Of a stretch of 64,000 nt of DNA, positions 1-64,000 are shown one piece after another. Source of the DNA: Tahibacter aquaticus (GTDB lineage: Bacteria; Pseudomonadota; Gammaproteobacteria; Xanthomonadales; Rhodanobacteraceae); contig NZ_SNZH01000003.1 of assembly GCF_004363655.1 (NCBI RefSeq), forward strand, positions 242,020 through 306,019. Reading direction: 5' to 3'. The translations under genes were made by a program, and so were the position numbers. Under the pieces are notes generated by a model. It ran no database searches. It saw only the letters and a list, made by a program, of their open reading frames with translations, and was not told where the DNA came from. Within the stretch, counting starts at the first letter, position 1. Each line of letters begins with the position of its first letter.

Positions 1-1439
1 TGCCGCCGAAAAGCGGCGAATATTTCGAAAACATCACGCCGGTCACCGGCGCGGTATTCACCCGCGTCGCGCGGTCCAACAAGGACGATGTGGAAGCCGC
101 GCTCGATGCCGCGCATGCGGCACGGGCCGCCTGGGGCCGCACTGCGGCAAGCGCGCGTGCGGCGGTACTCAATCGCATCGCCGAACGCATAGAACAGAAC
201 CTGGAATTGCTGGCCTATGCGGAAACCTGGGACAACGGCAAGCCGATACGCGAAACCCTGAATGCGGATATTCCGCTCTGCGCCGATCATTTCCGCTATT
301 TCGCCGCGGCCGTGCGCACCCAGGAAGGCGGCATAGGCGAGATCGACCACGACACCATCGCCTATCACTTCCACGAACCGCTGGGCGTGGTCGGCCAGAT
401 CATCCCGTGGAATTTCCCGCTGCTGATGGCGACCTGGAAACTTGCGCCGGCGCTGGCCGCGGGCAATTGCGTCGTGCTCAAGCCGGCGGAACAGACGCCG
501 GCCAGCATTCTGGTGCTGATGGAATTGATCGGCGATCTGCTGCCGCCGGGTGTGCTCAACGTGGTCAGCGGCTTTGGCCTGGAAGCGGGCAAGCCGCTGG
601 CGTCGAGTCCGCGCATTGCCAAGATCGCTTTCACCGGCGAAACGACGACCGGACGGCTGATCATGCAGTACGCCAGCCAGAACCTGATTCCGGTGACGCT
701 GGAGCTGGGCGGCAAATCGCCCAACATCTTCTTCGCCGACGTGATGGCGGTCGACGACGCGTTTCTCGACAAGGCGATCGAAGGTTTCGTCATGTTTGCC
801 TTCAACCAGGGCGAGGTGTGTACCTGTCCGTCGCGTGCGCTGATCGAAGAGTCGATCTACGAGCGCTTCATGGAGCGGGCATTGCAGCGCGTCGCCGCGA
901 TTCGCCAGGGCGATCCGCTCGACCCCAACACCATGATCGGTGCGCAGGCTTCCGGCGAGCAGCTGGAAAAGATCCTCAGCTACTTCGACATCGGCCGCCA
1001 GGAGGGGGCGCAGGTACTCATCGGTGGAGAGCGCAACACCTTGCCGGGCCACTTGCAGGGGGGCTACTACATCAAGCCCACCGTGTTCAAAGGACATAAC
1101 AAGATGCGCATATTCCAGGAGGAGATATTTGGGCCTGTGGTTTCGGTCACCACGTTCAGGACCGAAGAGGAAGCGCTGCAGATTGCCAACGACACCTTGT
1201 ACGGCCTGGGTGCTGGCGTCTGGAGCCGCGACGGCGCACGTCTGTATCGCATGGGACGCGAGATCCAGGCGGGCCGCGTCTGGACCAACTGCTATCACGC
1301 GTATCCGGCGCATGCGGCATTCGGCGGTTACAAGCAGTCGGGCATAGGCCGCGAAACGCACAAGATGATGCTCGACCACTATCAGCAGACCAAGAACCTG
1401 CTGGTCAGCTATTCGCCCAAGGCGCTCGGTTTCTTCTGA
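1..1439 (+). CDS. Aldehyde dehydrogenase, 5' end outside window
   Basis: NAD(P)-dependent oxidation of an aldehyde (probably acetaldehyde or another short aliphatic aldehyde) to its acid in the cytoplasm. The open frame runs in from the window edge: residues [16 protein letters not shown] lie upstream of the first internal ATG at position 90, so the true start is outside. The catalytic thiol is in GEVCTCPSR (Cys codon 819-821), the general-base Glu is in LELGGKSP (codon 702-704), and the Rossmann and substrate-site motifs PWNFPLLM and FTGETTTG are present. The CTCPSR active-site signature is typical of the AcoD/AldB/ExaC subgroup. A DUF779 gene follows about 50 bp downstream, which is the usual partner of this subgroup. 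The family call is sure; the exact substrate is inferred. Confidence 0.95.
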
Positions 1440-1491
1440 TCGTTGCGTGCCGGCCGGGCCTCACGTCGCCCGGCCGGCCAGGGCAGACCGC

Positions 1492-1869
1492 ATGACTACT
1501 CATCCGCCACAAGTGATCGCCACCCTGGCCGCGCTGCAGCTGATTGCACGGCTGCGCGACAGGCATGGCCCATTGATGTTTCACCAGTCTGGCGGATGCT
1601 GCGACGGCTCTTCGCCGATGTGCTTTGTCCAGGGCGAATTCATCCTGGGCGACCACGATGTACGGCTGGGCGAGATCGGCGATGCGCCGTTCTATATCAG
1701 TCCGGCCCAGTTCGCCTATTGGAAACACACCCAGCTCATCATTGACGTGGTGGCTGGCCGCGGCGGCATGTTTTCGCTGGAGAACGGCGAAGGCGTGCGC
1801 TTTCTGCTGCGTTCGCGCCTGTTTGCCGACGACGAATTCCTGGCTTTGCAGGCGGCGGGGCGCGTATGA
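1492..1869 (+). CDS. DUF779 family protein
   Basis: Small cytoplasmic protein of about 125 residues, recognised by the cysteine-rich motif HQSGGCCDGSSPMC near the N terminus followed by LGEIGDAPFYISPAQFAYWKH. I chose the ATG at 1492 (MTTHPPQVIATL) because family members begin just before this helix; the same frame is open up to 1447 but that segment has no family-like sequence. DUF779 genes are usually found next to AldB/ExaC-type aldehyde dehydrogenases, as here. Biochemical role is unknown; the clustered cysteines hint at metal binding or redox chemistry (inference). Confidence 0.88.
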   Translation: MTTHPPQVIATLAALQLIARLRDRHGPLMFHQSGGCCDGSSPMCFVQGEFILGDHDVRLGEIGDAPFYISPAQFAYWKHTQLIIDVVAGRGGMFSLENGEGVRFLLRSRLFADDEFLALQAAGRV

Positions 1870-2487
1870 GCCGCAAGCCCGCGAAAAACCGTGTATCGCT
1901 TCGTGGCAGCGGCGAGGGTGCGGTCTCACCGCGGATCATCGCGGAGCACGGGGGCGGCGCAGCCTGCAAAATGCACTGAGCGATACCGCCGGTGCGGCAA
2001 GCGCCGCTCGCTACTGGCCGGTTCCCGGCAACACCACTGAAGCCCCTTTCCTTATAGAGCCAGGCCGCGGTCTTTGCGTTTTCTCCACGGCCGTAGCGGC
2101 ATGGTTCGGCACAAAAACCCGGCAAATTCTGCCGGAAAAATGAAGGTTTTTCCGCGTGACCTGCTGTTCTGGCGGGGTCGGCGACATTTTTTCCATAAGG
2201 CCGCCGCCTGAGTCGGCGTTGCGCATTGTCCACGAATACAGACTTGGCCTGCACAAACGCGGCCTTTCTGCAAACAATTGCATTTCATCAAACCCTGCGT
2301 ATGCATTTCCGTACCAGATTCGGTTTTTTTGCCGGGGCCGAATTGCTATCTTTGCGCGGCGACGTCCGTCACGGGGAAAGTTGGCGCTGTCTGCTTTGGT
2401 TTGACATGATTCAAAGCAAGACATTCACGTGCCTTCGCGTTTACTATCGGACGTTTCCTTCCACTGCCACGCACCAGCGAGACCGCC
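1870..2487. other. Intergenic region, 618 bp, no gene seen
   Basis: No credible coding frame: the short open frames here are arginine-rich and lack start signals. It contains an 8-bp inverted repeat, CGGAAAAA (2133-2140) and TTTTTCCG (2147-2154), and a TTGACA hexamer at 2401-2406 that could be a -35 box for the downstream Xre/AT-hook gene, although no good -10 stands at the right distance. Confidence 0.5.
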
Positions 2488-3231
2488 ATGCCGAATATCG
2501 CAACTGCCTTCAAGGATGAGATCTCCCGCCTTTGCCGCAAGGAAATGCGCAAGCATCTGGAACCGCTGCGCAAAGCCTCGGTGATCTACCGCAAAGAAAT
2601 TTCCGCGTTGAAGCGCAAGTTGCAGGAGTCGGAGCGCCGCGTCGGTGCGCTGGCCAAGCGGGGACCCAAAGTTGCGGCGGAAGCGGCCGATAGCTCGTCC
2701 GAACGTCAGACGCGCTTCGTTGCCAAGGGCCTAAAGTCATTGCGCACGCGATTGGGCCTTTCTGCGGCAGAGTTGGCTGGTCTGCTCGGCGTCACTGGCC
2801 AGTCGGTCTACAACTGGGAACAGAAGAAATCGACGCCGCGCGCGGCCCAGCTGGCCCAGTTGGCGGAATTGCGCAGCCTGGGCAAGAAAGCGGTACGTGC
2901 ACGCCTGGACGGCGGCGGCGAGAGCGAAGTCAGCGAAGAGGCAACGGACAAGCCGCGCCGCGGCCGTCCGCGCAAGGACGCGGCCGTTGCTGCAGAAGCT
3001 CCGCGTCGTCGCGGGCGCAAGCCGCGCGTCGCCGCCGAAGCGGCTGAGGCCACGCCGCGCAAGCGCGGGCGCAAGCCGCGCAGCGAAGCGGTGACCGAGC
3101 AGGCCGCCGCACCGCGCCGCGGGCGCAAGCCGCGTGTCGCGGCCGAAGCTGTTGAAGCTGCACCGCGTAAGCGAGGCCGCAAGCCACGTGCAGCGGCAGA
3201 GACGGTGGAAACGGCGGCAGCGGGCGAGTAA
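2488..3231 (+). CDS. Xre-family HTH protein with AT-hook-like tail
   Basis: DNA-binding protein of 247 residues in three parts. Residues 1-65 are charged and helical, possibly a coiled coil. Residues about 78-130 are a helix-turn-helix of the Xre type (LRTRLGLSAAELAGLLGV, then QSVYNWEQKKSTPR). Residues about 155-247 are a low-complexity basic tail with five AT-hook-like cores: one RRGRPRKD and four RGRKPR, separated by AAEA-type spacers. AT-hooks bind the minor groove of AT-rich DNA, so the protein probably combines a specific and an architectural binding mode. It is monocistronic and ends in a strong terminator. I infer a nucleoid-associated regulator; its target is unknown. Confidence 0.8.
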   Translation: MPNIATAFKDEISRLCRKEMRKHLEPLRKASVIYRKEISALKRKLQESERRVGALAKRGPKVAAEAADSSSERQTRFVAKGLKSLRTRLGLSAAELAGLLGVTGQSVYNWEQKKSTPRAAQLAQLAELRSLGKKAVRARLDGGGESEVSEEATDKPRRGRPRKDAAVAAEAPRRRGRKPRVAAEAAEATPRKRGRKPRSEAVTEQAAAPRRGRKPRVAAEAVEAAPRKRGRKPRAAAETVETAAAGE

Positions 3232-3238
3232 TCGCACG

Positions 3239-3276
3239 ACTCCGGTACCGGCACGGCTGTGCCGGTACCGGAGTTT
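3239..3276. terminator. Strong hairpin terminator between convergent genes
   Basis: A perfect 16-bp stem (arms 3239-3254 and 3259-3274) with a GGCT loop, built on CCGGTACCGGCAC, followed by a short T run. It lies between the Xre/AT-hook gene on the plus strand and the epimerase on the minus strand and can serve both. Confidence 0.8.
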
Positions 3277-3287
3277 CGCGCAGCGTT

Positions 3288-4190
3288 TCAGACCGCGCCG
3301 AAACGTGCGCCCTTGCGCGTATTCGGTGGCAGCACCTCTGACGAGTCTTCGTCGAGCATGCGCAATACTTCCTCGAAGCCGTAGCGCGGTTTCCAGCCGA
3401 GTTCGCGCAGGGCCAGCGCGGGCGAATAGACGCGATCGATGGAGCGCGGCAGTCGCCACTCGCGCTGGGCGAAGGCCTGTACCAGGGCGGGGGCACGGCG
3501 CTGCAGCACGGCCGGCGCGTCGTGCAGCAGTTCGGCAAGATCCTGCGTCTGGAACGGTGTGGCGCCGGAGATGACGAAACGACGCAGCCCCGGCGTTTCG
3601 CTGCGCAGCGCGAGCGCATGCGCCTCGGCCACGTCGCGCGCATCGACGCCGCGATGCAGGCGATAGCTGGCCATGAGGTGTGCTGGCTCCGGGAAGCAGC
3701 GCGACATGCGCAGTAACGTAACCGACATGGCGCTGTTGCGCGCAGCAACCGCCAGTACCGTTTCGGCGGCTACCTTGCTGCGGTGATAGATGCTGGTCGG
3801 CTGCGGCGGCAGTTCCTCGTCCACCCAGACGGCCTGTGTGGCATGCCGGCTTGCGGCGCCATACAAGGCTGTGGTGCTGGTGAAGACGAAACGGCGTATG
3901 CCCATCCGCACCGCGATGTCGGCCAGTGCCGCTGTGGAATGCACGTTGATGCGTTCGAATTCCGCATCGGCGGTATGCCCGACATGCGGCGCATGCAAGG
4001 CGGCGGTATGTACGACGGCATCGACTTCGCGCAGTGCGCGGCGCAGCAGGAACTGGTCGCCGAGATCGCCGACCAGATCGACCGTCGATGCCGGCGTGCG
4101 GTCCAGCCCGAGTACTTCGCATTCGCGCGCCAGCCGCACATAGACGGCGCGGCCGATACGGCCGGCAGAACCCGTCACCAGCACTCTCAT
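3288..4190 (-). CDS. NAD-dependent epimerase/dehydratase family protein
   Basis: Extended short-chain dehydrogenase/reductase of about 300 residues. The N terminus carries the Rossmann glycine motif (VLVTGSAGRIGRAV) with an acidic residue after beta-2 (LGLDR), which favours NAD(H). The catalytic Tyr-Lys pair is in YHRSK, and the upstream STTALYG supplies the Ser/Thr. I prefer the ATG at 4190 because the protein then begins MRVLVTGSAG; a GTG at 4202 in the same frame is possible. It is probably a nucleotide-sugar epimerase or a related oxidoreductase; the substrate cannot be told. It stands alone, convergent with the gene before it. Confidence 0.88.
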   Translation of the reverse strand: MRVLVTGSAGRIGRAVYVRLARECEVLGLDRTPASTVDLVGDLGDQFLLRRALREVDAVVHTAALHAPHVGHTADAEFERINVHSTAALADIAVRMGIRRFVFTSTTALYGAASRHATQAVWVDEELPPQPTSIYHRSKVAAETVLAVAARNSAMSVTLLRMSRCFPEPAHLMASYRLHRGVDARDVAEAHALALRSETPGLRRFVISGATPFQTQDLAELLHDAPAVLQRRAPALVQAFAQREWRLPRSIDRVYSPALALRELGWKPRYGFEEVLRMLDEDSSEVLPPNTRKGARFGAV

Positions 4191-4314
4191 GGACGTACGC
4201 ACCCGGGCGGGTTGGACGAGGCGATGGCGTCTACGGCAGATACTTGCACGATGTTGGCCTGCACTACACGACGATAGTTCTGCTGCGCAGCGCCGTGTGG
4301 TGCCGCGCGACGGT

Positions 4315-4340
4315 ATACAAACAGATAGTTACAATTGTAT
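4315..4340. promoter_or_regulatory. Inverted repeat, possible regulator operator
   Basis: ATACAA (4315-4320) and TTGTAT (4335-4340) form an inverted repeat with a 14-bp spacer, and the palindrome TACAATTGTA sits at 4330-4339. This is an AT-rich island in GC-rich DNA, upstream of the minus-strand epimerase gene. The spacing resembles TetR-type operators, but no regulator gene is adjacent. Function is inferred. Confidence 0.4.
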
Positions 4341-4369
4341 GCACGCACCACGTCAACAGGGCGTCTACG

Positions 4370-4409
4370 GGCAACTGATACGGTAACTGCTGACGGCAAC
4401 TGATACGGT
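4370..4409. repeat. Two direct copies of a 15-bp repeat
   Basis: GGCAACTGATACGGT occurs at 4370-4384 and again at 4395-4409, a 25-bp period, with AACTGCTGAC between. Both copies are exact. This could be a tandem regulator site upstream of the epimerase gene or a small slippage duplication. Confidence 0.6.
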
Positions 4410-4709
4410 GTATTTGGCCATCCGCAATCCGTACGGCCAAACTGCTACGCGGCTGATACTAAGGCGCTGCCGGCAGATTGCCTACGCGTCCGTAGTGTTA
4501 TTCCGGACGAACGGCTGCCTGAAGACGTGCAGGCCGAGAAATCACAAAGCCTTCACGTCGAGTGATTTTTGCTTTTAGACCGGCGCATTTTTCTGCTCGC
4601 GAATATCCGGCCCGTCTTGAGCACTGCTCCGCGCACGCAACTCAGCAGCCGGCCTTTCGGGCTGGCTGGGAAACCGTGCGGAATTTCAGCGCCATTCGAT
4701 GGCCTTGCT

Positions 4710-5042
4710 TCAGTGCGCCGAGGCCTTGGAGAAAAGCTGGATCACCGTCACACCCGCCAGGATGAGCAGGATGCCAAACACGGCGGCCATGTCCAGGCGC
4801 TGGCCCAGGAAGATCCAGGCGATCAGCGATACCAGCACTATGCCGGCACCGGACCACACGGCATAGGCGACGCCGACGGGAATGCCGCGCAAGGCCTGCG
4901 CCAGGAAGAAGAAGGCGCAGCCGTAACCCAGCACGACGACCAGCGAAGGCAGTGACCGGGTAAAGCCTTCACTGGCCTTGAGTGCCGTGGTCGCAACCAC
5001 TTCGGCGGCGATGGCGATGGCCAGGGCGAGCCAGATATGCAT
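4710..5042 (-). CDS. emrE: Small multidrug resistance efflux transporter (EmrE type)
   Basis: Inner-membrane proton-coupled exporter of lipophilic cations, 110 residues, the same length as E. coli EmrE. Four transmembrane helices fill the protein. The essential membrane glutamate is Glu14 in AAEVVATTALKASEGFT, and the motifs PVGVAYAVWSGAGIV and FLGQRLDMAAVFGI follow the EmrE pattern closely. The start is the ATG at 5042 (MHIWLAL), which has a GGGAG ribosome site at good spacing; the longer open frame upstream is not membrane-like. It is a single gene. Substrate range (quaternary ammonium compounds, dyes) is inferred from the family. Works as an antiparallel dimer. Confidence 0.92.
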   Translation of the reverse strand: MHIWLALAIAIAAEVVATTALKASEGFTRSLPSLVVVLGYGCAFFFLAQALRGIPVGVAYAVWSGAGIVLVSLIAWIFLGQRLDMAAVFGILLILAGVTVIQLFSKASAH

Positions 5043-5869
5043 GGATAGATCTCCCGCAGGGCGATGGAGTGAGCGACGGCGGAAGTGCCAGGCGCGACCG
5101 CGACAGCGGACAGGGTAGCAGCGCCTTCCGGCTTTGCTGGCGGCAGCGTGTGGATAACGCAAGCGGAGCCGCGCTGCCAAGGTCGTGCTGCACTGCGCCA
5201 GTGCGGCGAGTCGTGCGGCGGTCTCAGCTTGCGACCGTCACTGCGCCTCGGCGCAGGCGATGCGGCCATGGCGGATCGGCTGGGTGCAGCGGCGAACAGG
5301 TTGTTGCCGTCCGGCGCACTGACCGTGACATGGGCGATCGAAGGCCGCGCCACCCTTTCGCTGTGCAGCGGCGCGCGTCCAGGCCCGGCAGTGAGGCGAA
5401 GGCGCGTAGGGCGATGATTCCGTGCTGAGGCGAATAGTGATCGTCGAGGACGCGACACGGCGGCGGGCGAGCTACCGGTGCTATGTAGTGCTCGCGTCCG
5501 CTGTTTGAAATACTTTCGCGAATGCAGGGGCTTGCGTTGCGCTGCTGTGTGGCATTTGTACAAACAACTGCACGGGGACTGCCCAGTGTAGGTTTGCCGT
5601 CCTGTGCTGCATGGGATTTCCCGGATGCGCCGGCGCGCGCACGCAGGCAACCTCTCGCCCCGGTCGGGGAGGATGTGGGCACGCGGCGGGAAAGGAAACC
5701 CGTAACGCTGAGTGGACGGACGAAGTCCCGTGACCAATCCGACCAGGGCTTCGGGGGGCTTGCCCCCCGGGGTCCGCGGCGGCGCCGCCGGTGCGTGGCG
5801 CTGCCGCGACTTCTGCTTGTGTAAATTATCCATTTTCCAAAAATGGGCGCTGCGCAAGAGCGCGATGTT
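5043..5869. other. Intergenic region, 827 bp, no gene seen
   Basis: Both strands have only arginine-rich shadow frames. The only structure I note is the GC hairpin at 5752-5769, near the 3' end of the operon on the minus strand. The remainder may hold the promoter for the efflux gene close to 5043. Confidence 0.5.
5752..5769 (-). terminator. GC-only hairpin downstream of the Sel1-like operon
   Basis: CGGGGGGC and GCCCCCCG form an 8-bp inverted repeat around TT, about 100 bp beyond the stop of the last gene of the three-gene operon. There is no T tract, so it may be a pause or RNA-end stabiliser instead of a true intrinsic terminator. Confidence 0.35.
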
Positions 5870-6862
5870 TCAGGGCGACCACTGCTGCGCCTGGGCGCGT
5901 TGTTCGGCGCTGAGCTGTGCACCGACGCGGGCGATCAGCTGCTGCGCCACGGCTGCGCGATCGGGGTCGGCGTTGCCGCGCAGGTAGAGATTGAGCCAGC
6001 GATAGGCCTGCAGCGGGTCGTTGCCGATGGCCGCGGCGAGGTATTGCGGCGGCAGGCGCAGATCGGGCATCTCGCGCGCGTTGTCGATGGCATATGCCAG
6101 GCCCAGCGCATAGGCGGCGTCGGCATCGCCGCTGCGCGCGCGTTCCTGCACCATCAGTGGTGCGCGGCGTGCCCAGTCGATGGCCTGCTCCACGTCGCGG
6201 CTGTAGTTGGCGACCAGCGGCGGTTCGTTGATGAAGCGCCAGAAATCCTTGTCCGAACCCAGGCGCGCGGCCATCTCGGCAAGGGCGTAGCGCACGGACG
6301 GCGGCTGCGGTGCGTAGTCGCGGCATTCGTCGCGCAGGCGCTGCTGCAGCGAGCCCAGTGCTTTGCGCCGTTCGTCCTCGTCGGCGATCGCTGCCAGTTC
6401 CGGCAGGCCCGGGTCGAGTGACTGAAAGCGTGGACTGGCGCTGCTCACAGCCTGGACGAAGTTTCGCGTCGGCAGTTCGGTGGAATCGTCGCGCAGGCTG
6501 ATGGCATTCATGCTGTAGCAGCGCGAGTCGCGCTGCAGCCATTCTGCGGCCGCGGCTGCGTCGCCCGCTTCTGCCCGGCGGCGCAGGCTGTCCTGCAGCG
6601 GTGACCAGGACGCCGTTGCCGGCGGCAGCGGCGGTTGCGGGAGTTCGCGCAGGCGTGCCGCGCTGTCGCTTGCAGCGCTGGCGATTGTGCGCGGCCCGCG
6701 CCGCGGCGTGCGTGTGGCGCTGTCGGCGCTGGCGTTTCCGGCCGGGCTGTCGCTCGCACCGGTTGCGGCCTGGCCGCGGTCGCCAGGCGCGGTGTAACGG
6801 GTATAGGCGTAGCCGCAGGCCAGGCCCAGCAGCACAGCGATGGCAGCGGGCAGGGCGCGCAT
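5870..6862 (-). CDS. Membrane-anchored Sel1/TPR-like protein, paralogue 1
   Basis: Hypothetical protein of 330 residues. A single N-terminal hydrophobic segment (LPAAIAVLLGLACGYAY) looks like an uncleaved signal anchor, followed by a disordered Ala/Ser/Pro region and a helical domain with Sel1-like signatures (RYALAEMAARLG, SGDADAAYALGLAYA, DPLQAYRWLNLYL). It is the last gene of a minus-strand operon; its ATG overlaps the upstream stop by one base in TGATG, so translation is coupled. It is clearly homologous to the gene at 8038-9075. Probably a periplasmic scaffold; function unknown. Confidence 0.75.
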   Translation of the reverse strand: MRALPAAIAVLLGLACGYAYTRYTAPGDRGQAATGASDSPAGNASADSATRTPRRGPRTIASAASDSAARLRELPQPPLPPATASWSPLQDSLRRRAEAGDAAAAAEWLQRDSRCYSMNAISLRDDSTELPTRNFVQAVSSASPRFQSLDPGLPELAAIADEDERRKALGSLQQRLRDECRDYAPQPPSVRYALAEMAARLGSDKDFWRFINEPPLVANYSRDVEQAIDWARRAPLMVQERARSGDADAAYALGLAYAIDNAREMPDLRLPPQYLAAAIGNDPLQAYRWLNLYLRGNADPDRAAVAQQLIARVGAQLSAEQRAQAQQWSP

Positions 6863-7959
6863 CAGCGGAACCCCGCAGCGCGGCGTACGCGGTCGCAGAT
6901 CGAATCCATGCCGGGCCCCGGCGCGGGCCGCGGCTGGAAACGGATGCGCTGGCCTGCCGCAGCGGCCCAGGCTTCGGCCTGGGCGATCTGGCTGCTGCTC
7001 AGGCGCGCTGCCGTTCGCGCCACGAAGTCATTGCCGCCACCGCGCTGTTGCATAGGGCTGCCCAGCCATTGTTGCGCGACAAGGTTGTAGGCATAGGCCC
7101 AGTAGGGATCGTCGCCGAGGCGGCCGTTCCAGGGGCGCGCGTCGCGCGGCTGCCAGGGCGTATACATTTGCGACAGCACCACGGCGGCCTCGGGCAGGCC
7201 GTTCTCGAAGGCCTGGCGAATCATCTGCGGCGACTCCTGGTTCCAGCGCTCGCTCCACTGCACCCAGTCGGGCGACAGCACATCGGGTTTCCAGTCGTTC
7301 GGCGTGAGCGCATAGCAGAGCTGGGCCTGGGCATCGCCGGCCAGCGCCGCGGCGCGGATCAGTTCGGCCGGGTCGACCTGCTGCCTGGCCTCGATGCCGG
7401 CGCAGCGCTTTTCGGTTTCCTGCACGCGCTGCAGTTCGCGTTCGGCGACTTCCAGGCGGCGCTCGGCGAAGCTGGGGTCGTTGCGGCGCGGGCCATCGCT
7501 GCGCGGCCCGCCGCTGCCCGGCGCGGGTGCAAAACCGCCGCCGCCGCGCATGCCTCGGCCGCGTCCGCCGTCGAGCAGGTTCTCGACCGCATCGAGCCGG
7601 CGCGAATGGTTGGCGCATTCGTACAGGTCGTCGGCCAGGCGTCGGCCGGCGGCACCGTCGCCGGCGCGGGCCTGGGCCAGCAATTCATCGTAGTAGGCGG
7701 CGATGGGCTCGCTGCGAGGCGGCAGCGGCAGTGTGCGGGCTGGCGCGGTCACCGCTGCCGTAGCGGCTGTGTTGGTGCTGGTGGGGTCTGCTGTGCCGGC
7801 AGATTCCGCCACGGAAGTCGCAACGGCGGCATCGCCTGCGTTCGCTGGAGAGGCGGAGGGGGCCGCGGTATGCAGCGCAATCCAGTGGCCGCCGGCGATA
7901 CCGGTTGCGAAACACGCCGCCAGCAGCAGAACGCTGGCGGCACTGCGGGAAAGAACCAC
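6862..7959 (-). CDS. Membrane-anchored Sel1/TPR-like protein, paralogue 2
   Basis: Hypothetical protein of 365 residues with an N-terminal signal or anchor (SAASVLLLAACFATGIAGG), a long Ala/Thr/Ser/Pro linker, a Gly/Arg-rich patch near residues 130-160 (GGRGRGMRGGGG) and a helical C-terminal half (AALAGDAQAQLCYALTPND, PYWAYAYNLVAQQWLG). It is the most divergent of the three tandem paralogues. It lies 78 bp after the first gene and overlaps the start of the third by one base. Probably extracytoplasmic; no enzymatic motif seen. Confidence 0.72.
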   Translation of the reverse strand: MVLSRSAASVLLLAACFATGIAGGHWIALHTAAPSASPANAGDAAVATSVAESAGTADPTSTNTAATAAVTAPARTLPLPPRSEPIAAYYDELLAQARAGDGAAGRRLADDLYECANHSRRLDAVENLLDGGRGRGMRGGGGFAPAPGSGGPRSDGPRRNDPSFAERRLEVAERELQRVQETEKRCAGIEARQQVDPAELIRAAALAGDAQAQLCYALTPNDWKPDVLSPDWVQWSERWNQESPQMIRQAFENGLPEAAVVLSQMYTPWQPRDARPWNGRLGDDPYWAYAYNLVAQQWLGSPMQQRGGGNDFVARTAARLSSSQIAQAEAWAAAAGQRIRFQPRPAPGPGMDSICDRVRRAAGFR

Positions 7960-8037
7960 GTGCCCGTCTCCGTTGGTTTCAGTCGCGGATCATGCCAACG
8001 GCCGCTGGCGGTGGCGATGGTGCAGCGCTAAGCACAT

Positions 8038-9075
8038 TCAATCTTCCAATGGTGCCAGCGCCTGGTTCGCGCGCTGCTCGCGCGCCCAGCGCTGCGCCGC
8101 TTCGCGCTGGTTCTCGCTGAGGCTGTCGTCCAACTGGGCCAGCCATTGCTGTACCCGGTCTGACAGCGGCGTGCTGGGATTCATCTGCAGGTACAGACTG
8201 AGCCAGCCGTAGGACTGCTGCGGATCATCCGGCACGGCGCCGTTGAGCATGAAATTCGCCGGTACGCGATCAGGCAGCAGGGTGTCCGGGCCGAACAGGT
8301 AGGCCATGCCGAGGGCGAGTACCGCGTCGGCATCGCCGCGTGTGCTGCGCTGTTCCAGCATGGCGGGCGCGCGCCGGGTCCAGTCGCGCATCTGGGTCAG
8401 TTCTTCCGGCGAGCCACTGCCTTTGAGCAGGAGATCCAGGCTGAAAGGCGGCTGTTGTATAAACGTCCAGAATGCATCTTTGCGGCTGCTGCGCGCGGCG
8501 ACCTCGGCCAGTGCGTAGCGGTCGCCGGGGCTGCTCGTCACATAGCCGCTGCATACCTGCTGTACGCGCAATTCGATCTGCTGCGCCAGCGTCTTGCGCT
8601 GTTCCAGGTCGAGCCGTCGGTCCAGCAGCAGGGCGTGTTCGTCGGGGTTGATCAGCGGCAGTGGCCGGCCTTCCTGCTGCAGGCGCTTGCCATCGTCGTC
8701 GAAGTAGCTGTTCAGCAGGCCGGGGGCTTTGAGTGACTCCTGCGTCTGCAGCGCCCTGCAGGTGAGGTCGACGTCCTGCCATTGCGCGGCGGCCAGGCCG
8801 TCGCCGGCATAAGCGCGCCGGCTCAGTTCGTCCTGTTCCTTCGACCAGGAGGCGGAGGCGCGTGCACGCGCTGGCGCTGCGGGCAGTCCGGCAATGCCGG
8901 CGGCCGTGCCGCCGCGTGATGCGGACGATGCGGCTGCGCTCGATGTCGCCGGGCTGGCAGCGGCTGGTGCTGCCGGTTCTGCCAAGGCGGGTGCGCTCGA
9001 CGAGGGCGCCTGGCTCATCCACCAGCCCGCGGCGAGTCCGGCGGCCAACACTACCAGTGCAATGATCCAGCGCAT
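8038..9075 (-). CDS. Membrane-anchored Sel1/TPR-like protein, paralogue 3
   Basis: First gene of the three-gene operon, 345 residues. I set the start at the ATG at 9075 (MRWIIALVVLAAGLAAGWW): it follows a strong GGGAGG ribosome site and begins directly with a hydrophobic anchor. The frame is open for another kilobase upstream, but that part is antisense to the PhzF-like gene. The C-terminal half matches paralogue 1 almost motif by motif (RYALAEVAARSS, DWTRRAPAML, RGDADAVLALGMAYLFG, DPQQSYGWLSLYLQ). Probably extracytoplasmic; function unknown. Confidence 0.75.
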   Translation of the reverse strand: MRWIIALVVLAAGLAAGWWMSQAPSSSAPALAEPAAPAAASPATSSAAASSASRGGTAAGIAGLPAAPARARASASWSKEQDELSRRAYAGDGLAAAQWQDVDLTCRALQTQESLKAPGLLNSYFDDDGKRLQQEGRPLPLINPDEHALLLDRRLDLEQRKTLAQQIELRVQQVCSGYVTSSPGDRYALAEVAARSSRKDAFWTFIQQPPFSLDLLLKGSGSPEELTQMRDWTRRAPAMLEQRSTRGDADAVLALGMAYLFGPDTLLPDRVPANFMLNGAVPDDPQQSYGWLSLYLQMNPSTPLSDRVQQWLAQLDDSLSENQREAAQRWAREQRANQALAPLED

Positions 9076-9237
9076 CACAACCCTCCCATCGAGCGCTGCA
9101 TCGTACATCCGCTGGGGTTCTCGCGTGGATTGGAGCGTGGCGCCGCAGCGGTTGCCTGCACCGCCATGCGCCGCCGCTTGCAATCGGCCGCCGCAAACCC
9201 AAGCTGCGGCCAACCTATTCATCGCTGGAGTTGCCAC

Positions 9238-10074
9238 ATGAACGTTCTGCGTATCGCCGCGTTTTCCGACGGCGCCAGTGGCGGCAATCCCGCCGGCGTG
9301 CATATCGCTGCCGCGCTGCCCGATGTGGCGATGATGCAGCGCATTGCCGCCGAGGTGGGGTTTTCCGAAACCGCCTTTGCCGCGCCGCTGGGCGATGCCT
9401 GGCGGGTGCGCTATTTCTCGCCGCAATCGGAAGTGCCGTTCTGCGGCCACGCCACGATAGCGCTCGGTGCGGCGCTGGCCTTGCAGCAAGGCGACGGCGA
9501 ATTCGCGCTGCAGTTGAATCAGGCGACCATCCGCGTACACGGCCGCCGCGACGGCGACACGATTGCGGCTACCTTGCAATCGCCGCCTACGCACAGCCGT
9601 GCGGCCGACGCAGCGCTGTTGCACGATGCGCTGGCGCTGTTCGGGCTGAATGCCGGCGATCTCGATCCGCAGCTGCCGCCCGCGCAGATCCATGCCGGTG
9701 CCGACCATCTGCTGGTGGCCCTGCGTTCGCGCGAACGCCTGTCGGCCATGCACTACGCACTGGAACAGGGGCGCAGCCTGATGCGGCAGTTCGGCCTGAT
9801 CACCATCGCCCTGGTGCATGCCGAATCCCCACGCCTGCTGCATGCGCGCAATGCGTTCGCTTCCGGCGGCGTCTACGAAGACCCGGCCACCGGCGCGGCC
9901 GCGGCGGCGCTGGGCGGCTATCTGCGTGATCTTGGCTGGCCGCACGGCGGCAGCGTCGATATTGTCCAGGGCGAAGACATGGGCATGCGGTCGCTGCTGC
10001 AGGTGCATATCGATGGCGTGGCCGGTGCGCCGGTACAGGTGTCCGGCACGGCGCGGCTGATGACGGCGGCATAG
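9238..10074 (+). CDS. PhzF family isomerase
   Basis: Cytoplasmic protein of 278 residues with the two-lobed PhzF/DapF-like fold. Signatures are NPAGV near residue 18, the catalytic-Glu motif GFSETAF, the VPFCGHATIA segment, and VYEDPATGAAAAALGGYL in the second half. The ATG at 9238 is preceded by GGAG at ideal spacing; the longer frame from 9130 is rejected. Classical PhzF isomerises a phenazine precursor, but no phenazine genes are nearby and most members are of unknown substrate. Divergent from the Sel1-like operon, with 162 bp between. Confidence 0.9.
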   Translation: MNVLRIAAFSDGASGGNPAGVHIAAALPDVAMMQRIAAEVGFSETAFAAPLGDAWRVRYFSPQSEVPFCGHATIALGAALALQQGDGEFALQLNQATIRVHGRRDGDTIAATLQSPPTHSRAADAALLHDALALFGLNAGDLDPQLPPAQIHAGADHLLVALRSRERLSAMHYALEQGRSLMRQFGLITIALVHAESPRLLHARNAFASGGVYEDPATGAAAAALGGYLRDLGWPHGGSVDIVQGEDMGMRSLLQVHIDGVAGAPVQVSGTARLMTAA

Positions 10075-10138
10075 TGCCGCACTGCAGCGTCGTGTACAGT
10101 TCCACAACGTAATGGCGGCGTACAGGGGGCGGGCTGGC

Positions 10139-10768
10139 GTGATCAATGCGACGATCGATCTTTCGCACCATAACGCGACGGTGGATTTCTCCCGGCTCGC
10201 CGCCGCCGGCATTGCCGGCGTGCTGCACAAGGCGAGTCAGGGCGCAGACTATGTCGACCCTCTCTACGCCGCGCGGCGGCCGCTGGCGCTGCAGGCCGGC
10301 CTGCGCTGGGGCGCCTACCATTTCGGCGACGGCAGCGACGCGACGGCACAGGCCGCGCATTTCATCGCCCAGGCCGGTGCCGGCAGCAGCGATCTGCTGG
10401 TTCTGGATGTGGAACAGAATCCGGCCGGCAGCAGCATGAGCCTGGCCCAGGCCGAGCAGTTCGTGCAGTACGTGCAGGCGCAGACCGGGCGCTGGCCTGG
10501 TGTCTACGGCAGCAGCTATCTGCGTTCACTGCTGGGCAGCTCGGCCACGTCGGTGCTGGGACAGTGCTGGCTGTGGGCTGCCGACTACGCCGCGCAGCCG
10601 ACCATTGCGCCGCTGTGGCCGCGCTGGACCCTGTGGCAGTACACCGACGGCAGTCTTGGCCCGGGGCCGTACAGCGTTGCCGGCGTAGGCCGCTGCGACC
10701 GCGACCAGTACTACGGCGATCTGGCCGGGCTGAAAGCCTGGTGGGACGCGGGCGGTGTCAGCGCCTGA
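10139..10768 (+). CDS. Glycoside hydrolase family 25 muramidase-like protein
   Basis: Lysozyme-type hydrolase predicted to cut peptidoglycan glycan strands, about 209 residues, a single GH25 domain. The N-terminal strand holds ATIDLSHHN, the acidic active-site pair is in LVLDVEQNP, and the C terminus has LWQYTDGSLGPGP with a Cys-Asp-Arg-Asp motif (GRCDRDQYYGD). I prefer the GTG at 10139, which has an AGGGGG ribosome site; an ATG at 10112 in frame lacks one. No signal peptide or transmembrane segment is visible, which is odd for a cell-wall enzyme. Confidence 0.87.
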   Translation: MINATIDLSHHNATVDFSRLAAAGIAGVLHKASQGADYVDPLYAARRPLALQAGLRWGAYHFGDGSDATAQAAHFIAQAGAGSSDLLVLDVEQNPAGSSMSLAQAEQFVQYVQAQTGRWPGVYGSSYLRSLLGSSATSVLGQCWLWAADYAAQPTIAPLWPRWTLWQYTDGSLGPGPYSVAGVGRCDRDQYYGDLAGLKAWWDAGGVSA

Positions 10769-10788
10769 GTGCGGTGTGCAAATACCGG

Positions 10789-10816
10789 TTGACACTTAAA
10801 TGCGAATCATTATCAT
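10789..10816 (+). promoter_or_regulatory. Fur-regulated promoter of hemP
   Basis: TTGACA at 10789-10794 and TATCAT at 10811-10816 are separated by 16 bp and form a good sigma-70 promoter. A Fur box at 10796-10814 (TTAAATGCGAATCATTATC) matches 14 of 19 positions of the classical consensus, with the second half perfect. It covers the -10 box, so iron-loaded Fur should block transcription. Confidence 0.85.
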
Positions 10817-10849
10817 CTGGCTCACCCCACCCGGGAACCGGAGCCAACC

Positions 10850-11059
10850 ATGTCGGTGATGACGTCCACTCTTGCACTTCAGGCCAACCGCAACACTGCA
10901 ACTTCGCGGCCGGCAGCGGCAGCGGCGACAGCACCGGCGCAACGCCGGGTCGACAGCCGTCTGCTGCTGCGCGAATCGCGCGAGCTGGTGATCGAACACC
11001 TCGGCCAGGAATACCGCCTGCGCCGCACGCGCAACGACAAACTGATCCTTACCAAGTAA
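10850..11059 (+). CDS. hemP: Hemin uptake protein HemP
   Basis: Small protein of 69 residues with the HemP signature in its C-terminal half: SRLLLRESRELVIEHLGQ followed by YRLRRTRNDKLILTK at the end. HemP proteins are linked to haem uptake; in some species they act as regulators of haem-receptor expression. The Fur-box promoter directly upstream agrees with induction in iron limitation. Unusually, no TonB-dependent haem receptor follows; the next gene, 256 bp on, is of unknown function. Confidence 0.9.
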   Translation: MSVMTSTLALQANRNTATSRPAAAAATAPAQRRVDSRLLLRESRELVIEHLGQEYRLRRTRNDKLILTK

Positions 11060-11315
11060 ACGCCTGCGGCTAGCGGCAATCTGCCGTTGTCCCATTGGCA
11101 AAAAGTCTACGTCAGAGCAGCCAGCCCTCGGCCGACCGCCATCCCGGCCCCCTTTGCCAGCCAGCTCCGTCCTTCGCGACTTCGCCTGCAGTCCCAGCGC
11201 AGGCCGGCTGCGTGCTGTCCGCCGCCGGGAGTCCCAGCGCTGCAGCAACGCGAACCGCCGTCGCGGCGAAGGCGCCAAAACCCGCGGATGGTACTGGTGA
11301 GTCAGGACACTAGAC

Positions 11316-11924
11316 ATGTACAAGCTGCCATTCCTGCGCCAGCGCGAGGCCCGTATGACGGCGGCCGTTCCGGCCGAAGTCCCGCCCGCTGTCCAATCCC
11401 CCGCCCTGGCTGCCAGTGCCGTACTGCTGCAGGCGATCGCCTTGCCCGATAACCGTAACCTGGGTGCGCTGGCACGCCGCTGGCACAGCCTGGGCCCGGT
11501 GCTCTGGCTGTGGCGCGCGCCCAGCGGCTGCGCTGCCGATCTGTCTGCGGTGGCCGGCTGGAACTGCGTCCATCGCATCGAACCCGACGGCATCTGCGAA
11601 GCCCTGCGCTTCTATCGCGAAGACGGCCGCGAGCAGGCGCGTCTGTACCTGCTGCCCGACAGCGACTATCTGGCCTGGGAACAACTGCTGAATTGTGTAC
11701 CTTGCAGTACGCCGGAGCCGCCGCGCGGCCTGCATCAGCGCCTGCGCGATGCGGCCTGGCTGCGCGTTGGCCATGCCTGGCAGGGGGCTGTAGTGCGGTT
11801 TTGCCAAGGCGCCGACGCGGGCCGGCCCTGGCTGCTGGCGGAAACGGCGCCCCTGGTATCGGCTACCGGCCGCCGCCGCGCGGCGGACATCTGTGCGGGG
11901 CTCGATGCCACCCTGACGGAGTAG
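11316..11924 (+). CDS. Hypothetical protein downstream of hemP
   Basis: Protein of 202 residues, not recognised. It has no signal peptide or membrane segment. Visible features are several Trp and Cys residues (GPVLWLWRAPSGCAADL, GWNCVHRIEPDGICEALRFY, NCVPCSTP) and an LYLLPDSDYLAWEQLL segment. ATG 11316 is preceded by AGGA at 8-bp spacing; an internal ATG at 11355 is an alternative. Its place downstream of the Fur-controlled hemP suggests a part in haem or iron use, but that is inference from context alone. It converges on the PDZ gene with 42 bp between stops. Confidence 0.65.
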   Translation: MYKLPFLRQREARMTAAVPAEVPPAVQSPALAASAVLLQAIALPDNRNLGALARRWHSLGPVLWLWRAPSGCAADLSAVAGWNCVHRIEPDGICEALRFYREDGREQARLYLLPDSDYLAWEQLLNCVPCSTPEPPRGLHQRLRDAAWLRVGHAWQGAVVRFCQGADAGRPWLLAETAPLVSATGRRRAADICAGLDATLTE

Positions 11925-11966
11925 CGACGCTGCACCGGGCACTTCCCTGTGCGCAGGCCGTGCCTT

Positions 11967-13196
11967 TCAGTCGTCGCGGCGAGGCGGCGGCGGTGGCGTG
12001 GGCGGTACTGGCGGTGTCGGTGCGTGAGCCACCTGCGGCGGCACCGGCGGAACCGCAGCGACAGGTGCCGGCGGCGCGGGCGGTGCCGGTGGGGCGGGCG
12101 GTGCCGCTACGGCTGGCGGTGCGGGCGGCGCGGGTGGCGCAGGTGGCGCTGGCGGCAGCGGGAACATGGCCTTGTACTCGGGCACCTTGGTGTTCAAGGT
12201 CAGCGACTTCTTCTGGCGCAATACGCCCAGCTTTACCTCGCTGCCGGCCTTGGCGTCGCGCAGGCGGCGCATCACGTCGCCGGGCTCTTCGACTTTGTTG
12301 CCATCTACACTTTGTAGAATATCGCCGCCCTTGAGTTCGGGCATGTTGTCCGTGTCGGCGGACAGCACCAGCACGCCGGTGTCGGTGCCGAAGTAGCTGC
12401 TCAGATCCGGATTCAGCGGCGCCAGGTTGATGCCCCACCAGGGCATCAGGTTGACGCGCAGATCGCGCAACTGCTGCAGATTGCCCAGGCGCACGCTGCG
12501 CTCGATCTGGCGCTGTGCCCCGCGCATCTGCCGCTCCACGTCGCGCTGGATGCGGTCGACGTCGATATTCACGTCGATGTCCATATCGGTGCCGGCCATC
12601 ACCTTGGGCCAGTTCAGTGCTTCGCGCCGCGCCGCCTTGACCACTACGTCGAGGTTCTTACCCTCGCGCGACAGCGACAGCTTGACCGGCTGGTCGACCT
12701 TCAGGTCTTGCAGCAGCTTGCGTGCTGCCGACAGCTCGTCGCGGCCGACCTTGTCGCCGTCGATGGCCAGCAGCACGTCGTCGTTGCGCACGCCGGCCTT
12801 GTCCGCCGGACCGCCCGGCGTGACGGCGGCGATGCGCACGCCCTTGTCGTCGCCGCGCATGACGACGCCGAGCATGGCGCGCTCGGAATCGCCCAGGTAG
12901 CGCCAGGCGAAATTGCGCGCGCCGCCGTCGCCCAGGCGCAGCGAGATGTCGCCCATCTTGCGGCCGAGGTCGCGCATCTGCTCGCGCAGTTCGTCCAGTT
13001 CCTGGCGTGCGGCGGCTTCCTCGGCCGGGTTGGCATAGGCTGCGGCGCGGGCGCGTGCGATTGGTTCGGCCTTGGCCGCGGCCGCGGCGGCCGCGGCAGG
13101 CCGGCTGCTGGCCGCGGCTTCGGCCTTGGCGGCGGGATCGGCCGCCTGCGCCGTGCCCAGCAGGGTCAGTGCAAACAAAGGGAAAAACGCTTTCAT
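11967..13196 (-). CDS. Secreted double-PDZ protein with proline-rich tail
   Basis: Protein of 409 residues. The signal peptide (FFPLFALTLLGTAQA) is followed by an Ala/Lys-rich segment and a coiled-coil-like stretch near residues 57-90. A first PDZ domain lies at about 105-190 (MLGVVMRGDD, GPADKAGVRNDDVLLAIDGD) and a second at about 265-345 (ELKGGDILQSVDGNKV). The last 60 residues are a PPAPPAPP-type tail. No protease catalytic residues are present, so it is not a DegP-like protease but may bind C-terminal peptides in the periplasm. It is the third gene of the sigma/anti-sigma operon, with its ATG at 13196 behind a GAGG site. Confidence 0.82.
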   Translation of the reverse strand: MKAFFPLFALTLLGTAQAADPAAKAEAAASSRPAAAAAAAAKAEPIARARAAAYANPAEEAAARQELDELREQMRDLGRKMGDISLRLGDGGARNFAWRYLGDSERAMLGVVMRGDDKGVRIAAVTPGGPADKAGVRNDDVLLAIDGDKVGRDELSAARKLLQDLKVDQPVKLSLSREGKNLDVVVKAARREALNWPKVMAGTDMDIDVNIDVDRIQRDVERQMRGAQRQIERSVRLGNLQQLRDLRVNLMPWWGINLAPLNPDLSSYFGTDTGVLVLSADTDNMPELKGGDILQSVDGNKVEEPGDVMRRLRDAKAGSEVKLGVLRQKKSLTLNTKVPEYKAMFPLPPAPPAPPAPPAPPAVAAPPAPPAPPAPPAPVAAVPPVPPQVAHAPTPPVPPTPPPPPRRDD

Positions 13197-13204
13197 GGAA
13201 AACC

Positions 13205-13870
13205 TCACAATGTGGTCCAGTTGTCGGGCACGGCCGCGGTTCCGTTCGCGGCGATGCCGGTGCCAGCCAGGCTGAATGTGGTGCGCACGGCGGCAAGGTC
13301 GCGCAGCAGCTCGACCCGGTTGTGCCAGAGCACGCGGGCGTCGCTGCCGGCGTCGTTGCCGGCGGCCAGTTGCAGATCGATCAGGCCGATCATGTCTTCG
13401 ATTTCGGTAGCCGCCATGAGGCTGCGGCCGTCCAGTGGCGTTTCGTCGGCGCGCAAGGTGCGCAGCCATTCTTCGATGCGCGCGGATTCGCCGCGCAGCT
13501 GCGCCAGTTCGGTCTTGTCGTCGCTTGCCGCCGTGGCGATGGCGGCGGGCGGATTGCCGCTGCCGGCCTGGGTCGCCGGGGCAGGGCGGTTGAGCGGCAC
13601 CAGGCTCAGGGCGAGCAGGCCCAGGCCGGCGGCGAGCGCCGCGGGAATCCAGCGCCGGCCTGCGGCGCGCTGATGCGGCCGCCGCGGCGCAGGGTGTGGC
13701 CGCACGGCCGCCGTCGGCGCATCGTCTTCGCCGTGTGCCAGGCCGGCGGCACGCAGACTGGCGGCGAGCGCTTCCCAGCCGCCTGCGGGTGCCGCTGCCG
13801 GCGGCAGTGCGCGCAAGGCGCTGCCGACCAGGTCGTGGTTCACGACGGTTGGGGGTTGGCGATCAGACAT
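13205..13870 (-). CDS. Anti-sigma-factor-like single-pass membrane protein
   Basis: Protein of 221 residues: a cytoplasmic N-terminal part of about 80 residues (MSDRQPPTVVNHDLVGSAL), one transmembrane helix (WIPAALAAGLGLLALSLVPL) and an extracytoplasmic helical part with LRGESARIEEWLRTLRA. This layout and its position directly after an ECF sigma gene are typical of anti-sigma factors, though no zinc-type HxxxCxxC motif is visible. Its start lies inside the sigma gene (31-bp overlap), so the two are translationally coupled. No close family match is claimed. Confidence 0.75.
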   Translation of the reverse strand: MSDRQPPTVVNHDLVGSALRALPPAAAPAGGWEALAASLRAAGLAHGEDDAPTAAVRPHPAPRRPHQRAAGRRWIPAALAAGLGLLALSLVPLNRPAPATQAGSGNPPAAIATAASDDKTELAQLRGESARIEEWLRTLRADETPLDGRSLMAATEIEDMIGLIDLQLAAGNDAGSDARVLWHNRVELLRDLAAVRTTFSLAGTGIAANGTAAVPDNWTTL

Positions 13871-14421
13871 GGTCTCGACTCCGTGGTGCTGTCCAGCAGG
13901 TTGCGCAGGCGGGCAGTGCCCCGCGCAACCTGGGATTTGGAGAAACTGACGCTCTTTCCCAGCGCGTCGGCGATCTCCGGATGGGAATAGCCCTCGACGT
14001 GATACAGCCAGAGCACGCTGCGCGTCAGCGCCGGCAGATGTCCCAGGGCCTTTTCCAGTACGAGTCCGTCGGCATGCACCCAGGGCGGTGCGGTCTCGGT
14101 CTCGATCTCGTCGTAGCTCGCGTCGAACTCCAGCCGCTTGTCCTTGCGCAGGCGCATCAGCGCCTCGTTCAGGACGATCTGGCGCAGCCAGCCCCAGAAC
14201 GGCGAATCGCCGCGGAACTGGTCCAGCCGCTGGAACAACTTCAGCATCGCGTCGTGCAGGATTTCCCGCGCGGCGTCCGCGTCGTTGAGCAGGCGCAGGG
14301 CCAGGGTGTAGACGGGCCGTTCGAACAGGCGATAGATCTGCTCGAATGCGCGCAACTCGCCGCCCTGGGCGCGTTGCAGCAGGCTTTCCGGCACATCGAT
14401 GGCGAAGTTTGATCGGTCCAC
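13840..14421 (-). CDS. ECF-type RNA polymerase sigma factor
   Basis: Sigma-70 family, extracytoplasmic function group, about 193 residues. Region 2 is FEQIYRLFERPVYTLALRLL with DAMLKLFQRLDQF, and region 4 is LPALTRSVLWLYHVEGYSHPEIADALGKSVSFSKSQVARG. The start is uncertain: GTG 14421 gives a normal-length N terminus, and GTG 14490 in the same frame would add 23 low-complexity residues. It heads a minus-strand operon with the anti-sigma-like and PDZ genes, and diverges from the sigma-54-driven efflux operon, so the two promoters share a 210-280 bp region. Confidence 0.9.
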   Translation of the reverse strand: MDRSNFAIDVPESLLQRAQGGELRAFEQIYRLFERPVYTLALRLLNDADAAREILHDAMLKLFQRLDQFRGDSPFWGWLRQIVLNEALMRLRKDKRLEFDASYDEIETETAPPWVHADGLVLEKALGHLPALTRSVLWLYHVEGYSHPEIADALGKSVSFSKSQVARGTARLRNLLDSTTESRPCLIANPQPS

Positions 14422-14511
14422 GTTCGGTCTGGATGCGGGGGCGGGCCGAATGGTCGCAGGCGCCGCGCCGATAGTCAGGCGGCAGCGCACGTCCGGCCTG
14501 CGTACGCGTGC

Positions 14512-14566
14512 TGTCCGCGGTGGCGGCGCAGGCAGCGCGGCCTGTCCGGCGCCTTGTCCGCGGACA
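14512..14566. promoter_or_regulatory. Probable upstream activator sites for the NtrC-type regulator
   Basis: A perfect 12-bp palindrome TGTCCGCGGACA lies at 14555-14566, and two more TGTCCG half-sites start at 14512 and 14543. They are 60-110 bp upstream of the -24 element, where enhancer-binding proteins usually bind. Assignment to the regulator encoded at 19556-20890 is inference. Confidence 0.65.
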
Positions 14567-14622
14567 GGCGTACGTTGCCAAAAATTGGCAGAAAAGCCTT
14601 ACAGATTATGATCTTGTTGACT

Positions 14623-14638
14623 TGGCACGGGTGTTGCT
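14623..14638 (+). promoter_or_regulatory. Sigma-54 promoter (-24/-12) of the efflux operon
   Basis: TGGCACG, four bases, then TTGCT: this matches the sigma-54 consensus TGGCACG-N4-TTGCW at every conserved position. The -24 GG is at 14624-14625 and the -12 GC at 14636-14637, which places the transcript start near 14649, about 50 bp before the adaptor gene. A sigma-54-dependent activator is encoded in the same cluster. Confidence 0.88.
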
Positions 14639-14700
14639 CAAGTCACTCCAGGACAGCAGTTCCGCCGCGTCGGCGGACAACGACACCCGGAGCAGATTGC

Positions 14701-15978
14701 ATGATTCGCGATACCTCGGCCCAGGACAGAGCCATGAGCACGGCGGTTGCCCCCGGCAAGCGCTACTGGAAATACGCGATCGGCGCGGCGATTGCCGTTG
14801 CCGTGGCCGCGTGGATCCTGCCCGGCATGACGCGCATTCTTTCCAGCGGCGCTTCTTTCAGTTCCGAGCGCCTGCGCTTCGCGGAAGTGAAGCGCGGCAA
14901 TCTCACCCGCGACATCACCGCCCAGGGCCGTCTGGTGGCCGCCGTCAGCCCCACCTTGTATGCGCCCAACGGCGGCATCGTCACGCTGACCGTGCAGGCC
15001 GGCGACAAAGTGGAAAAAGACCAGGTGCTGGCCGAAGTGGTCAGTCCCGAACTGAACAACCGCCTGCAGCAGGAGCAGGCCAGCCTGCAAAGTGCCGAAC
15101 TGGCCACCGAGCGCACCAGCATCGACAACCGCAAGCAGCAGCTGATCACGCAGAAAGCCGTCGACCAGGCCGAGATCGACCGCCAGACCGCCGCGCGCGA
15201 AGTCGAGCGTTCGCAGAAGGCGTTCCAGCTCGGCGCGCTGCCGCAGCTGGACGTGATGCGCGCCAAGGATGCGCTGCAGAAGGCCGAGGTGACCCTGGCC
15301 CACGCCAAGAAAGACGTCACGCTGGAACGCGAAAGCCTGGATTTCGAACTCAAGACCGCGCGCCTGACCCGCGACCGGCAGCGCCTGCTGGTCGGCGACC
15401 TGCAGCGCCAGGTGGACGAACTCAAGCTGCGCTCGCCGGTGGCCGGTCAGGTCGGCCAGCTGCTGGTGCAGCAGAAGGCGAACGTGGCGGCGAATGCCGG
15501 CGTGCTGACCGTGGTCGACCTGTCGGCCATGGAAGTGGAAGTGCCGGTGCCGGAAACCTTTGCCCGCGAGCTGGCCATCGGCATGCCGGCGCAGATCCAG
15601 AACGCCGGCCAGACCTATACCGGCGAGCTGTCCGCGGTCAGCCCTGAAGTCGTCAACGGCCAGGTTACGGCACGTGTGCGCTTCACCGGCGACCAGCCCG
15701 GCGGCCTGCGCCAGAACCAGCGCCTGTCCACGCGCATCCTGATCGACGAGCACCCGAACGTGCTGATGGTGGAGCGCGGTCCCTTCGTCGATTCCGGCGC
15801 CGGCCGCGTCGCCTATGTCGTCGGCAGCGACGGCATGGCCGAGCGCCGCACGATCGAACTGGGCGCGACCAGCCTCAACGCGGTCGAACTGGTTTCCGGC
15901 GTCAAGGAAGGCGACCGCCTGATCATCTCCAGCCTGGACGAATTCAAGGGCGCGCAACGCATCGCATTGGCGCGCTGA
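14701..15978 (+). CDS. HlyD/MacA-type periplasmic adaptor of an efflux pump
   Basis: Membrane-fusion protein of 425 residues that should link an inner-membrane ABC exporter to an outer-membrane channel. The N-terminal anchor is YAIGAAIAVAVAAWILPGM. A biotinyl-lipoyl-like half (NGGIVTLTVQAGDKVEKDQVLAEV) is followed by a long coiled-coil hairpin (residues about 110-235), the second lipoyl half (LRSPVAGQVGQLLVQ) and beta-barrel domains. The ATG at 14701 has a GGAG site; the longer open frame from 14554 would include the sigma-54 promoter and is rejected. First gene of the operon. Confidence 0.92.
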   Translation: MIRDTSAQDRAMSTAVAPGKRYWKYAIGAAIAVAVAAWILPGMTRILSSGASFSSERLRFAEVKRGNLTRDITAQGRLVAAVSPTLYAPNGGIVTLTVQAGDKVEKDQVLAEVVSPELNNRLQQEQASLQSAELATERTSIDNRKQQLITQKAVDQAEIDRQTAAREVERSQKAFQLGALPQLDVMRAKDALQKAEVTLAHAKKDVTLERESLDFELKTARLTRDRQRLLVGDLQRQVDELKLRSPVAGQVGQLLVQQKANVAANAGVLTVVDLSAMEVEVPVPETFARELAIGMPAQIQNAGQTYTGELSAVSPEVVNGQVTARVRFTGDQPGGLRQNQRLSTRILIDEHPNVLMVERGPFVDSGAGRVAYVVGSDGMAERRTIELGATSLNAVELVSGVKEGDRLIISSLDEFKGAQRIALAR

Positions 15979-16042
15979 TCCACCCGCGCCCTCACGCTCC
16001 ATCCTCAATCGCTCATCACTCGCCTCACCAGGGAGCTCCGCC

Positions 16043-16762
16043 ATGCTCAAGATGAAACACCTGTCCAAGGTCTACCGCACCCACCTGATCGAAACTCACG
16101 CGCTGCGCGATTTCTCCATCCATGTACGGGAAGGCGAGTTCGTCGCGGTGACCGGTCCTTCCGGTTCGGGCAAGACCACCTTTCTGAATATCGCTGGCCT
16201 GCTGGAGGAATTCAGCGGCGGCGAGTTCTGGGTCGACGGCGTGGACGTGCGCGGCATGAACGACGACCAGCGCTCGCGCCTGCGCAACGAAAAGATCGGT
16301 TTCATCTTCCAGGGCTTCAACCTGATTCCCGACCTGAACCTGTTCGACAATGTCGACGTGCCGCTGCGCTATCGCGGCTTCAGCGCGGCCGACCGCAAGC
16401 GCCGCATCGAAGAAAACCTCGGCCGCGTCGGCCTGGCCTCGCGCATGAAGCACTATCCGGCCGAACTGTCCGGCGGCCAGCAGCAGCGCGTCGCCATTGC
16501 CCGCGCGCTGGCTGGCTCGCCGCGCCTGCTGCTGGCGGACGAACCCACCGGCAACCTCGACTCGTTGATGGCCCGCGGCGTGCTGGAACTGCTGGAGGAA
16601 ATCAACCGCCAGGGCACCACCATCATCATGGTCACGCACGATCCGGAGCTGGCCGCCCGCGCCCATCGCAACGTGCACGTGATCGACGGCCAGGTCACCG
16701 ATTTCGATGCCGAACCGCAATTGCGCGTGCCGTCGGGCAACGCCACCGCCGCCGTGGCCTGA
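16043..16762 (+). CDS. ABC transporter ATP-binding protein (MacB/LolD type)
   Basis: Cytoplasmic ATPase of 239 residues. Walker A is GPSGSGKTT at residues 38-46, the signature motif is LSGGQQQRVAIARAL, Walker B is LLLADEPTGNLD and the switch histidine is in MVTHDPE. The sequence is of the MacB/LolD/FtsE class, whose permeases have large periplasmic domains, which agrees with the next two genes. It probably powers mechanotransmission-type export of a peptide, lipid or antibiotic. 64 bp after the adaptor gene. Confidence 0.95.
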   Translation: MLKMKHLSKVYRTHLIETHALRDFSIHVREGEFVAVTGPSGSGKTTFLNIAGLLEEFSGGEFWVDGVDVRGMNDDQRSRLRNEKIGFIFQGFNLIPDLNLFDNVDVPLRYRGFSAADRKRRIEENLGRVGLASRMKHYPAELSGGQQQRVAIARALAGSPRLLLADEPTGNLDSLMARGVLELLEEINRQGTTIIMVTHDPELAARAHRNVHVIDGQVTDFDAEPQLRVPSGNATAAVA

Positions 16763-16772
16763 GGACATCGCC

Positions 16773-18080
16773 ATGTTCTATTACTACCTGCAACTGGGCC
16801 TGCACAGCCTCAAGCGCAATCCGCTGCTGACTGCACTGATGGTGTTCGGCATTGCGCTGGGCATAGGCACCAGCATGACCAGCCTGACCGTGTTCTACCT
16901 GATGGGCAGCGACCCGATTCCCTGGAAGAGCGACAAGCTGCATGTGGTACAAATGGATAACTGGAGTGTCGAACAGCCGTACCGCACGCCGAACGAGCCG
17001 CCGGACCAGGTCACCTATCTCGACGCGAATGCGCTGATGCAGGCCGGCAAGGCCGACTTGCAGACGGCGATGTTCAAGCTGGTCTGGCCGCTGCAGCCGG
17101 ACAACCAGGACATCAAGCCGTTCTCGTCCCTGGGCCGTGCCACCTATACCGATTTCTTCGCCATGTTCGAGCCGCCGTTCAAGTACGGCGGTCCCTGGGA
17201 TCGCGCCCAGGACAAGGACCACGGCCGCGTTGTCGTGCTCAGTTCGGCCACCAACGAAAAGCTGTTCGGTGGCCAGGACAGCAGCGGCAAGAAGGTGCGC
17301 CTGAACGAGATTGACTACACCGTGGTCGGCGTGCTCGACAAGTGGCAGCCGCGGGTGAAGTTCTACGATCTCACCAACGGTGCCTTCAACGACTCCGAGG
17401 AATACTTCGTACCGTTCACCACCGCGATCGAGCTGCAGACCCAGGCCAGCGGCAACAATTCCTGCTGGGACAATCCCAAGCCGGGCTGGGACGGCTATCT
17501 CGCTTCCGAATGCGTCTGGATCCAGTTCTGGGTGCAGCTGAACTCGACGGCGCGCAAGGACGAGTACCTGAGCTTCCTCAACAACTACGTCGGCGAACAG
17601 AAAAAGCTCGGCCGCTTCCCGCGCGCGCTCAACAACCGCCTGCCGGACGTGAACGAGTGGATCGTGGACCAGGGGGTGGTGCCCAGCGACGCCAAGATCC
17701 AGGTCGGCCTGTCGTTTGCCTTCCTGATCGTCTGCCTGGTCAACACCATCGGCCTGCTGCTGGCCAAGTTCATGCGCAAGTCCAGCGAGATCGGCCTGCG
17801 CCGCGCACTGGGTGCCACCCGCGGCCAGCTGTTCAGCCAGCACCTGATCGAAGCCGGCGTGATCGGTATCAGCGGCGGCCTGATCGGCCTGTTCCTGACC
17901 TGGCTGGGGCTGATGGCGGTACGCAGCCTGTACAAGGACTTGAACAGCGTCGCGCATATGGACTGGTTCATGGTGCTCACCGCGATCGCGCTGTCGGTCA
18001 CCGCGGCGGTACTGGCCGGGCTGTTTCCGACCTGGAAGGCCTGCCAGATCACCCCGGCTACCCAGCTGAAAACGCAGTAA
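16773..18080 (+). CDS. ABC transporter permease with FtsX domain (first)
   Basis: Inner-membrane protein of 435 residues with the MacB/FtsX topology: one N-terminal helix (LLTALMVFGIALGIGTSMT), a large periplasmic domain from about residue 45 to 305, and three C-terminal helices (FAFLIVCLVNTIGLLLAK, GVIGISGGLIGLFLTWLGL, VLTAIALSVTAAVLAGLF). The motif EIGLRRALGATRGQLF is typical of the FtsX domain. The ATG at 16773 is 10 bp after the ATPase stop. It pairs with the second permease, probably as a heterodimer. Confidence 0.92.
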   Translation: MFYYYLQLGLHSLKRNPLLTALMVFGIALGIGTSMTSLTVFYLMGSDPIPWKSDKLHVVQMDNWSVEQPYRTPNEPPDQVTYLDANALMQAGKADLQTAMFKLVWPLQPDNQDIKPFSSLGRATYTDFFAMFEPPFKYGGPWDRAQDKDHGRVVVLSSATNEKLFGGQDSSGKKVRLNEIDYTVVGVLDKWQPRVKFYDLTNGAFNDSEEYFVPFTTAIELQTQASGNNSCWDNPKPGWDGYLASECVWIQFWVQLNSTARKDEYLSFLNNYVGEQKKLGRFPRALNNRLPDVNEWIVDQGVVPSDAKIQVGLSFAFLIVCLVNTIGLLLAKFMRKSSEIGLRRALGATRGQLFSQHLIEAGVIGISGGLIGLFLTWLGLMAVRSLYKDLNSVAHMDWFMVLTAIALSVTAAVLAGLFPTWKACQITPATQLKTQ

Positions 18081-18105
18081 GCGACAAAACGACATAGGTG
18101 AATTT

Positions 18106-19335
18106 ATGGAAATCCGTCCAATTTTGTCCGCGCTCATGCGCAGCAAGGTCGCCCTGGTGCTGATCGGCCTGCAGATCGCCCTGACCCTGGCCATCGTGTG
18201 CAACTCGCTGTTCATCATTTCCCAGCGCGTGCAGATGATGGGCCGTGAAAGCGGCATCAACGAAGCCGATACCTTCACCATCGGCAGCCTCGGCTTCGGT
18301 GCGGCTTTCGACATCAAGACCTCGATCCAGGAAGACGTGGCCCTGCTGCGCAGCCTGCCCGGCGTGGCCGATGCGACGCCGACCAATACCACGCCGATGA
18401 GCAATGGCGGCTGGTCTACCGGCATCAACCTGACGCGGGAGCAGAAAACCTCGACCGCGCCCTCGGCGATGTACTTCGTCGACGAGCACGGCCTGAATGC
18501 CTTCGGCGCCAAGCTGGCCGAAGGCCGCTTCTTCACCGCCGACGAAATCACCTTCCGCGAGCGCAGCTCGGTCGACTGGCCGCCGGTGATCGTGATCACG
18601 CGCGCGCTGGCGAACAAGCTGTTCCCGGACCAGTCGGCGCTGGGCAAGCAGGTCTACCTGGATACCGAAGGCAATCCGAACACCATCATCGGCGTCGTCG
18701 AGCGCATGCAGGTGCCGTGGATTGGCTGGTCGGCCGAAGACGGACCGGATGCGGAGTTCTATTCCACCTTCGTGCCGCAGAACGTGGCGTTCGGCAATTT
18801 CGGCCGCTATCTGGTGCGTACCGAGCCGGGCCGCCGCGACGAAGTGATGAAGGCAGCCGAGGCGGCCATGCTCAAGAGCAATCACAGCCGCATCGTGCGC
18901 GAGCCGCGCACGATAGAGCGCATCCGCGCCGAGGGATATCAGGGACACCGTGCCATGACCATCATCCTGATCGGCGTGATTGTCTCGCTGCTCGCGGTAA
19001 CGGCCCTCGGCATCGTCGGCATGGCCAGCTTCTGGGTCACACAGCGCACCAAGCAGATCGGCACGCGCCGTGCCCTTGGCGCTACGCGCGGTTCCATCCT
19101 GCGTTATTTCATGACCGAGAACTTCGTCATCACCTCGTTGGGCCTGGCCCTGGGCGTGCTGCTGACCTACGGCCTGAACTACTGGCTGATGGCCAACTAC
19201 GCCGCGCAGCGCCTGCCGCTGGTGTATCTGGCCGGTGGCATCGTGGTGCTGATGCTGCTGGGCCAGGCGGCCGTGTTCGGCCCGGCGACGCGCGCCTCGC
19301 GCGTGCCGCCGGCGGTGGCCACGCGCAGTGTCTGA
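18106..19335 (+). CDS. ABC transporter permease with FtsX domain (second)
   Basis: Inner-membrane permease of 409 residues, homologous in plan to the preceding gene: N-terminal helix (VALVLIGLQIALTLAIVCNSLFI), periplasmic domain with YFVDEHGLNAFGAKLAEGRF, and three C-terminal helices with IGTRRALGATRGSILRYF. Two separate permeases with one ATPase suggest a heterodimeric exporter, unlike MacB, where ATPase and permease are fused. 25 bp after the first permease; a strong terminator follows. Confidence 0.92.
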   Translation: MEIRPILSALMRSKVALVLIGLQIALTLAIVCNSLFIISQRVQMMGRESGINEADTFTIGSLGFGAAFDIKTSIQEDVALLRSLPGVADATPTNTTPMSNGGWSTGINLTREQKTSTAPSAMYFVDEHGLNAFGAKLAEGRFFTADEITFRERSSVDWPPVIVITRALANKLFPDQSALGKQVYLDTEGNPNTIIGVVERMQVPWIGWSAEDGPDAEFYSTFVPQNVAFGNFGRYLVRTEPGRRDEVMKAAEAAMLKSNHSRIVREPRTIERIRAEGYQGHRAMTIILIGVIVSLLAVTALGIVGMASFWVTQRTKQIGTRRALGATRGSILRYFMTENFVITSLGLALGVLLTYGLNYWLMANYAAQRLPLVYLAGGIVVLMLLGQAAVFGPATRASRVPPAVATRSV

Positions 19336-19352
19336 GCGGTAGATCGAAGTGG

Positions 19353-19384
19353 CCGGGCGACGTTGAAAACGTCGCCCGGTTTTT
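19353..19384 (+). terminator. Rho-independent terminator after the ABC genes
   Basis: A 12-bp stem (CCGGGCGACGTT with AACGTCGCCCGG) with a GAA loop, followed by five Ts. It separates the transport genes from the two-component genes, so the latter are expressed partly by read-through or from their own promoter. Confidence 0.88.
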
Positions 19385-19555
19385 CCTGGCGGACTCGCTG
19401 CCCCACTGGCGCGCAGGCCCGTTCCATTCCCCTGCGCTGTATCGGCCAGCGCGAAAACGCTACCCTCTGCCGCCTGCGACCACGCAACCAATCCGCGCAC
19501 AGCTGCATCCAAGCAGCCCATGCGCAGCCCGAAACCTCTATCCCATCGTGAGTCC

Positions 19556-20890
19556 ATGCGCACCGTTCTGGTGATCGACGACAACCCGGCCGTGGCCACG
19601 GCGCTGGAAGTGCTGCTGTCCCTCAATGAAATCCGCACCGTTGCGGCGCTGTCGCCGGAGCAGGGGCTGGACATGCTGGAGCGCGAGGTCATCGACCTCG
19701 TCATTGCCGACATGAACTTCCACCTGGACACGACCTCGGGCGAAGAGGGCATTGCGTTGTTCCGCGCCGTCCGTGCGCGCCATCCGGATTTGCCGGTGAT
19801 CCTGCTGACCGGCTGGACCCGGCTGGAAACCGCGGTCGAACTGGTCAAGGCCGGTGCGGCCGATTACCTGGCCAAGCCCTGGGACGACCAGAAGCTGCTG
19901 GCCACGGTGGAAAACCTGCTGGAGCTGGCCGAATCCACGCGCGAAGTGACGCGCCTGAAGCGCGCACGCAACAAAAGCCAGGATGCGCTGCGGGCGCGCT
20001 TCGACCTGCGCAATCTGGTGTTTGCCGACTCGGCCACGGAACGCGTTGTCGAGTTGGCCTGCCAGGTTGCCCGTGCCGATCTGCCGGTGCTGATCACCGG
20101 TCCCAACGGCGCGGGCAAGGAGCGCATCGCCGAGATCGTGCATGCGAATTCGGCGGTGAAGACTGGCCCGTTCATTGCGGTCAACTGCGGCGCCCTGCCC
20201 AACGAGCTGATCGAAGCCGAACTGTTCGGCGCCGATGCCGGCGCCTATACCGGTGCGACCAAGGCACGCGAAGGCCGCTTCGAGCTGGCTGACGGCGGCA
20301 CCTTGTTTCTCGACGAGATCGGCAATCTGCCGCTGTCGGGCCAGATCAAGCTGCTGCGCGTGCTGGAGACCGGCCAGTTCGAGCGCCTGGGCTCGGGCCG
20401 CACGCGCACCGTCAAGGTTCGCCTGCTCAGCGCGACCAATGCCGACCTGGCCACGATGATCCGCGAAGGCCGCTTCCGCGAAGATCTCTACTACCGCCTC
20501 AATGTGATCGAACTGGCCTTGCCGCCGCTGCGCGACCGTACCGACGACATCCTGCCGCTGGCGCAGCATTTTCTCGGCAGCGAGGCGCGCCTGTCCGACG
20601 ACAGCCGCAGCGCCCTGCTGGCCCATGGCTGGCCCGGCAATGTGCGCGAACTGAAAAATTCCATCCAGCGCGCGCGCGTGCTCTGTCGCGACAATCTGGT
20701 GCAGCCGGCCGACCTCGGCCTGGCCGCGGCACGGCCAACCGCACGCGGCAGCGACGAGCCCGACCGCGCGGCGATCGAAGCCGCGCTGGCGCGCGCGCGG
20801 GGTGTGATCAGCCAGGCGGCGACCGAGCTGGGCCTGTCGCGCCAGGCCTTGTACCGGCGCCTGGAAAAACTCGGCATCAGCACGGCCTGA
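19556..20890 (+). CDS. Sigma-54-dependent response regulator (NtrC family)
   Basis: Activator of 444 residues with three domains. The receiver (1-120) has VLVIDDNP and the phosphoacceptor Asp52 in LVIADMNFH. The AAA+ domain (about 160-375) has the sigma-54 contact loop as GAYTGA at residues 229-234 (F to Y variant of GAFTGA), TGPNGAGKE as Walker A and [14 protein letters not shown] as Walker B. The C terminus is a Fis-type helix-turn-helix ([19 protein letters not shown]). I chose ATG 19556 because the receiver begins there. Its likely target is the sigma-54 promoter at 14623-14638 in the same cluster. Confidence 0.95.
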
Positions 20891-20960
20891 CCCCCGGCGC
20901 GTATCGCTGCGCCGCCGTGCGCGGCATCATTCGCGACGGCGTTCGGGACAAGGTTGGTCG

Positions 20961-22265
20961 ATGCGATTTCTTTCACTGGAAGGCAAGCTGGCCCTGGCCA
21001 TGGCGCTGCTCGCCATCGGTTCCGCAGCCGTGGCCCTGCTGCTGTACGCGTGGCTGGGCGACCTGGCGCTGAGCCTGATCCTGTGTGCCCTGCTGGGTGC
21101 GTTTGCCGTGCCGCTGCTGGCGCGCAGCCTGAGCGCTCGCACCACGGCACTGTTCCGCACCCTGGCAGGCAGCGTGACCAGCTTCAAGGACGGCGATTTC
21201 AGCTTCAGCATCGCCACCGACCTGCGCGACGAACTGGGCGAACTGGTCCAGGCCCACAACGAGCTGGGCCGGGTGCTGCGCGAGGAACGCCAGGGGCTGT
21301 TCCAGCGCGAGTTGCTGCTGGACACGGTAGTGCAGAACACGCCGACCGCGATCGTACTGCTGGAACCCGCCGGCCACGTGGTCTACGCCAATATCGCTGC
21401 CTGCCAGCTGCTCAACGGCGGCCGGCGCATGCAGGGGCTGGCCTTCGACACCATCGTGGCCGAGTCGCCGCAGGCCTTCGCCCAGGCGGTCGCCGATGGC
21501 GGCGACGCGCTGTTCACCGTGGCGCTGGAGGGCGAGGACGAAACCTTCCACTTTTCCCAGCGCAGCTTCAAATTGCAGGGGCGCCAGCACTGCATGTACC
21601 TGCTCAAGCGCATGACGCGCGAGTTGAGCCGCCAGGAAGTGGCGACATGGAAAAAGGTCATACGCGTCATAAGCCATGAGTTGAACAATTCACTGGCGCC
21701 GATTTCCTCGCTGGCGCATTCGGGCCGGGTGCTGGCGGGCAAGGGCGATACGCAGCGCCTGGGACCGGTGTTCGACACCATCGAAGATCGCGCGCGCCAC
21801 TTGCACGGCTTTATCCGCGGCTATGCGGAGTTCGCCAAGCTGCCGCAGCCGCGGCTGGAACAGGTGGAGTGGAGCAGTCTGCTCGGCGCGATTGCGCGCC
21901 AGTTCCCCGGCATCCAGACCGGGCTGGTGCCGCCACAGCCGGGCTGGTTCGACCGCGCCCAGATCGAGCAGGTGCTGATCAACCTGGTGAAGAACGCGCA
22001 CGAGGCCGGCGGCCCGGTCGAGGAGATCCGCATCGAGGTACAGCAGCGCAGCGGCGAAAGCCGCATCGAGGTCTGCGATCGTGGCAGCGGCATGAGCGAC
22101 GCGGTGCTGGCCAACGCGCTGCTGCCGTTCTATTCGACCAAGCGCAGCGGTTCCGGCCTGGGCCTGGCGCTGGCGCGGGAGATCGCCGAGGCCCACGGTG
22201 GCCGCATCGTGCTGGCCAATCGTGACGGCGGCGGGCTGTGCGTGGCCTTGCTGTTGCCGCGCTGA
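20961..22265 (+). CDS. Sensor histidine kinase
   Basis: Inner-membrane kinase of 434 residues, partner of the NtrC-type regulator 70 bp upstream. Two adjacent N-terminal helices (LALAMALLAIGSAAVALLLYAW and LSLILCALLGAFAVPLLA) leave almost no periplasmic loop, so it senses in the membrane or cytoplasm. A PAS-like domain lies around residues 110-220. The phosphoacceptor is His239 in VISHELNNSLAPISSL. The ATPase domain has NLVKNAHEAG, DRGSGMSD and SGLGLALAREIAEAHGG. This is the NtrY-like layout often found with sigma-54 regulators. Confidence 0.94.
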   Translation: MRFLSLEGKLALAMALLAIGSAAVALLLYAWLGDLALSLILCALLGAFAVPLLARSLSARTTALFRTLAGSVTSFKDGDFSFSIATDLRDELGELVQAHNELGRVLREERQGLFQRELLLDTVVQNTPTAIVLLEPAGHVVYANIAACQLLNGGRRMQGLAFDTIVAESPQAFAQAVADGGDALFTVALEGEDETFHFSQRSFKLQGRQHCMYLLKRMTRELSRQEVATWKKVIRVISHELNNSLAPISSLAHSGRVLAGKGDTQRLGPVFDTIEDRARHLHGFIRGYAEFAKLPQPRLEQVEWSSLLGAIARQFPGIQTGLVPPQPGWFDRAQIEQVLINLVKNAHEAGGPVEEIRIEVQQRSGESRIEVCDRGSGMSDAVLANALLPFYSTKRSGSGLGLALAREIAEAHGGRIVLANRDGGGLCVALLLPR

Positions 22266-22473
22266 GGCCCAAGCCATGGCTGCGCCGGCGCTGCGCTGCA
22301 GCGCTGGCCTTGCAGCGATCTGTTGTCGCTGCGCACATGTTCGGAGCGCTGCCTGGCCCGCGTTGGCATAGCCGGCGGCGCGGCTGTAGTCGCCCACTGC
22401 AGCCATGCCCCATCCGCATCAAGCCTGGCTGCTGTTGCTATGATCGGCCCGGACGGAGGAGGAAGCCCGTTAG

Positions 22474-25531
<3,058 letters not shown>

Positions 25532-25545
<14 letters not shown>

Positions 25546-26392
25546 GGGAATCGCCGCCCTGGGCGCGGCGCTATTGATCGCGTCGTCGGCTGCGGCCGAC
25601 TACAAAGACAGCTACAGCCGCGGCCTGGAAGCGGCCAAGGACGGCGACTGGGCGACGGTCAGGCAGCGCATGCAGGATGCGATTGCCGACAATCCCGCCG
25701 CCGCGCCGCGCGTGCGCCTGTACGGCCAGCGCTGGGAGCCCTACGTACCGCAGTTCTATCTCGGCCTTGCCGCGTTCAACCAGGGCGACTGCGCCACCGC
25801 GCTGGCGCAATGGCGCTCCGCGGCGAACAGCGGCGTGATCGGCAGCGTACCGAACCTGAAGGCCGAGCAGGATCGCGCCAGCGCCAAATGCGATACCCGC
25901 GTGGCGCAGACCGACAAGCCGAATACGGATAAGCCGGCTACCAGTGGCGGCAACCAGGCCCCCGACGGCGGCAAGACCGAAGTACCCAAGCCGCCACCAA
26001 AGACCGATCCAGCAAAACCCGAGCCGCCCAAGCCCGAGCCGCCCAAACCCGAACCCAAGCCGCCGGTGACACCGCCCAAGCCGGTGGAAACGCCGCTGGC
26101 CCAGCGCGTGCCGGCGCCACTGCTGGAAGCGTTCCGCAATTACCTGGCCGGACGCTATGCCGACGCCGCCCGCATCGATCCGAATGCCTACAGTGACGGC
26201 CGGGCAAAGAGCCAGGCCTATCTGATCCGCGCAGCGGCGCGGCAGCGCCAGGCCGAGATCGACAATTCCGACGCCGGGCTGGAAGCGGCTCGCTCCGACA
26301 TTCGTGCGTTGCGCGCACTGAACCCGGCACTGGTCCCGGATGCAGCCCTGTTCTCGCCGCGCTTTCGCAGTTTCTACAGCAGCACGCGCTGA
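25532..26392 (+). CDS. Secreted TPR-like protein coupled to the Ser/Thr kinase
   Basis: Hypothetical exported protein of 286 residues. The start is a GTG at 25532 that overlaps the end of the kinase gene by 14 bp, followed by a signal peptide (GIAALGAALLIASSAAAD). The mature part has a TPR-like unit (GLEAAKDGDWATVRQRMQ, FYLGLAAFNQGDCATALAQW), a Pro/Lys-rich linker (EPPKPEPPKPEPKPP) and a C-terminal helical unit (FRNYLAGRYADAARI). The overlap implies coupled translation, so it probably acts with the extracytoplasmic part of the kinase. Function unknown. Confidence 0.78.
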
Positions 26393-26560
26393 TCCCTGGC
26401 GCATGCGCGCCGCGTAGTGCGTATAGGTTGGCAGTCCCCCTGCGTACGGCTTGGCAGTCGGCCGTGCCGAGGCCGCCATTTCATTGCGGCCCCACGGCGA
26501 CTGCGCTAGCTTGGCGCGGCGCAGGGGGCTGCGGCGGCAAATCAGCACGAGGAGGGCGAG

Positions 26561-29425
26561 ATGCGCGCATTACTATGGGTGGCCGGGATGGCCGTGGCGA
26601 GTCTGTTCGGCACGGCGGCATGGGCGGGGTTTCCGCCGGCGTCATTTACCGACCGGCTCGAAGGAGACACACCGTCGTCGATCACGGTGGGTTCCAGCGT
26701 CAGCCTGAGCTGGTCGGCTGTCGCCAACGCCTGCTATTACAACGGCAGTAGTTTTCCCGGCGGCGTGAGTTTCCCCGAGTGGCCGACCGACGGCACCGGC
26801 GGCGGCACCGGCACCACGCCGCCCAGCGGTTCGCTGGCCTGCGACCGGGCCAGCACCTGTGCCGCACCGCATAACTACAATCTGTTCCTGCCCAATCCGG
26901 GTACCTATCGATTTGTGGTCAATTGCATCAGTTTCTCCGGCGGTCCGGCGATCACCTCGACCGCGGAAATCCTGGTCGTGCCGACGCCGACTTCCGACGG
27001 CGTGGCGCTGACCGCTACTGCCAATACGCCGGGGCCGGTGCGTCCCGGCGGCAGCTTCGACCTGCAGCTGGCCCTGGTGAACCGCGGCGGCTTCCGCCTG
27101 ACGGCACCGAGCACCAGCCTGACGCTGCCTGCGGAAGCGAGCGTAGTCAGCAGCGCCTGTGCCACCGGCAGCGGCAGCAGCTATACCTGGAGCCTGCCCA
27201 ACGGCCTTGCGGCCGGCGAAAGCGCAACCTGCAAGGTAACGGCGCGGCTCAACAGCATTCCCGCCAGCGAGACCATTGCACTGCAGGCGCAGACACGCTT
27301 CTCCATCCTGCAGACCAGCTTCAGCCTGAGCACCAGCGAGACCATAGGCACTTCGCACCGCTCGCGTCCGCTCAGCGGTACGCGAAGTGGCGCAGCGACC
27401 ACCGAGGATTCGGTCGCGCCGATACTCAGCGGCGACGGTTCGATACTGGTCTTTTCGACGCGCCAGCGCGGCATCACCGGCGACGACAGCAACAACGGCG
27501 GCAGCGACATCGTGCTGAAGAACCGCCGCGACGGCAGCAGCCGTCTGGTCAGCGTCAGCGACAGCAGCGGCCTGGCCTTGCGCGGGCAAAGCACGTCGCC
27601 GGCGATTTCCGCCAACGGCAAGGCCGTCGCCTTCATCTATCAGCCGTCCAACCCGGCCAAGGCCGGCGAAACCGGACAGGTCTGCAGCTCGCCGCCGAAC
27701 GGCCTGTTCCGGCCTACCTGCACCACGACGGCGCCGAACGGGCAGCCCTTGTCGGGGCCGGCCGAAAGTCCCAGCCTGTCTGCCGACGGCAACCTGATGG
27801 TGTTCTGCTCATCGGCCAGCAACTGGGTCGCCAATGACACCAACAATGCCAAGGACGTGTTTGTGATGAACACGACCACTGGCGCTGTGTCCCTGGTTTC
27901 GGTAGACGCGGGCAATGCCCAGGGCAACGGCGACAGTTGCGATGCGATGATCTCCGGCAGCGGCCGCTACGTCGCGTTCCGCACCAAGGCGGTCAATCTC
28001 GGCGGTACCGCGAATTGGCAGGTAGTGCGCAAAGACCTGTTCAGCCGTAGCGTGGTGCGCATCAGCCAGGCCGGTGCCAGCACGCCGGCCAATGCCGATG
28101 TGGGCAAACCGTCGATCTCCTACGACGGCCAGCGCATCACCTTCGCTTCGCGCGCGACCAACCTGATCGCCGAACTGGTCGGCGGTTTGAACAATGTATA
28201 CCTTTCCGTCAATGGTGCGCCCGGCGCGGCGGTAACGCTGGACGGCAAGATGCCCGACGGCGGCGAGTCCAAGTCCCTGGGCAACGGCCTGTTCGGTGTG
28301 CGCAATCCCGGCGGCGGTGCGCCCAACGGCGATGCCGACGACCCGACCATCTCCTGCAACGGCAGCGTCGTCGCATTCGGCTCGGCCGCGAGCAACCTGA
28401 TCCTCGACGACAGCGGCGGCATCAAGGATGTGTTCGTGTTCGACCCCGAGGGCAATATCGTGCGCCGTGCCACCACCAGCGGCAGCGGTGCGGCGCCGAA
28501 CGGTGCGTCGACCAATCCGTCCATGGACTGCGAGGGGCGTGGCGTGGTGTTCCAGTCCACGGCCAACAACCTCGATCCATCCGACCCCAACCCGAATGCC
28601 GATGTCTACGTGCAGGACGATCCGCTGCACGTCGATGCGGCCTCCAACCGCCTCGATGCGGGCTATAGCGGCAACTGGTTCAATCCGGGCCAGAGCGGCC
28701 ACGGTTTCCTGGTCGAAGCGTTGCCGGACGGCCGTTTCTACCTGACCTGGTATCTCTATCTGAGCGGCCAGCCGCTGTTCCTGCAGGGCGTGGCGACGCC
28801 CAGCGGCAACTCCATCGATGTGCCGGTCTACAGCACGCGCTCTACCGCCTTCCCGGTCGGTAGCGGCGGTGTCAGCAATATCAGCTGGGGGCGCCTGCGC
28901 ATGACCTTCACCGACTCCAACAGCGCAGCCATCGAGTGGTTCCCGACCGCGTTCGGCTTCTCTGCCGGCAGCATGACCCTGCGCCGCCTGACCGCGCCCG
29001 CGGCGATCGAAGGCGACGGCAGCAACTCGCTGCGTGCCTGCTATAGCGGCGTGTGGTACGAGCCGGAGCGCTCGGGCTATGGCTTCAATCTCGAAGTCAT
29101 CGAGCAGGGCACCGACCGGGCCATCGTCACCTATTGGTATACCTACCGGCCGGATGGCAGTCCGCTGTGGCTCAGCGGCGTGGGCCGGCGTTTCGGCAAC
29201 GGCGTCGTGGTCGACCTGTACCAGGGCGGCGGCTCCGGCGCGCAGTTCCCGTTTGCGTTCTCCGCCACGGCGCTGAACCAGACCAAATGGGGTTCGGCCT
29301 CGCTGCGGTTCACCTCGGGCAACAGCCTGGAGCTGACCTATCAGCCGCTGCTGGAAGGCTACGCGCCGGGCACTGCAAACCTGTCGCGTCTGACCGCATT
29401 GGCCGGCAGGTCCTGCGGTAACTGA
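26561..29425 (+). CDS. Large secreted beta-propeller protein with tandem C-terminal domains
   Basis: Exported protein of 954 residues. After the signal peptide (LLWVAGMAVASLFGTAAWA) come an Ig-like N-terminal part, a DUF11/CARDB-like domain near 145-250 (PGPVRPGGSFDLQLALVNRG), a propeller of PD40/TolB-type blades at about 280-690 (SADGNLMVFCSSASNW, SYDGQRITFASRATNL), and two related C-terminal domains at about 700-825 and 826-950, each opening with G-x-W-(F/Y)-x-P-x-x-SG-x-GF. Probably an adhesin-like or ligand-binding surface protein; no catalytic residues recognised. Monocistronic, ending in a strong terminator. Confidence 0.82.
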   Translation: MRALLWVAGMAVASLFGTAAWAGFPPASFTDRLEGDTPSSITVGSSVSLSWSAVANACYYNGSSFPGGVSFPEWPTDGTGGGTGTTPPSGSLACDRASTCAAPHNYNLFLPNPGTYRFVVNCISFSGGPAITSTAEILVVPTPTSDGVALTATANTPGPVRPGGSFDLQLALVNRGGFRLTAPSTSLTLPAEASVVSSACATGSGSSYTWSLPNGLAAGESATCKVTARLNSIPASETIALQAQTRFSILQTSFSLSTSETIGTSHRSRPLSGTRSGAATTEDSVAPILSGDGSILVFSTRQRGITGDDSNNGGSDIVLKNRRDGSSRLVSVSDSSGLALRGQSTSPAISANGKAVAFIYQPSNPAKAGETGQVCSSPPNGLFRPTCTTTAPNGQPLSGPAESPSLSADGNLMVFCSSASNWVANDTNNAKDVFVMNTTTGAVSLVSVDAGNAQGNGDSCDAMISGSGRYVAFRTKAVNLGGTANWQVVRKDLFSRSVVRISQAGASTPANADVGKPSISYDGQRITFASRATNLIAELVGGLNNVYLSVNGAPGAAVTLDGKMPDGGESKSLGNGLFGVRNPGGGAPNGDADDPTISCNGSVVAFGSAASNLILDDSGGIKDVFVFDPEGNIVRRATTSGSGAAPNGASTNPSMDCEGRGVVFQSTANNLDPSDPNPNADVYVQDDPLHVDAASNRLDAGYSGNWFNPGQSGHGFLVEALPDGRFYLTWYLYLSGQPLFLQGVATPSGNSIDVPVYSTRSTAFPVGSGGVSNISWGRLRMTFTDSNSAAIEWFPTAFGFSAGSMTLRRLTAPAAIEGDGSNSLRACYSGVWYEPERSGYGFNLEVIEQGTDRAIVTYWYTYRPDGSPLWLSGVGRRFGNGVVVDLYQGGGSGAQFPFAFSATALNQTKWGSASLRFTSGNSLELTYQPLLEGYAPGTANLSRLTALAGRSCGN

Positions 29426-29496
29426 AACCGCGCGCCACGGATCGCCGCGGCGGTCCGTGGCCTCGGCTCATGCAGATCGCGTGTGTTGCAGGCAGA

Positions 29497-29530
29497 ACGA
29501 AAAACGGCGCCCTGGGGCGCCGTTTTTCGT
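29497..29530. terminator. Bidirectional terminator between convergent genes
   Basis: A perfect 15-bp stem (arms 29497-29511 and 29516-29530, core AACGGCGCC) with a CTGG loop. The A-run on one side and T-run on the other make it work for both the propeller gene and the porin gene. Confidence 0.92.
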
Positions 29531-29564
29531 TGGTGTGCGCAGGTATGCCCCGCTGCTGCCCGGA

Positions 29565-30857
29565 TCAGAAGCGATACACGCCGGATACCGAATAGGTGTC
29601 CAGGCCGTCGGAGAAGTCGGCACCCAGGTCGAGCTGGAAACTCTTGAAGGCCCAGCCGCCGCCGACGGTGTAGTGGGTTTCCGAACCGCGGCCACCGGCA
29701 AACAAGGTGGACAGCGCCACTTCGCCGATGTCGGCCGGCGGATTGCGGAACTGGACCGAATGGCGCGGATCGTGCCAGACGCCGCCGCGCAGGCTGAACG
29801 GCGCGCTCATATTGGCAAAGGTGTATTCAGCGCCAAGGTGTACTTCTGTTCCATCTTCCAGATATAGCTTTTGTGCGCCATCGAGCAGGAACAGCGAATC
29901 GATGTTGTCGGTGAGCTGCGAATACATCACGCGGTCGAGGTCGAAATTGACCACCAGTGCGTCGGTCGGGCGCCAGGACAGGCCGATGCCGAAGATGTCG
30001 GGAATGTCGAAGCGCACGTTGTTGCTGCTTGCCACGATCTGCGGTGCCGGCAGCGGGTTGCCGTTTTCGTCGCCGAGCAGTGCATTGAACGCGCTGTATT
30101 TGAACTCCGGCGCCTTGCGATAGGTGGCGCCCAGGCTGAGCTGGTCGCTGAGCTTGAAGCGCGCGCCGACATTGAAACCGTAGCCGGTGTCATCGCCATT
30201 CTGTGCCTGGATCGAGGTCAGAAACACATTGTTCGGATCGATGTCGTCGACGCGTCCGGTCAAGGTGTTGAAATTGAAGTCGTAGCGGGTGATGCCGAAA
30301 CCCAGCGATACGTTGTCGCTGGCCTTGAACGCGGCCGAGGCGCCGAGGCTGACGATTTTCAGGTCGGCCGTGGAGCGGAACGGAAACAGGCGGAATTCGC
30401 CGATCTCGGCACCGTTCAGGGTGGTGAAGTCGGTCTTGAAGCGGGCCAGTTCATGCCGGTAGAAGGCGAAGGCCCAGCGATCGTGCGGAATCACCACGGA
30501 CAAATACGACAGGTTGGTATTCGAACTGTCCTGCTCGCTGATATTCAGGCCGGCGGTGCTGAACGGGTCGATCGTGGTGGTACCGCCGTCGATATACGGC
30601 GTGCTGTAGGCGGTATGGCGGCCTTCCAGCGAGATTTCGGTCTGCACCAGCTGGGTCAGGCCCGCCGGATTGGTATACGCCGCGGTGGCGTCGTCGGCCA
30701 GGCCGAGGAAGGCACCGGCCATGCCCAGGCTGCGTGCGCCCGGACTGGAGAAACTGAAAGGAATGCTGGCGTTGGTCTCAGAATCGGTGATGGCGAACGC
30801 ACTGCCAGCACTACCCAGAAGGGCGGTGCTCACCGCCATGCAAAGTACACGCTTCAT
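29565..30857 (-). CDS. FadL/OmpP1 family outer-membrane transport protein
   Basis: Outer-membrane beta-barrel of 430 residues for hydrophobic compounds such as long-chain fatty acids. Signal peptide VLCMAVSTALLGSAGSAFA; the family N-terminal hatch motif follows (SSPGARSLGMAGAFLGLADDATAAYTNPAGL); the C terminus ends in the barrel signal VYRF. Two ATGs are 9 bp apart; I choose 30857 because GGGGAG then has the right spacing, whereas at 30866 it would abut the start. A 9-bp hairpin (30889-30897 with 30909-30917) lies in the leader. Confidence 0.92.
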   Translation of the reverse strand: MKRVLCMAVSTALLGSAGSAFAITDSETNASIPFSFSSPGARSLGMAGAFLGLADDATAAYTNPAGLTQLVQTEISLEGRHTAYSTPYIDGGTTTIDPFSTAGLNISEQDSSNTNLSYLSVVIPHDRWAFAFYRHELARFKTDFTTLNGAEIGEFRLFPFRSTADLKIVSLGASAAFKASDNVSLGFGITRYDFNFNTLTGRVDDIDPNNVFLTSIQAQNGDDTGYGFNVGARFKLSDQLSLGATYRKAPEFKYSAFNALLGDENGNPLPAPQIVASSNNVRFDIPDIFGIGLSWRPTDALVVNFDLDRVMYSQLTDNIDSLFLLDGAQKLYLEDGTEVHLGAEYTFANMSAPFSLRGGVWHDPRHSVQFRNPPADIGEVALSTLFAGGRGSETHYTVGGGWAFKSFQLDLGADFSDGLDTYSVSGVYRF

Positions 30858-31038
30858 GTATTTCATCTCCCCATTGAAATCGTCGGCAGCCTTCGCCACG
30901 CGAGTCAGGGCGAAGGCGTACGCGGCGGATGTTAACACCGAGTTACGAATGACGTATGTCAGGCCGCCCGGCCCGGCTGCCTGGGACCGCTTGACCTATA
31001 CTTCAGCCTCATAACGCGAAAGCAGGGGGAAAGGCGTC

Positions 31039-32013
31039 ATGGGTATCGGCTCGATTGCAGTCATCGTCGGCGTGCTGCTCCTGTTCTACATGTTCAACCC
31101 GGTACGCATCGTGCCGCAGGGCTTCGAATGGACGGTGGAGCAATTCGGCCGCTACACCCGCACGCTGTCGCCGGGTTTCCACCTTTTGATTCCGCTGATG
31201 CAGGCCATAGGCCGCAAAATAAACATGATGGAGCAGGTGCTGGAGATTCCGTCGCAGGACGTGATCACCAAGGACAATGCCGTCGTGCGTGTCGACGGCG
31301 TGGTGTTCTTCCAGGTGCTGGACGCGTCCAAGGCGGCGTATGAGGTGTCCAACCTGCAGCAGGCCACGATCGCCCTGGTCATGACCAATATCCGTACCGC
31401 GATAGGTTCCATGGACCTGGACGAATCCCTGTCCAAGCGCGACGAAATCAATGCCAAGCTGCTGCGCGTCGTCGACGAGGCCACGCATCCCTGGGGCATC
31501 AAGGCCAACCGCATCGAACTGAAAGACATACAGCCGCCGCGCGACCTGATCGAATCGATGGCGCGACAGATGAAGGCCGAGCGCGACAAGCGCGCCGCCG
31601 TGCTGGAAGCCGAAGGTGCGCGCCAGTCGGAAGTGCTGCGCGCCGAGGGCCAGAAGCAGGCCGCCATCCTCGAGGCCGAAGGCCTGCGCGAGGCCGCCTA
31701 CCGCGAAGCCGAGGGGCGTGAGCGCCTGGCCGAAGCCGAAGCCAAGGCCACGGCCATGGTGTCCCAGGCCATCGCCGAGGGCGACGTGAATGCGCTGAAC
31801 TATTTCATCGCGAGCAAATACGTCGAAGCCCTGAAGGCGATAGCCACGGCGCCGAACCAGAAAATCTTCATGATGCCGATGGAAGCCACCGGTGTGCTGA
31901 GTTCGCTTGCCGGCATTGCCGAACTGGCCAAGTCGGCCGGCGCCAGCCAGATCGCTTCCGCCGAAGCCAAGGCCGAAGCAGGCCGCCGTCCTGTGCCCAA
32001 GCCGATGGCATGA
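31039..32013 (+). CDS. qmcA: SPFH/band 7 membrane protein (QmcA-like)
   Basis: Stomatin/slipin-type protein of 324 residues that organises inner-membrane microdomains. One N-terminal membrane segment (GSIAVIVGVLLLFYMF), the SPFH domain (VPQGFEWTVEQFGRYTRTL, QDVITKDNAVVRVDGVVFF) and a long helical region of Glu/Ala-rich heptads (residues about 180-245, EAEGLREAAYREAEGRERL). Its stop overlaps the start of the NfeD gene by 4 bp (ATGA), the usual bacterial slipin-NfeD pairing. Confidence 0.93.
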   Translation: MGIGSIAVIVGVLLLFYMFNPVRIVPQGFEWTVEQFGRYTRTLSPGFHLLIPLMQAIGRKINMMEQVLEIPSQDVITKDNAVVRVDGVVFFQVLDASKAAYEVSNLQQATIALVMTNIRTAIGSMDLDESLSKRDEINAKLLRVVDEATHPWGIKANRIELKDIQPPRDLIESMARQMKAERDKRAAVLEAEGARQSEVLRAEGQKQAAILEAEGLREAAYREAEGRERLAEAEAKATAMVSQAIAEGDVNALNYFIASKYVEALKAIATAPNQKIFMMPMEATGVLSSLAGIAELAKSAGASQIASAEAKAEAGRRPVPKPMA

Positions 32014-32468
32014 AGGAAACTTTCGACGTGAGCCTGACCATGCTCTGGTGGACTGCAGCCTTCGTGCTGATTGCGGCAGAGATGCTGCTGCCGGGTTTTT
32101 TCCTGCTCTGGATAGGGTTGGCCGCAGCCGGCGTCGGTGCCTTGCTGCTGCTGTCGCCGGCATTGTCGCTGCCCGTGCAGATCGTGGTGTTCGCCGTGCT
32201 GTCGGTGATTGCCTGTGTCGGCTGCTGGCGTTTTTCCCGGCGCGGCCTGCGCAGCGAAACGCGTTCGCCGACCTTGAACCGCCGTGCGGAACAGTTGATC
32301 GGCCAGTGCTACGTGCTGGACAGCGCAATCGAGAACGGTCGCGGCAAGGCCCGTGTCGGCGATTCGCTCTGGCTGGTGGAAGGCCCCGATTTGCCCGCCG
32401 GCGCGCAGGTTTCCGTGGTCAGCGTCGACGGCGCCACCTTGTACGTACAGCCGGCAGCGCAGGACTGA
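32010..32468 (+). CDS. NfeD-like membrane protein
   Basis: Short NfeD-type protein of 152 residues: two to three transmembrane helices in the N-terminal half (AFVLIAAEMLLPGFFLLWIGL, IVVFAVLSVIACVGCW) and a C-terminal OB-fold (GKARVGDSLWLVEGPDLPAG). It lacks the ClpP-like protease domain of long NfeD proteins. It forms a pair with the slipin gene it overlaps; the two are thought to act together in membrane quality control. Confidence 0.92.
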   Translation: MKETFDVSLTMLWWTAAFVLIAAEMLLPGFFLLWIGLAAAGVGALLLLSPALSLPVQIVVFAVLSVIACVGCWRFSRRGLRSETRSPTLNRRAEQLIGQCYVLDSAIENGRGKARVGDSLWLVEGPDLPAGAQVSVVSVDGATLYVQPAAQD

Positions 32469-32646
32469 CGCGGCAGCGTCGGCATCACGTTGCCGGCGCG
32501 CATGCCCGGACTGGCTGCTGGCAGCGTCCGCAGCGGCGTTTCCTGCGCTTCACGATACTTGTACAGGATGCAGCGACGTGCCGGGCGCGCTGCGTGATCC
32601 GGCGCGCTTCGAGGCAGATACGTCCGCCATCGCAGACCTAATGCGC

Positions 32647-32675
32647 TTGGATTGACCACCCCTCGTCGTGATAAT
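32647..32675 (+). promoter_or_regulatory. Probable sigma-70 promoter of gcvT
   Basis: TTGGAT (32647-32652) and GATAAT (32670-32675) are separated by exactly 17 bp, about 30 bp before the gcvT start. I see no glycine riboswitch motif in the 234-bp gap upstream. Confidence 0.6.
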
Positions 32676-32702
32676 GCGCGCCTCCCCAGGCCGGAACCGC
32701 CA

Positions 32703-33788
32703 ATGAGCAACCAGACCGTACTCAATGCAACTCACCGCGCGCTCGGCGCCAAGATGGTCGACTTCGGCGGCTGGGACATGCCCATCAGCTACGGCTCGCA
32801 GATCGAAGAGCATCACGCAGTGCGTCGCGACGCGGGCATGTTCGACGTTTCGCATATGACCGTGGTCGACCTGCGCGGTGCGCGCGTGCGCGACTTCCTG
32901 CGCCGCCTGGTGGCCAACAGTGTCGACAAGCTCAAGGTGTCGGGCAAAGCCCTGTACACCTGCATGCTCAACGAGCAGGGCGGCGTGATCGACGACCTCA
33001 TCGTCTATTTCCAGAGCGAAGACTACTTCCGCATCGTCGTCAACGCGGCCACGCGCGACAAGGATCTGGCCTGGATCCAGGCCCAGGCCAAGCACTTCGA
33101 CGTCAGCGTGAGCGAGCGTCCGGAACTGGCCATGATCGCCGTACAGGGACCGCACGCGCGCGCCAAGGTACACGGCCTTCTCACGGCCGAGACGGCGGCC
33201 AAGGCGGTCAAGCTCGGCAAGTTCGTCGCCTGCGCCGGTGATGGCCTGTTCATTGCCCGCACCGGCTATACCGGCGAAGACGGCTACGAGATCATCGTGC
33301 CGCAGGAGCAGGCAGTGGACTTGTGGAATCGCCTGCATGCCGCCGGCGTCGTGCCGGCCGGACTCGGTGCCCGCGACACCTTGCGTCTGGAGGCCGGCAT
33401 GAATCTCTACGGCCAGGACATGGACGAAACCGTGTCGCCCTACGAAGCGGCCCTGGCGTGGACGGTGGCGCTGGACGAGGGCCGCGATTTCATCGGCCGC
33501 GGTGTGCTGGAACAGCAGAAGGCGGCGGGTTCGCCGCGCGTCATGGTCGGGCTGGTGCTGGACGACAAGGGCGTGCTGCGCCATGGCCAGCGCGTGACGA
33601 CGGCGAACGGCGACGGCGAAATTCTCTCCGGCACTTTCTCGCCGACCCTGGGCAAGGCGATTGCCTTCGCACGCATTCCGGCCGGCGAGCCGGGCCAGGT
33701 CCAGGTCGACATCCGCGGCAAACTGCTGCCGGTGCGTGTGGTCAAGTTTCCCTTCGTGCGTGACGGCAAGCCCTGCGACGGCGTCTGA
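32703..33788 (+). CDS. gcvT: Aminomethyltransferase, glycine cleavage T protein
   Basis: T protein of the glycine cleavage complex, 361 residues (E. coli has 364). It transfers the aminomethyl carbon from lipoyl-GcvH to tetrahydrofolate. Motifs include [19 protein letters not shown], the folate-site GEDGYEI and [20 protein letters not shown]. The ATG at 32703 begins the normal family N terminus. gcvH follows after 84 bp; gcvP is not in the window. Confidence 0.96.
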
Positions 33789-33872
33789 CGCCGGTTCGAC
33801 AAAACTACTGATTGCATCGCATCACGGCGTTGTAGAATCGCGCCGCGGTGCCCACCTGACAGGATCAAGACC

Positions 33873-34271
33873 ATGAAAGAAATCCCCGGCGACCTGAAAT
33901 TCATGAAGTCCCACGAGTGGGCCCGTGTCGAAGACGATGGCACGGTCACCATTGGTATTTCCGACCACGCCCAGGGCCTGCTCGGCGACCTCGTCTACGT
34001 AGAGCTGCCGAATGTCGGCGACACGCTCGAAGTCGGCGCCGGTTGTGCTGTCGTCGAATCGGTCAAGGCCGCTTCCGATGTCTATTCGCCGGTGGCCGGC
34101 GAAGTGATCAAGGTGAACTCCTCGCTGGCGGACAAGCCGGAGACGATCAACGAAGACGCTTTCGGCGACGGCTGGATCGTCGTGGTCAAGCCAAGCAACC
34201 TGCGGGAAGACATGGACAACCTGCTTGACCCGGATGCTTACCTCGAACAGCTGGAAGACGAAGACGAGTAA
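33873..34271 (+). CDS. gcvH: Glycine cleavage system H protein
   Basis: Lipoyl carrier protein of 132 residues that shuttles the aminomethyl group between the P, T and L proteins. The lipoylation site is Lys65 in [14 protein letters not shown]. Other conserved parts are [22 protein letters not shown] and [12 protein letters not shown]. In operon with gcvT and ended by a strong terminator. Confidence 0.97.
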
Positions 34272-34308
34272 GTCGCGGCGGCATCGCCGCCCCGCGATTT
34301 CCTCTTCG

Positions 34309-34334
34309 AGGCGCGCCGCAAGGCGCGCCTTTTT
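34309..34334 (+). terminator. Rho-independent terminator after gcvH
   Basis: A 9-bp stem AGGCGCGCC / GGCGCGCCT with a four-base GCAA tip, and five Ts at 34330-34334, 38 bp after the gcvH stop. Confidence 0.92.
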
Positions 34335-34984
34335 CATGCGCGCCATCGACGTGCAGACGCTGCAGTCGACGCCGCGCGCGAGGGACATCGCGCAGCGTGT
34401 CTGCCTGCAGCGAAGACAGCGCGTGCTGATATCGGCGGGCACGGCAAGAGCCTCGCATCATCGCAACGTCGCGCATCGCGCACGCGCCGCGGCTGCCGAA
34501 GCGCTGTGCGAGTCTGCGCACTTTCGCGCAAATCGGCCCGCGACGACCCCGCAACCAGTCCCTCAGCTGAACGCAAGCCCTTGCTTCGCGATGATCGCGA
34601 GCAGAGGCGGCAGCCGGCGTGACGCGCCGGCACGAGCACGCGATCGCGCGAGCCGCCGGCCATCGCCCTGTTTTCGTAATATTTGAAATAAAGGTAAAAA
34701 GAAACAATGGAAAACGCAGATTGGCGCGCGAATGCGGGGGTTTTGCGCAAGGTAGCGGCGCGCGCGCGGTGTAAGTGCTTGCTGCGGAAAGCTATCCATT
34801 TAGACGGCTGGACGTCCCGGTCGGCAGCCGTGTCGCGCGCATGCGTGCAGCCCGGATGACGCGATCGCGTGCGGCAGAGGCGTTGTATCTTCGTGCATGT
34901 GATTGTCGCGCTTCGAAAACTTGTTGACAGTGCTGGGCGACAGGAATAATTTTCGCGCCGTTGAAACGCGCGCGTAATGGAGAT
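34335..34984. other. Intergenic region, 650 bp, regulatory part at the 3' end
   Basis: Arginine-rich shadow frames only. An A/T-rich patch lies at about 34673-34712, and a 50-codon frame from ATG 34707 to 34859 has no good ribosome site and an unlikely composition. The last 60 bp hold the promoter of the MetJ-like gene. The remainder is unexplained. Confidence 0.5.
34924..34952 (+). promoter_or_regulatory. Promoter of the MetJ-H1 fusion gene
   Basis: TTGACA (34924-34929), a 17-bp spacer and TAATTT (34947-34952) give a strong sigma-70 promoter about 30 bp before the start codon. No tandem met-box (AGACGTCT) is seen, so autoregulation by the MetJ domain is not evident. Confidence 0.75.
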
Positions 34985-35503
34985 ATGTCGGAAGGCAAGT
35001 ACATCGACCCGTATGTCGAACACGGGAGCAAGTCGGAAGCGGTCCGCAAGATCACCGTTTCCATCCCGATGCACATACTTCGACTTCTCTCTGACGAACG
35101 TACGCGGCGGCAGGTCGCCAACCTCCGCCACGCTACCAACAGCGATCTGCTGTGCGAGGCGTTTCTGCACGCTTTTACTGGGCAACCACTGCCAACTGAC
35201 GAGGAGCTAAGACGTATGGCCATGAAGAAAGCAACCGCGAAGAAACCCGCCGCCAAGAAAGCCGCGGCGAAGAAAGCCACTGTAAAGAAGGCGGCCCCGG
35301 CCAAGAAGGTCGCCAAGGCCAAAGCTGCACCGGCCAAGAAGGTCGCTGCGAAGAAGCCGGCTACCAAGAAGGTAGCGGCGAAGAAGGTCGCGAAGAAAGT
35401 CGCTGCCAAGAAGGCTCCGGCCAAGAAGGTAGCGGCGAAGAAGGCTGCACCTGCCAAGGCCGCACGCGCGACCAAGGCTGCCAAGCCGGCTGCTGCAAAG
35501 TAA
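34985..35503 (+). CDS. metJ: MetJ-type repressor fused to a histone H1-like Lys/Ala tail
   Basis: Protein of 172 residues. Residues 1-78 are a ribbon-helix-helix domain very close to E. coli MetJ, including the DNA-contacting strand [24 protein letters not shown] and [17 protein letters not shown]. coli MetJ then continues with its own C-terminal helices; here residues 79-172 are instead a low-complexity basic tail ([18 protein letters not shown] repeats) as in histone H1-like and AlgP proteins. ATG 34985 has GGAG close in front. It probably binds DNA through both parts. Whether it still senses S-adenosylmethionine and controls methionine genes is unknown. Confidence 0.88.
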
Positions 35504-35605
35504 TCAGGCAACACGTTCCACCGATAGAAACACCTGTAAGTCGTTTCTGCTTTGCCTCCCCTGCGGTGCCCAGCGCAGGGGACGGACTTTGCAGAGGCTG
35601 CGAAG

Positions 35606-35627
35606 ACGCCGCGCAAGCGGCGTTTTT
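35606..35627 (+). terminator. Rho-independent terminator after the MetJ-H1 gene
   Basis: Stem ACGCCGC / GCGGCGT with a GCAA loop, followed by a T run, 100 bp after the stop codon. Confidence 0.85.
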
Positions 35628-35725
35628 CGTTTGCGCGATGTGCGTCGCAATGCCATAGGCGACACCGGGCCACGCCTGGGGCTAGGATGTTCCCCCGTCC
35701 TGCTGCCGGTGTCGGAGTCCTTGCT

Positions 35726-36769
35726 ATGCGGTTGCTGATGCGTCTGTTGGGTCTGCTGCTGGTGCTGGCCCTGGTTCTGGTCGGCGTGGCTTTCGTTCTG
35801 CCCGACCGCGTCCATGTGGAGCGCAGCACCACGATCGCGCGGCCGCAATCGCAGATCTATCTGCTGCTGTCCAATCTGCGCCGCTTCAACGAGTGGTCGC
35901 CGTGGCATGCGAAAGATCCGGCCGCGCGCTACACCTTCAGCGGGCCCGAGCAGGGCATAGGCGCGAAGCTCGCATGGTCCAGCCAGCAGTCCGGCGTCGG
36001 CGAGGGCAGCCAGGCCATCACCGCGCTCAAGCCCGACGAATCGGTTTCGCTGCTGCTCGACTTCGGCGAACGCGGCAAGTCGAATGCGAACTTCCGCCTC
36101 GCCACGGTGAGTGGCGAGACGCGCGTGAGCTGGAGCCTCGACAGCGATCTGCCGCTGCATCTGGACAGCCGCTTCGGCTGGAATGTGGTCGGCCGCTACA
36201 TGGGGCTGTTCATGGATCGCCTGGTCGGTCGCGATTTCGAAACCGGACTGGCCAACCTGCGCGAGCTCGCCGACAGCTTTCCGAATATCGACATTGCCGG
36301 CATCGAGCCGCGTCTGGTCGAGCTGCCTGCGCGCAAGCTCACGGTGGTTTCGCTCGACGTGGCGCTGCAGGACGAGGCCGCGCTGAAGCGCAGCTGGGAC
36401 GCGGCACTGAATCAGCTGCAGCGCTTCCACGTACAGCACAAGCTGGGTGGCGAGACCGGTGCACCGTTGACGCTGACGCGCCGGCGCGATGCCGGCCAGT
36501 GGAGCTTCGACCTGGCCTTGCCGGCGCAGTATGACCTCATGCCGGAAGACACTGCCGTGCGCGGCATGCTGTTGCCGGCGGCGCGTGCTGCGCAGCTCGA
36601 TCATTTCGGCTCGCTGGCCGAACGCATCAAGCTGGTGGAAAAGCTGCAGGCCTGGCTGGCGGTGAAGGGGCTGCCGGCGGGCGAGCCCGTGATCGAGGAA
36701 TACGCGCCGGGCAACGGACCTGGCCGCGGCGAAGTGCGCATCTCGATTCCTTTGCAGGCGCAGCAGTGA
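35726..36769 (+). CDS. SRPBCC family protein with GyrI-like C-terminal domain
   Basis: Protein of 347 residues. The N-terminal helix (LMRLLGLLLVLALVLVGVAFVL) is a signal anchor. Residues about 25-175 form an SRPBCC/polyketide-cyclase-like domain (RSTTIARPQSQIYLLLSNLR, FNEWSPWHAKDP), and residues about 190-345 resemble the GyrI/effector-binding fold. ATG 35726 has GGAG at 8-bp spacing. The two domains both bind small hydrophobic ligands in other families, so a ligand-binding role is likely, but the ligand is unknown. Monocistronic. Confidence 0.85.
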   Translation: MRLLMRLLGLLLVLALVLVGVAFVLPDRVHVERSTTIARPQSQIYLLLSNLRRFNEWSPWHAKDPAARYTFSGPEQGIGAKLAWSSQQSGVGEGSQAITALKPDESVSLLLDFGERGKSNANFRLATVSGETRVSWSLDSDLPLHLDSRFGWNVVGRYMGLFMDRLVGRDFETGLANLRELADSFPNIDIAGIEPRLVELPARKLTVVSLDVALQDEAALKRSWDAALNQLQRFHVQHKLGGETGAPLTLTRRRDAGQWSFDLALPAQYDLMPEDTAVRGMLLPAARAAQLDHFGSLAERIKLVEKLQAWLAVKGLPAGEPVIEEYAPGNGPGRGEVRISIPLQAQQ

Positions 36770-36875
36770 ACTGGGCGAAAGCGGCAATCGCGCGCAGGAC
36801 AGATGTGACCGGCACCACGTAAGTATGGCCACACGCCGCTAAGCTGTCGGCATCGTTTCCGTTGTGGTGGTATCG

Positions 36876-39152
36876 ATGCGCAGCCGATCGTTTCTGCTTG
36901 GTGCCGCGCTCGCGGCGGTGCCCTCGTCCGTCCTTGCGCAGACAGTGCTGGACGTCTATGCCGACGGGCTCGACGCCGCATGGCAGGACTGGAGCTGGGC
37001 CGCGGCCGCCGACTACTCGCTTGCCCATGCCGCGCCGGTGCATGCGGGCAATCGCTCGATCCGCTTTCTGCCGCGCAACTGGGGCGGCCTGCTGTTCGCC
37101 GATCCGGGCAAGCGCCACGATGTGGCGAACTATGCGTCGCTGAGCTTGTGGATTCACGGTGGCAGCGGCAGCGGCCAGGCCTTGCGCCTGAGCCTGCTCG
37201 ACGGCGAAACCGCACTGGCCGAGCTGGAACTCGCGCCTTACGTCGCTGGCGGCATCGTGGCGGCAACCTGGCATCAGGCCACGTTTCCGTTCGATGCCAC
37301 TACCGGCCTGACCAGCGGCAGCTTCAACCGCCTGCAGCTGATGGACAACAGCGGCGGCGTGCAGGCGCAGCTGTATATCGACGACGTGCGTTTCAATCCA
37401 CGCACGACGCCGCCACAGCCGGGTAGCCAGAGCGTCAGCATCGATCTGAGCCAGGACCGGCGCGCCGTCAATCCGCTGATCTTCGGCGTGAGCTATGGCG
37501 AAGTGGCCAGTCTCGCCGCACTGCGCTATCCGCTGCGACGCTGGGGCGGCAACTCGACTACTCGCTACAACTGGCAGGGCGATGTGCACAGCACTGCTGG
37601 CGACTGGTACTGGCAGAACATTCCCGATTCGGCCAATGCCAGCGGTACGCCGCCAAGCGGCAATTCGGCCGATGCCTTCATCGCCGCCACGCGCAGCAAC
37701 GGTGGCGAGGCACTGCTGTCCATCCCGACCATCGGCGTGGCGCCGATCGACGATCGCGCCAACAAGCGCTGGGGTTTTTCCCAGGCCAAGTATGGGCCGC
37801 AGCTGCGCGACGAGTGTGACGAGCCCGGTTCCGCCGGCTGGTGTACGGCCGATGCCGGCAACGGCGAGTGCGATCCGGCGCTCAACACCCAGGTCGATGG
37901 CCAGGGCGTGCGCTACTGCCAGTACTACGCCACGGTCAACGACCAGCCACGCTATCGCATAGTGAACAATGCGCGAAGCGATACCTCTATCGATGTGACG
38001 CCGGCGTTCTGGGTGCCATGGATTGCCCATCTGCAGTCGCGCTACGGCACGGCAGCGAGCGGCGGCGTGCGTCTGTACGCGCTCGACAACGAACCCATGC
38101 TGTGGAATTCCACCCACCGCGATGTGCATCCGGTGGCACCGACCTATGACGAGGTGTGGACGCGCGGACGCGATCTGGCCATCCGCATCAAGCAACAAGA
38201 TGCCGCGGCGCAGGTGTTCGGGCCGGTCACCTGGGGTTATCCGGACCTGTTCACCTCGGCCAGGGACGCGCAGGATTGCAATTGCCTGTCCGGCAATGAC
38301 CGCGCTGCACATGGGGGCAAGCCGTTTGTGCAGTGGTATCTGGAACAGGTCTGCGCCTACCAGCAGGCCAACGGCGTACGCCTGGTCGATTACCTCGACC
38401 TGCACTACTACCCGCAGGGCGACGGCGTAGTCGATTTCAACGGCAACCTCGGCTATTCCGAAAGCCCTGCCGTCGCCGCCAGGCGGCTGCGCTCCCTGCG
38501 CGAGTTGTACGACCCGAACTATGTGTCCGAATCCTGGCTTGCCGATCTGGGCGACAACGACAGCTACCACTACAGCAAGCCCGGCCTGATTCCCCGCGTG
38601 AAGGCGTGGATAGCCCAGGCCTGTCCCGGCACCGGGCTGTCGATCAGCGAATACAACTGGGGGCCAGACCAGGGCGTTAGCGGCGCGCTGGCCCAGGCCG
38701 AGGCACTGGCGATCTTCGCGCGTGAAGGCGTGGATGCGGCCATGCGCTGGGTGGCGCCGGCGCCTGGCAGCTATGCAGAAGACGCGTTCAAGCTGTATCT
38801 CAACTACGACGGCGTGTTTTCCCGCGTCGGCGGCGACTCGGTGCGTACCGTGTCGAGCGATACCGATGTGCTGGGTGCCTATGCCATCCATCGCAGCGGG
38901 CAGAAGCTGTACCTGCTGCTGTTCAACAAATCGACATCGCCGCAGGATGTCAGCGTGACGCTGTCGGCGCCGCTGCACGGCAGCTGGAACGCCTGGCGCT
39001 TCGGCAGCACGGGTCATCTGACGGCGGCGGGCAGTGGCACGGCAAGCGGCAGCAGCCTGGCTTTCGCGGCACTGCCGGCACGCACGGCCAGCTTGATTGT
39101 CCTGCCCGACCCCGCAGCGGGCGACCGCGTATTTGCCGACGGTTTCCAATAG
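36876..39152 (+). CDS. Secreted glycoside hydrolase family 44 (endoglucanase/xyloglucanase-like)
   Basis: Exported enzyme of 758 residues. After the signal peptide (LLGAALAAVPSSVLAQ) comes a beta-sandwich, carbohydrate-binding-like N-terminal domain (about 22-180). The GH44 barrel follows (NPLIFGVSYGE, PLRRWGGNSTTRYNW), with the likely acid Glu406 in LDNEPM and the nucleophile Glu592 in ISEYNWG. It ends in a beta domain and the tail GDRVFADGFQ. GH44 enzymes cut beta-1,4-glucans and xyloglucan. The terminal FxDGF(E/Q) motif recurs in secreted proteins of related bacteria and may be a sorting signal (inference). Confidence 0.93.
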   Translation: MRSRSFLLGAALAAVPSSVLAQTVLDVYADGLDAAWQDWSWAAAADYSLAHAAPVHAGNRSIRFLPRNWGGLLFADPGKRHDVANYASLSLWIHGGSGSGQALRLSLLDGETALAELELAPYVAGGIVAATWHQATFPFDATTGLTSGSFNRLQLMDNSGGVQAQLYIDDVRFNPRTTPPQPGSQSVSIDLSQDRRAVNPLIFGVSYGEVASLAALRYPLRRWGGNSTTRYNWQGDVHSTAGDWYWQNIPDSANASGTPPSGNSADAFIAATRSNGGEALLSIPTIGVAPIDDRANKRWGFSQAKYGPQLRDECDEPGSAGWCTADAGNGECDPALNTQVDGQGVRYCQYYATVNDQPRYRIVNNARSDTSIDVTPAFWVPWIAHLQSRYGTAASGGVRLYALDNEPMLWNSTHRDVHPVAPTYDEVWTRGRDLAIRIKQQDAAAQVFGPVTWGYPDLFTSARDAQDCNCLSGNDRAAHGGKPFVQWYLEQVCAYQQANGVRLVDYLDLHYYPQGDGVVDFNGNLGYSESPAVAARRLRSLRELYDPNYVSESWLADLGDNDSYHYSKPGLIPRVKAWIAQACPGTGLSISEYNWGPDQGVSGALAQAEALAIFAREGVDAAMRWVAPAPGSYAEDAFKLYLNYDGVFSRVGGDSVRTVSSDTDVLGAYAIHRSGQKLYLLLFNKSTSPQDVSVTLSAPLHGSWNAWRFGSTGHLTAAGSGTASGSSLAFAALPARTASLIVLPDPAAGDRVFADGFQ

Positions 39153-39461
39153 CGGTGCGCGCTGCATCGGCGCAAGCCAGTGGGCTTCGCGTCATCGCGA
39201 TCGTGCTGTGCGCCAGGTTTTCGGCCGTACAGCGACGCAATCTGACGTCCTTCGTCACATTGCCGGGGAGGCAGAGCGCTGTCCTGCGAGACTGCGAAGC
39301 GGTCGGCAGGGCAATTGCGACACTCGTCGCAAAATGCGCTACATTCGGTGTCGTCCGCGCAACGCGGCCATGGGGGATAGCACGGCGAAAGCCGCATGGC
39401 TGCGCACAGGAATGACTAGGAGGGAGCGCGGATTCCCGCTAAAACTGTGCGACGAGAAACC
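39153..39461. other. Intergenic region, 309 bp
   Basis: No gene. An inverted repeat TTGCGA (39314-39319) and TCGCAA (39326-39331) with a 6-bp spacer lies about 130 bp before the TonB-family gene, next to a TACATT that could be a -10 box. Confidence 0.5.
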
Positions 39462-40511
39462 ATGGCTGCCCGACTCGAATTCCGTTCCCTGCGTCATGCC
39501 CGCGGCAGTGCCGCACCCAAGATCATCGCCGGCATCGTCGTTCTTGCCGCTCTGGCAGGCGGCGGCTGGTATTTCTTTCTGCGCGAGCCACCGGTAGTCA
39601 TTCCCGAAGTTGCACCGGCGCCGGCTGAAGCCGCTCCTGGTACGGCGGGCACGCCGGTCCTGGTCACACCCGACCCGGCCACACTGGGCAAGCTCAATAC
39701 CCTGACTGTCGACCAGCTGTTCAAGGAAGCACGCACCGCCTTGAACGAACAACGACTGGTTTCGCCGCCCGGCAACAACGCGCTGGAGTTCTATCTCAAG
39801 ATCCTTGAGAAGGAGCCAGGCAACAGCGGTGCCCAGGATGCGCTGCGCGAGCTGTTTACCTTCGCGGCAAGCACAGCCGAGCAGGAAATCAACGCGCGCA
39901 ATATTGACAACGCGCAGCGCGTGATCGACCTGCTGACCAAGGCTGATCCGAACAATTATACATTGACCATCCTGCGCTCCAAGCTCGATGCGCAGCGCAA
40001 GCTGGTCGACCGCGAGACGGCCCAGGCCGCCGCGGCCGAGGAGGCGGCACGTCGCCGCGCCGAAGCACCGGCTGCCGCACCGGCGACGCCTGCCGGCACG
40101 GCCCCGGCAACGCCGGTCGCCGATTCTGCCGGCACCACCACCCCGGCTGCCGGCGCCGCGCGCAGCACACCGTCACCGGCCGAGCCGGCTACGCCGCCCC
40201 CTGCCGCTGCCGCACCGGTTGCCGCCGCACCCAGCGCCGGCGATACGCGTGATGCAGCACTGGTCAAGTCGGTACCGCCGCAATATCCGAACGCGGCACT
40301 GCGCCGGCGTCAGGAAGGCTGGGTGCAGGTGGAGTTCACCGTGACGCCGGAAGGTAGCGTGGCAAATGCGCGCGTGCTCGACGCGGACCCGCCGCGCACC
40401 TTCGACCGCGCTGCTCTGGATGCGGTGCAGCGCTGGACCTTCAATCCGGCCATGCGCAACGGTGCCGCCGTAGAGACGACGGTGCGTCGACGCATCGAAT
40501 TCAAGATGTAG
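39462..40511 (+). CDS. TonB-family energy transducer
   Basis: Inner-membrane-anchored periplasmic protein of about 349 residues. One N-terminal helix (IIAGIVVLAALAGGGWYFFL), a helical TPR-like part at about 80-190 that contains RLVSPPGNNALEFYLKILEK, a long Ala/Pro/Thr linker, and a C-terminal TonB domain (KSVPPQYPNAALRRRQEGWV, RTFDRAALDAVQRWTFNPA). It should pass energy to TonB-dependent receptors or act in a TonB-like scaffold; no exbB/exbD are adjacent. ATG 39462 is preferred over an in-frame GTG at 39447. The LVSPPG motif is shared with the kinase at 22474-25545. Confidence 0.9.
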   Translation: MAARLEFRSLRHARGSAAPKIIAGIVVLAALAGGGWYFFLREPPVVIPEVAPAPAEAAPGTAGTPVLVTPDPATLGKLNTLTVDQLFKEARTALNEQRLVSPPGNNALEFYLKILEKEPGNSGAQDALRELFTFAASTAEQEINARNIDNAQRVIDLLTKADPNNYTLTILRSKLDAQRKLVDRETAQAAAAEEAARRRAEAPAAAPATPAGTAPATPVADSAGTTTPAAGAARSTPSPAEPATPPPAAAAPVAAAPSAGDTRDAALVKSVPPQYPNAALRRRQEGWVQVEFTVTPEGSVANARVLDADPPRTFDRAALDAVQRWTFNPAMRNGAAVETTVRRRIEFKM

Positions 40512-40530
40512 GCGGAACTCGCTCCTGCGT

Positions 40531-40564
40531 AAAGAAAAAGCCGGCGGATGCCGGCTTTTTCTTT
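40531..40564. terminator. Bidirectional terminator after the TonB-family gene
   Basis: A 15-bp stem AAAGAAAAAGCCGGC / GCCGGCTTTTTCTTT with a GGAT loop, able to stop transcription on both strands. It lies between convergent genes. Confidence 0.92.
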
Positions 40565-40662
40565 GTGCGACTGCCGGTCCGGCGTGGTGGCTGTAACGCA
40601 TGAATCGGAAGACGGGGCGCAGCCAGCACCGGCGAACTGCTGTCGATTTGTCCGCTACCGGC

Positions 40663-41286
40663 CTAAGCCAGCAAGGCGGCGCGGATCAGCGCCAGCGTCG
40701 CGCGCGGCGATTCGTCGATGACCGTGCCATTCAGCCCGAGCAGGATGCGGTTGGCGCGCTCGTGTTGGCGCGCGTCCAGGTGCGAGGTCAGCACGCCGGC
40801 CACGTCAGCCAGCAGCAACAGGCCGAGGCCGGCAATGTCGTCGGCATTGTCGCAGGCGTACTGCAGGCTGCCGGCGGCGTCGTTGCGGGCCTGGGCCGAG
40901 CGCAGCGGATAGCGCAGCGCATCGTCGCGCCAGAAGCGCCAGTCGTGCATGCGATGCAGGAAGTCGCGCCGGTACAGCCCCTCGAGCAGATCGCGCACCA
41001 GGCGCCCGTGACGGCGTTTCACCTGGTTGATGGCTGCTGCGGCATCGGGCCGCGTCAGCGCGGCGACGGCATCGGCAGCCATGGTCAGCAGGCTATGGTT
41101 GCTGGGCAGACTGGCGTCGACATGCAGGTAGTCCGGTGCCAGGGCACGCAAGCGCTGCTGCAGCAGCAGATCGACCAGCAGGCCGGCGGCGCACAGCGCG
41201 TCGGCATCGGTGTCCGGGTGCGGCAGGCGCATGCTGCCGGAAACCGGGTCCAACGCGAGCAAAATAAAGCGTTCCGCGATCAACAC
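40663..41286 (-). CDS. GPP34 (Golgi phosphoprotein 3-like) family protein
   Basis: Cytoplasmic helical protein of 207 residues, recognised by MLIAERFILLALDPVSG and AGLLVDLLLQQRLRAL, the GPP34 pattern. Eukaryotic GOLPH3 binds phosphoinositides at the Golgi; bacterial members are common in some lineages but of unknown role. The start is a GTG at 41286 with a GGGGG ribosome site. Single gene. Confidence 0.85.
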   Translation of the reverse strand: MLIAERFILLALDPVSGSMRLPHPDTDADALCAAGLLVDLLLQQRLRALAPDYLHVDASLPSNHSLLTMAADAVAALTRPDAAAAINQVKRRHGRLVRDLLEGLYRRDFLHRMHDWRFWRDDALRYPLRSAQARNDAAGSLQYACDNADDIAGLGLLLLADVAGVLTSHLDARQHERANRILLGLNGTVIDESPRATLALIRAALLA

Positions 41287-41371
41287 GGTAGCTCATCCCC
41301 CGATTCGCTACATACGTCTCAGTATACCGGGGGTGAATCCAAGGCGTGTGCTAGTAGCGTCGCCCGATTGT

Positions 41372-42709
41372 TCAGCGGCTGGCGCCGCCGGCGGCGACGC
41401 GGCTGCGTTCCAGCGGCTCCACGCCGGCCCAGTCGACCTGGGGCAGCCCGAGATAGCGGTCCAGAGCCATTGGCATCAGGCCGGTAGGCAGCGCGGTCTC
41501 GCAATTCCACAGCATGACCAGGCCGAAACGGCGCTGCGGCAGGAATGCAATCACACCGCGATAGCCCTGCACGGCCCCGGCATGGAACACCAGCGGTTCG
41601 CCGGCATAGTCGAATACCCGCCAGCCCAACGCATAGTGAGCATCGCGCAGGCGCCCGCGGCGCCAGGGCGCCGAGGTCATTTCCGTCGGCGTGGCTACCA
41701 CAGGGCGGTGCAAGGTGCCCAGCAGATCTTCCGCCAGCACGTCGGGGCGGCCGCCCATCTGCGCGATGAGGTACTGGCTCATGTCCTTGATACTGGCGTT
41801 GACGCCGGCGGCCGGCGCGACATGGTAGTAGTTCTCGCGCGGCTGGAACGGTAGCCAGCGCTTGCCGTTGCGCGAATGCGGCCGGGCCCAGTCGCGACTG
41901 GATTCCAATGCATCGCGGCCGTAGGTCGCCGTCGTCATGCCCAGCGGATGGAAGATGCGCTTCTCGACCTGGTGGTAGAAGAAATCGCCGGTGACCGCAT
42001 ACGTCACGTCGCCCATCAGGCTGAACGCGACGTTCTGATAGCTGTAGCAATCACCGACGCCACAGATCGGATCGATTTCGCGCAGGCGGTCGACCAGCAG
42101 CGGATAGGGCTCGTCCTGCTCCAGCAGATGGTCGTAGGAGTTGTGCGGCAGACCGACGCGATGGCTGAGGATGTCGCGCACGCTGAGCCGCTCGGCTGCG
42201 CTGGCGTCCTTCAGTGCGAAGGTGGGCAGGATGCCGCCGATGCGGCTGTCCCAGCCGATATAGCCGTCATCGACCAGCAGGCCGGCCAGGGTGGTCGCGA
42301 ACGACTTGGACAGCGAGGCCAGACGAAACACCGTATCCGGCGTGACGGCCTGGCCGCTGGCGGCGTCCGCATAGCCGATGCCGCGCTGCAGCAGCACCCG
42401 GTCGTCCTGTACCACGCCGACGGCCAGGCCGGCGACCTGGCCCGAGGCTTCGATCGAGTCCAGCCACAGGTTCATTTCGGTTGCGACGGTAAGGCCGGCA
42501 TTGGCCGGAATCGTCGCCGCGACGGTCGGCAATACCGCTGCCGCCGCCGCTGAACGCCGCGGCGCGGCCACGGCTTTGGGTTTGCTCTTTGCGCTCGCCG
42601 CGGCGCGCGCGGCGGGTCGCTTGCTGGCCTGGCGCGCTTCCGCAGCGCCGGCCAGGCATAGCGCCAGCAGCGCTACCGCAGCTGTGTTGATCCATCGCCG
42701 CGCGCTCAT
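41372..42709 (-). CDS. Exported serine hydrolase, class C beta-lactamase fold
   Basis: Protein of about 445 residues. Signal peptide INTAAVALLALCLAGAAEA, then a basic Ala/Lys/Pro linker, then a penicillin-binding/esterase domain with the catalytic SxxK as SLSK, the Tyr motif YSYQN and HAGAVQG in place of the KTG box. The HxG form points to an esterase or D-amino-peptidase more than a true lactamase. I choose ATG 42709 because the signal peptide follows directly; the longer frame to 42874 has no signal. No other gene is in the unit. Confidence 0.88.
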   Translation of the reverse strand: MSARRWINTAAVALLALCLAGAAEARQASKRPAARAAASAKSKPKAVAAPRRSAAAAAVLPTVAATIPANAGLTVATEMNLWLDSIEASGQVAGLAVGVVQDDRVLLQRGIGYADAASGQAVTPDTVFRLASLSKSFATTLAGLLVDDGYIGWDSRIGGILPTFALKDASAAERLSVRDILSHRVGLPHNSYDHLLEQDEPYPLLVDRLREIDPICGVGDCYSYQNVAFSLMGDVTYAVTGDFFYHQVEKRIFHPLGMTTATYGRDALESSRDWARPHSRNGKRWLPFQPRENYYHVAPAAGVNASIKDMSQYLIAQMGGRPDVLAEDLLGTLHRPVVATPTEMTSAPWRRGRLRDAHYALGWRVFDYAGEPLVFHAGAVQGYRGVIAFLPQRRFGLVMLWNCETALPTGLMPMALDRYLGLPQVDWAGVEPLERSRVAAGGASR

Positions 42710-43371
42710 GGACGCTGGCCGCGATGGAGCGGGAGTGATCTGTCGCCGCGGCAACTGGCGTGCGGCGGCAAAACGCAGTACAGCGGGAAATCTTGCATTG
42801 GGCTGGTCGGTTGCTGCTCGTACCGGGGCATTGTCGTCAAGTTGCGCAGCGCTCACAACGCATCGCGAGCGCAACGAACTGGGTCACAGTGTGACCCGAT
42901 CGACGTTAGCGAAGAGTAAGGCCAGGGCACGGCTGTTGCGGTATCGCTGTTTCCACACTAACCGGAACCCGGGTGCGCAGTCGCGGCAACGCCGGTGTCG
43001 CGCAAACCGGGCAGACTGATTCTGCCGCGCGACTCCAACCGCGGGGCGATCGGGTTGTTTATGCACCGCCGCACGGGACGTCGGCGGTGCATTTTTCGTG
43101 CGCGCGATCAGACAGGCCCTCAGGGCGGGTCTGCGGCCGATCAGCCATTGCGAATCGGCCAGAACCTCCCCCCCGTAGTGCCAAGGTTTGCCAGGGGCAT
43201 GGGCCGGGCAGCCATACCGGCTCGCACGAGGCTCAGGTATGCGGACACCCGTTGGGCGATTTTGGCGCCGCGATCCAGTCATGTTGCGCTGCTTGCGCGG
43301 CGCTTGCGTCAAGGCAACCCATTTGTGGCATGCTGCATCTAATCTACGAAACTCTTCGTGATTGGGGTTCG
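42710..43371. other. Divergent intergenic region, 662 bp, with an orphan terminator
   Basis: No coding frame of normal composition. It contains a Rho-independent terminator at 43061-43096 in the plus direction that belongs to neither neighbouring gene. The stretch from about 42900 to 43060 is able to form several GC stems (CCGGAACCCGG, GGGCAGACTGATTCTGCC), so a small RNA or long leader is possible. Confidence 0.4.
43061..43096 (+). terminator. Orphan Rho-independent terminator
   Basis: An 11-bp stem ATGCACCGCCG / CGGCGGTGCAT with a 10-base loop, followed by Ts up to 43096. It lies 276 bp before the next start codon, in a region without genes. Confidence 0.7.
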
Positions 43372-45543
43372 ATGCGTTCAGAAGCGATAGCCGATGCGAG
43401 TCTGCGCCGGGTCCTGTGCATAGCGGGCCGGCGCGTCGACGTGGGCGCCCTGCGCGTCAACGCCGAAGGCGAATCGCAGCGCATCACGCCCAAGGCCATC
43501 GGCGTATTGCTGGAACTGGCGCGCGAGCCCGGCGTCACCCGCACCCGCGATGATCTGCTGCAACGCGTATGGTGCGGCCGTGCCGGCGACGGCGATGTGC
43601 TTACCCAGGCGGTAAAAGAGCTGCGCCGCGTGTTTGGCGACGACCCGGCTCTGCCGCATTTGATCGAGACCGTGCCGCGCTTGGGCTATCGCCTGCTCGC
43701 GCCGGTGGAATGGCAAGACCCGCAATCCGCGAGCAATGATCTTCCGATCGCCGAAATACCGCGCGATGTACCTGACGCCGCCGCCCCGGCGGCGCCGCGC
43801 CAGCCCCTGATTTCGCCAAACCGCAGCAGCCTGGCCTTGCTCGCGCTGGCGATGCTGAGTCTGGTGCTGATACTCGTGCTGGCGCTGCGTGAGTGGCAGC
43901 TGCGCGAACACGCCAATACCCTGGCGCTGACCACGCCGGTGCCGCTGTTGCTGACTGCGGATCCTGGTGCGGAGTCCACGCCACGCCTTTCCCCTGACGG
44001 TGCGCGCCTGGCCTATGTTGCGCGCGATGCCGACAGCGGCCGGCAACGTATACATGTGCGAGGTGTCGGCGCATCCAGCACGTTTTTCCCCACTAGCGGC
44101 AACGGCGAGGAATCGTGGCCAGTGTGGTCGGCCGACGGCGCGCTGCTGGCGTTCCAACGCAACCGTGATGGTCACTGCGAACTGCTGACCGTCGACGCCC
44201 TTGGCGGCGTGGAACGCGAGCGCGGTTCTTGCGGCAAGGGGTTGTTCGAAAGTTTCGACTGGTCGCCGGACGGACGCAGTTTCGCCGTCGCCAGCTTCGC
44301 CGCCCCGGGCACGGCGCGTCTCGCCTTGCGCAGCGTGGAAAACGGCGAGCCGCTGCCGTTCGACTATGCACACGATGCCGCCCAGCACGACCTTGCGCCA
44401 CACTTTTCGCCCGACGGCAGCCAGATTGCGTTTCGTCGCGGCTTGTCACCGTATTCAGACCTCTACGTCGTTGCCGCCAGCGGTGGGCCGGTGCGCCGGC
44501 TGACCCAGGTGTCGGCGCAGATCCGTGGTTTCGACTGGCTGGCCGACGGCAGTGGCCTGGTCTTTGCCTCCAATCATGCCGGCGCGTCGGCCCTGTATCG
44601 GGTCGGCCTGGCCGATACGCGCGTCACCGCATTGGGCGTGGCACCGGCGCAGATGCCCGACGTGGCCGCGTACGGCGCTGCGCTTGTCTACGAAGTGCCA
44701 CGCGCACGCACGGTCATGCAGGGGCTGCTGCTCGACGCCGCCGTGCCAGAGCCCGCCGAACTGACGCCGTCCACCGGCAGTGATACCGCTGCCGTGCTGT
44801 CGCCCGACGGCAACCGTGTACTGTTCGTGTCCGATCGCAGCGGCAGCCCGCAGTTGTGGCTGTTCGATGCGCTGGCGCGGCAGAGCTATGCCCTGACCCA
44901 GGGGGTTGGCGACTTATTTCTTTATCCACAATGGAATGCCAGCGGCAGCCGCGTGCTCGTGACGCGGCGGCGCGACGGCCGTGGCGAACTGCTCGAGATC
45001 GATCTCGACAGCCAGACCCAGCACCTCGTCTCGCAGCCGTCGCTGGATGTGCGCTTCGCCACCTATGCCAACCGCCGTGGCTATCTCGTCGTGGCGGCTG
45101 CTGCACAGGGCACGCGCCTGCTGCGGCTGGCCGAGGCGCAGCAGCCGGGCGAGCTGCTGCGCGAGAATGTGGCGACGCTGGAGCGCGACCTGCGTGCCGA
45201 GCGCATCTACTACAGCCGCCTCGACGGCGCCGGCATTCATGAATTGCGCGAAGCCGGCGGCGCGCCGGACGATCCGCTGGTTGCCCGCGACAGCCCGCGC
45301 TTCGCCTGGCAGGTACGCAGTGGCGTGTTGTGGTTTTTCGACAGCGGTGCCGACGACGACGAGATCGTGCTGCGCCGTCGTTCCCTGGCCGACGGCGAAG
45401 AAGGCATCGCCTGGCGCACGCGCGATAGCTTCGATCATCGCGCCTTCGATCTGTCGCTGGATTCGCGCCGCCTGGTGCTGATCCGGGCGATGCGCAACGA
45501 TACCGACATCGCCTTGCTGCGAATCGCCGTCGCTGCACGCTGA
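43372..45543 (+). CDS. Membrane regulator: winged helix (ToxR/CadC type) with TolB propeller
   Basis: One-component regulator of 723 residues. The N-terminal OmpR/ToxR winged helix (about 10-105) has VLLELAREPGVTRTRDDLL, VLTQAVKELRRVF and TVPRLGYRLLAPVEW. A Pro-rich linker leads to one transmembrane helix (SLALLALAMLSLVLILVLAL, about 150-170) and a periplasmic part with at least eight TolB/PD40 blades (RLSPDGARLAYVARD, VWSADGALLAFQRN, VLSPDGNRVLFVSDRSG). ATG 43372 has a GGGG site. It probably senses a periplasmic signal and controls nearby genes such as the TonB-dependent receptor; the target is inferred. Confidence 0.88.
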   Translation: MRSEAIADASLRRVLCIAGRRVDVGALRVNAEGESQRITPKAIGVLLELAREPGVTRTRDDLLQRVWCGRAGDGDVLTQAVKELRRVFGDDPALPHLIETVPRLGYRLLAPVEWQDPQSASNDLPIAEIPRDVPDAAAPAAPRQPLISPNRSSLALLALAMLSLVLILVLALREWQLREHANTLALTTPVPLLLTADPGAESTPRLSPDGARLAYVARDADSGRQRIHVRGVGASSTFFPTSGNGEESWPVWSADGALLAFQRNRDGHCELLTVDALGGVERERGSCGKGLFESFDWSPDGRSFAVASFAAPGTARLALRSVENGEPLPFDYAHDAAQHDLAPHFSPDGSQIAFRRGLSPYSDLYVVAASGGPVRRLTQVSAQIRGFDWLADGSGLVFASNHAGASALYRVGLADTRVTALGVAPAQMPDVAAYGAALVYEVPRARTVMQGLLLDAAVPEPAELTPSTGSDTAAVLSPDGNRVLFVSDRSGSPQLWLFDALARQSYALTQGVGDLFLYPQWNASGSRVLVTRRRDGRGELLEIDLDSQTQHLVSQPSLDVRFATYANRRGYLVVAAAAQGTRLLRLAEAQQPGELLRENVATLERDLRAERIYYSRLDGAGIHELREAGGAPDDPLVARDSPRFAWQVRSGVLWFFDSGADDDEIVLRRRSLADGEEGIAWRTRDSFDHRAFDLSLDSRRLVLIRAMRNDTDIALLRIAVAAR

Positions 45544-45906
45544 AACGTCCGCTGCTGCGCAATCCGGCAAACTCCCGTCGAAATCTCGGCGCTGTCTCGG
45601 CGGAATTTCGTCGCATTGGCCGCGGGGCAGGTATCGCGTATGCGCATGCCATGGGAACTGCCGGTCGCAACGAGTGCACGCGTCAATGCCGGTTGCTGCG
45701 AATTCATGCATGCAAAGGGCATGCGGCAGCGTTGCAGCATTTGCGCAAACAGCGATGAATACTACGTTTCCTGCGTACGTGGGCAAAATCCCGCCGAAAT
45801 TTCACCGCTATCTAAGCGCAATCTCGGCAATCATTCGCTCCGGCTCGGGACCGCAGTGCCGCACTCCGTCTACTAATGCACTCCAGTAGATCGGACGGAG
45901 GCGGAC
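45544..45906. other. Intergenic region, 363 bp
   Basis: No gene seen. AATCTCGGC appears near 45585 and again near 45825, and an imperfect inverted repeat (CGAAAT / ATTTCG) lies at about 45579-45609. These could be regulator sites for the AraC gene, but the match is weak. Confidence 0.4.
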
Positions 45907-46902
45907 ATGAGAATCATCGGCGAAACGCTGCGCTACGGCGCGCGCCTGGAACTGGGCAATAGCGAAGCCTTGCGGCAGCGCTGCGGCGACAACCTGCTGG
46001 TTGTGGTCGGCGGTGGTCGCGGTGCCACGCTGGCTTCGCAAAGCGACGGCAGCGGTATCTGGCTGCCTTTGCGTGGACGCCTGCGCCTGGCCTGTGGCGA
46101 AAGCGCCTTCAACCTCGAGCCGGGCCAGCTGTTCGTCGCCGAGCCTGAGCAGCGCATGCAGGCCGGTGGCCGCGGCAATGCACTGTGGATCGCCCTGATC
46201 GCCCAACGTAGCGGCTGGCGCCGTGCCCTGCTGCGTGCCGGCGGCGCGATCGCGCCAGAACCCGGCCTGGTGCCTGCCTGGCACGCTGCAGCGCCGGGTC
46301 TGCGCCGGCTGGCCATGCGTCTGGTGCGGGCGACGGTCGAGCACGCCAGCGAGTACGCCATGCAGAGCGCAGCCGACGACTTGCTGGCGGCGGTGCTGGA
46401 GCTGCAGTCCGAGTTCGGCGACATGATCGAGCGCTGCCCTGGACGCACGCTGGCGCAGCGGCAAAGCGTATTCCTGCGCATGCAGCGCGTGCGCAATCAC
46501 ATGGCGACGCGCTGCGAACAGGAGCTGGACATTCCCGAGCTGGCGCGCATGGCGAGCTATTCGCCCTGGCATTTCATCCGCGCGTTTCACTCGGTCTACG
46601 GCGAAACGCCGCATGCCTATCTGGTCAATCGCCGCCTTGAGCGCGCGCGCCGGCTGGTGCGTTCCAGCCCTCTGGCGATCAGCGAAGTAGCCAGCGCCAG
46701 CGGCTTTGAAAATCGCTGCGCATTTTCGCGCCTGTTCAAGCAGCGCTTTGGCATCAGTGCCGCCGCGCTGCGCCGCGAACACGGCGTGGGCTTGCGCTCG
46801 GGACGGATGCGGCGTTGCGATGGCGACGATTTGCCGCGCCGCGCAGTTTCCGCAACGCGGCCTGCCAACTCGGGACAACTCAGCGCGCCCACAGATTTTT
46901 AA
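45907..46902 (+). CDS. AraC-family transcriptional regulator
   Basis: Regulator of 331 residues. The N-terminal half is a cupin-like sensor (IWLPLRGRLRLACGESAFNL). The C-terminal 100 residues hold two helix-turn-helix units: ELARMASYSPWHFIRAFHSV followed by TPHAYLVNRRLERARRL, and AISEVASASGFENRCAFSRL followed by FKQRFGISAAALRR. GAGG stands 6 bp before the ATG. It lies 132 bp upstream of a TonB-dependent receptor on the same strand and probably controls it (inference). Confidence 0.94.
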   Translation: MRIIGETLRYGARLELGNSEALRQRCGDNLLVVVGGGRGATLASQSDGSGIWLPLRGRLRLACGESAFNLEPGQLFVAEPEQRMQAGGRGNALWIALIAQRSGWRRALLRAGGAIAPEPGLVPAWHAAAPGLRRLAMRLVRATVEHASEYAMQSAADDLLAAVLELQSEFGDMIERCPGRTLAQRQSVFLRMQRVRNHMATRCEQELDIPELARMASYSPWHFIRAFHSVYGETPHAYLVNRRLERARRLVRSSPLAISEVASASGFENRCAFSRLFKQRFGISAAALRREHGVGLRSGRMRRCDGDDLPRRAVSATRPANSGQLSAPTDF

Positions 46903-47034
46903 CGTTGCGATACCGGCTACGCCCGGGTTTGTCGGCCAGGCCTGCGCTTTCCCAGAAACCGCGCGGTCGGCGTTGCAGGTCGTTTTCGACTCGCGACGGC
47001 GCGGCTGATTTGTGAATAATTACAGGAGAAATAC

Positions 47035-49929
47035 ATGTTCAACCCTTTGCTCCCCCGAGCCGTGCGTCTGGCATTGACTGCACCATCTCTCGGTGCAGGC
47101 GCTGTCCTGCTCGGCTGCTTTGCGCTGCCGGCCGCCGCGCAGCAGCCTGAAGCCGCCGGTGCCGAAACCGACAAGCTGGAAACCATCGTCGTCACCGGTT
47201 CGCGCATCCGCCGCGTCGACCTGGAGACGGCAAGCCCGGTGTTCGTCATCGACAAAGGGCAGATCGAAAAAACCGGCAAGCTCAGCGTCGGCGACCTGCT
47301 GCAGACCACGCCGGCCATCGCCGGCGGCGCGACCGCGACCAATGGCGCGGTCAACAACGGCGGCGGTACCGGTGCGGCCACCATCGACCTGCGCGGCCTG
47401 GGAACGGCGCGTACCCTGATTCTGGTCAACGGCCGCCGCCTGGCCGGTCCGGCACCGGACGTCAACGCCATTCCGATCAATCTGATCGAGCGCGTCGAAG
47501 TGCTCAAGGACGGCGCTTCGGCCATCTACGGTTCCGACGCGATCGGCGGCGTGGTCAACTTCATCCTGCGCAAGGACTACCAGGGCATCGAGTTCGCAGT
47601 CGACTACGGCATCGCCGATGCCGACGACGGCCAGCGCAAAGGCGTGACCATGACGATGGGTCATACCAGCGACAAGGGCAGCCTGATGGTCGGCGTGAAC
47701 TACCACAAGCAGGACGCCGTCTCCGCGGCCGATCGCAAATTCTCCGCCGATGCCTTGTATCTGTCGTCAGGTTCCATTGCCGCGGGCGGCTCCAGCCGCA
47801 CGCCGCGCGGACGCATCTTCCTGCCCGACGACCTCATCGCGGGTTTCAACTGTCCGGACAGTGCTGCCGGTTCGGTGACACGCAAGCCGGGCGCGCGCGG
47901 TAACGCGCTCAGCGACTTCAAGTGCTACGACCCTGCCACCGACGCTTACAACTTCCAGGCGGTAGGCAATCTCGAGATGACGCCGCAGGAGCGCGGCAGC
48001 CTGTTCGTCGTCGGCAATTATCGCCTGAGCGACAATGTGGAAGCGTATATCGAGGCTTTCCACAACAACACCCGCGCCGCCTTCGCCATCGCGCCTCTGC
48101 CGTTCGATGCGCGCGCCGACAACGTGCTGATTTCGGCCAACAGCGTCTACAACCCCTTCGGCATCGACTTCGGTCGCAGCGGCACCAACGATTCGGGCAA
48201 CGCCTTCAACCTGCGCCTGGAAGCGATCGGCAACCGCCGTGCCGACACCCGCGTCAGCACCGACCAGATCAACCTGGGTCTGAAGGGCGGCTTCGGCAAC
48301 ACCAGCTGGCAGTGGGATGCGAACTTCACCTACGGCCATTTCTCGCAGAATCAGGTATTCGGCGGCTATATCTTTCAGCCGAACCTGGTCAACGCAGTGG
48401 GTCCGTCCTTCATCGATGCCCAGGGCGTGGCCCGTTGCGGTACGCCGGATGCGGTGATCGCCGGTTGTATCCCGGTCAATCCGTTCAATCCGACTGAAAC
48501 ACCCGAAGCATTCCGCCTGCTCGAAGCGCCGTATCGCCTCAGCACGCTCTACATCCAGCGCGAAGTCGAGGCCAATGCCAACGGCGAGCTGTTCGAACTG
48601 CCGGCCGGTGTGGTCAGCCTCGCCGTCGGCGCTTCGTATCGCAAGGAATACCAGAGCTTCTCGCCCGACTTCCTGGTCACCGCGCTGCCGCCGGATTTCA
48701 CCAACTGCCAGCTGGCACAGGAAACCTGTACCTCGCCGGTGCGCGGCGACTTCAATGTGAAAGAAGCCTATGGCGAGGTGTTCATTCCGATCCTGCGTGA
48801 CGTGGCGTTCGCCAAGACCTTGAATGTCACGTTCGGCACGCGTTATTCCAAGTACTCCAGCTTCGGCAACGCGACCAATTCCAAGTTCGGCCTGGAATGG
48901 CGTCCGCTGGACGACGTGCTGGTGCGTGGCACCATTGCCGAAGTGTTCCGTGCGCCGACCATTTCCAACCTGTTCGGTGCGCCGACTTCGAATGCGCCGA
49001 CCTTCCGCGATCCGTGTATCGGCGTCACCTCGCCGGTCGGTGCCAATGCCAATATCGACCGTGCCTGCCAGGATGTGGCGCGCGACGGTTCGTTCGAAGG
49101 TGCGCCGAACGGCCAGATCACCGGCCTGATCTCGGGCAACCCGGACCTGCGGCCGGAGAAGGGCAAGGCCTTCACCTGGGGCCTGGTCTACGATCCGAGC
49201 TGGCTGGAAGGCCTGTCGACCAGCGTCGATGTCTGGCGCTTCGCGCTGAACGACAACATCAGCGCGCTGGACGTCAACACCGTCGCGCTGCAGTGCTTCA
49301 CCGCCGGCAATCTGTGCGACTACATGCATCGTTTCGCCGCCGACGGCCAGATCTTCTACATCGACCAGCCCACCTTGAACCTCGGCCGTCTCGACGCCAA
49401 GGGCGCCGATTTCGGCATCAAGTACCGCCTGCCGGAAACCGCGCTCGGCAACTTCCGCATCGGTCTGGATGCCACGTATACGGCGCAGTTCAACCAGCTG
49501 ATCCTCAACCAGGCCGGTCAGCCGACGGGTTCGATTTTCGCCGCCGGCAAGTTCAACCGTCAGCTCGGCAATTACGCGCGCTGGCGTGCACTGGGTACCT
49601 TGAACTGGGAACTGGGCAATTTCGACGCGAGCTGGACCACGCGTTACGTGCACGGCTTCGAGCTGGGCAGCCTGCTTCCGGGCGGCGATTCGGCCGACGG
49701 CCAGCTGCCGAATGTCGTCGTGCCGTACGGGGCGTCGACCTACCACAACCTGCAGGTCGGCTATCAGATCGAGCCGATCAATGCGCGCGTCGAGTTGGGT
49801 GTGGACAACGCGTTCGACAAGCAGCCGCCGATCCTGTTCCAGAACAACGTGACCAACGGCAATACCGATCCAGTCACTTTCGATACGGTCGGCCGCTACT
49901 ATTGGGCACGCTTCAGCATCAAGTTCTAA
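47035..49929 (+). CDS. TonB-dependent outer-membrane receptor
   Basis: Outer-membrane importer of 964 residues. Signal peptide (LGAGAVLLGCFALPAAAQ), a TonB-box-like ETIVVTGSRI near residue 48, the plug domain (VGDLLQTTPAIAGG, IDLRGLGTARTLILVNGRRL, VEVLKDGASAIYGSDAIGG) and a 22-strand barrel ending in RFSIKF. The sequence fits the group of receptors that Xanthomonadales use for peptides, sugars or siderophores; the substrate is unknown. An AGGAG ribosome site precedes ATG 47035. A hairpin terminator follows. Confidence 0.95.
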   Translation: MFNPLLPRAVRLALTAPSLGAGAVLLGCFALPAAAQQPEAAGAETDKLETIVVTGSRIRRVDLETASPVFVIDKGQIEKTGKLSVGDLLQTTPAIAGGATATNGAVNNGGGTGAATIDLRGLGTARTLILVNGRRLAGPAPDVNAIPINLIERVEVLKDGASAIYGSDAIGGVVNFILRKDYQGIEFAVDYGIADADDGQRKGVTMTMGHTSDKGSLMVGVNYHKQDAVSAADRKFSADALYLSSGSIAAGGSSRTPRGRIFLPDDLIAGFNCPDSAAGSVTRKPGARGNALSDFKCYDPATDAYNFQAVGNLEMTPQERGSLFVVGNYRLSDNVEAYIEAFHNNTRAAFAIAPLPFDARADNVLISANSVYNPFGIDFGRSGTNDSGNAFNLRLEAIGNRRADTRVSTDQINLGLKGGFGNTSWQWDANFTYGHFSQNQVFGGYIFQPNLVNAVGPSFIDAQGVARCGTPDAVIAGCIPVNPFNPTETPEAFRLLEAPYRLSTLYIQREVEANANGELFELPAGVVSLAVGASYRKEYQSFSPDFLVTALPPDFTNCQLAQETCTSPVRGDFNVKEAYGEVFIPILRDVAFAKTLNVTFGTRYSKYSSFGNATNSKFGLEWRPLDDVLVRGTIAEVFRAPTISNLFGAPTSNAPTFRDPCIGVTSPVGANANIDRACQDVARDGSFEGAPNGQITGLISGNPDLRPEKGKAFTWGLVYDPSWLEGLSTSVDVWRFALNDNISALDVNTVALQCFTAGNLCDYMHRFAADGQIFYIDQPTLNLGRLDAKGADFGIKYRLPETALGNFRIGLDATYTAQFNQLILNQAGQPTGSIFAAGKFNRQLGNYARWRALGTLNWELGNFDASWTTRYVHGFELGSLLPGGDSADGQLPNVVVPYGASTYHNLQVGYQIEPINARVELGVDNAFDKQPPILFQNNVTNGNTDPVTFDTVGRYYWARFSIKF

Positions 49930-50246
49930 GGCCGGCCTGGGCAATCCTCAGCTTGCGGCCGCTGCAATCGGCTGCTTGTCTCAACAACCCAGCCAAGCCC
50001 TTGCAACGCAAGGGCTTGGCTGCCTGTTTGAGTCAGGCGGATTGCGGGTCAAAGCCTGCTGCGGATCTTCCGGGTGGTCGCGTTAGTATATTGTTAAACG
50101 TATATACAAAGGCTGCGCAGCCTTTGCGCAGCGTCGGTCGGCGGCGAGCCGCAGGCGAACCCCGACATCGAGGTCCGCCCTACCGAACAACCTCCACGCC
50201 GCGAAAGCCGATGGCGAAGGAATCCGGGTTGCAGCGGAACCTCTGC
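49930..50246. other. Intergenic region between convergent genes, 317 bp
   Basis: Besides the terminator at 49991-50021, it has an A/T-rich patch with GTATAT (50086-50091) and ATATAC (50102-50107) in inverted order, and an 18-bp perfect palindrome AAAGGCTGCGCAGCCTTT at 50108-50125, which may be the terminator of the minus-strand gene. The A/T island is unusual for this genome. Confidence 0.5.
49991..50021 (+). terminator. Hairpin terminator after the TonB-dependent receptor
   Basis: A 14-bp stem AGCCAAGCCCTTGC / GCAAGGGCTTGGCT with an AAC loop, 60 bp after the stop. The T run behind it is short. Confidence 0.75.
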
Positions 50247-51671
50247 TCAGGCCCGCGGCACCAAGCCAGCCTCGCTGCCCGGATCGCGCTGCAGGCCACG
50301 CGAATCGATGGCCCAGGCTGCTGCCAGACTTAACATGGTCGGCGCGATGTAGTGGCGGTGAATGCGTGCAATACACGCCATGTAGAAGCGTCCGAACAGA
50401 TTGAGCGGCTGTACCCGCGTGGCAAGGCTGAAGCGGATGCGGCCGGCACCGTCGATCTCCACGCTGACGCTGGAACGGAAGCGCAGATGCCTGTCGTCGG
50501 CACCCAGCACGACCTCGGCGCTGCGGCCGTCGCTGCGCTGGGCCAGTACCGGGAAGCGGCCGGCGAACAACTGCTCGCGCTGCGCCGACAGTAGCGACGA
50601 TACCGGACAGCCCAGCGGCGAGGTGCGCAGGCCCAGCGGGCGCACCAGCGCATTGCGCAAGGCCATCAGGCGTGCCACGCCGACCGGAGCGTTGTCGAGA
50701 AAGCCCTGCAGTAGCGCGCTGAGCCAGGCGCTGGCGGAATCGGCGCGCAGCTCGCTGGGTCCGGTGGTCAGCACGAAGCGGTCCTGATGGTCGACGTCGT
50801 CGCCCAGCTCGCGTTGCAGCAGGGAGCGCGGCGGCAATTGTGGCTCGTAAGCGATAGCGTGGCCGCTGCCGTTGGCAGAAAGAAAGCCGCCGGTATGGCC
50901 CCAGCGCGGCAGCAAGGTGCGCATACGGCCCATGCGCGAGCGCAGGCCAGCACAGAAGCTGCCACGCGGCGAGGTGGCGGTCGCGTTCAGGGCCAGCGCG
51001 ACCGTGGACACGCGGCGCGGATCGAAGGCGTCGCTGCGCAACAATGCGCTCACACGGTCGGGCAGCAGCTCGGTCAGAGCTGGAATGGAAGCGTCGCCAG
51101 CCTCGATGCGGGTGCGCAATGCCGCGGACAAGGTGCCGCCGAGTTCGTTGCTGTGGCAGGACAGGGCGAACAGCGCCGGATGCGCCGCGTCCGCGCCCGC
51201 AGGCACGAACTGGTGCCAGGTATTGCCGCCGAAGCGCACCGTGAAAAGGCAATCCGGCGGAATATCCACAAAGCGCAATTGACGCAGGAAGCTGTGCGGG
51301 TCGGCCTGTATCTGCTCGTCGCTTGCACTGCAGAAGCGCAGCTGGGCGCCGCCGCTGCCGGAGATGGCGGTGAATATGCGGTGGCCGGCGTGGCGGTGAA
51401 AGGGATGACCGTTGCTCCCGACGGCGAAGGTATACAGCGAGGTGGGGTCGTTCTGCGCCAGGTGCATGCCGCCCAGCCGCGCGGAAGGTTCGTCCAGCGC
51501 ATCAACGTAGTGTTCGTGCGCACGCTGGCGCGCGCTGGCATCTGCATGGATCCGGTCGCCGGCGCCTATGCCCAATTGGGCGACCAGGGTGACTTCGACC
51601 GGTGGGCCGCCGGCCGCGCCAGGCAGCTGCGCGCTGGGGAAGGTCTGTACTACCTGGGTCAGGGCCAGCAT
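50247..51671 (-). CDS. Cupin-like protein fused to a C-terminal DUF2867 domain
   Basis: Protein of 474 residues. The first 180 residues look like a cupin metal-binding barrel (GHPFHRHAGHRIFTAISG, TWHQFVPAGAD), so an iron or similar ion is likely. After a middle part comes a DUF2867-type domain at about 380-474 (VVLGADDRHLRFRSSVSVEI, LFGRFYMACIARIHRHYI). ATG 51671 has AGGAG at 7-bp spacing; the frame upstream is antisense to the repressor gene. It is the second gene of the ArsR operon, 40 bp after it. Function unknown. Confidence 0.72.
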   Translation of the reverse strand: MLALTQVVQTFPSAQLPGAAGGPPVEVTLVAQLGIGAGDRIHADASARQRAHEHYVDALDEPSARLGGMHLAQNDPTSLYTFAVGSNGHPFHRHAGHRIFTAISGSGGAQLRFCSASDEQIQADPHSFLRQLRFVDIPPDCLFTVRFGGNTWHQFVPAGADAAHPALFALSCHSNELGGTLSAALRTRIEAGDASIPALTELLPDRVSALLRSDAFDPRRVSTVALALNATATSPRGSFCAGLRSRMGRMRTLLPRWGHTGGFLSANGSGHAIAYEPQLPPRSLLQRELGDDVDHQDRFVLTTGPSELRADSASAWLSALLQGFLDNAPVGVARLMALRNALVRPLGLRTSPLGCPVSSLLSAQREQLFAGRFPVLAQRSDGRSAEVVLGADDRHLRFRSSVSVEIDGAGRIRFSLATRVQPLNLFGRFYMACIARIHRHYIAPTMLSLAAAWAIDSRGLQRDPGSEAGLVPRA

Positions 51672-51711
51672 GGGATTACTCCTGCAATCGGGCGATATGG
51701 CGGTGTTTCGC

Positions 51712-52020
51712 TCAGGTCTTGCTGCGCACGCGGGCACGACTTTCGCGCTTGAGCGGACCGGCGACCGGGCAAAGCTCGGCCGCCCAGGCGAATACGGTGT
51801 TCGCCAGGCGATCGGGCACCAGGTGGAAATAGACGAATTGGCCGCGCCGTTCGCGTGCAATCAGGCCGGCCTGTTCAAGTATGCGCAGATGGCCCGACAG
51901 CGCTGGCTTGCTGAAATCGAAGCGTTCGGCAATCTCGCCGGCACTGAGCTCGCCCTGGTTCAGATAGGCGAGGATCTTGCGCCGCGCGGTGGAGGCCAGT
52001 GCTTCGAATACCTTTTCCAT
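51712..52020 (-). CDS. ArsR/SmtB-family autorepressor
   Basis: Winged-helix repressor of 102 residues: EALASTARRKILAYLNQGEL, recognition helix SKPALSGHLRILEQAGLIA, wing RERRGQFVYFHLVPD. It lacks the CxC metal-binding motif of ArsR/SmtB in helix 3 and resembles the SdpR-type metal-free members. First gene of an operon with the cupin-DUF2867 gene; an operator lies 12 bp upstream. Confidence 0.9.
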   Translation of the reverse strand: MEKVFEALASTARRKILAYLNQGELSAGEIAERFDFSKPALSGHLRILEQAGLIARERRGQFVYFHLVPDRLANTVFAWAAELCPVAGPLKRESRARVRSKT

Positions 52021-52031
52021 GCGCGAGCCGA

Positions 52032-52080
52032 ATAGTTAAGCAATGAATTAACTATCCGCGCCGGCATCGGCACGGGTCAA
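52032..52080 (-). promoter_or_regulatory. Promoter and operator of the ArsR-type operon
   Basis: ATAGTTAA (52032-52039) and TTAACTAT (52048-52055) form a perfect 8-bp inverted repeat with an 8-bp spacer, of the TTAACTA type used by SdpR-like repressors. On the minus strand TTGACC (52075-52080) and GATAGT (52051-52056) give a promoter with an 18-bp spacer, and the repeat overlaps the -10 box. Confidence 0.78.
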
Positions 52081-52281
52081 GTGGTTAGGGCCATATGCTG
52101 CCGCGGTGGATTGCCGCAGGCGTCGCCGTACCAGCGTTGCGGGCCAGGCGGGCCGATGCTGCGCAGCCACGCGCGACACACTCAGTCTCGCTGTCACAGC
52201 GATCATGCAGGACACGCGGTGTTGCATTGCTTCGATCCGGCCTAGACTCCGTCATCCGCTCCTCTTCGGAAAATCTGAAAA

Positions 52282-53439
52282 ATGCACAATTCTGCAAATC
52301 CTTCCGGGTCGCTGTCCGCGCTGACGACGCCGTGCCTGCTGCTGGACGAAGCACGCCTGCAACGCAATATCGACCGCATGAATGTGCGTGCCGACATGTT
52401 TGGTGTGCAGCTGCGGCCGCATGTGAAGACGGCCAAGAGTACCCAGGTGGCACGGCGCATCTTCGGCGATGCTACCGGACCGATCACCGTATCGACCCTG
52501 CGCGAAGCCGAATACTTCTTCGCCGACGGTTTCGACGACATTCTCTACGCTGTATCGATGGTGCCGGCCAAGGTCGCCCGGGCCGCTGCATTGGCCCGCG
52601 CTGGAGCGCGCCTGCGCTTCGTCACCGACGATATGGCCAATGCCCAGGCGATTGCGGCTGCGGCAGAGCGGGAAGGCGTGCACTTCGAGATGCTGGTCGA
52701 GATCGATGCCGATGGCCACCGTGCCGGCCTGAGGCCCGACGACAGTCGCATTGTGGATATTGCGCGATCGCTGCAATCGACGCCGCAACTGCGCTTTGCC
52801 GGCGTGATGACGCATGCTGGCGCTTCCTACGACTGCGTCGGCGCCGCGGCCCTGCGTGTGCATGCGCGCCTGGAGCGCGATGCCGTCGTGCACGCGGCGC
52901 AGGCTCTACGCGACGCAGGGCTGGCTTGCGAGTGCGTCAGCCTGGGCTCGACGCCGACCCTGACCTTCGTCGAAGACCTGAGCGGCGTGACCGAGGCGCG
53001 CGTCGGCGTATATGTGTTCAACGATCTGGTGCAGAGCAATCTCGGCGTCTGCCGCCTGGACGATATCGCGCTGTCGGTGCTGACGACCGTGGTCAGCCAC
53101 AAGCGCGATACCGGCCGTCTGATCGTCGACGCCGGTGGGCTGGCCCTGTCCAAGGACCACGGCACGGCGCGCCAGGCCATCGACTACGGTTACGGCCAGG
53201 TGTGCAGCGAAGACGGCCACGTTCTACCCGGCCTGCGCGTGTGCGAGGTGAACCAGGAGCACGGCCTGATCGCGGCCGTTGCAGACACCGACGCCGCGGC
53301 GATGTTCGATGCCTTGCCGATCGGCACGCGCCTGCGCCTGCTGCCCAACCACGCCTGCATGACCGCGGCGGCCTACGAAAGCTATCACGTGGATACCGCA
53401 TGCGGATGGGAGCAGTGGCCACGGTGTAATGGCTGGTAG
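52282..53439 (+). CDS. DSD1-family PLP enzyme (D-threonine aldolase-like)
   Basis: Pyridoxal-phosphate enzyme of 385 residues with the alanine-racemase-type barrel. The PLP lysine is Lys49 in LRPHVKTAKS. Other motifs are EIDADGHRAGL, GVMTHAG and, in the C-terminal domain, NQEHG and PNHACMT, which supply His and Cys for a divalent metal. Members cleave D-threonine or similar D-hydroxy amino acids, or deaminate D-serine; which applies here cannot be decided. Divergent from the ArsR operon, about 260 bp away. Confidence 0.9.
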   Translation: MHNSANPSGSLSALTTPCLLLDEARLQRNIDRMNVRADMFGVQLRPHVKTAKSTQVARRIFGDATGPITVSTLREAEYFFADGFDDILYAVSMVPAKVARAAALARAGARLRFVTDDMANAQAIAAAAEREGVHFEMLVEIDADGHRAGLRPDDSRIVDIARSLQSTPQLRFAGVMTHAGASYDCVGAAALRVHARLERDAVVHAAQALRDAGLACECVSLGSTPTLTFVEDLSGVTEARVGVYVFNDLVQSNLGVCRLDDIALSVLTTVVSHKRDTGRLIVDAGGLALSKDHGTARQAIDYGYGQVCSEDGHVLPGLRVCEVNQEHGLIAAVADTDAAAMFDALPIGTRLRLLPNHACMTAAAYESYHVDTACGWEQWPRCNGW

Positions 53440-53484
53440 CCTCGCCGGGTAGGCAGTTTCTACCCAAGACCGAGTTGACCTGAA

Positions 53485-53713
53485 TCAGCCGCTGGCGGCA
53501 GGAACGTCGGATTGAACGATCTGGCTGGGCGGCAGGAGTATGGCGGTAGCACGTATCAGACGCGCTTTGCCGCCCATATCGGCCGAGCCGATGTCCAGCC
53601 CGCAGGAAGGCAACCAATCGGGTAACGATTTAAACCAATACACCCTGCGTGCCGCTCAGGGGGCATGCGCTGATCAAATAAGGGGCAAGCAGGGTTTTCA
53701 AGCGTGCTTTCAT
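53485..53713 (-). pseudogene. Truncated, frameshifted remnant of a duplicated secreted protease
   Basis: On the minus strand an AAGGAAAGGAGG ribosome site precedes ATG 53713 and a signal-peptide-like start (MKARLKTLLAPYLISAC) that stops at TAA 53630. One frame over, from 53619 to a stop at 53485, 45 codons encode DWLPSCGLDIGSADMGGKAR, then LIRATAILLPPSQIVQSDVP. This matches the N terminus of the intact protease at 53825-56035 (DWVSPCGTAIGGADMGEKTR...) at 29 of 40 residues. The copy has lost its remainder, so it is a decayed tandem duplicate. Confidence 0.85.
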
Positions 53714-53824
53714 GCCTCCTTTCCTTGCTGTACAGAGCAGATGCTGCCGCGAAGCGGTGCGAATACGATTGCCTGAGGAAGCCAGGCCGGCGGCGCCGGC
53801 CTGGCTGGCTAGCGATGAATCGCC

Positions 53825-56035
53825 TTACGGAGGGCAGGCGCCCGGCGTGCCCTTGAGCTTGAGTTGCCAGTGCGTCGCCATGCCGCGCACGCTATTGACC
53901 ACCTGGTCGGCAATCTGCAGCGTCCAGGTACCGGCGGCCGGATGATTGAGGAAGGTGTCCAGATTCGAGCCCGATGGCGGTAGCAGGGCGCCGCGGTTGA
54001 CCCGCAGCGAAGTGATGGAATAACCGCCGTAGACGCCGGGTTCGTAAGGCCAGTTGCTCGGTTCTGCCGCTCCGTCCCAGATCTGTGCGCGCAGGCCGGC
54101 AGGATTGATCAGGTACAGATCGAGGTCCGGCTTCCAGAACTGGAAAATGCCGTTTCCGTTGAGAGTCGGATCACGCACGAAACCTGCACTGACCTCGATG
54201 TCGCCGACACAAAAAGCCTGGGAGACATTCACTGTGCTGACGGTGGGGTCGAGCGTGGCCGCTTCGGGTACCAGGGCCAGTATCTCCGCACCTACAGTGA
54301 GATCGCGCTTGTCCAACACAATGGCCTCTGTGCGCTGCGAGTCCGAGTCCGGATTGTGGCAGCGGCTCGTGTCGGAAAAGACCAGGTTTGCGCTGTTCTC
54401 CGCAATGGGCAGTGCATTGGCCTGTGCATTGTCCAGCGCCATGGTGATGACGACACTGTCGCCCGGCGTTCCCTGCGCGGACAGGTCGTAGCCGACGAGC
54501 AAGGTTCCTGATGGCGGAACGGACTGGCCGTCGATACGCAACCAAGCCGCCGTGGTGCTGACCTCGACCCGCACCGCAGTCGGTCTGGGGTTACGTAGCG
54601 TGTACTGCACTTGTGGAGGAAGGTACGGACTGGCCACGCCTTGAAAGCGATTGGATGCAGGCGCCTCGATCTGGAAGTCGGTAAGGCCGACTTCCAGGCG
54701 GTGCTTGATGCGATCACCGAAATTGTGCGTCGTATCGGCAAAGGAAACGCTCTGCTCGTAAACGCCGCAGCGGGCGATCGCGGCGCTGGAAACTGTTACC
54801 GTCTTTGTTGCGGACGTGCCAGGTAAAAGAGTGCCGCTGCTGCTGCTCATGCTGAGCAAAGTCGGGTTGCCCGGCGCTGGCGGCACAACGCTGGCCGAAT
54901 AGTCGACAGACGCTGTGGTTCTGCCGTCCACGCGCAATTCATAGGGAAAGCTTGTCGACGCCAGCGTGCCGCCGAACGGAATTACCTGGATCACATCCTG
55001 CAAAGGTGTGACCAGCAATTCGGCGGCAGGTACTTCGGCGGCGAAGGTCTTGATCGATCCCATATTGAGCAAACTGGTGTAGGTTCCCGGAAACGCCGCA
55101 TCGGCGGGACATACGTTCGAAAACGAGTAATAGCCGGGCATGCTGGTGCTGGCGTCGAACTGCATGCAGCCAAAACCAACGGGCGAGCCTACCGAAGTTT
55201 CAACAAATCCCTTGGTGAGGTTGTACAGCGGAGAGCCGGAGCTGCCGTCCAGCAATGCATAGTTGCGGTAGCGCGGCACTACAGTGGGCGGACGCGAACC
55301 GAGAGCGTCCGTCATCATGCCGACGAACCCCACGTCCTTGGACAGCTTCTGCGCCAGACGTTCAGGATGGCCGGCCATGGCATGGTGGTCACCCAACTGC
55401 GGATCGCCGTCGCGACGCAGGCGCAAGAACGATCGATCGGTACGCGGTGTTGTCAGGCGGAATGCCGCGTAATCGAAACGCGAGTCCGTGATGGTCGACG
55501 GGATGGAATCGGGGAAATCCGCGAGGACAGGGCCATGCGGCGGAAAAATGATGTTGGCCGCCGGAATATGATCGAAGTCGGGAGGTTGGCAACTGGTGCC
55601 GCCGACGGGGATTTGCGGGCGCATATCGAAGACGATGGCATAGGCATTCTGGTCGAATTGGCCGTGCGAAGCGGTGACGATGATGTCAGGAGCCACCAGG
55701 TATCCGGCGCGGCCATTGGGCGACATCTGCGGTTCGCCGTAGAACTGCACACCGGGAACCAGGGGATAGCCGAAGATACTGGTAAAACCGCCGGTTTGCG
55801 CCGAGAGCCGGTAATAGCCGGGGACATCGGAAGGTACCAGCTGGCTGGGTGGTAGCAGCGCCGCTGTTGCGCGGATAAGGCGGGTTTTCTCGCCCATGTC
55901 GGCACCGCCGATAGCCGTGCCGCAGGGCGATACCCAGTCGGGGAAAGTTTGCGCAGTTGCGACTGGCGCGATGGCCGTCAGAGCGAAAGCGGCCAATATG
56001 CAACGGGTGAGCAAGGTTTTTGGAATAGTGTTCAT
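53825..56035 (-). CDS. Secreted trypsin-like serine protease with C-terminal P domain
   Basis: Exported protein of 736 residues. Signal peptide (CILAAFALTAIAPVATAQ), then a trypsin-type domain with likely triad His124 (IVTASHGQFD), Asp188 (SRFDYAAFRL) and Ser266 (LLDGSSGSP). The middle part is Ig-like beta domains, and the last 100 residues form a proprotein-convertase-type P domain (FQFWKPDLDLYLINPAG, NHPAAGTWTLQIADQV). ATG 56035 has AGGA in front. The degenerate copy of its N terminus lies just beyond its 3' end. It probably acts outside the cell or in the envelope. Confidence 0.87.
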   Translation of the reverse strand: MNTIPKTLLTRCILAAFALTAIAPVATAQTFPDWVSPCGTAIGGADMGEKTRLIRATAALLPPSQLVPSDVPGYYRLSAQTGGFTSIFGYPLVPGVQFYGEPQMSPNGRAGYLVAPDIIVTASHGQFDQNAYAIVFDMRPQIPVGGTSCQPPDFDHIPAANIIFPPHGPVLADFPDSIPSTITDSRFDYAAFRLTTPRTDRSFLRLRRDGDPQLGDHHAMAGHPERLAQKLSKDVGFVGMMTDALGSRPPTVVPRYRNYALLDGSSGSPLYNLTKGFVETSVGSPVGFGCMQFDASTSMPGYYSFSNVCPADAAFPGTYTSLLNMGSIKTFAAEVPAAELLVTPLQDVIQVIPFGGTLASTSFPYELRVDGRTTASVDYSASVVPPAPGNPTLLSMSSSSGTLLPGTSATKTVTVSSAAIARCGVYEQSVSFADTTHNFGDRIKHRLEVGLTDFQIEAPASNRFQGVASPYLPPQVQYTLRNPRPTAVRVEVSTTAAWLRIDGQSVPPSGTLLVGYDLSAQGTPGDSVVITMALDNAQANALPIAENSANLVFSDTSRCHNPDSDSQRTEAIVLDKRDLTVGAEILALVPEAATLDPTVSTVNVSQAFCVGDIEVSAGFVRDPTLNGNGIFQFWKPDLDLYLINPAGLRAQIWDGAAEPSNWPYEPGVYGGYSITSLRVNRGALLPPSGSNLDTFLNHPAAGTWTLQIADQVVNSVRGMATHWQLKLKGTPGACPP

Positions 56036-56771
56036 AGGTCCTGTGCCTTTGGTTAAGGAGCGAAACGTGCGCGGTCCGCGTCGCGACGCCGGGGACACGG
56101 CAGCAGACTTCTGCGGTAACTGCCGCACTGGCGGTGGGGAGTCAGTGCGGCGCCGCGGTCTACGCACTGCTAATCGCTATACGAGGCCGTTCATGGTCAG
56201 GCCGCGTGCACAGAGCACGCGACTTGATCTGATTCGAGGCGGTAACGACGTGGCGGGCCTGACGTTGTTCAGTCGCAGGCGCTGACAGGCCGCAGTCGCC
56301 GGTTGAGTTCCAGCAATTGCGCCTCGTACTTTTCGTCGGGCATGTCGTTGGCGCAGGCGATGGCCAGCAGTTGCCGCAGCTGGCGACGCGCGTTGCGGCC
56401 AAAGGCTGGGCGAGCGGGCAACTGTGTCGGGGAATGAGGGAAATGCAATGTTTTGAACAAAGCTAAAGGTTTGCAAGGCATGTCGTTGGTTTCTCGCGAG
56501 CTTGAAGGACAGGGGCGTCCGATGATCGCGCAGGCAGCTGCACCGCCAGGGAGCGGTGACTGGTACTGCATCGGTCGGTGTCGTCGCGCTCAGTGCGGCC
56601 CTGTTGCAGGGGGCGGACGACTGGGCGAAGTATGGCGGGAGGCGGTCTCAGGGGCTGCGATGCAGCGGCCCAAATGGCGCGAAATACTCAGGCGGCCGCG
56701 CCAGCAACGCGGCTGGAATGCGCTGTCTGGTCTGATGCCGCCGGGCGGCGCCCAGAGCCGCCCAGGCGAAT
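56036..56771. other. Region of 736 bp with at most one small gene
   Basis: Apart from the possible 70-codon frame at 56269-56481, only arginine-rich shadow frames are seen. The last part before 56772 may hold the 3' untranslated end of the GMC oxidoreductase gene. Confidence 0.45.
56269..56481 (-). CDS. Possible small hypothetical protein
   Basis: A 70-residue frame, MPCKPLALFKTLHFPHSPTQ at the start, then a helical RRQLRQLLAIACANDMPDEK and YEAQLLELNRRL. The composition is more protein-like than other short frames in the region, but there is no good ribosome site and no family match. It could be a gene or chance. Confidence 0.4.
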   Translation of the reverse strand: MPCKPLALFKTLHFPHSPTQLPARPAFGRNARRQLRQLLAIACANDMPDEKYEAQLLELNRRLRPVSACD

Positions 56772-58379
56772 TTAGGCGGCGGCGTGCGGAATTGTCTGGC
56801 CGGCCTGCAACAGCAAGTCTGCGGCCCGCTCGGCAATCATCACGGTCGGTGCATTGGTATTGCCGCCCGGCAGTACGGGCATCACCGAAGCATCGACGAC
56901 ACGCAGATTGTCGACGCCGCGTACGCGCAACTCGCTGTCGACGACGGCTTCGCTGTCGTTGCCCATGCGGCAGGTGCCGACCGGGTGATAGATCGATTCG
57001 GCCTTGCGCCGGATGAAGCCGATCAGGTCGGCGTCGCTGACCGCGCTGCTGCCAGGGAAGATTTCCTCGCCGCGATACGGAGCGAATGCCGCCTGCGCGA
57101 GGATCTGGCGCGATGTGCGCGCCGCTTCGACCAGCATGCGCAGATCGAAGCCTTCGCTGTCGCTGAGATAGTTGGCATGGATGGCGACCTTCTCGGCCGG
57201 ATCGGCCGAGCGCAAGGCGAGGTGGCCACGGCTGCGCGGACGCAGCGCACACGCGTGCAAGGTATAGCCGAAGCCGGGCAGGCGATTGCGGCCGTGATCG
57301 TCCAGCAAGGCCGGCACGAAATGGAATTGCAGGTCGCACCGTTCGTCGGGTGCCAGCGCGCTGCGCACGAAGCCGCCGGCTTCTGCAATGTTCGACGTGC
57401 CGATGCCGCTGCGGCGCAGCAGGAATTCCAGCGCAATGGCGATGTCGTTCGTCTTGTCGTAGGTGATCGGCTGGGTGCAGCGGGTCAGCGTGCAGATATC
57501 CAGGTGATCCTGCAGGTTGGCGCCGACACTGGCATTGTCCACTTCGATTCGAATGCCGTGAGCACGCAGCTGCGCGGCCGGGCCTATGCCCGAGAGTAGC
57601 AGCAGCTGCGGTGAATTCAGCGCGCCGCCACTCAGAATTACCTGGCTCGCCTCGGCGCGCACGCGCTTGCCGTGACGGTGGTATTCCACGCCGACGGCAC
57701 GGCCGTTGGCGAGGACGACGCGTTCGGTAGTCGCCCGCGTGATCACGCTCAGATTGGGCCGCCCGCGCGCGGGCTTGAGGTAGCCCTGGGCGGTAGAGCA
57801 GCGTGCGCCGTTTTTCTGGGTCACCTGGTAGTAGCCGAAGCCAGCCTGGCTGGGGCCATTGAAATCGGTGCTGACGGGGTAGCCTAGCGCGGCGGCAGCG
57901 TCGATCGCCGCTTGCGACAGCGTGTTGTGGTGGCGCAGGTTGGAAACTGCGAGCGGGCCGTCGCTGCCGTGCAGTCCGTCGGCGCCGCGCTCGTTGCCTT
58001 CGCTGCGGCGAAAATACGGCAGTACGCCATTCCAGTTCCAGCGTTCATCGCCGCTGAGCCGGGCCCATTCGTCGTAGTCGCGACCATCGCCGCGGATATA
58101 GCACATCGCGTTGATCGAACTCGATCCGCCCAGCACTTTGCCCCGCGGCCACCACAGGCGGCGATTGTCCAGCTGCGCCTCGGGCTCGGTGGAATAATCC
58201 CAATTGACGCCTTTTTTGCCGACCAGCTTGGACAGGCCGGCGGGCATATGGATGAACGGATGCCAGTCGCTGCCGCCGGCTTCCAGCAACAGTACGCGGT
58301 GATTTGGGTTGGCACTGAGGCGATTGGCCAGCACGCAACCGGCTGAGCCGGCGCCGACGATGATGTAGTCGTAAGTCAT
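56772..58379 (-). CDS. GMC-family FAD-dependent oxidoreductase (choline dehydrogenase-like)
   Basis: Flavoenzyme of 535 residues that oxidises an alcohol. The FAD-binding motif is IIVGAGSAGCVLANRL at the N terminus, the GMC signatures are PRGKVLGGSSSINAM and GALNSPQLLLLSGIGP, and the catalytic His465 lies in YHPVGTCRMG. No partner genes of the betaine pathway are present, so the substrate may be another alcohol. Single gene on the minus strand. Confidence 0.93.
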   Translation of the reverse strand: MTYDYIIVGAGSAGCVLANRLSANPNHRVLLLEAGGSDWHPFIHMPAGLSKLVGKKGVNWDYSTEPEAQLDNRRLWWPRGKVLGGSSSINAMCYIRGDGRDYDEWARLSGDERWNWNGVLPYFRRSEGNERGADGLHGSDGPLAVSNLRHHNTLSQAAIDAAAALGYPVSTDFNGPSQAGFGYYQVTQKNGARCSTAQGYLKPARGRPNLSVITRATTERVVLANGRAVGVEYHRHGKRVRAEASQVILSGGALNSPQLLLLSGIGPAAQLRAHGIRIEVDNASVGANLQDHLDICTLTRCTQPITYDKTNDIAIALEFLLRRSGIGTSNIAEAGGFVRSALAPDERCDLQFHFVPALLDDHGRNRLPGFGYTLHACALRPRSRGHLALRSADPAEKVAIHANYLSDSEGFDLRMLVEAARTSRQILAQAAFAPYRGEEIFPGSSAVSDADLIGFIRRKAESIYHPVGTCRMGNDSEAVVDSELRVRGVDNLRVVDASVMPVLPGGNTNAPTVMIAERAADLLLQAGQTIPHAAA

Positions 58380-58820
58380 TCCATACGCCCCGGGGAGGAC
58401 TGCGCGAGGCTAGGTTCCATGGCTAGAGCAGATGCTCCATCGCACTGCAGCATCGGTGGGATGAAAAGTCGAAAATCCTTTGTTTCGCCTAGTCTTAGAC
58501 GCTGGGATGCGGTTCTGGTCCAATAGTCGGGTTCGCACAAGACAGTCTGGGCCGTGCTCATGGAAGGATTCCGGCCCCGCTGCAGCGACATACCGTACCG
58601 GTCGGTGTTGTCGCCGCGAACGGTATGGCACGCGCCCTCGCGTGATCCTGGTTGCCGCCGTCTGTCGATAGTGCATTGGACGCCGCCGAATTGCCCGGCG
58701 TCCTATTCATGTCGGTGCGCGGACATTTGCCGCAATTACATCGAATGCAGTCAATTTCGCCGAGGATTTCCCCTGATGCCCTGTGGCACCACGTCCTTTC
58801 GTCTGGGCAAAGGATATGTC
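58380..58820. other. Divergent intergenic region, 441 bp
   Basis: No gene seen. The segment is between the GMC oxidoreductase and the delta-60-repeat gene and should hold both promoters. I do not see a convincing -35/-10 pair. Confidence 0.4.
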
Positions 58821-60977
58821 ATGAAAACATTTGCACGAATCACATGGTATGCGCAGCGTGTTGCGCTCGCTGCCCCGTTGGGTCTGGTCGGCGTTGCGCA
58901 CGGCCAGATGCCCGAACCGCTGGTACGGCCTGATATCGAGCTGGTCGATGTCGGCGAAATTCAGAGCGTGGCCGACCAACCGCACTACGGATTGCTTATC
59001 GCTGGCACGTTTACCCGGGTCAACGGCGAGACACGCAATGGCCTTGCACGCATGGTTCACGGCAATACCGATCCGAACTGGAACCCGAATCCGAGCTGGC
59101 TGGGCTCCGTTCCGCTGGTGCCGCGACGCGTCAGGATGTCGCCCGACGGCGGCGTCTTCGTTTCTGGCGACCTGGTCGAGATCGCCGGCCATGGCGTCGA
59201 TTGCATCGTCAAGCTGAAGCCCGATGGTCAGCTCGATACGGCATGGACTGCGCCGACGACGAACTGCGACTTCGATCCCGTGTTCGATCGCGAAGGATGG
59301 ATGTACTTCATCGACAGTGATCACAGTGTGCGGCGCACGCGACTGGACGTTGGCGGCAGCGCCGACCCCTACTGGACGCATTGGCCGGCGAACGGATTCG
59401 CCGAGCCCTACAAGCTGATGCTGGAGTTCGGCGACTCGCTGTATGTGGCGTCGAAAACCGTTCGCTGGAACCAGACGCTGATTGGCAAGGTGCCGACGAC
59501 ATTGAACGGATACGAACTCTGGAGCAGGGAAGACCAATACGACACCGTTGTAGCCATGCAGCAGAGTGAATATGGCGTCGTCTATCTGGCCTATGCGCAG
59601 GGGACGATTCGCAAGTTCGACGCGCGAAATGGCAGTTTGTCCGATGCGATAATGCCGAACCCAGCCTTGGCCGGTGTGCGGAATATGAAGCTCGCCAGTT
59701 CGGGTTTCGATGAACATCTGTTCGTTGCTGCCTCGGGTGGCGTACGCAAGTTTTCTACCAACGGTTCTGACCTGGCCAGCTACCCGCATGCCCAGCGAGA
59801 TTTTGTCAATGAAATGATCCCCAGCGGCAGTAGCGTGCTGCTGGCGGGCAAGTTTTCTGCCGTGGACGGCCAGGAAAGCCAGAGCCTCCTCGCTATTCAC
59901 GGCGGCGGCACGCCAGGCCCTTCGGCTACTTACGAAATCACCGGTCCCGGAAAGATCGAGGAAGTTGTCGCTCAGTCCAACGGCGGCGCCATCGTGCGGG
60001 GCAGCTTCATCAAGGCGGACAAGCTGCCGCGCCGGGAGATTTTCCGGCTGACGCCGGAGGGTATTGTCGATCCGGGCTGGTCGGTGCAGGCCAACGATGG
60101 CATCAATCACGTTGTCATCGGCAGCGATAGCGCCGTGTATATTGGTGGAAGTTTTACCAATATTGTTGGAGGGGTGTTTCCCTTGCGTTTTCTCGCCAAG
60201 CTGGATGCCGCTTCGGGCAGTCCCCTCTCCTGGTGGGGGCCGAGCCTGGGTCTGCAGTATGCGCCGCTGGACCTGGCCATCGACGCGCAGGACCGGATCT
60301 ACGTGGCGCCGCCCGTACAGCAGGCAAATCTGGGTGTGCGCCGCGTATTGGTAACGCCCGACGGTGAGCCTGACCAGAACTGGGGGCCGATCCACGTATC
60401 GAACATGGGTGGTATCGATCTGGTTGGTGACTATCTGTACCTGCAATCGAATCAGCCGAACACAATCGATATTTTCCGGGCTGAGCTGGTCGCTGGCACC
60501 AGCGGGACGAGCGGCTGGTATTTTGCGCTGCAAAATGGCAACAGTGTGCCTGCGCTGAATGCGATCGGCGCCGATGGCGTCGGTAAATTGCTCCTCGGCG
60601 GTCGTTTCGAGTGGTACGGGAGCGGCGACGTGCGTCGCAATCTGCTTCGCCTTGATTCTGTGGGCGGGGTGGACGAAAGCTGGTTGCCGCAAGTCAACGG
60701 CGGTGTGAACGACATCGCCGTCGATGCCGCCGGCGAAATCTATATTGCCGGCGATTTCACGACGGTCGGTACGCAGGCCAGCAATGGCTTGGCCAGGCTG
60801 TCGCCCATCGATGCGACGCCGCGCGCTGACTGGATGCCGGCCCATGGCGCGAGTTCGATCTGTGTAGCCGATGCGCAGCGCCTGTTCGTCGTCGGCGACG
60901 ACTGGCGCAACACGTTTGTTGCCTTGCCGCTGTCGGTCGGCGGTGGTGGTGAGGTGCCGGCGATCGAGCGGAACTGA
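58821..60977 (+). CDS. Secreted delta-60-repeat beta-propeller protein
   Basis: Exported protein of 718 residues. The ATG at 58821 follows AAGGA and begins a signal peptide (WYAQRVALAAPLGLVGVAHGQ). The remainder consists of delta-60 (DUF5122) repeats with the pattern IAGTFTRVNGETRNGLARM, IGGSFTNIVGG and IYIAGDFTTVGTQASNGLA, separated by DPNWNPN-like turns. These fold into beta propellers in other bacteria. No catalytic site is visible; probably a surface or periplasmic binding protein. A large inverted repeat follows its stop. Confidence 0.85.
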   Translation: MKTFARITWYAQRVALAAPLGLVGVAHGQMPEPLVRPDIELVDVGEIQSVADQPHYGLLIAGTFTRVNGETRNGLARMVHGNTDPNWNPNPSWLGSVPLVPRRVRMSPDGGVFVSGDLVEIAGHGVDCIVKLKPDGQLDTAWTAPTTNCDFDPVFDREGWMYFIDSDHSVRRTRLDVGGSADPYWTHWPANGFAEPYKLMLEFGDSLYVASKTVRWNQTLIGKVPTTLNGYELWSREDQYDTVVAMQQSEYGVVYLAYAQGTIRKFDARNGSLSDAIMPNPALAGVRNMKLASSGFDEHLFVAASGGVRKFSTNGSDLASYPHAQRDFVNEMIPSGSSVLLAGKFSAVDGQESQSLLAIHGGGTPGPSATYEITGPGKIEEVVAQSNGGAIVRGSFIKADKLPRREIFRLTPEGIVDPGWSVQANDGINHVVIGSDSAVYIGGSFTNIVGGVFPLRFLAKLDAASGSPLSWWGPSLGLQYAPLDLAIDAQDRIYVAPPVQQANLGVRRVLVTPDGEPDQNWGPIHVSNMGGIDLVGDYLYLQSNQPNTIDIFRAELVAGTSGTSGWYFALQNGNSVPALNAIGADGVGKLLLGGRFEWYGSGDVRRNLLRLDSVGGVDESWLPQVNGGVNDIAVDAAGEIYIAGDFTTVGTQASNGLARLSPIDATPRADWMPAHGASSICVADAQRLFVVGDDWRNTFVALPLSVGGGGEVPAIERN

Positions 60978-61033
60978 TCGCGGTGCGGCTTAATTCTTAC
61001 CCGGTTGGTCTGATGATTGCCTTGAACTGACCT

Positions 61034-61110
61034 TGCGGCGCAATTCACTGCGTTCATCGCGCCTTGCCTCGTAGCGGCAGGGCGCGATGAACGCAGTGAA
61101 TTGCGCCGCA
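61034..61110. repeat. Long perfect inverted repeat between convergent genes
   Basis: Two 30-bp arms (61034-61063 and 61081-61110) are exact reverse complements; the stem continues for 5 bp more with one mismatch, leaving a 7-base tip. The arms hold GGCGCAATTCACTGCG and ATCGCGCC. It may be a transcription terminator for both neighbours, although no T run follows. Confidence 0.9.
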
Positions 61111-61126
61111 TTGGTATGCAAACCGC

Positions 61127-61954
61127 TCAGGCCAGCACGTGCACCGTATCGCCTACACGCACGGTGCCGAGGTTGCGCGCGATCAGGTTCTGGCCGAAGG
61201 TCACACCGCTGGGCGTGCGGCGGTAGCTGGTCAGGGTTTTCAGCGGCTCGCCGTCGCTGCTGCGTTCGCCGCGCAGCGGATCGACGGTAGTGAAGATGCA
61301 GCGCGTACACGGCTTGACCAGATCGAATTCCACCTCGCCGATGCGGACGCGCTTCCAGTCGTCTTCCGCATGCGGCGCGGTGCCGGCGACGACGAGGTTG
61401 GGACGGAAATTGAGCATGCCGACCGGATTGGCCAGGCGCTGGTTGAGCTGCTCCAGCGCCGCCTGGCTGATCAGCAATTGTGGATAGCCATCGGCAAAGC
61501 TGACTTCGTCGCCGGGCTGGCCGTAGTCGGGGTTCACCGCGCGATGCGCGGCGTCGTCCATATGCACCAGATGCAGGCTGGTGCCGAGATAGCGGCCAAG
61601 CCATGCGCCTGCAGCGGCATCGGCGCGCAAGGCATCGACCTGGTTTTTCCACACTTCCACGCTGAGCCGTGCTGCGGTCGGCGCTGGCGTGGCTATTTCC
61701 AGCGCCGGCATGCCGGGTGCTTCCAGGCGCAGGCCCTGCGCCAGCGGCGTGGCGCAGATCAGCGGCATACGCGCATACAGGCGTCCGGTGACGAACTTGC
61801 CTTTGTCGTCGACGATCATCCAGCGCCGGTCCTGGGCCAGGCCGCGGGGCTGTACGTCGATCTGCTGCGGCGCCACGGCGGCGCAGGACTTGACCGGATA
61901 TATATAGAGAGCGGAGAGCGTCGGCTGCATGCGTCGATTATGCATCGCCACCAT
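61127..61954 (-). CDS. MOSC domain protein (YcbX-like)
   Basis: Protein of about 275 residues with an N-terminal MOSC-associated beta barrel (LYIYPVKSCAAVAPQ, LAQDRRWMIVDDKG) and a C-terminal MOSC domain (NFRPNLVVAG, EFDLVKPCTRCIFTTVD), in which CTRC holds the molybdenum-binding Cys. Members act with molybdenum cofactor, for example in detoxification of N-hydroxylated bases. It lacks the ferredoxin domain of E. coli YcbX. The start may be 61954 or the ATG at 61930 (MQPTLSALYIYP). Confidence 0.9.
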   Translation of the reverse strand: MVAMHNRRMQPTLSALYIYPVKSCAAVAPQQIDVQPRGLAQDRRWMIVDDKGKFVTGRLYARMPLICATPLAQGLRLEAPGMPALEIATPAPTAARLSVEVWKNQVDALRADAAAGAWLGRYLGTSLHLVHMDDAAHRAVNPDYGQPGDEVSFADGYPQLLISQAALEQLNQRLANPVGMLNFRPNLVVAGTAPHAEDDWKRVRIGEVEFDLVKPCTRCIFTTVDPLRGERSSDGEPLKTLTSYRRTPSGVTFGQNLIARNLGTVRVGDTVHVLA

Positions 61955-62007
61955 GCCGCCCGCCCGCCCATGGTAGGCTTGCGCGGCCTTGTCGCCGGGG
62001 ATGTCGC

Positions 62008-63303
62008 GTGGCGTTGATTGGAAAGGTGCGCGCTTATCTCAAGGCCACCGTGCGGGACTATGAATGGCCCGCGGTCGTTATCGGATTCATCTATTTCTTC
62101 TGCCTGCTGGCGGCGTATTACGTCGTGCGGCCGGTGCGCGACCAATTGTCCGCCGCGGTCGGTTCGACCAACCTGCCGATCTTCTATATCGCCACGTTTA
62201 TCGTGACCTTTCTGCTCACGCCGGTTTTCGGTGCCCTGGCCGCGCGCTTTACGCGGCGACAGTTCGTGCCTGCCGTATATGGGTTCTTTCTGCTCTGTGT
62301 GCTCGGCTTCATTCCTCTTTTCCAGATGCAGGAAACGATCGGCGCGAAGGTGCTCGGGTCGGTGTTCTTCGTCTGGGTCAGCGTGTTCAATCTGCTGGTG
62401 GTGGCGCTGTTCTGGAGCCTGATGGCCGACGTGTTCGACCGTGAACAGGCGCGGCGGCTGTTTCCGCTGATCGGCGCCGGCGGCGCGCTGGGGGCGATCT
62501 TCGGCCCGCTGATGACCAAGCAGCTGGTCTTTCTGGTCGGCATCACCGGCTTGCTGATTATTTCGGCGCTGCTGCTGGCCGTCTGCATCGGCATGATCTA
62601 CCCGCTGTTCAACTGGTCGCGACGGCATCCGGTCGCGGGCGAGCCCGATCGCGACAAGCGCGTGATCGGCGGCAGTATCCTGGCAGGCCTGTTTGCCACG
62701 CTGCGCGAGCCGTTCCTGCGCAAGGTGGCCTTGCTGATGCTGCTCGGCGACGGCGTCGGCACCGTGGTCTACGCATTGGTAGCCGACTACAACGGTGCAG
62801 CCAATCTGACTGCTGCGGCGCGGATCAATTTCTCCGCCAGCCTGGATCTGGCCGCGAATTCGCTGCAGATCATTTTCCAGCTCGTCATCACGCGCGAGTT
62901 GCTGGTGCGCGTCGGTCCGATCGGGCCACTGGTGCTCGATGGCGTGATCAAGGCTTGCATGCTGCTCGGCCTGTTTGTGGTCGGTGGCGGCTGGATCGTC
63001 GTCGTGTCCATCGTCACGCGCGCCAGCGCGTACGGCATCTTCAAGCCCGCGGCCGATTCGCTCTACACCGAAGTGGATGCAGAAACGCGCTACAAGACCA
63101 AGAATTTCATCGATACCACGGTCTGGCGTTTCGGCGACGTGGTGGTCAACGTGGGCTTGAACAGCCTGCGTGGACTGGGCGTCGCCACCGGCGGGCTGGC
63201 CCTGATGGCCGCGGCCGCGGGTCTGACTTCGGCCTGGGTCGGCTGGCGCCTGGCGCGTTCGTTGCCGGTGTCCGCAAAGCAGGCCGGGGATCGTTCCAGT
63301 TAG
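62008..63303 (+). CDS. MFS/NTT-like membrane transporter
   Basis: Inner-membrane protein of 431 residues with about 12 helices. The opening motif (FFCLLAAYYVVRPVRDQLSA) and GALAARFTRRQFVP resemble ATP/ADP-type exchangers and MFS proteins annotated as such in Xanthomonadales. The start is GTG 62008. Its neighbour begins 78 bp downstream on the same strand. The substrate is unknown; nucleotide transport is a family hint only. Confidence 0.85.
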   Translation: MALIGKVRAYLKATVRDYEWPAVVIGFIYFFCLLAAYYVVRPVRDQLSAAVGSTNLPIFYIATFIVTFLLTPVFGALAARFTRRQFVPAVYGFFLLCVLGFIPLFQMQETIGAKVLGSVFFVWVSVFNLLVVALFWSLMADVFDREQARRLFPLIGAGGALGAIFGPLMTKQLVFLVGITGLLIISALLLAVCIGMIYPLFNWSRRHPVAGEPDRDKRVIGGSILAGLFATLREPFLRKVALLMLLGDGVGTVVYALVADYNGAANLTAAARINFSASLDLAANSLQIIFQLVITRELLVRVGPIGPLVLDGVIKACMLLGLFVVGGGWIVVVSIVTRASAYGIFKPAADSLYTEVDAETRYKTKNFIDTTVWRFGDVVVNVGLNSLRGLGVATGGLALMAAAAGLTSAWVGWRLARSLPVSAKQAGDRSS

Positions 63304-63381
63304 CTGCGCTGCGGCGCGCTAACCCTTTAGACTGATTGCCGTCGTTGCAGCAGTCCCTTCGTCGCGATCAGGGAGTCGGTC

Positions 63382-64000
63382 ATGCGTCGAGCTTTGCGTC
63401 TGTTGTTGCTGCTTTGCCTGGGTTTCGGCGCCGCTCAGGCGCAATCGCCGGCGCCCACGCCGTCTGCCGATACCATTCCCCCCGTGCTGCGCGACTGGCG
63501 CAGCTGGGTGCTGAAGAATCAGGAATTCCGCGCCTGCCCGTTGATTTCAGGCAGCGATGCGAACGAGGCCGGCAGTTATGTCTGCGCCTGGCCCGGGCGC
63601 CTGGGGCTGGATGCCGATGCCGCCGGGCTGCGGTTCGTGCAGCAGTGGCGGGTAGATACCCCGAGCTGGATAGGCCTGCCTGGCGATGCCGACAACTGGC
63701 CGCAGGACGTACAGGTCGACGGCCAGCCCGCCGCGGTGCTGGAACGCGAAGGCGAGCCGCAGTTGCGCCTGGGGCCGGGCGTACACCGCATCGAAGGTCG
63801 CATTTCCTGGGTGCAGCGCCCGCAGCAGCTGCAGGTGCCGCAGACCATTGCACTGGTCGACCTGCGCGTAGACGGCAAGCCGGTGCTGCCGCTGGAGCGC
63901 AACGGCGAGCAGCTCACCCTGGGGCGTGGCGAGGCGAGCGAGCCCCAGGCCGACGAAATCAGCATCGAAGTATTCCGCAAGCTCAGCGACGATATTCCGG
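63382..64000 (+). CDS. Secreted protein of unknown function, 3' end outside window
   Basis: The frame starts at ATG 63382, 7 bp after GGGAG, and stays open to the window edge (206 codons seen). Signal peptide LRLLLLLCLGFGAAQAQ; the mature N terminus has RDWRSWVLKNQEFRACPL and later beta-rich sequence (GPGVHRIEGRISWVQRPQQL). I do not recognise the family. It follows the transporter gene closely and may share its transcript. Confidence 0.75.
   Translation, partial: MRRALRLLLLLCLGFGAAQAQSPAPTPSADTIPPVLRDWRSWVLKNQEFRACPLISGSDANEAGSYVCAWPGRLGLDADAAGLRFVQQWRVDTPSWIGLPGDADNWPQDVQVDGQPAAVLEREGEPQLRLGPGVHRIEGRISWVQRPQQLQVPQTIALVDLRVDGKPVLPLERNGEQLTLGRGEASEPQADEISIEVFRKLSDDIP

Follow-up and report, generated by a model that had tools for sequence, protein, structure and literature searches.

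In the 64-kb stretch of Tahibacter aquaticus DNA analysed here (hereafter the window), we identified a gene whose product is probably a genuine MetJ repressor extended by a histone H1-like tail and that would also give rise to the tail alone from a conserved internal start, a reading to which we assign a probability of roughly 0.6 on the basis of sequence comparisons. The MetJ part would bind tandem met boxes and repress methionine and sulfur genes as well as its own gene, as suggested by the sites and residues described below, and the lysine-rich, probably disordered tail would add non-specific DNA affinity. Ribosomes would also start at the junction GAGGAG-ATG and thereby make the tail alone. 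One mRNA would then yield both the repressor with its tail and a free DNA-binding protein of the H1-like kind, 95 residues long in T. aquaticus, and the level of S-adenosylmethionine (SAM) might in this way be linked to the nucleoid. The features of the locus are listed in Table 1.

Table 1. Features of the fused metJ locus, with positions in the window.
Feature	Position	Strand	Basis
gcvT (NF001567), precedes gcvH	32652-33788	+	same strand upstream in 62/76 loci
gcvH (NF002270), conserved upstream neighbour	33873..34271	+	same strand upstream in 73/76 loci
Tandem met box AGACGGCTGGACGTCC, 13/16 matches, ~170 nt before ATG	34802..34817	+	consensus match; conserved distance in family
Promoter-like TTGACA-N17-TAATTT	34924..34952	+	by eye in alignment; TTGACA conserved in 20 aligned loci (of 76)
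Fused gene, MetJ and H1-like tail, 172 aa	34985..35503	+	open frame, profile matches, alignment with solved MetJ
MetJ part, codons 1-77	34985..35215	+	profile matches, alignment, residue conservation
Junction element, silent-site conserved, mostly rare codons (GCT TTT ACT GGG CAA CCA CTG CCA ACT GAC GAG GAG CTA AGA CGT ATG ...)	35171..35230	+	codon variability, rarity, genome search
GAGGAG, putative Shine-Dalgarno for the internal start, 9 nt upstream of ATG	35201..35206	+	conservation, anti-Shine-Dalgarno pairing
Proposed internal start codon ATG (Met78)	35216..35218	+	in 75/76 genomes; 31/31 further junctions uncut by contig end
H1-like tail, 95 aa and stop; also proposed free protein	35216..35503	+	open frame, profile matches, composition

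A MetJ protein with a lysine-rich tail

The fused protein matched the MetJ profiles PF01340 (residues 3-82; 136 bits versus a cut-off of 25, E 3.6e-40) and NF003622 (141 bits versus a cut-off of 110), and its residues 4-80 aligned with the E. coli-type MetJ chains 1cma and 1mj2. From residue 78 onwards, the T. aquaticus protein consists of 36% lysine and 42% alanine and is devoid of acidic residues. This tail matched the HC2 profile with 28.5 bits and NF038053 with 32.9 bits, which is under the respective cut-offs of 40 and 80. The initial annotation had described a MetJ protein fused to an AAKK-type tail, and this was borne out, as 77 MetJ residues run in frame into a tail of 95 residues. Its further statement that the C-terminal helices had been replaced holds only in part, as the 20 tail-less MetJ proteins encoded elsewhere in the order already end at 79-97 residues, so that the tail may have been added to an already short MetJ. 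Judged by length rather than structure, helix C of MetJ is lacking from the fused protein, in which the PF01340 match ends at residue 82. The gene represents the sole MetJ match in the 7.27 Mb T. aquaticus genome, and its product shares 93% identity with the aligned protein from Tahibacter caeni. MetJ is an intertwined dimer, and the AlphaFold2 model of the fused chain, with a mean pLDDT of 51.5, was too poor for use.

We then surveyed the order, in which MetJ was found in 96 out of 299 genomes, 76 of them belonging to the Rhodanobacteraceae and 20 to other families. All 76 Rhodanobacteraceae metJ genes carried the tail, compared with none of the 20 genes from the other families. Given that the same architecture recurs in 76/76 family loci, the MetJ-tail fusion is real and not an effect of chance or of assembly. 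The tails of the 76 family members are 41-310 residues long (median 103) and contain 28-46% lysine and at most 2.4% acidic residues. These 76 genomes represent 22 genera and, as relatives, are not independent, yet codons elsewhere in metJ vary freely. In the chromosomal context, the gene is preceded by gcvT and gcvH in most loci (Table 1); only ~1.5 kb of upstream sequence is present in all three loci that lack gcvH and in eight of the 14 that lack gcvT. An origin from two genes, metJ and a neighbouring H1-like gene, is not supported, as the 20 relatives without a tail showed no H1-like stretch behind metJ in the 113 to 1500 nt of downstream sequence at hand, with little left in several cases.

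Within the family as a whole, MetJ was present in 227 of 233 genomes and in 190 of the 192 good assemblies. Among 36 further family loci, 32 contained a MetJ frame, and the tail was reached in 31 of these (some being cut within the tail), the exception being a locus in which the contig edge precedes the tail (L339); the remaining four comprised three placeholders of 10 bases and one locus at a contig edge with no frame (L332). A pattern scan of named genomes returned at least 118 stretches, and among the matches listed were those from Dyella, Rhodanobacter, Luteibacter, Frateuria, Dokdonella, Tahibacter, Oleiagrimonas and Mizugakiibacter. In these stretches MetJ lay in frame in 105 cases according to the search expression and in 5 more by eye, while one (L189) carries a stop within the MetJ part and seven were cut on the left, where the expression was unable to match. 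A class-wide search identified MetJ in 3 of 274 genomes, the other two open frames being 112 and 118 residues long.

In the accessible part of a 2014 survey of methionine regulons, no MetJ was recorded for its four Xanthomonadales genomes (PMC4239095), as opposed to the 227 of 233 genomes of one Xanthomonadales family in which we now find it. Excerpts of two other papers state that metJ is missing in Xanthomonas campestris (PMC6230763) and that the met operon of this species is under the control of a SAM-I riboswitch (PMC7270179). Among the matches listed in a search of the open-licence literature we found no report of a fusion between MetJ and an H1-like tail, and the words 'xanthomonad' and 'tail' are absent from PMC3228920.

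Met boxes and probable methionine control

No met box was visible at the promoter according to the initial annotation; this was wrong, as a tandem box matching at 13 of 16 positions precedes the fused gene (Table 1). Each match was scored by counting the positions identical to the E. coli consensus, and 0.08 such matches would be expected in the 64-kb window. Within 300 nt upstream of metJ, the best match, strong or weak, was located at -190 to -166 relative to the ATG in 64 of the 76 family loci, and at least 12 matches to the box were reached in 41 of 76 loci, compared with 0 for a reversed control. The 12 loci without a met box at the usual place before metJ all belong to genus g8 (between L026 and L050), and the five genus g8 genomes tested among them have a met box before the SAM riboswitch. 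In T. aquaticus, 106 nt with little conserved sequence separate the met box from the conserved TTGACA downstream of it (34802-34929). Such a distance is long for a repressor site, and a second promoter near this distant met box is possible. A sigma-70 promoter scan of positions 34600-35700 found none under its own rule.

The initial annotation had also suggested scanning the genome for met boxes upstream of met genes. With up to 3 mismatches allowed, tandem boxes occurred at four places (5 overlapping matches) in the 7.27 Mb T. aquaticus genome, namely as three boxes before metX-metB (NF006449, TIGR02080), as one site before metE (NF003556), between the gene of a CysB-type regulator (NF009325) and cysG-cysK (NF007922, TIGR01139), and before the fused metJ gene itself. 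The reversed pattern matched more often in this genome (26 versus 5), and the forward and reversed patterns both matched in all of 117 family genomes. As the reversed pattern also matches widely, the number of met boxes is no evidence in itself, and the evidence lies in the places at which they occur. Before metX-metB, the tandem boxes at the promoter are followed by a SAM-I riboswitch in the leader (2419-2595 of locus L102, contig C13). At metE, we observed a cobalamin riboswitch directly behind the tandem met box (2157-2401 of locus L103, contig C3).

The SAM riboswitch was present in 113 of the 117 family genomes, and we read 40 of the other 112 loci (L359-L398). In every one of these 40 relatives, a tandem box with at least 13/16 matches was found within 200 nt upstream of the riboswitch, while the reversed control reached 12 or more matches in none of the 40. 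By eye, TTGACA or TTGACG usually stands right behind the boxes in these relatives. Downstream of the riboswitch, the start of MetX was found in 29 of the 40 loci and not in the other 11, these loci holding only a few hundred bases of downstream sequence. Normal met-box regulation in tailed orthologues, which the initial annotation had named, together with a lack of wide DNA coverage, as an outcome that would speak for an incidental tail, is therefore seen at the level of sites in 40/40 relatives. Based on the met boxes at the met genes of the T. aquaticus genome and before the SAM riboswitch in all 40 relatives, we consider the product of the fused gene to be very probably a working methionine repressor.

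The residues of the MetJ part are consistent with this view. The reading strand of MetJ presumably contacts the met box through Lys23 and Thr25 (E. coli numbering). Arg40 and Asn53 are further met-box contacts according to the part of PMC2775130 that was available. In the fused protein, the equivalent Lys22, Thr24 and Arg39 were invariant and Asn52 nearly so among 19 aligned sequences. The same excerpt names Glu39 and Arg42 as the partners of SAM (PMC2775130). Both were kept in 47 of the 76 family members, including T. aquaticus (its residues 38 and 41), while both were changed in 28 (L063-L090), which carry Leu39 together with His, Tyr or Glu at position 42; in one additional member Arg42 alone was changed (His42). 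All 20 genomes with the double change that were tested keep met boxes before the SAM riboswitch. In a tree of gcvT and gcvH, which covered 62 of the 76 loci, the change of Glu39 and Arg42 was not resolved as a single event (support 0.34).

An electrostatic mechanism has been suggested for the activation of MetJ by SAM, a view that is disputed, as far as the accessible text of PMC2775130 goes. A natural MetJ with a large positive tail, together with a subset in which the SAM contacts are changed and the operators are intact, allows this idea to be tested. A simple exchange of SAM for the tail is disfavoured, because E. coli MetJ could not do without SAM when positive charges were added by point mutation, as reported in that part of the same paper (PMC2775130).

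The junction between repressor and tail

At the join of the two parts, GAG GAG and an in-frame ATG were found in 75 of the 76 genomes, preceded by CCA ACT/ACC and nearly always followed by AGA. The spacer between GAGGAG and ATG measures 9-12 nt, and 12 nt in most genomes. Among 51 dereplicated sequences, codon variability lay between 0 and 0.11 throughout positions -15 to -8 and was 0 at GAG GAG and AGA, compared with about 0.5 over most of metJ. Relative to an expectation derived from the 41 gcvT and 48 gcvH copies in these loci, variability reached 0.51 at positions -15 to +6 and 1.44 in the rest of metJ; the lowest 10-codon window at the junction gave 0.29, and the minimum of 308 control windows in gcvT/gcvH was 0.57. 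The silent-site constraint extends ~45-48 nt upstream of the internal ATG, and the nearly invariant stretch covers about 60 nt in all. Among the kept codons, AGA (0.2%), CGA (1.3%), ACT (2.9%) and CCA (3.2%) are rare, as counted in 135 copies of gcvT and gcvH, and GAG, which is kept twice, is common. A 30-nt core of the junction, searched with up to 3 mismatches, occurred once per genome in 75 of the 76 family members; the 223 other genomes of the order gave no match, and the tail-less metJ genes of the other families do not share the element.

In 37 of the 38 loci examined, which were every second one of the 76, the RNA around the internal ATG showed weaker folding than its codon-shuffled versions, with a mean z of +2.1 as compared with -0.07 for 114 control windows. 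Pairing with the anti-Shine-Dalgarno sequence averaged -8.4 kcal/mol at the internal start, -5.5 kcal/mol at the gene's own start and -2.8 kcal/mol at other codons (76 loci), and 1.6% of the other codons reached the median pairing of the internal start. A single genome out of the 76, G238, was devoid of the element, of GAGGAG, of the ATG (GTG instead) and of the open structure, and kept the fused tail.

The junction therefore combines what would be expected of a gene with an internal start, namely a conserved putative Shine-Dalgarno sequence and start codon, low structure and silent-site constraint. As these features are conserved together and are absent together in G238, we propose an internal translation start as the simplest account of the junction. 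The spacer of 12 nt in most genomes, which is on the long side, counts against it. A plain ribosome-binding site also fits poorly with a constraint that is strongest upstream of the Shine-Dalgarno sequence, at codons -15 to -8, beyond its needs; these codons may harbour a translation enhancer or be bound by a factor. Since G238 keeps the tail without the element, a free tail product would not be needed everywhere. Several other readings of the element were discarded by eye: hammerhead-like, sigma-54-like and frameshift interpretations failed on pairing, spacing or the other frames. A GCUUUU/AGGAGC helix hiding the Shine-Dalgarno sequence was seen in some folds, but genus g89 has GCG TTC or GCG TTT at this place and the region is, on the whole, unusually open. 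The ATG of a leader ORF in the +1 frame would need the His codon CAT, which was found in only 19 of 51 sequences.

Use of the internal start would mean that a single gene with a single promoter serves both a metabolic repressor and a nucleoid protein. The initial annotation had raised the idea that methionine control is tied to chromosome structure, and this idea gains support from a junction that resembles an internal start. More tentatively, and with a likelihood that we put just short of even, one Rhodanobacteraceae gene would specify two proteins in one frame, a tailed met repressor and a free H1-like protein, with the met boxes tying the supply of the condensing protein to SAM and with the tail possibly replacing the affinity boost by SAM where Glu39 and Arg42 have changed.

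Alternative explanations and related systems

Two alternatives concern the protein itself. The initial annotation had considered a nucleoid protein with a borrowed MetJ fold, taken here as one that has given up the control of methionine genes, and both the long H1-like tail and the 28 of 76 members in which the SAM contacts Glu39 and Arg42 (as named in the excerpt of PMC2775130) are changed would agree with such a protein. However, this explanation is largely refuted by the conserved operators, which precede metX, metE, metJ and cysG in T. aquaticus and the SAM riboswitch in 40/40 genomes, 20 of them with the Glu39/Arg42 change; with the box-contact residues conserved as well, we regard it as extremely improbable. 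The tail could instead be incidental low-complexity growth without function, and lengths from 41 to 310 residues are what repeat slippage would give. Its presence in 76/76 genomes with 28-46% lysine and scarcely any acidic residues, as well as the same kind of tail on the DNA topoisomerase I of the same lineages, makes this very improbable.

The other two alternatives accept the repressor and differ in how the junction is read. Should the fusion alone be made, the tail would raise the DNA affinity of the repressor and the junction would act as a rare-codon pause that lets the MetJ dimer fold before the tail appears. Most of the conserved junction codons are indeed rare, and a pause could plausibly separate the translation of a folded domain from that of a disordered tail, but codon identity is kept beyond rarity (ACT in 51/51 sequences at -13, CCA in 50/51 at -8, and the common GAG GAG), and neither the in-frame ATG and GAGGAG nor their joint absence in G238 are explained, so that we judge a pause unlikely. 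A regulatory site in DNA or RNA, such as a protein site, a small-RNA target or an internal promoter, that is not tied to a separate tail protein would suit the position of the most invariant part upstream of the Shine-Dalgarno sequence, and also the surrounding nucleotides, which remain unchanged even where the encoded residue differs, as with CAA in place of CCA in some genera. Yet an Rfam scan of positions 34000-36000 with E values up to 5 gave 8 matches, all under their gathering scores and none over the junction, the sigma-70 scan found no promoter, some genera, by eye, disrupt the small hairpin that might form, and an ATG with GAGGAG in front of it closes the element; we consider a regulatory site of this kind quite unlikely.

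Compared with known systems, the MetJ part resembles E. coli MetJ (PF01340, NF003622, 1cma) in its core domain, in the residues of the reading strand and in the tandem boxes before metX-metB, metE and metJ. It differs in that the match stops close to residue 82, versus about 104, within a chain that is longer and continues as the lysine-rich tail, in that Glu39 and Arg42 are both changed in 28/76 family members, and in the additional riboswitches, for SAM at metX and for cobalamin at metE. The tail shares its AAKK/APAKK composition with Hc2 (PF07382) and the Burkholderia-type H1-like protein (NF038053), with matches under the cut-offs. Those are stand-alone proteins, whereas the tail described here is fused to a repressor and has a proposed start of its own. 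In-frame internal translation starts are found in infB and clpB, and the proposed arrangement is similar in that a second start in one reading frame would produce a C-terminal product. Unlike in these genes, the second product would be a predicted DNA-binding tail, and silent-site constraint reaches ~45-48 nt upstream of the ATG.

Lastly, we observed a lysine-alanine tail on DNA topoisomerase I in six of eight loci (L310, L291, L297, L299, L302 and L308), the protein being identified by NF006451 in T. aquaticus (L310) and a relative (L291), as partial frames below the whole-protein cut-off, and by eye in the others. The C-terminal tail of this DNA-acting protein has the same composition as that of the MetJ fusion, but its carrier is an enzyme.
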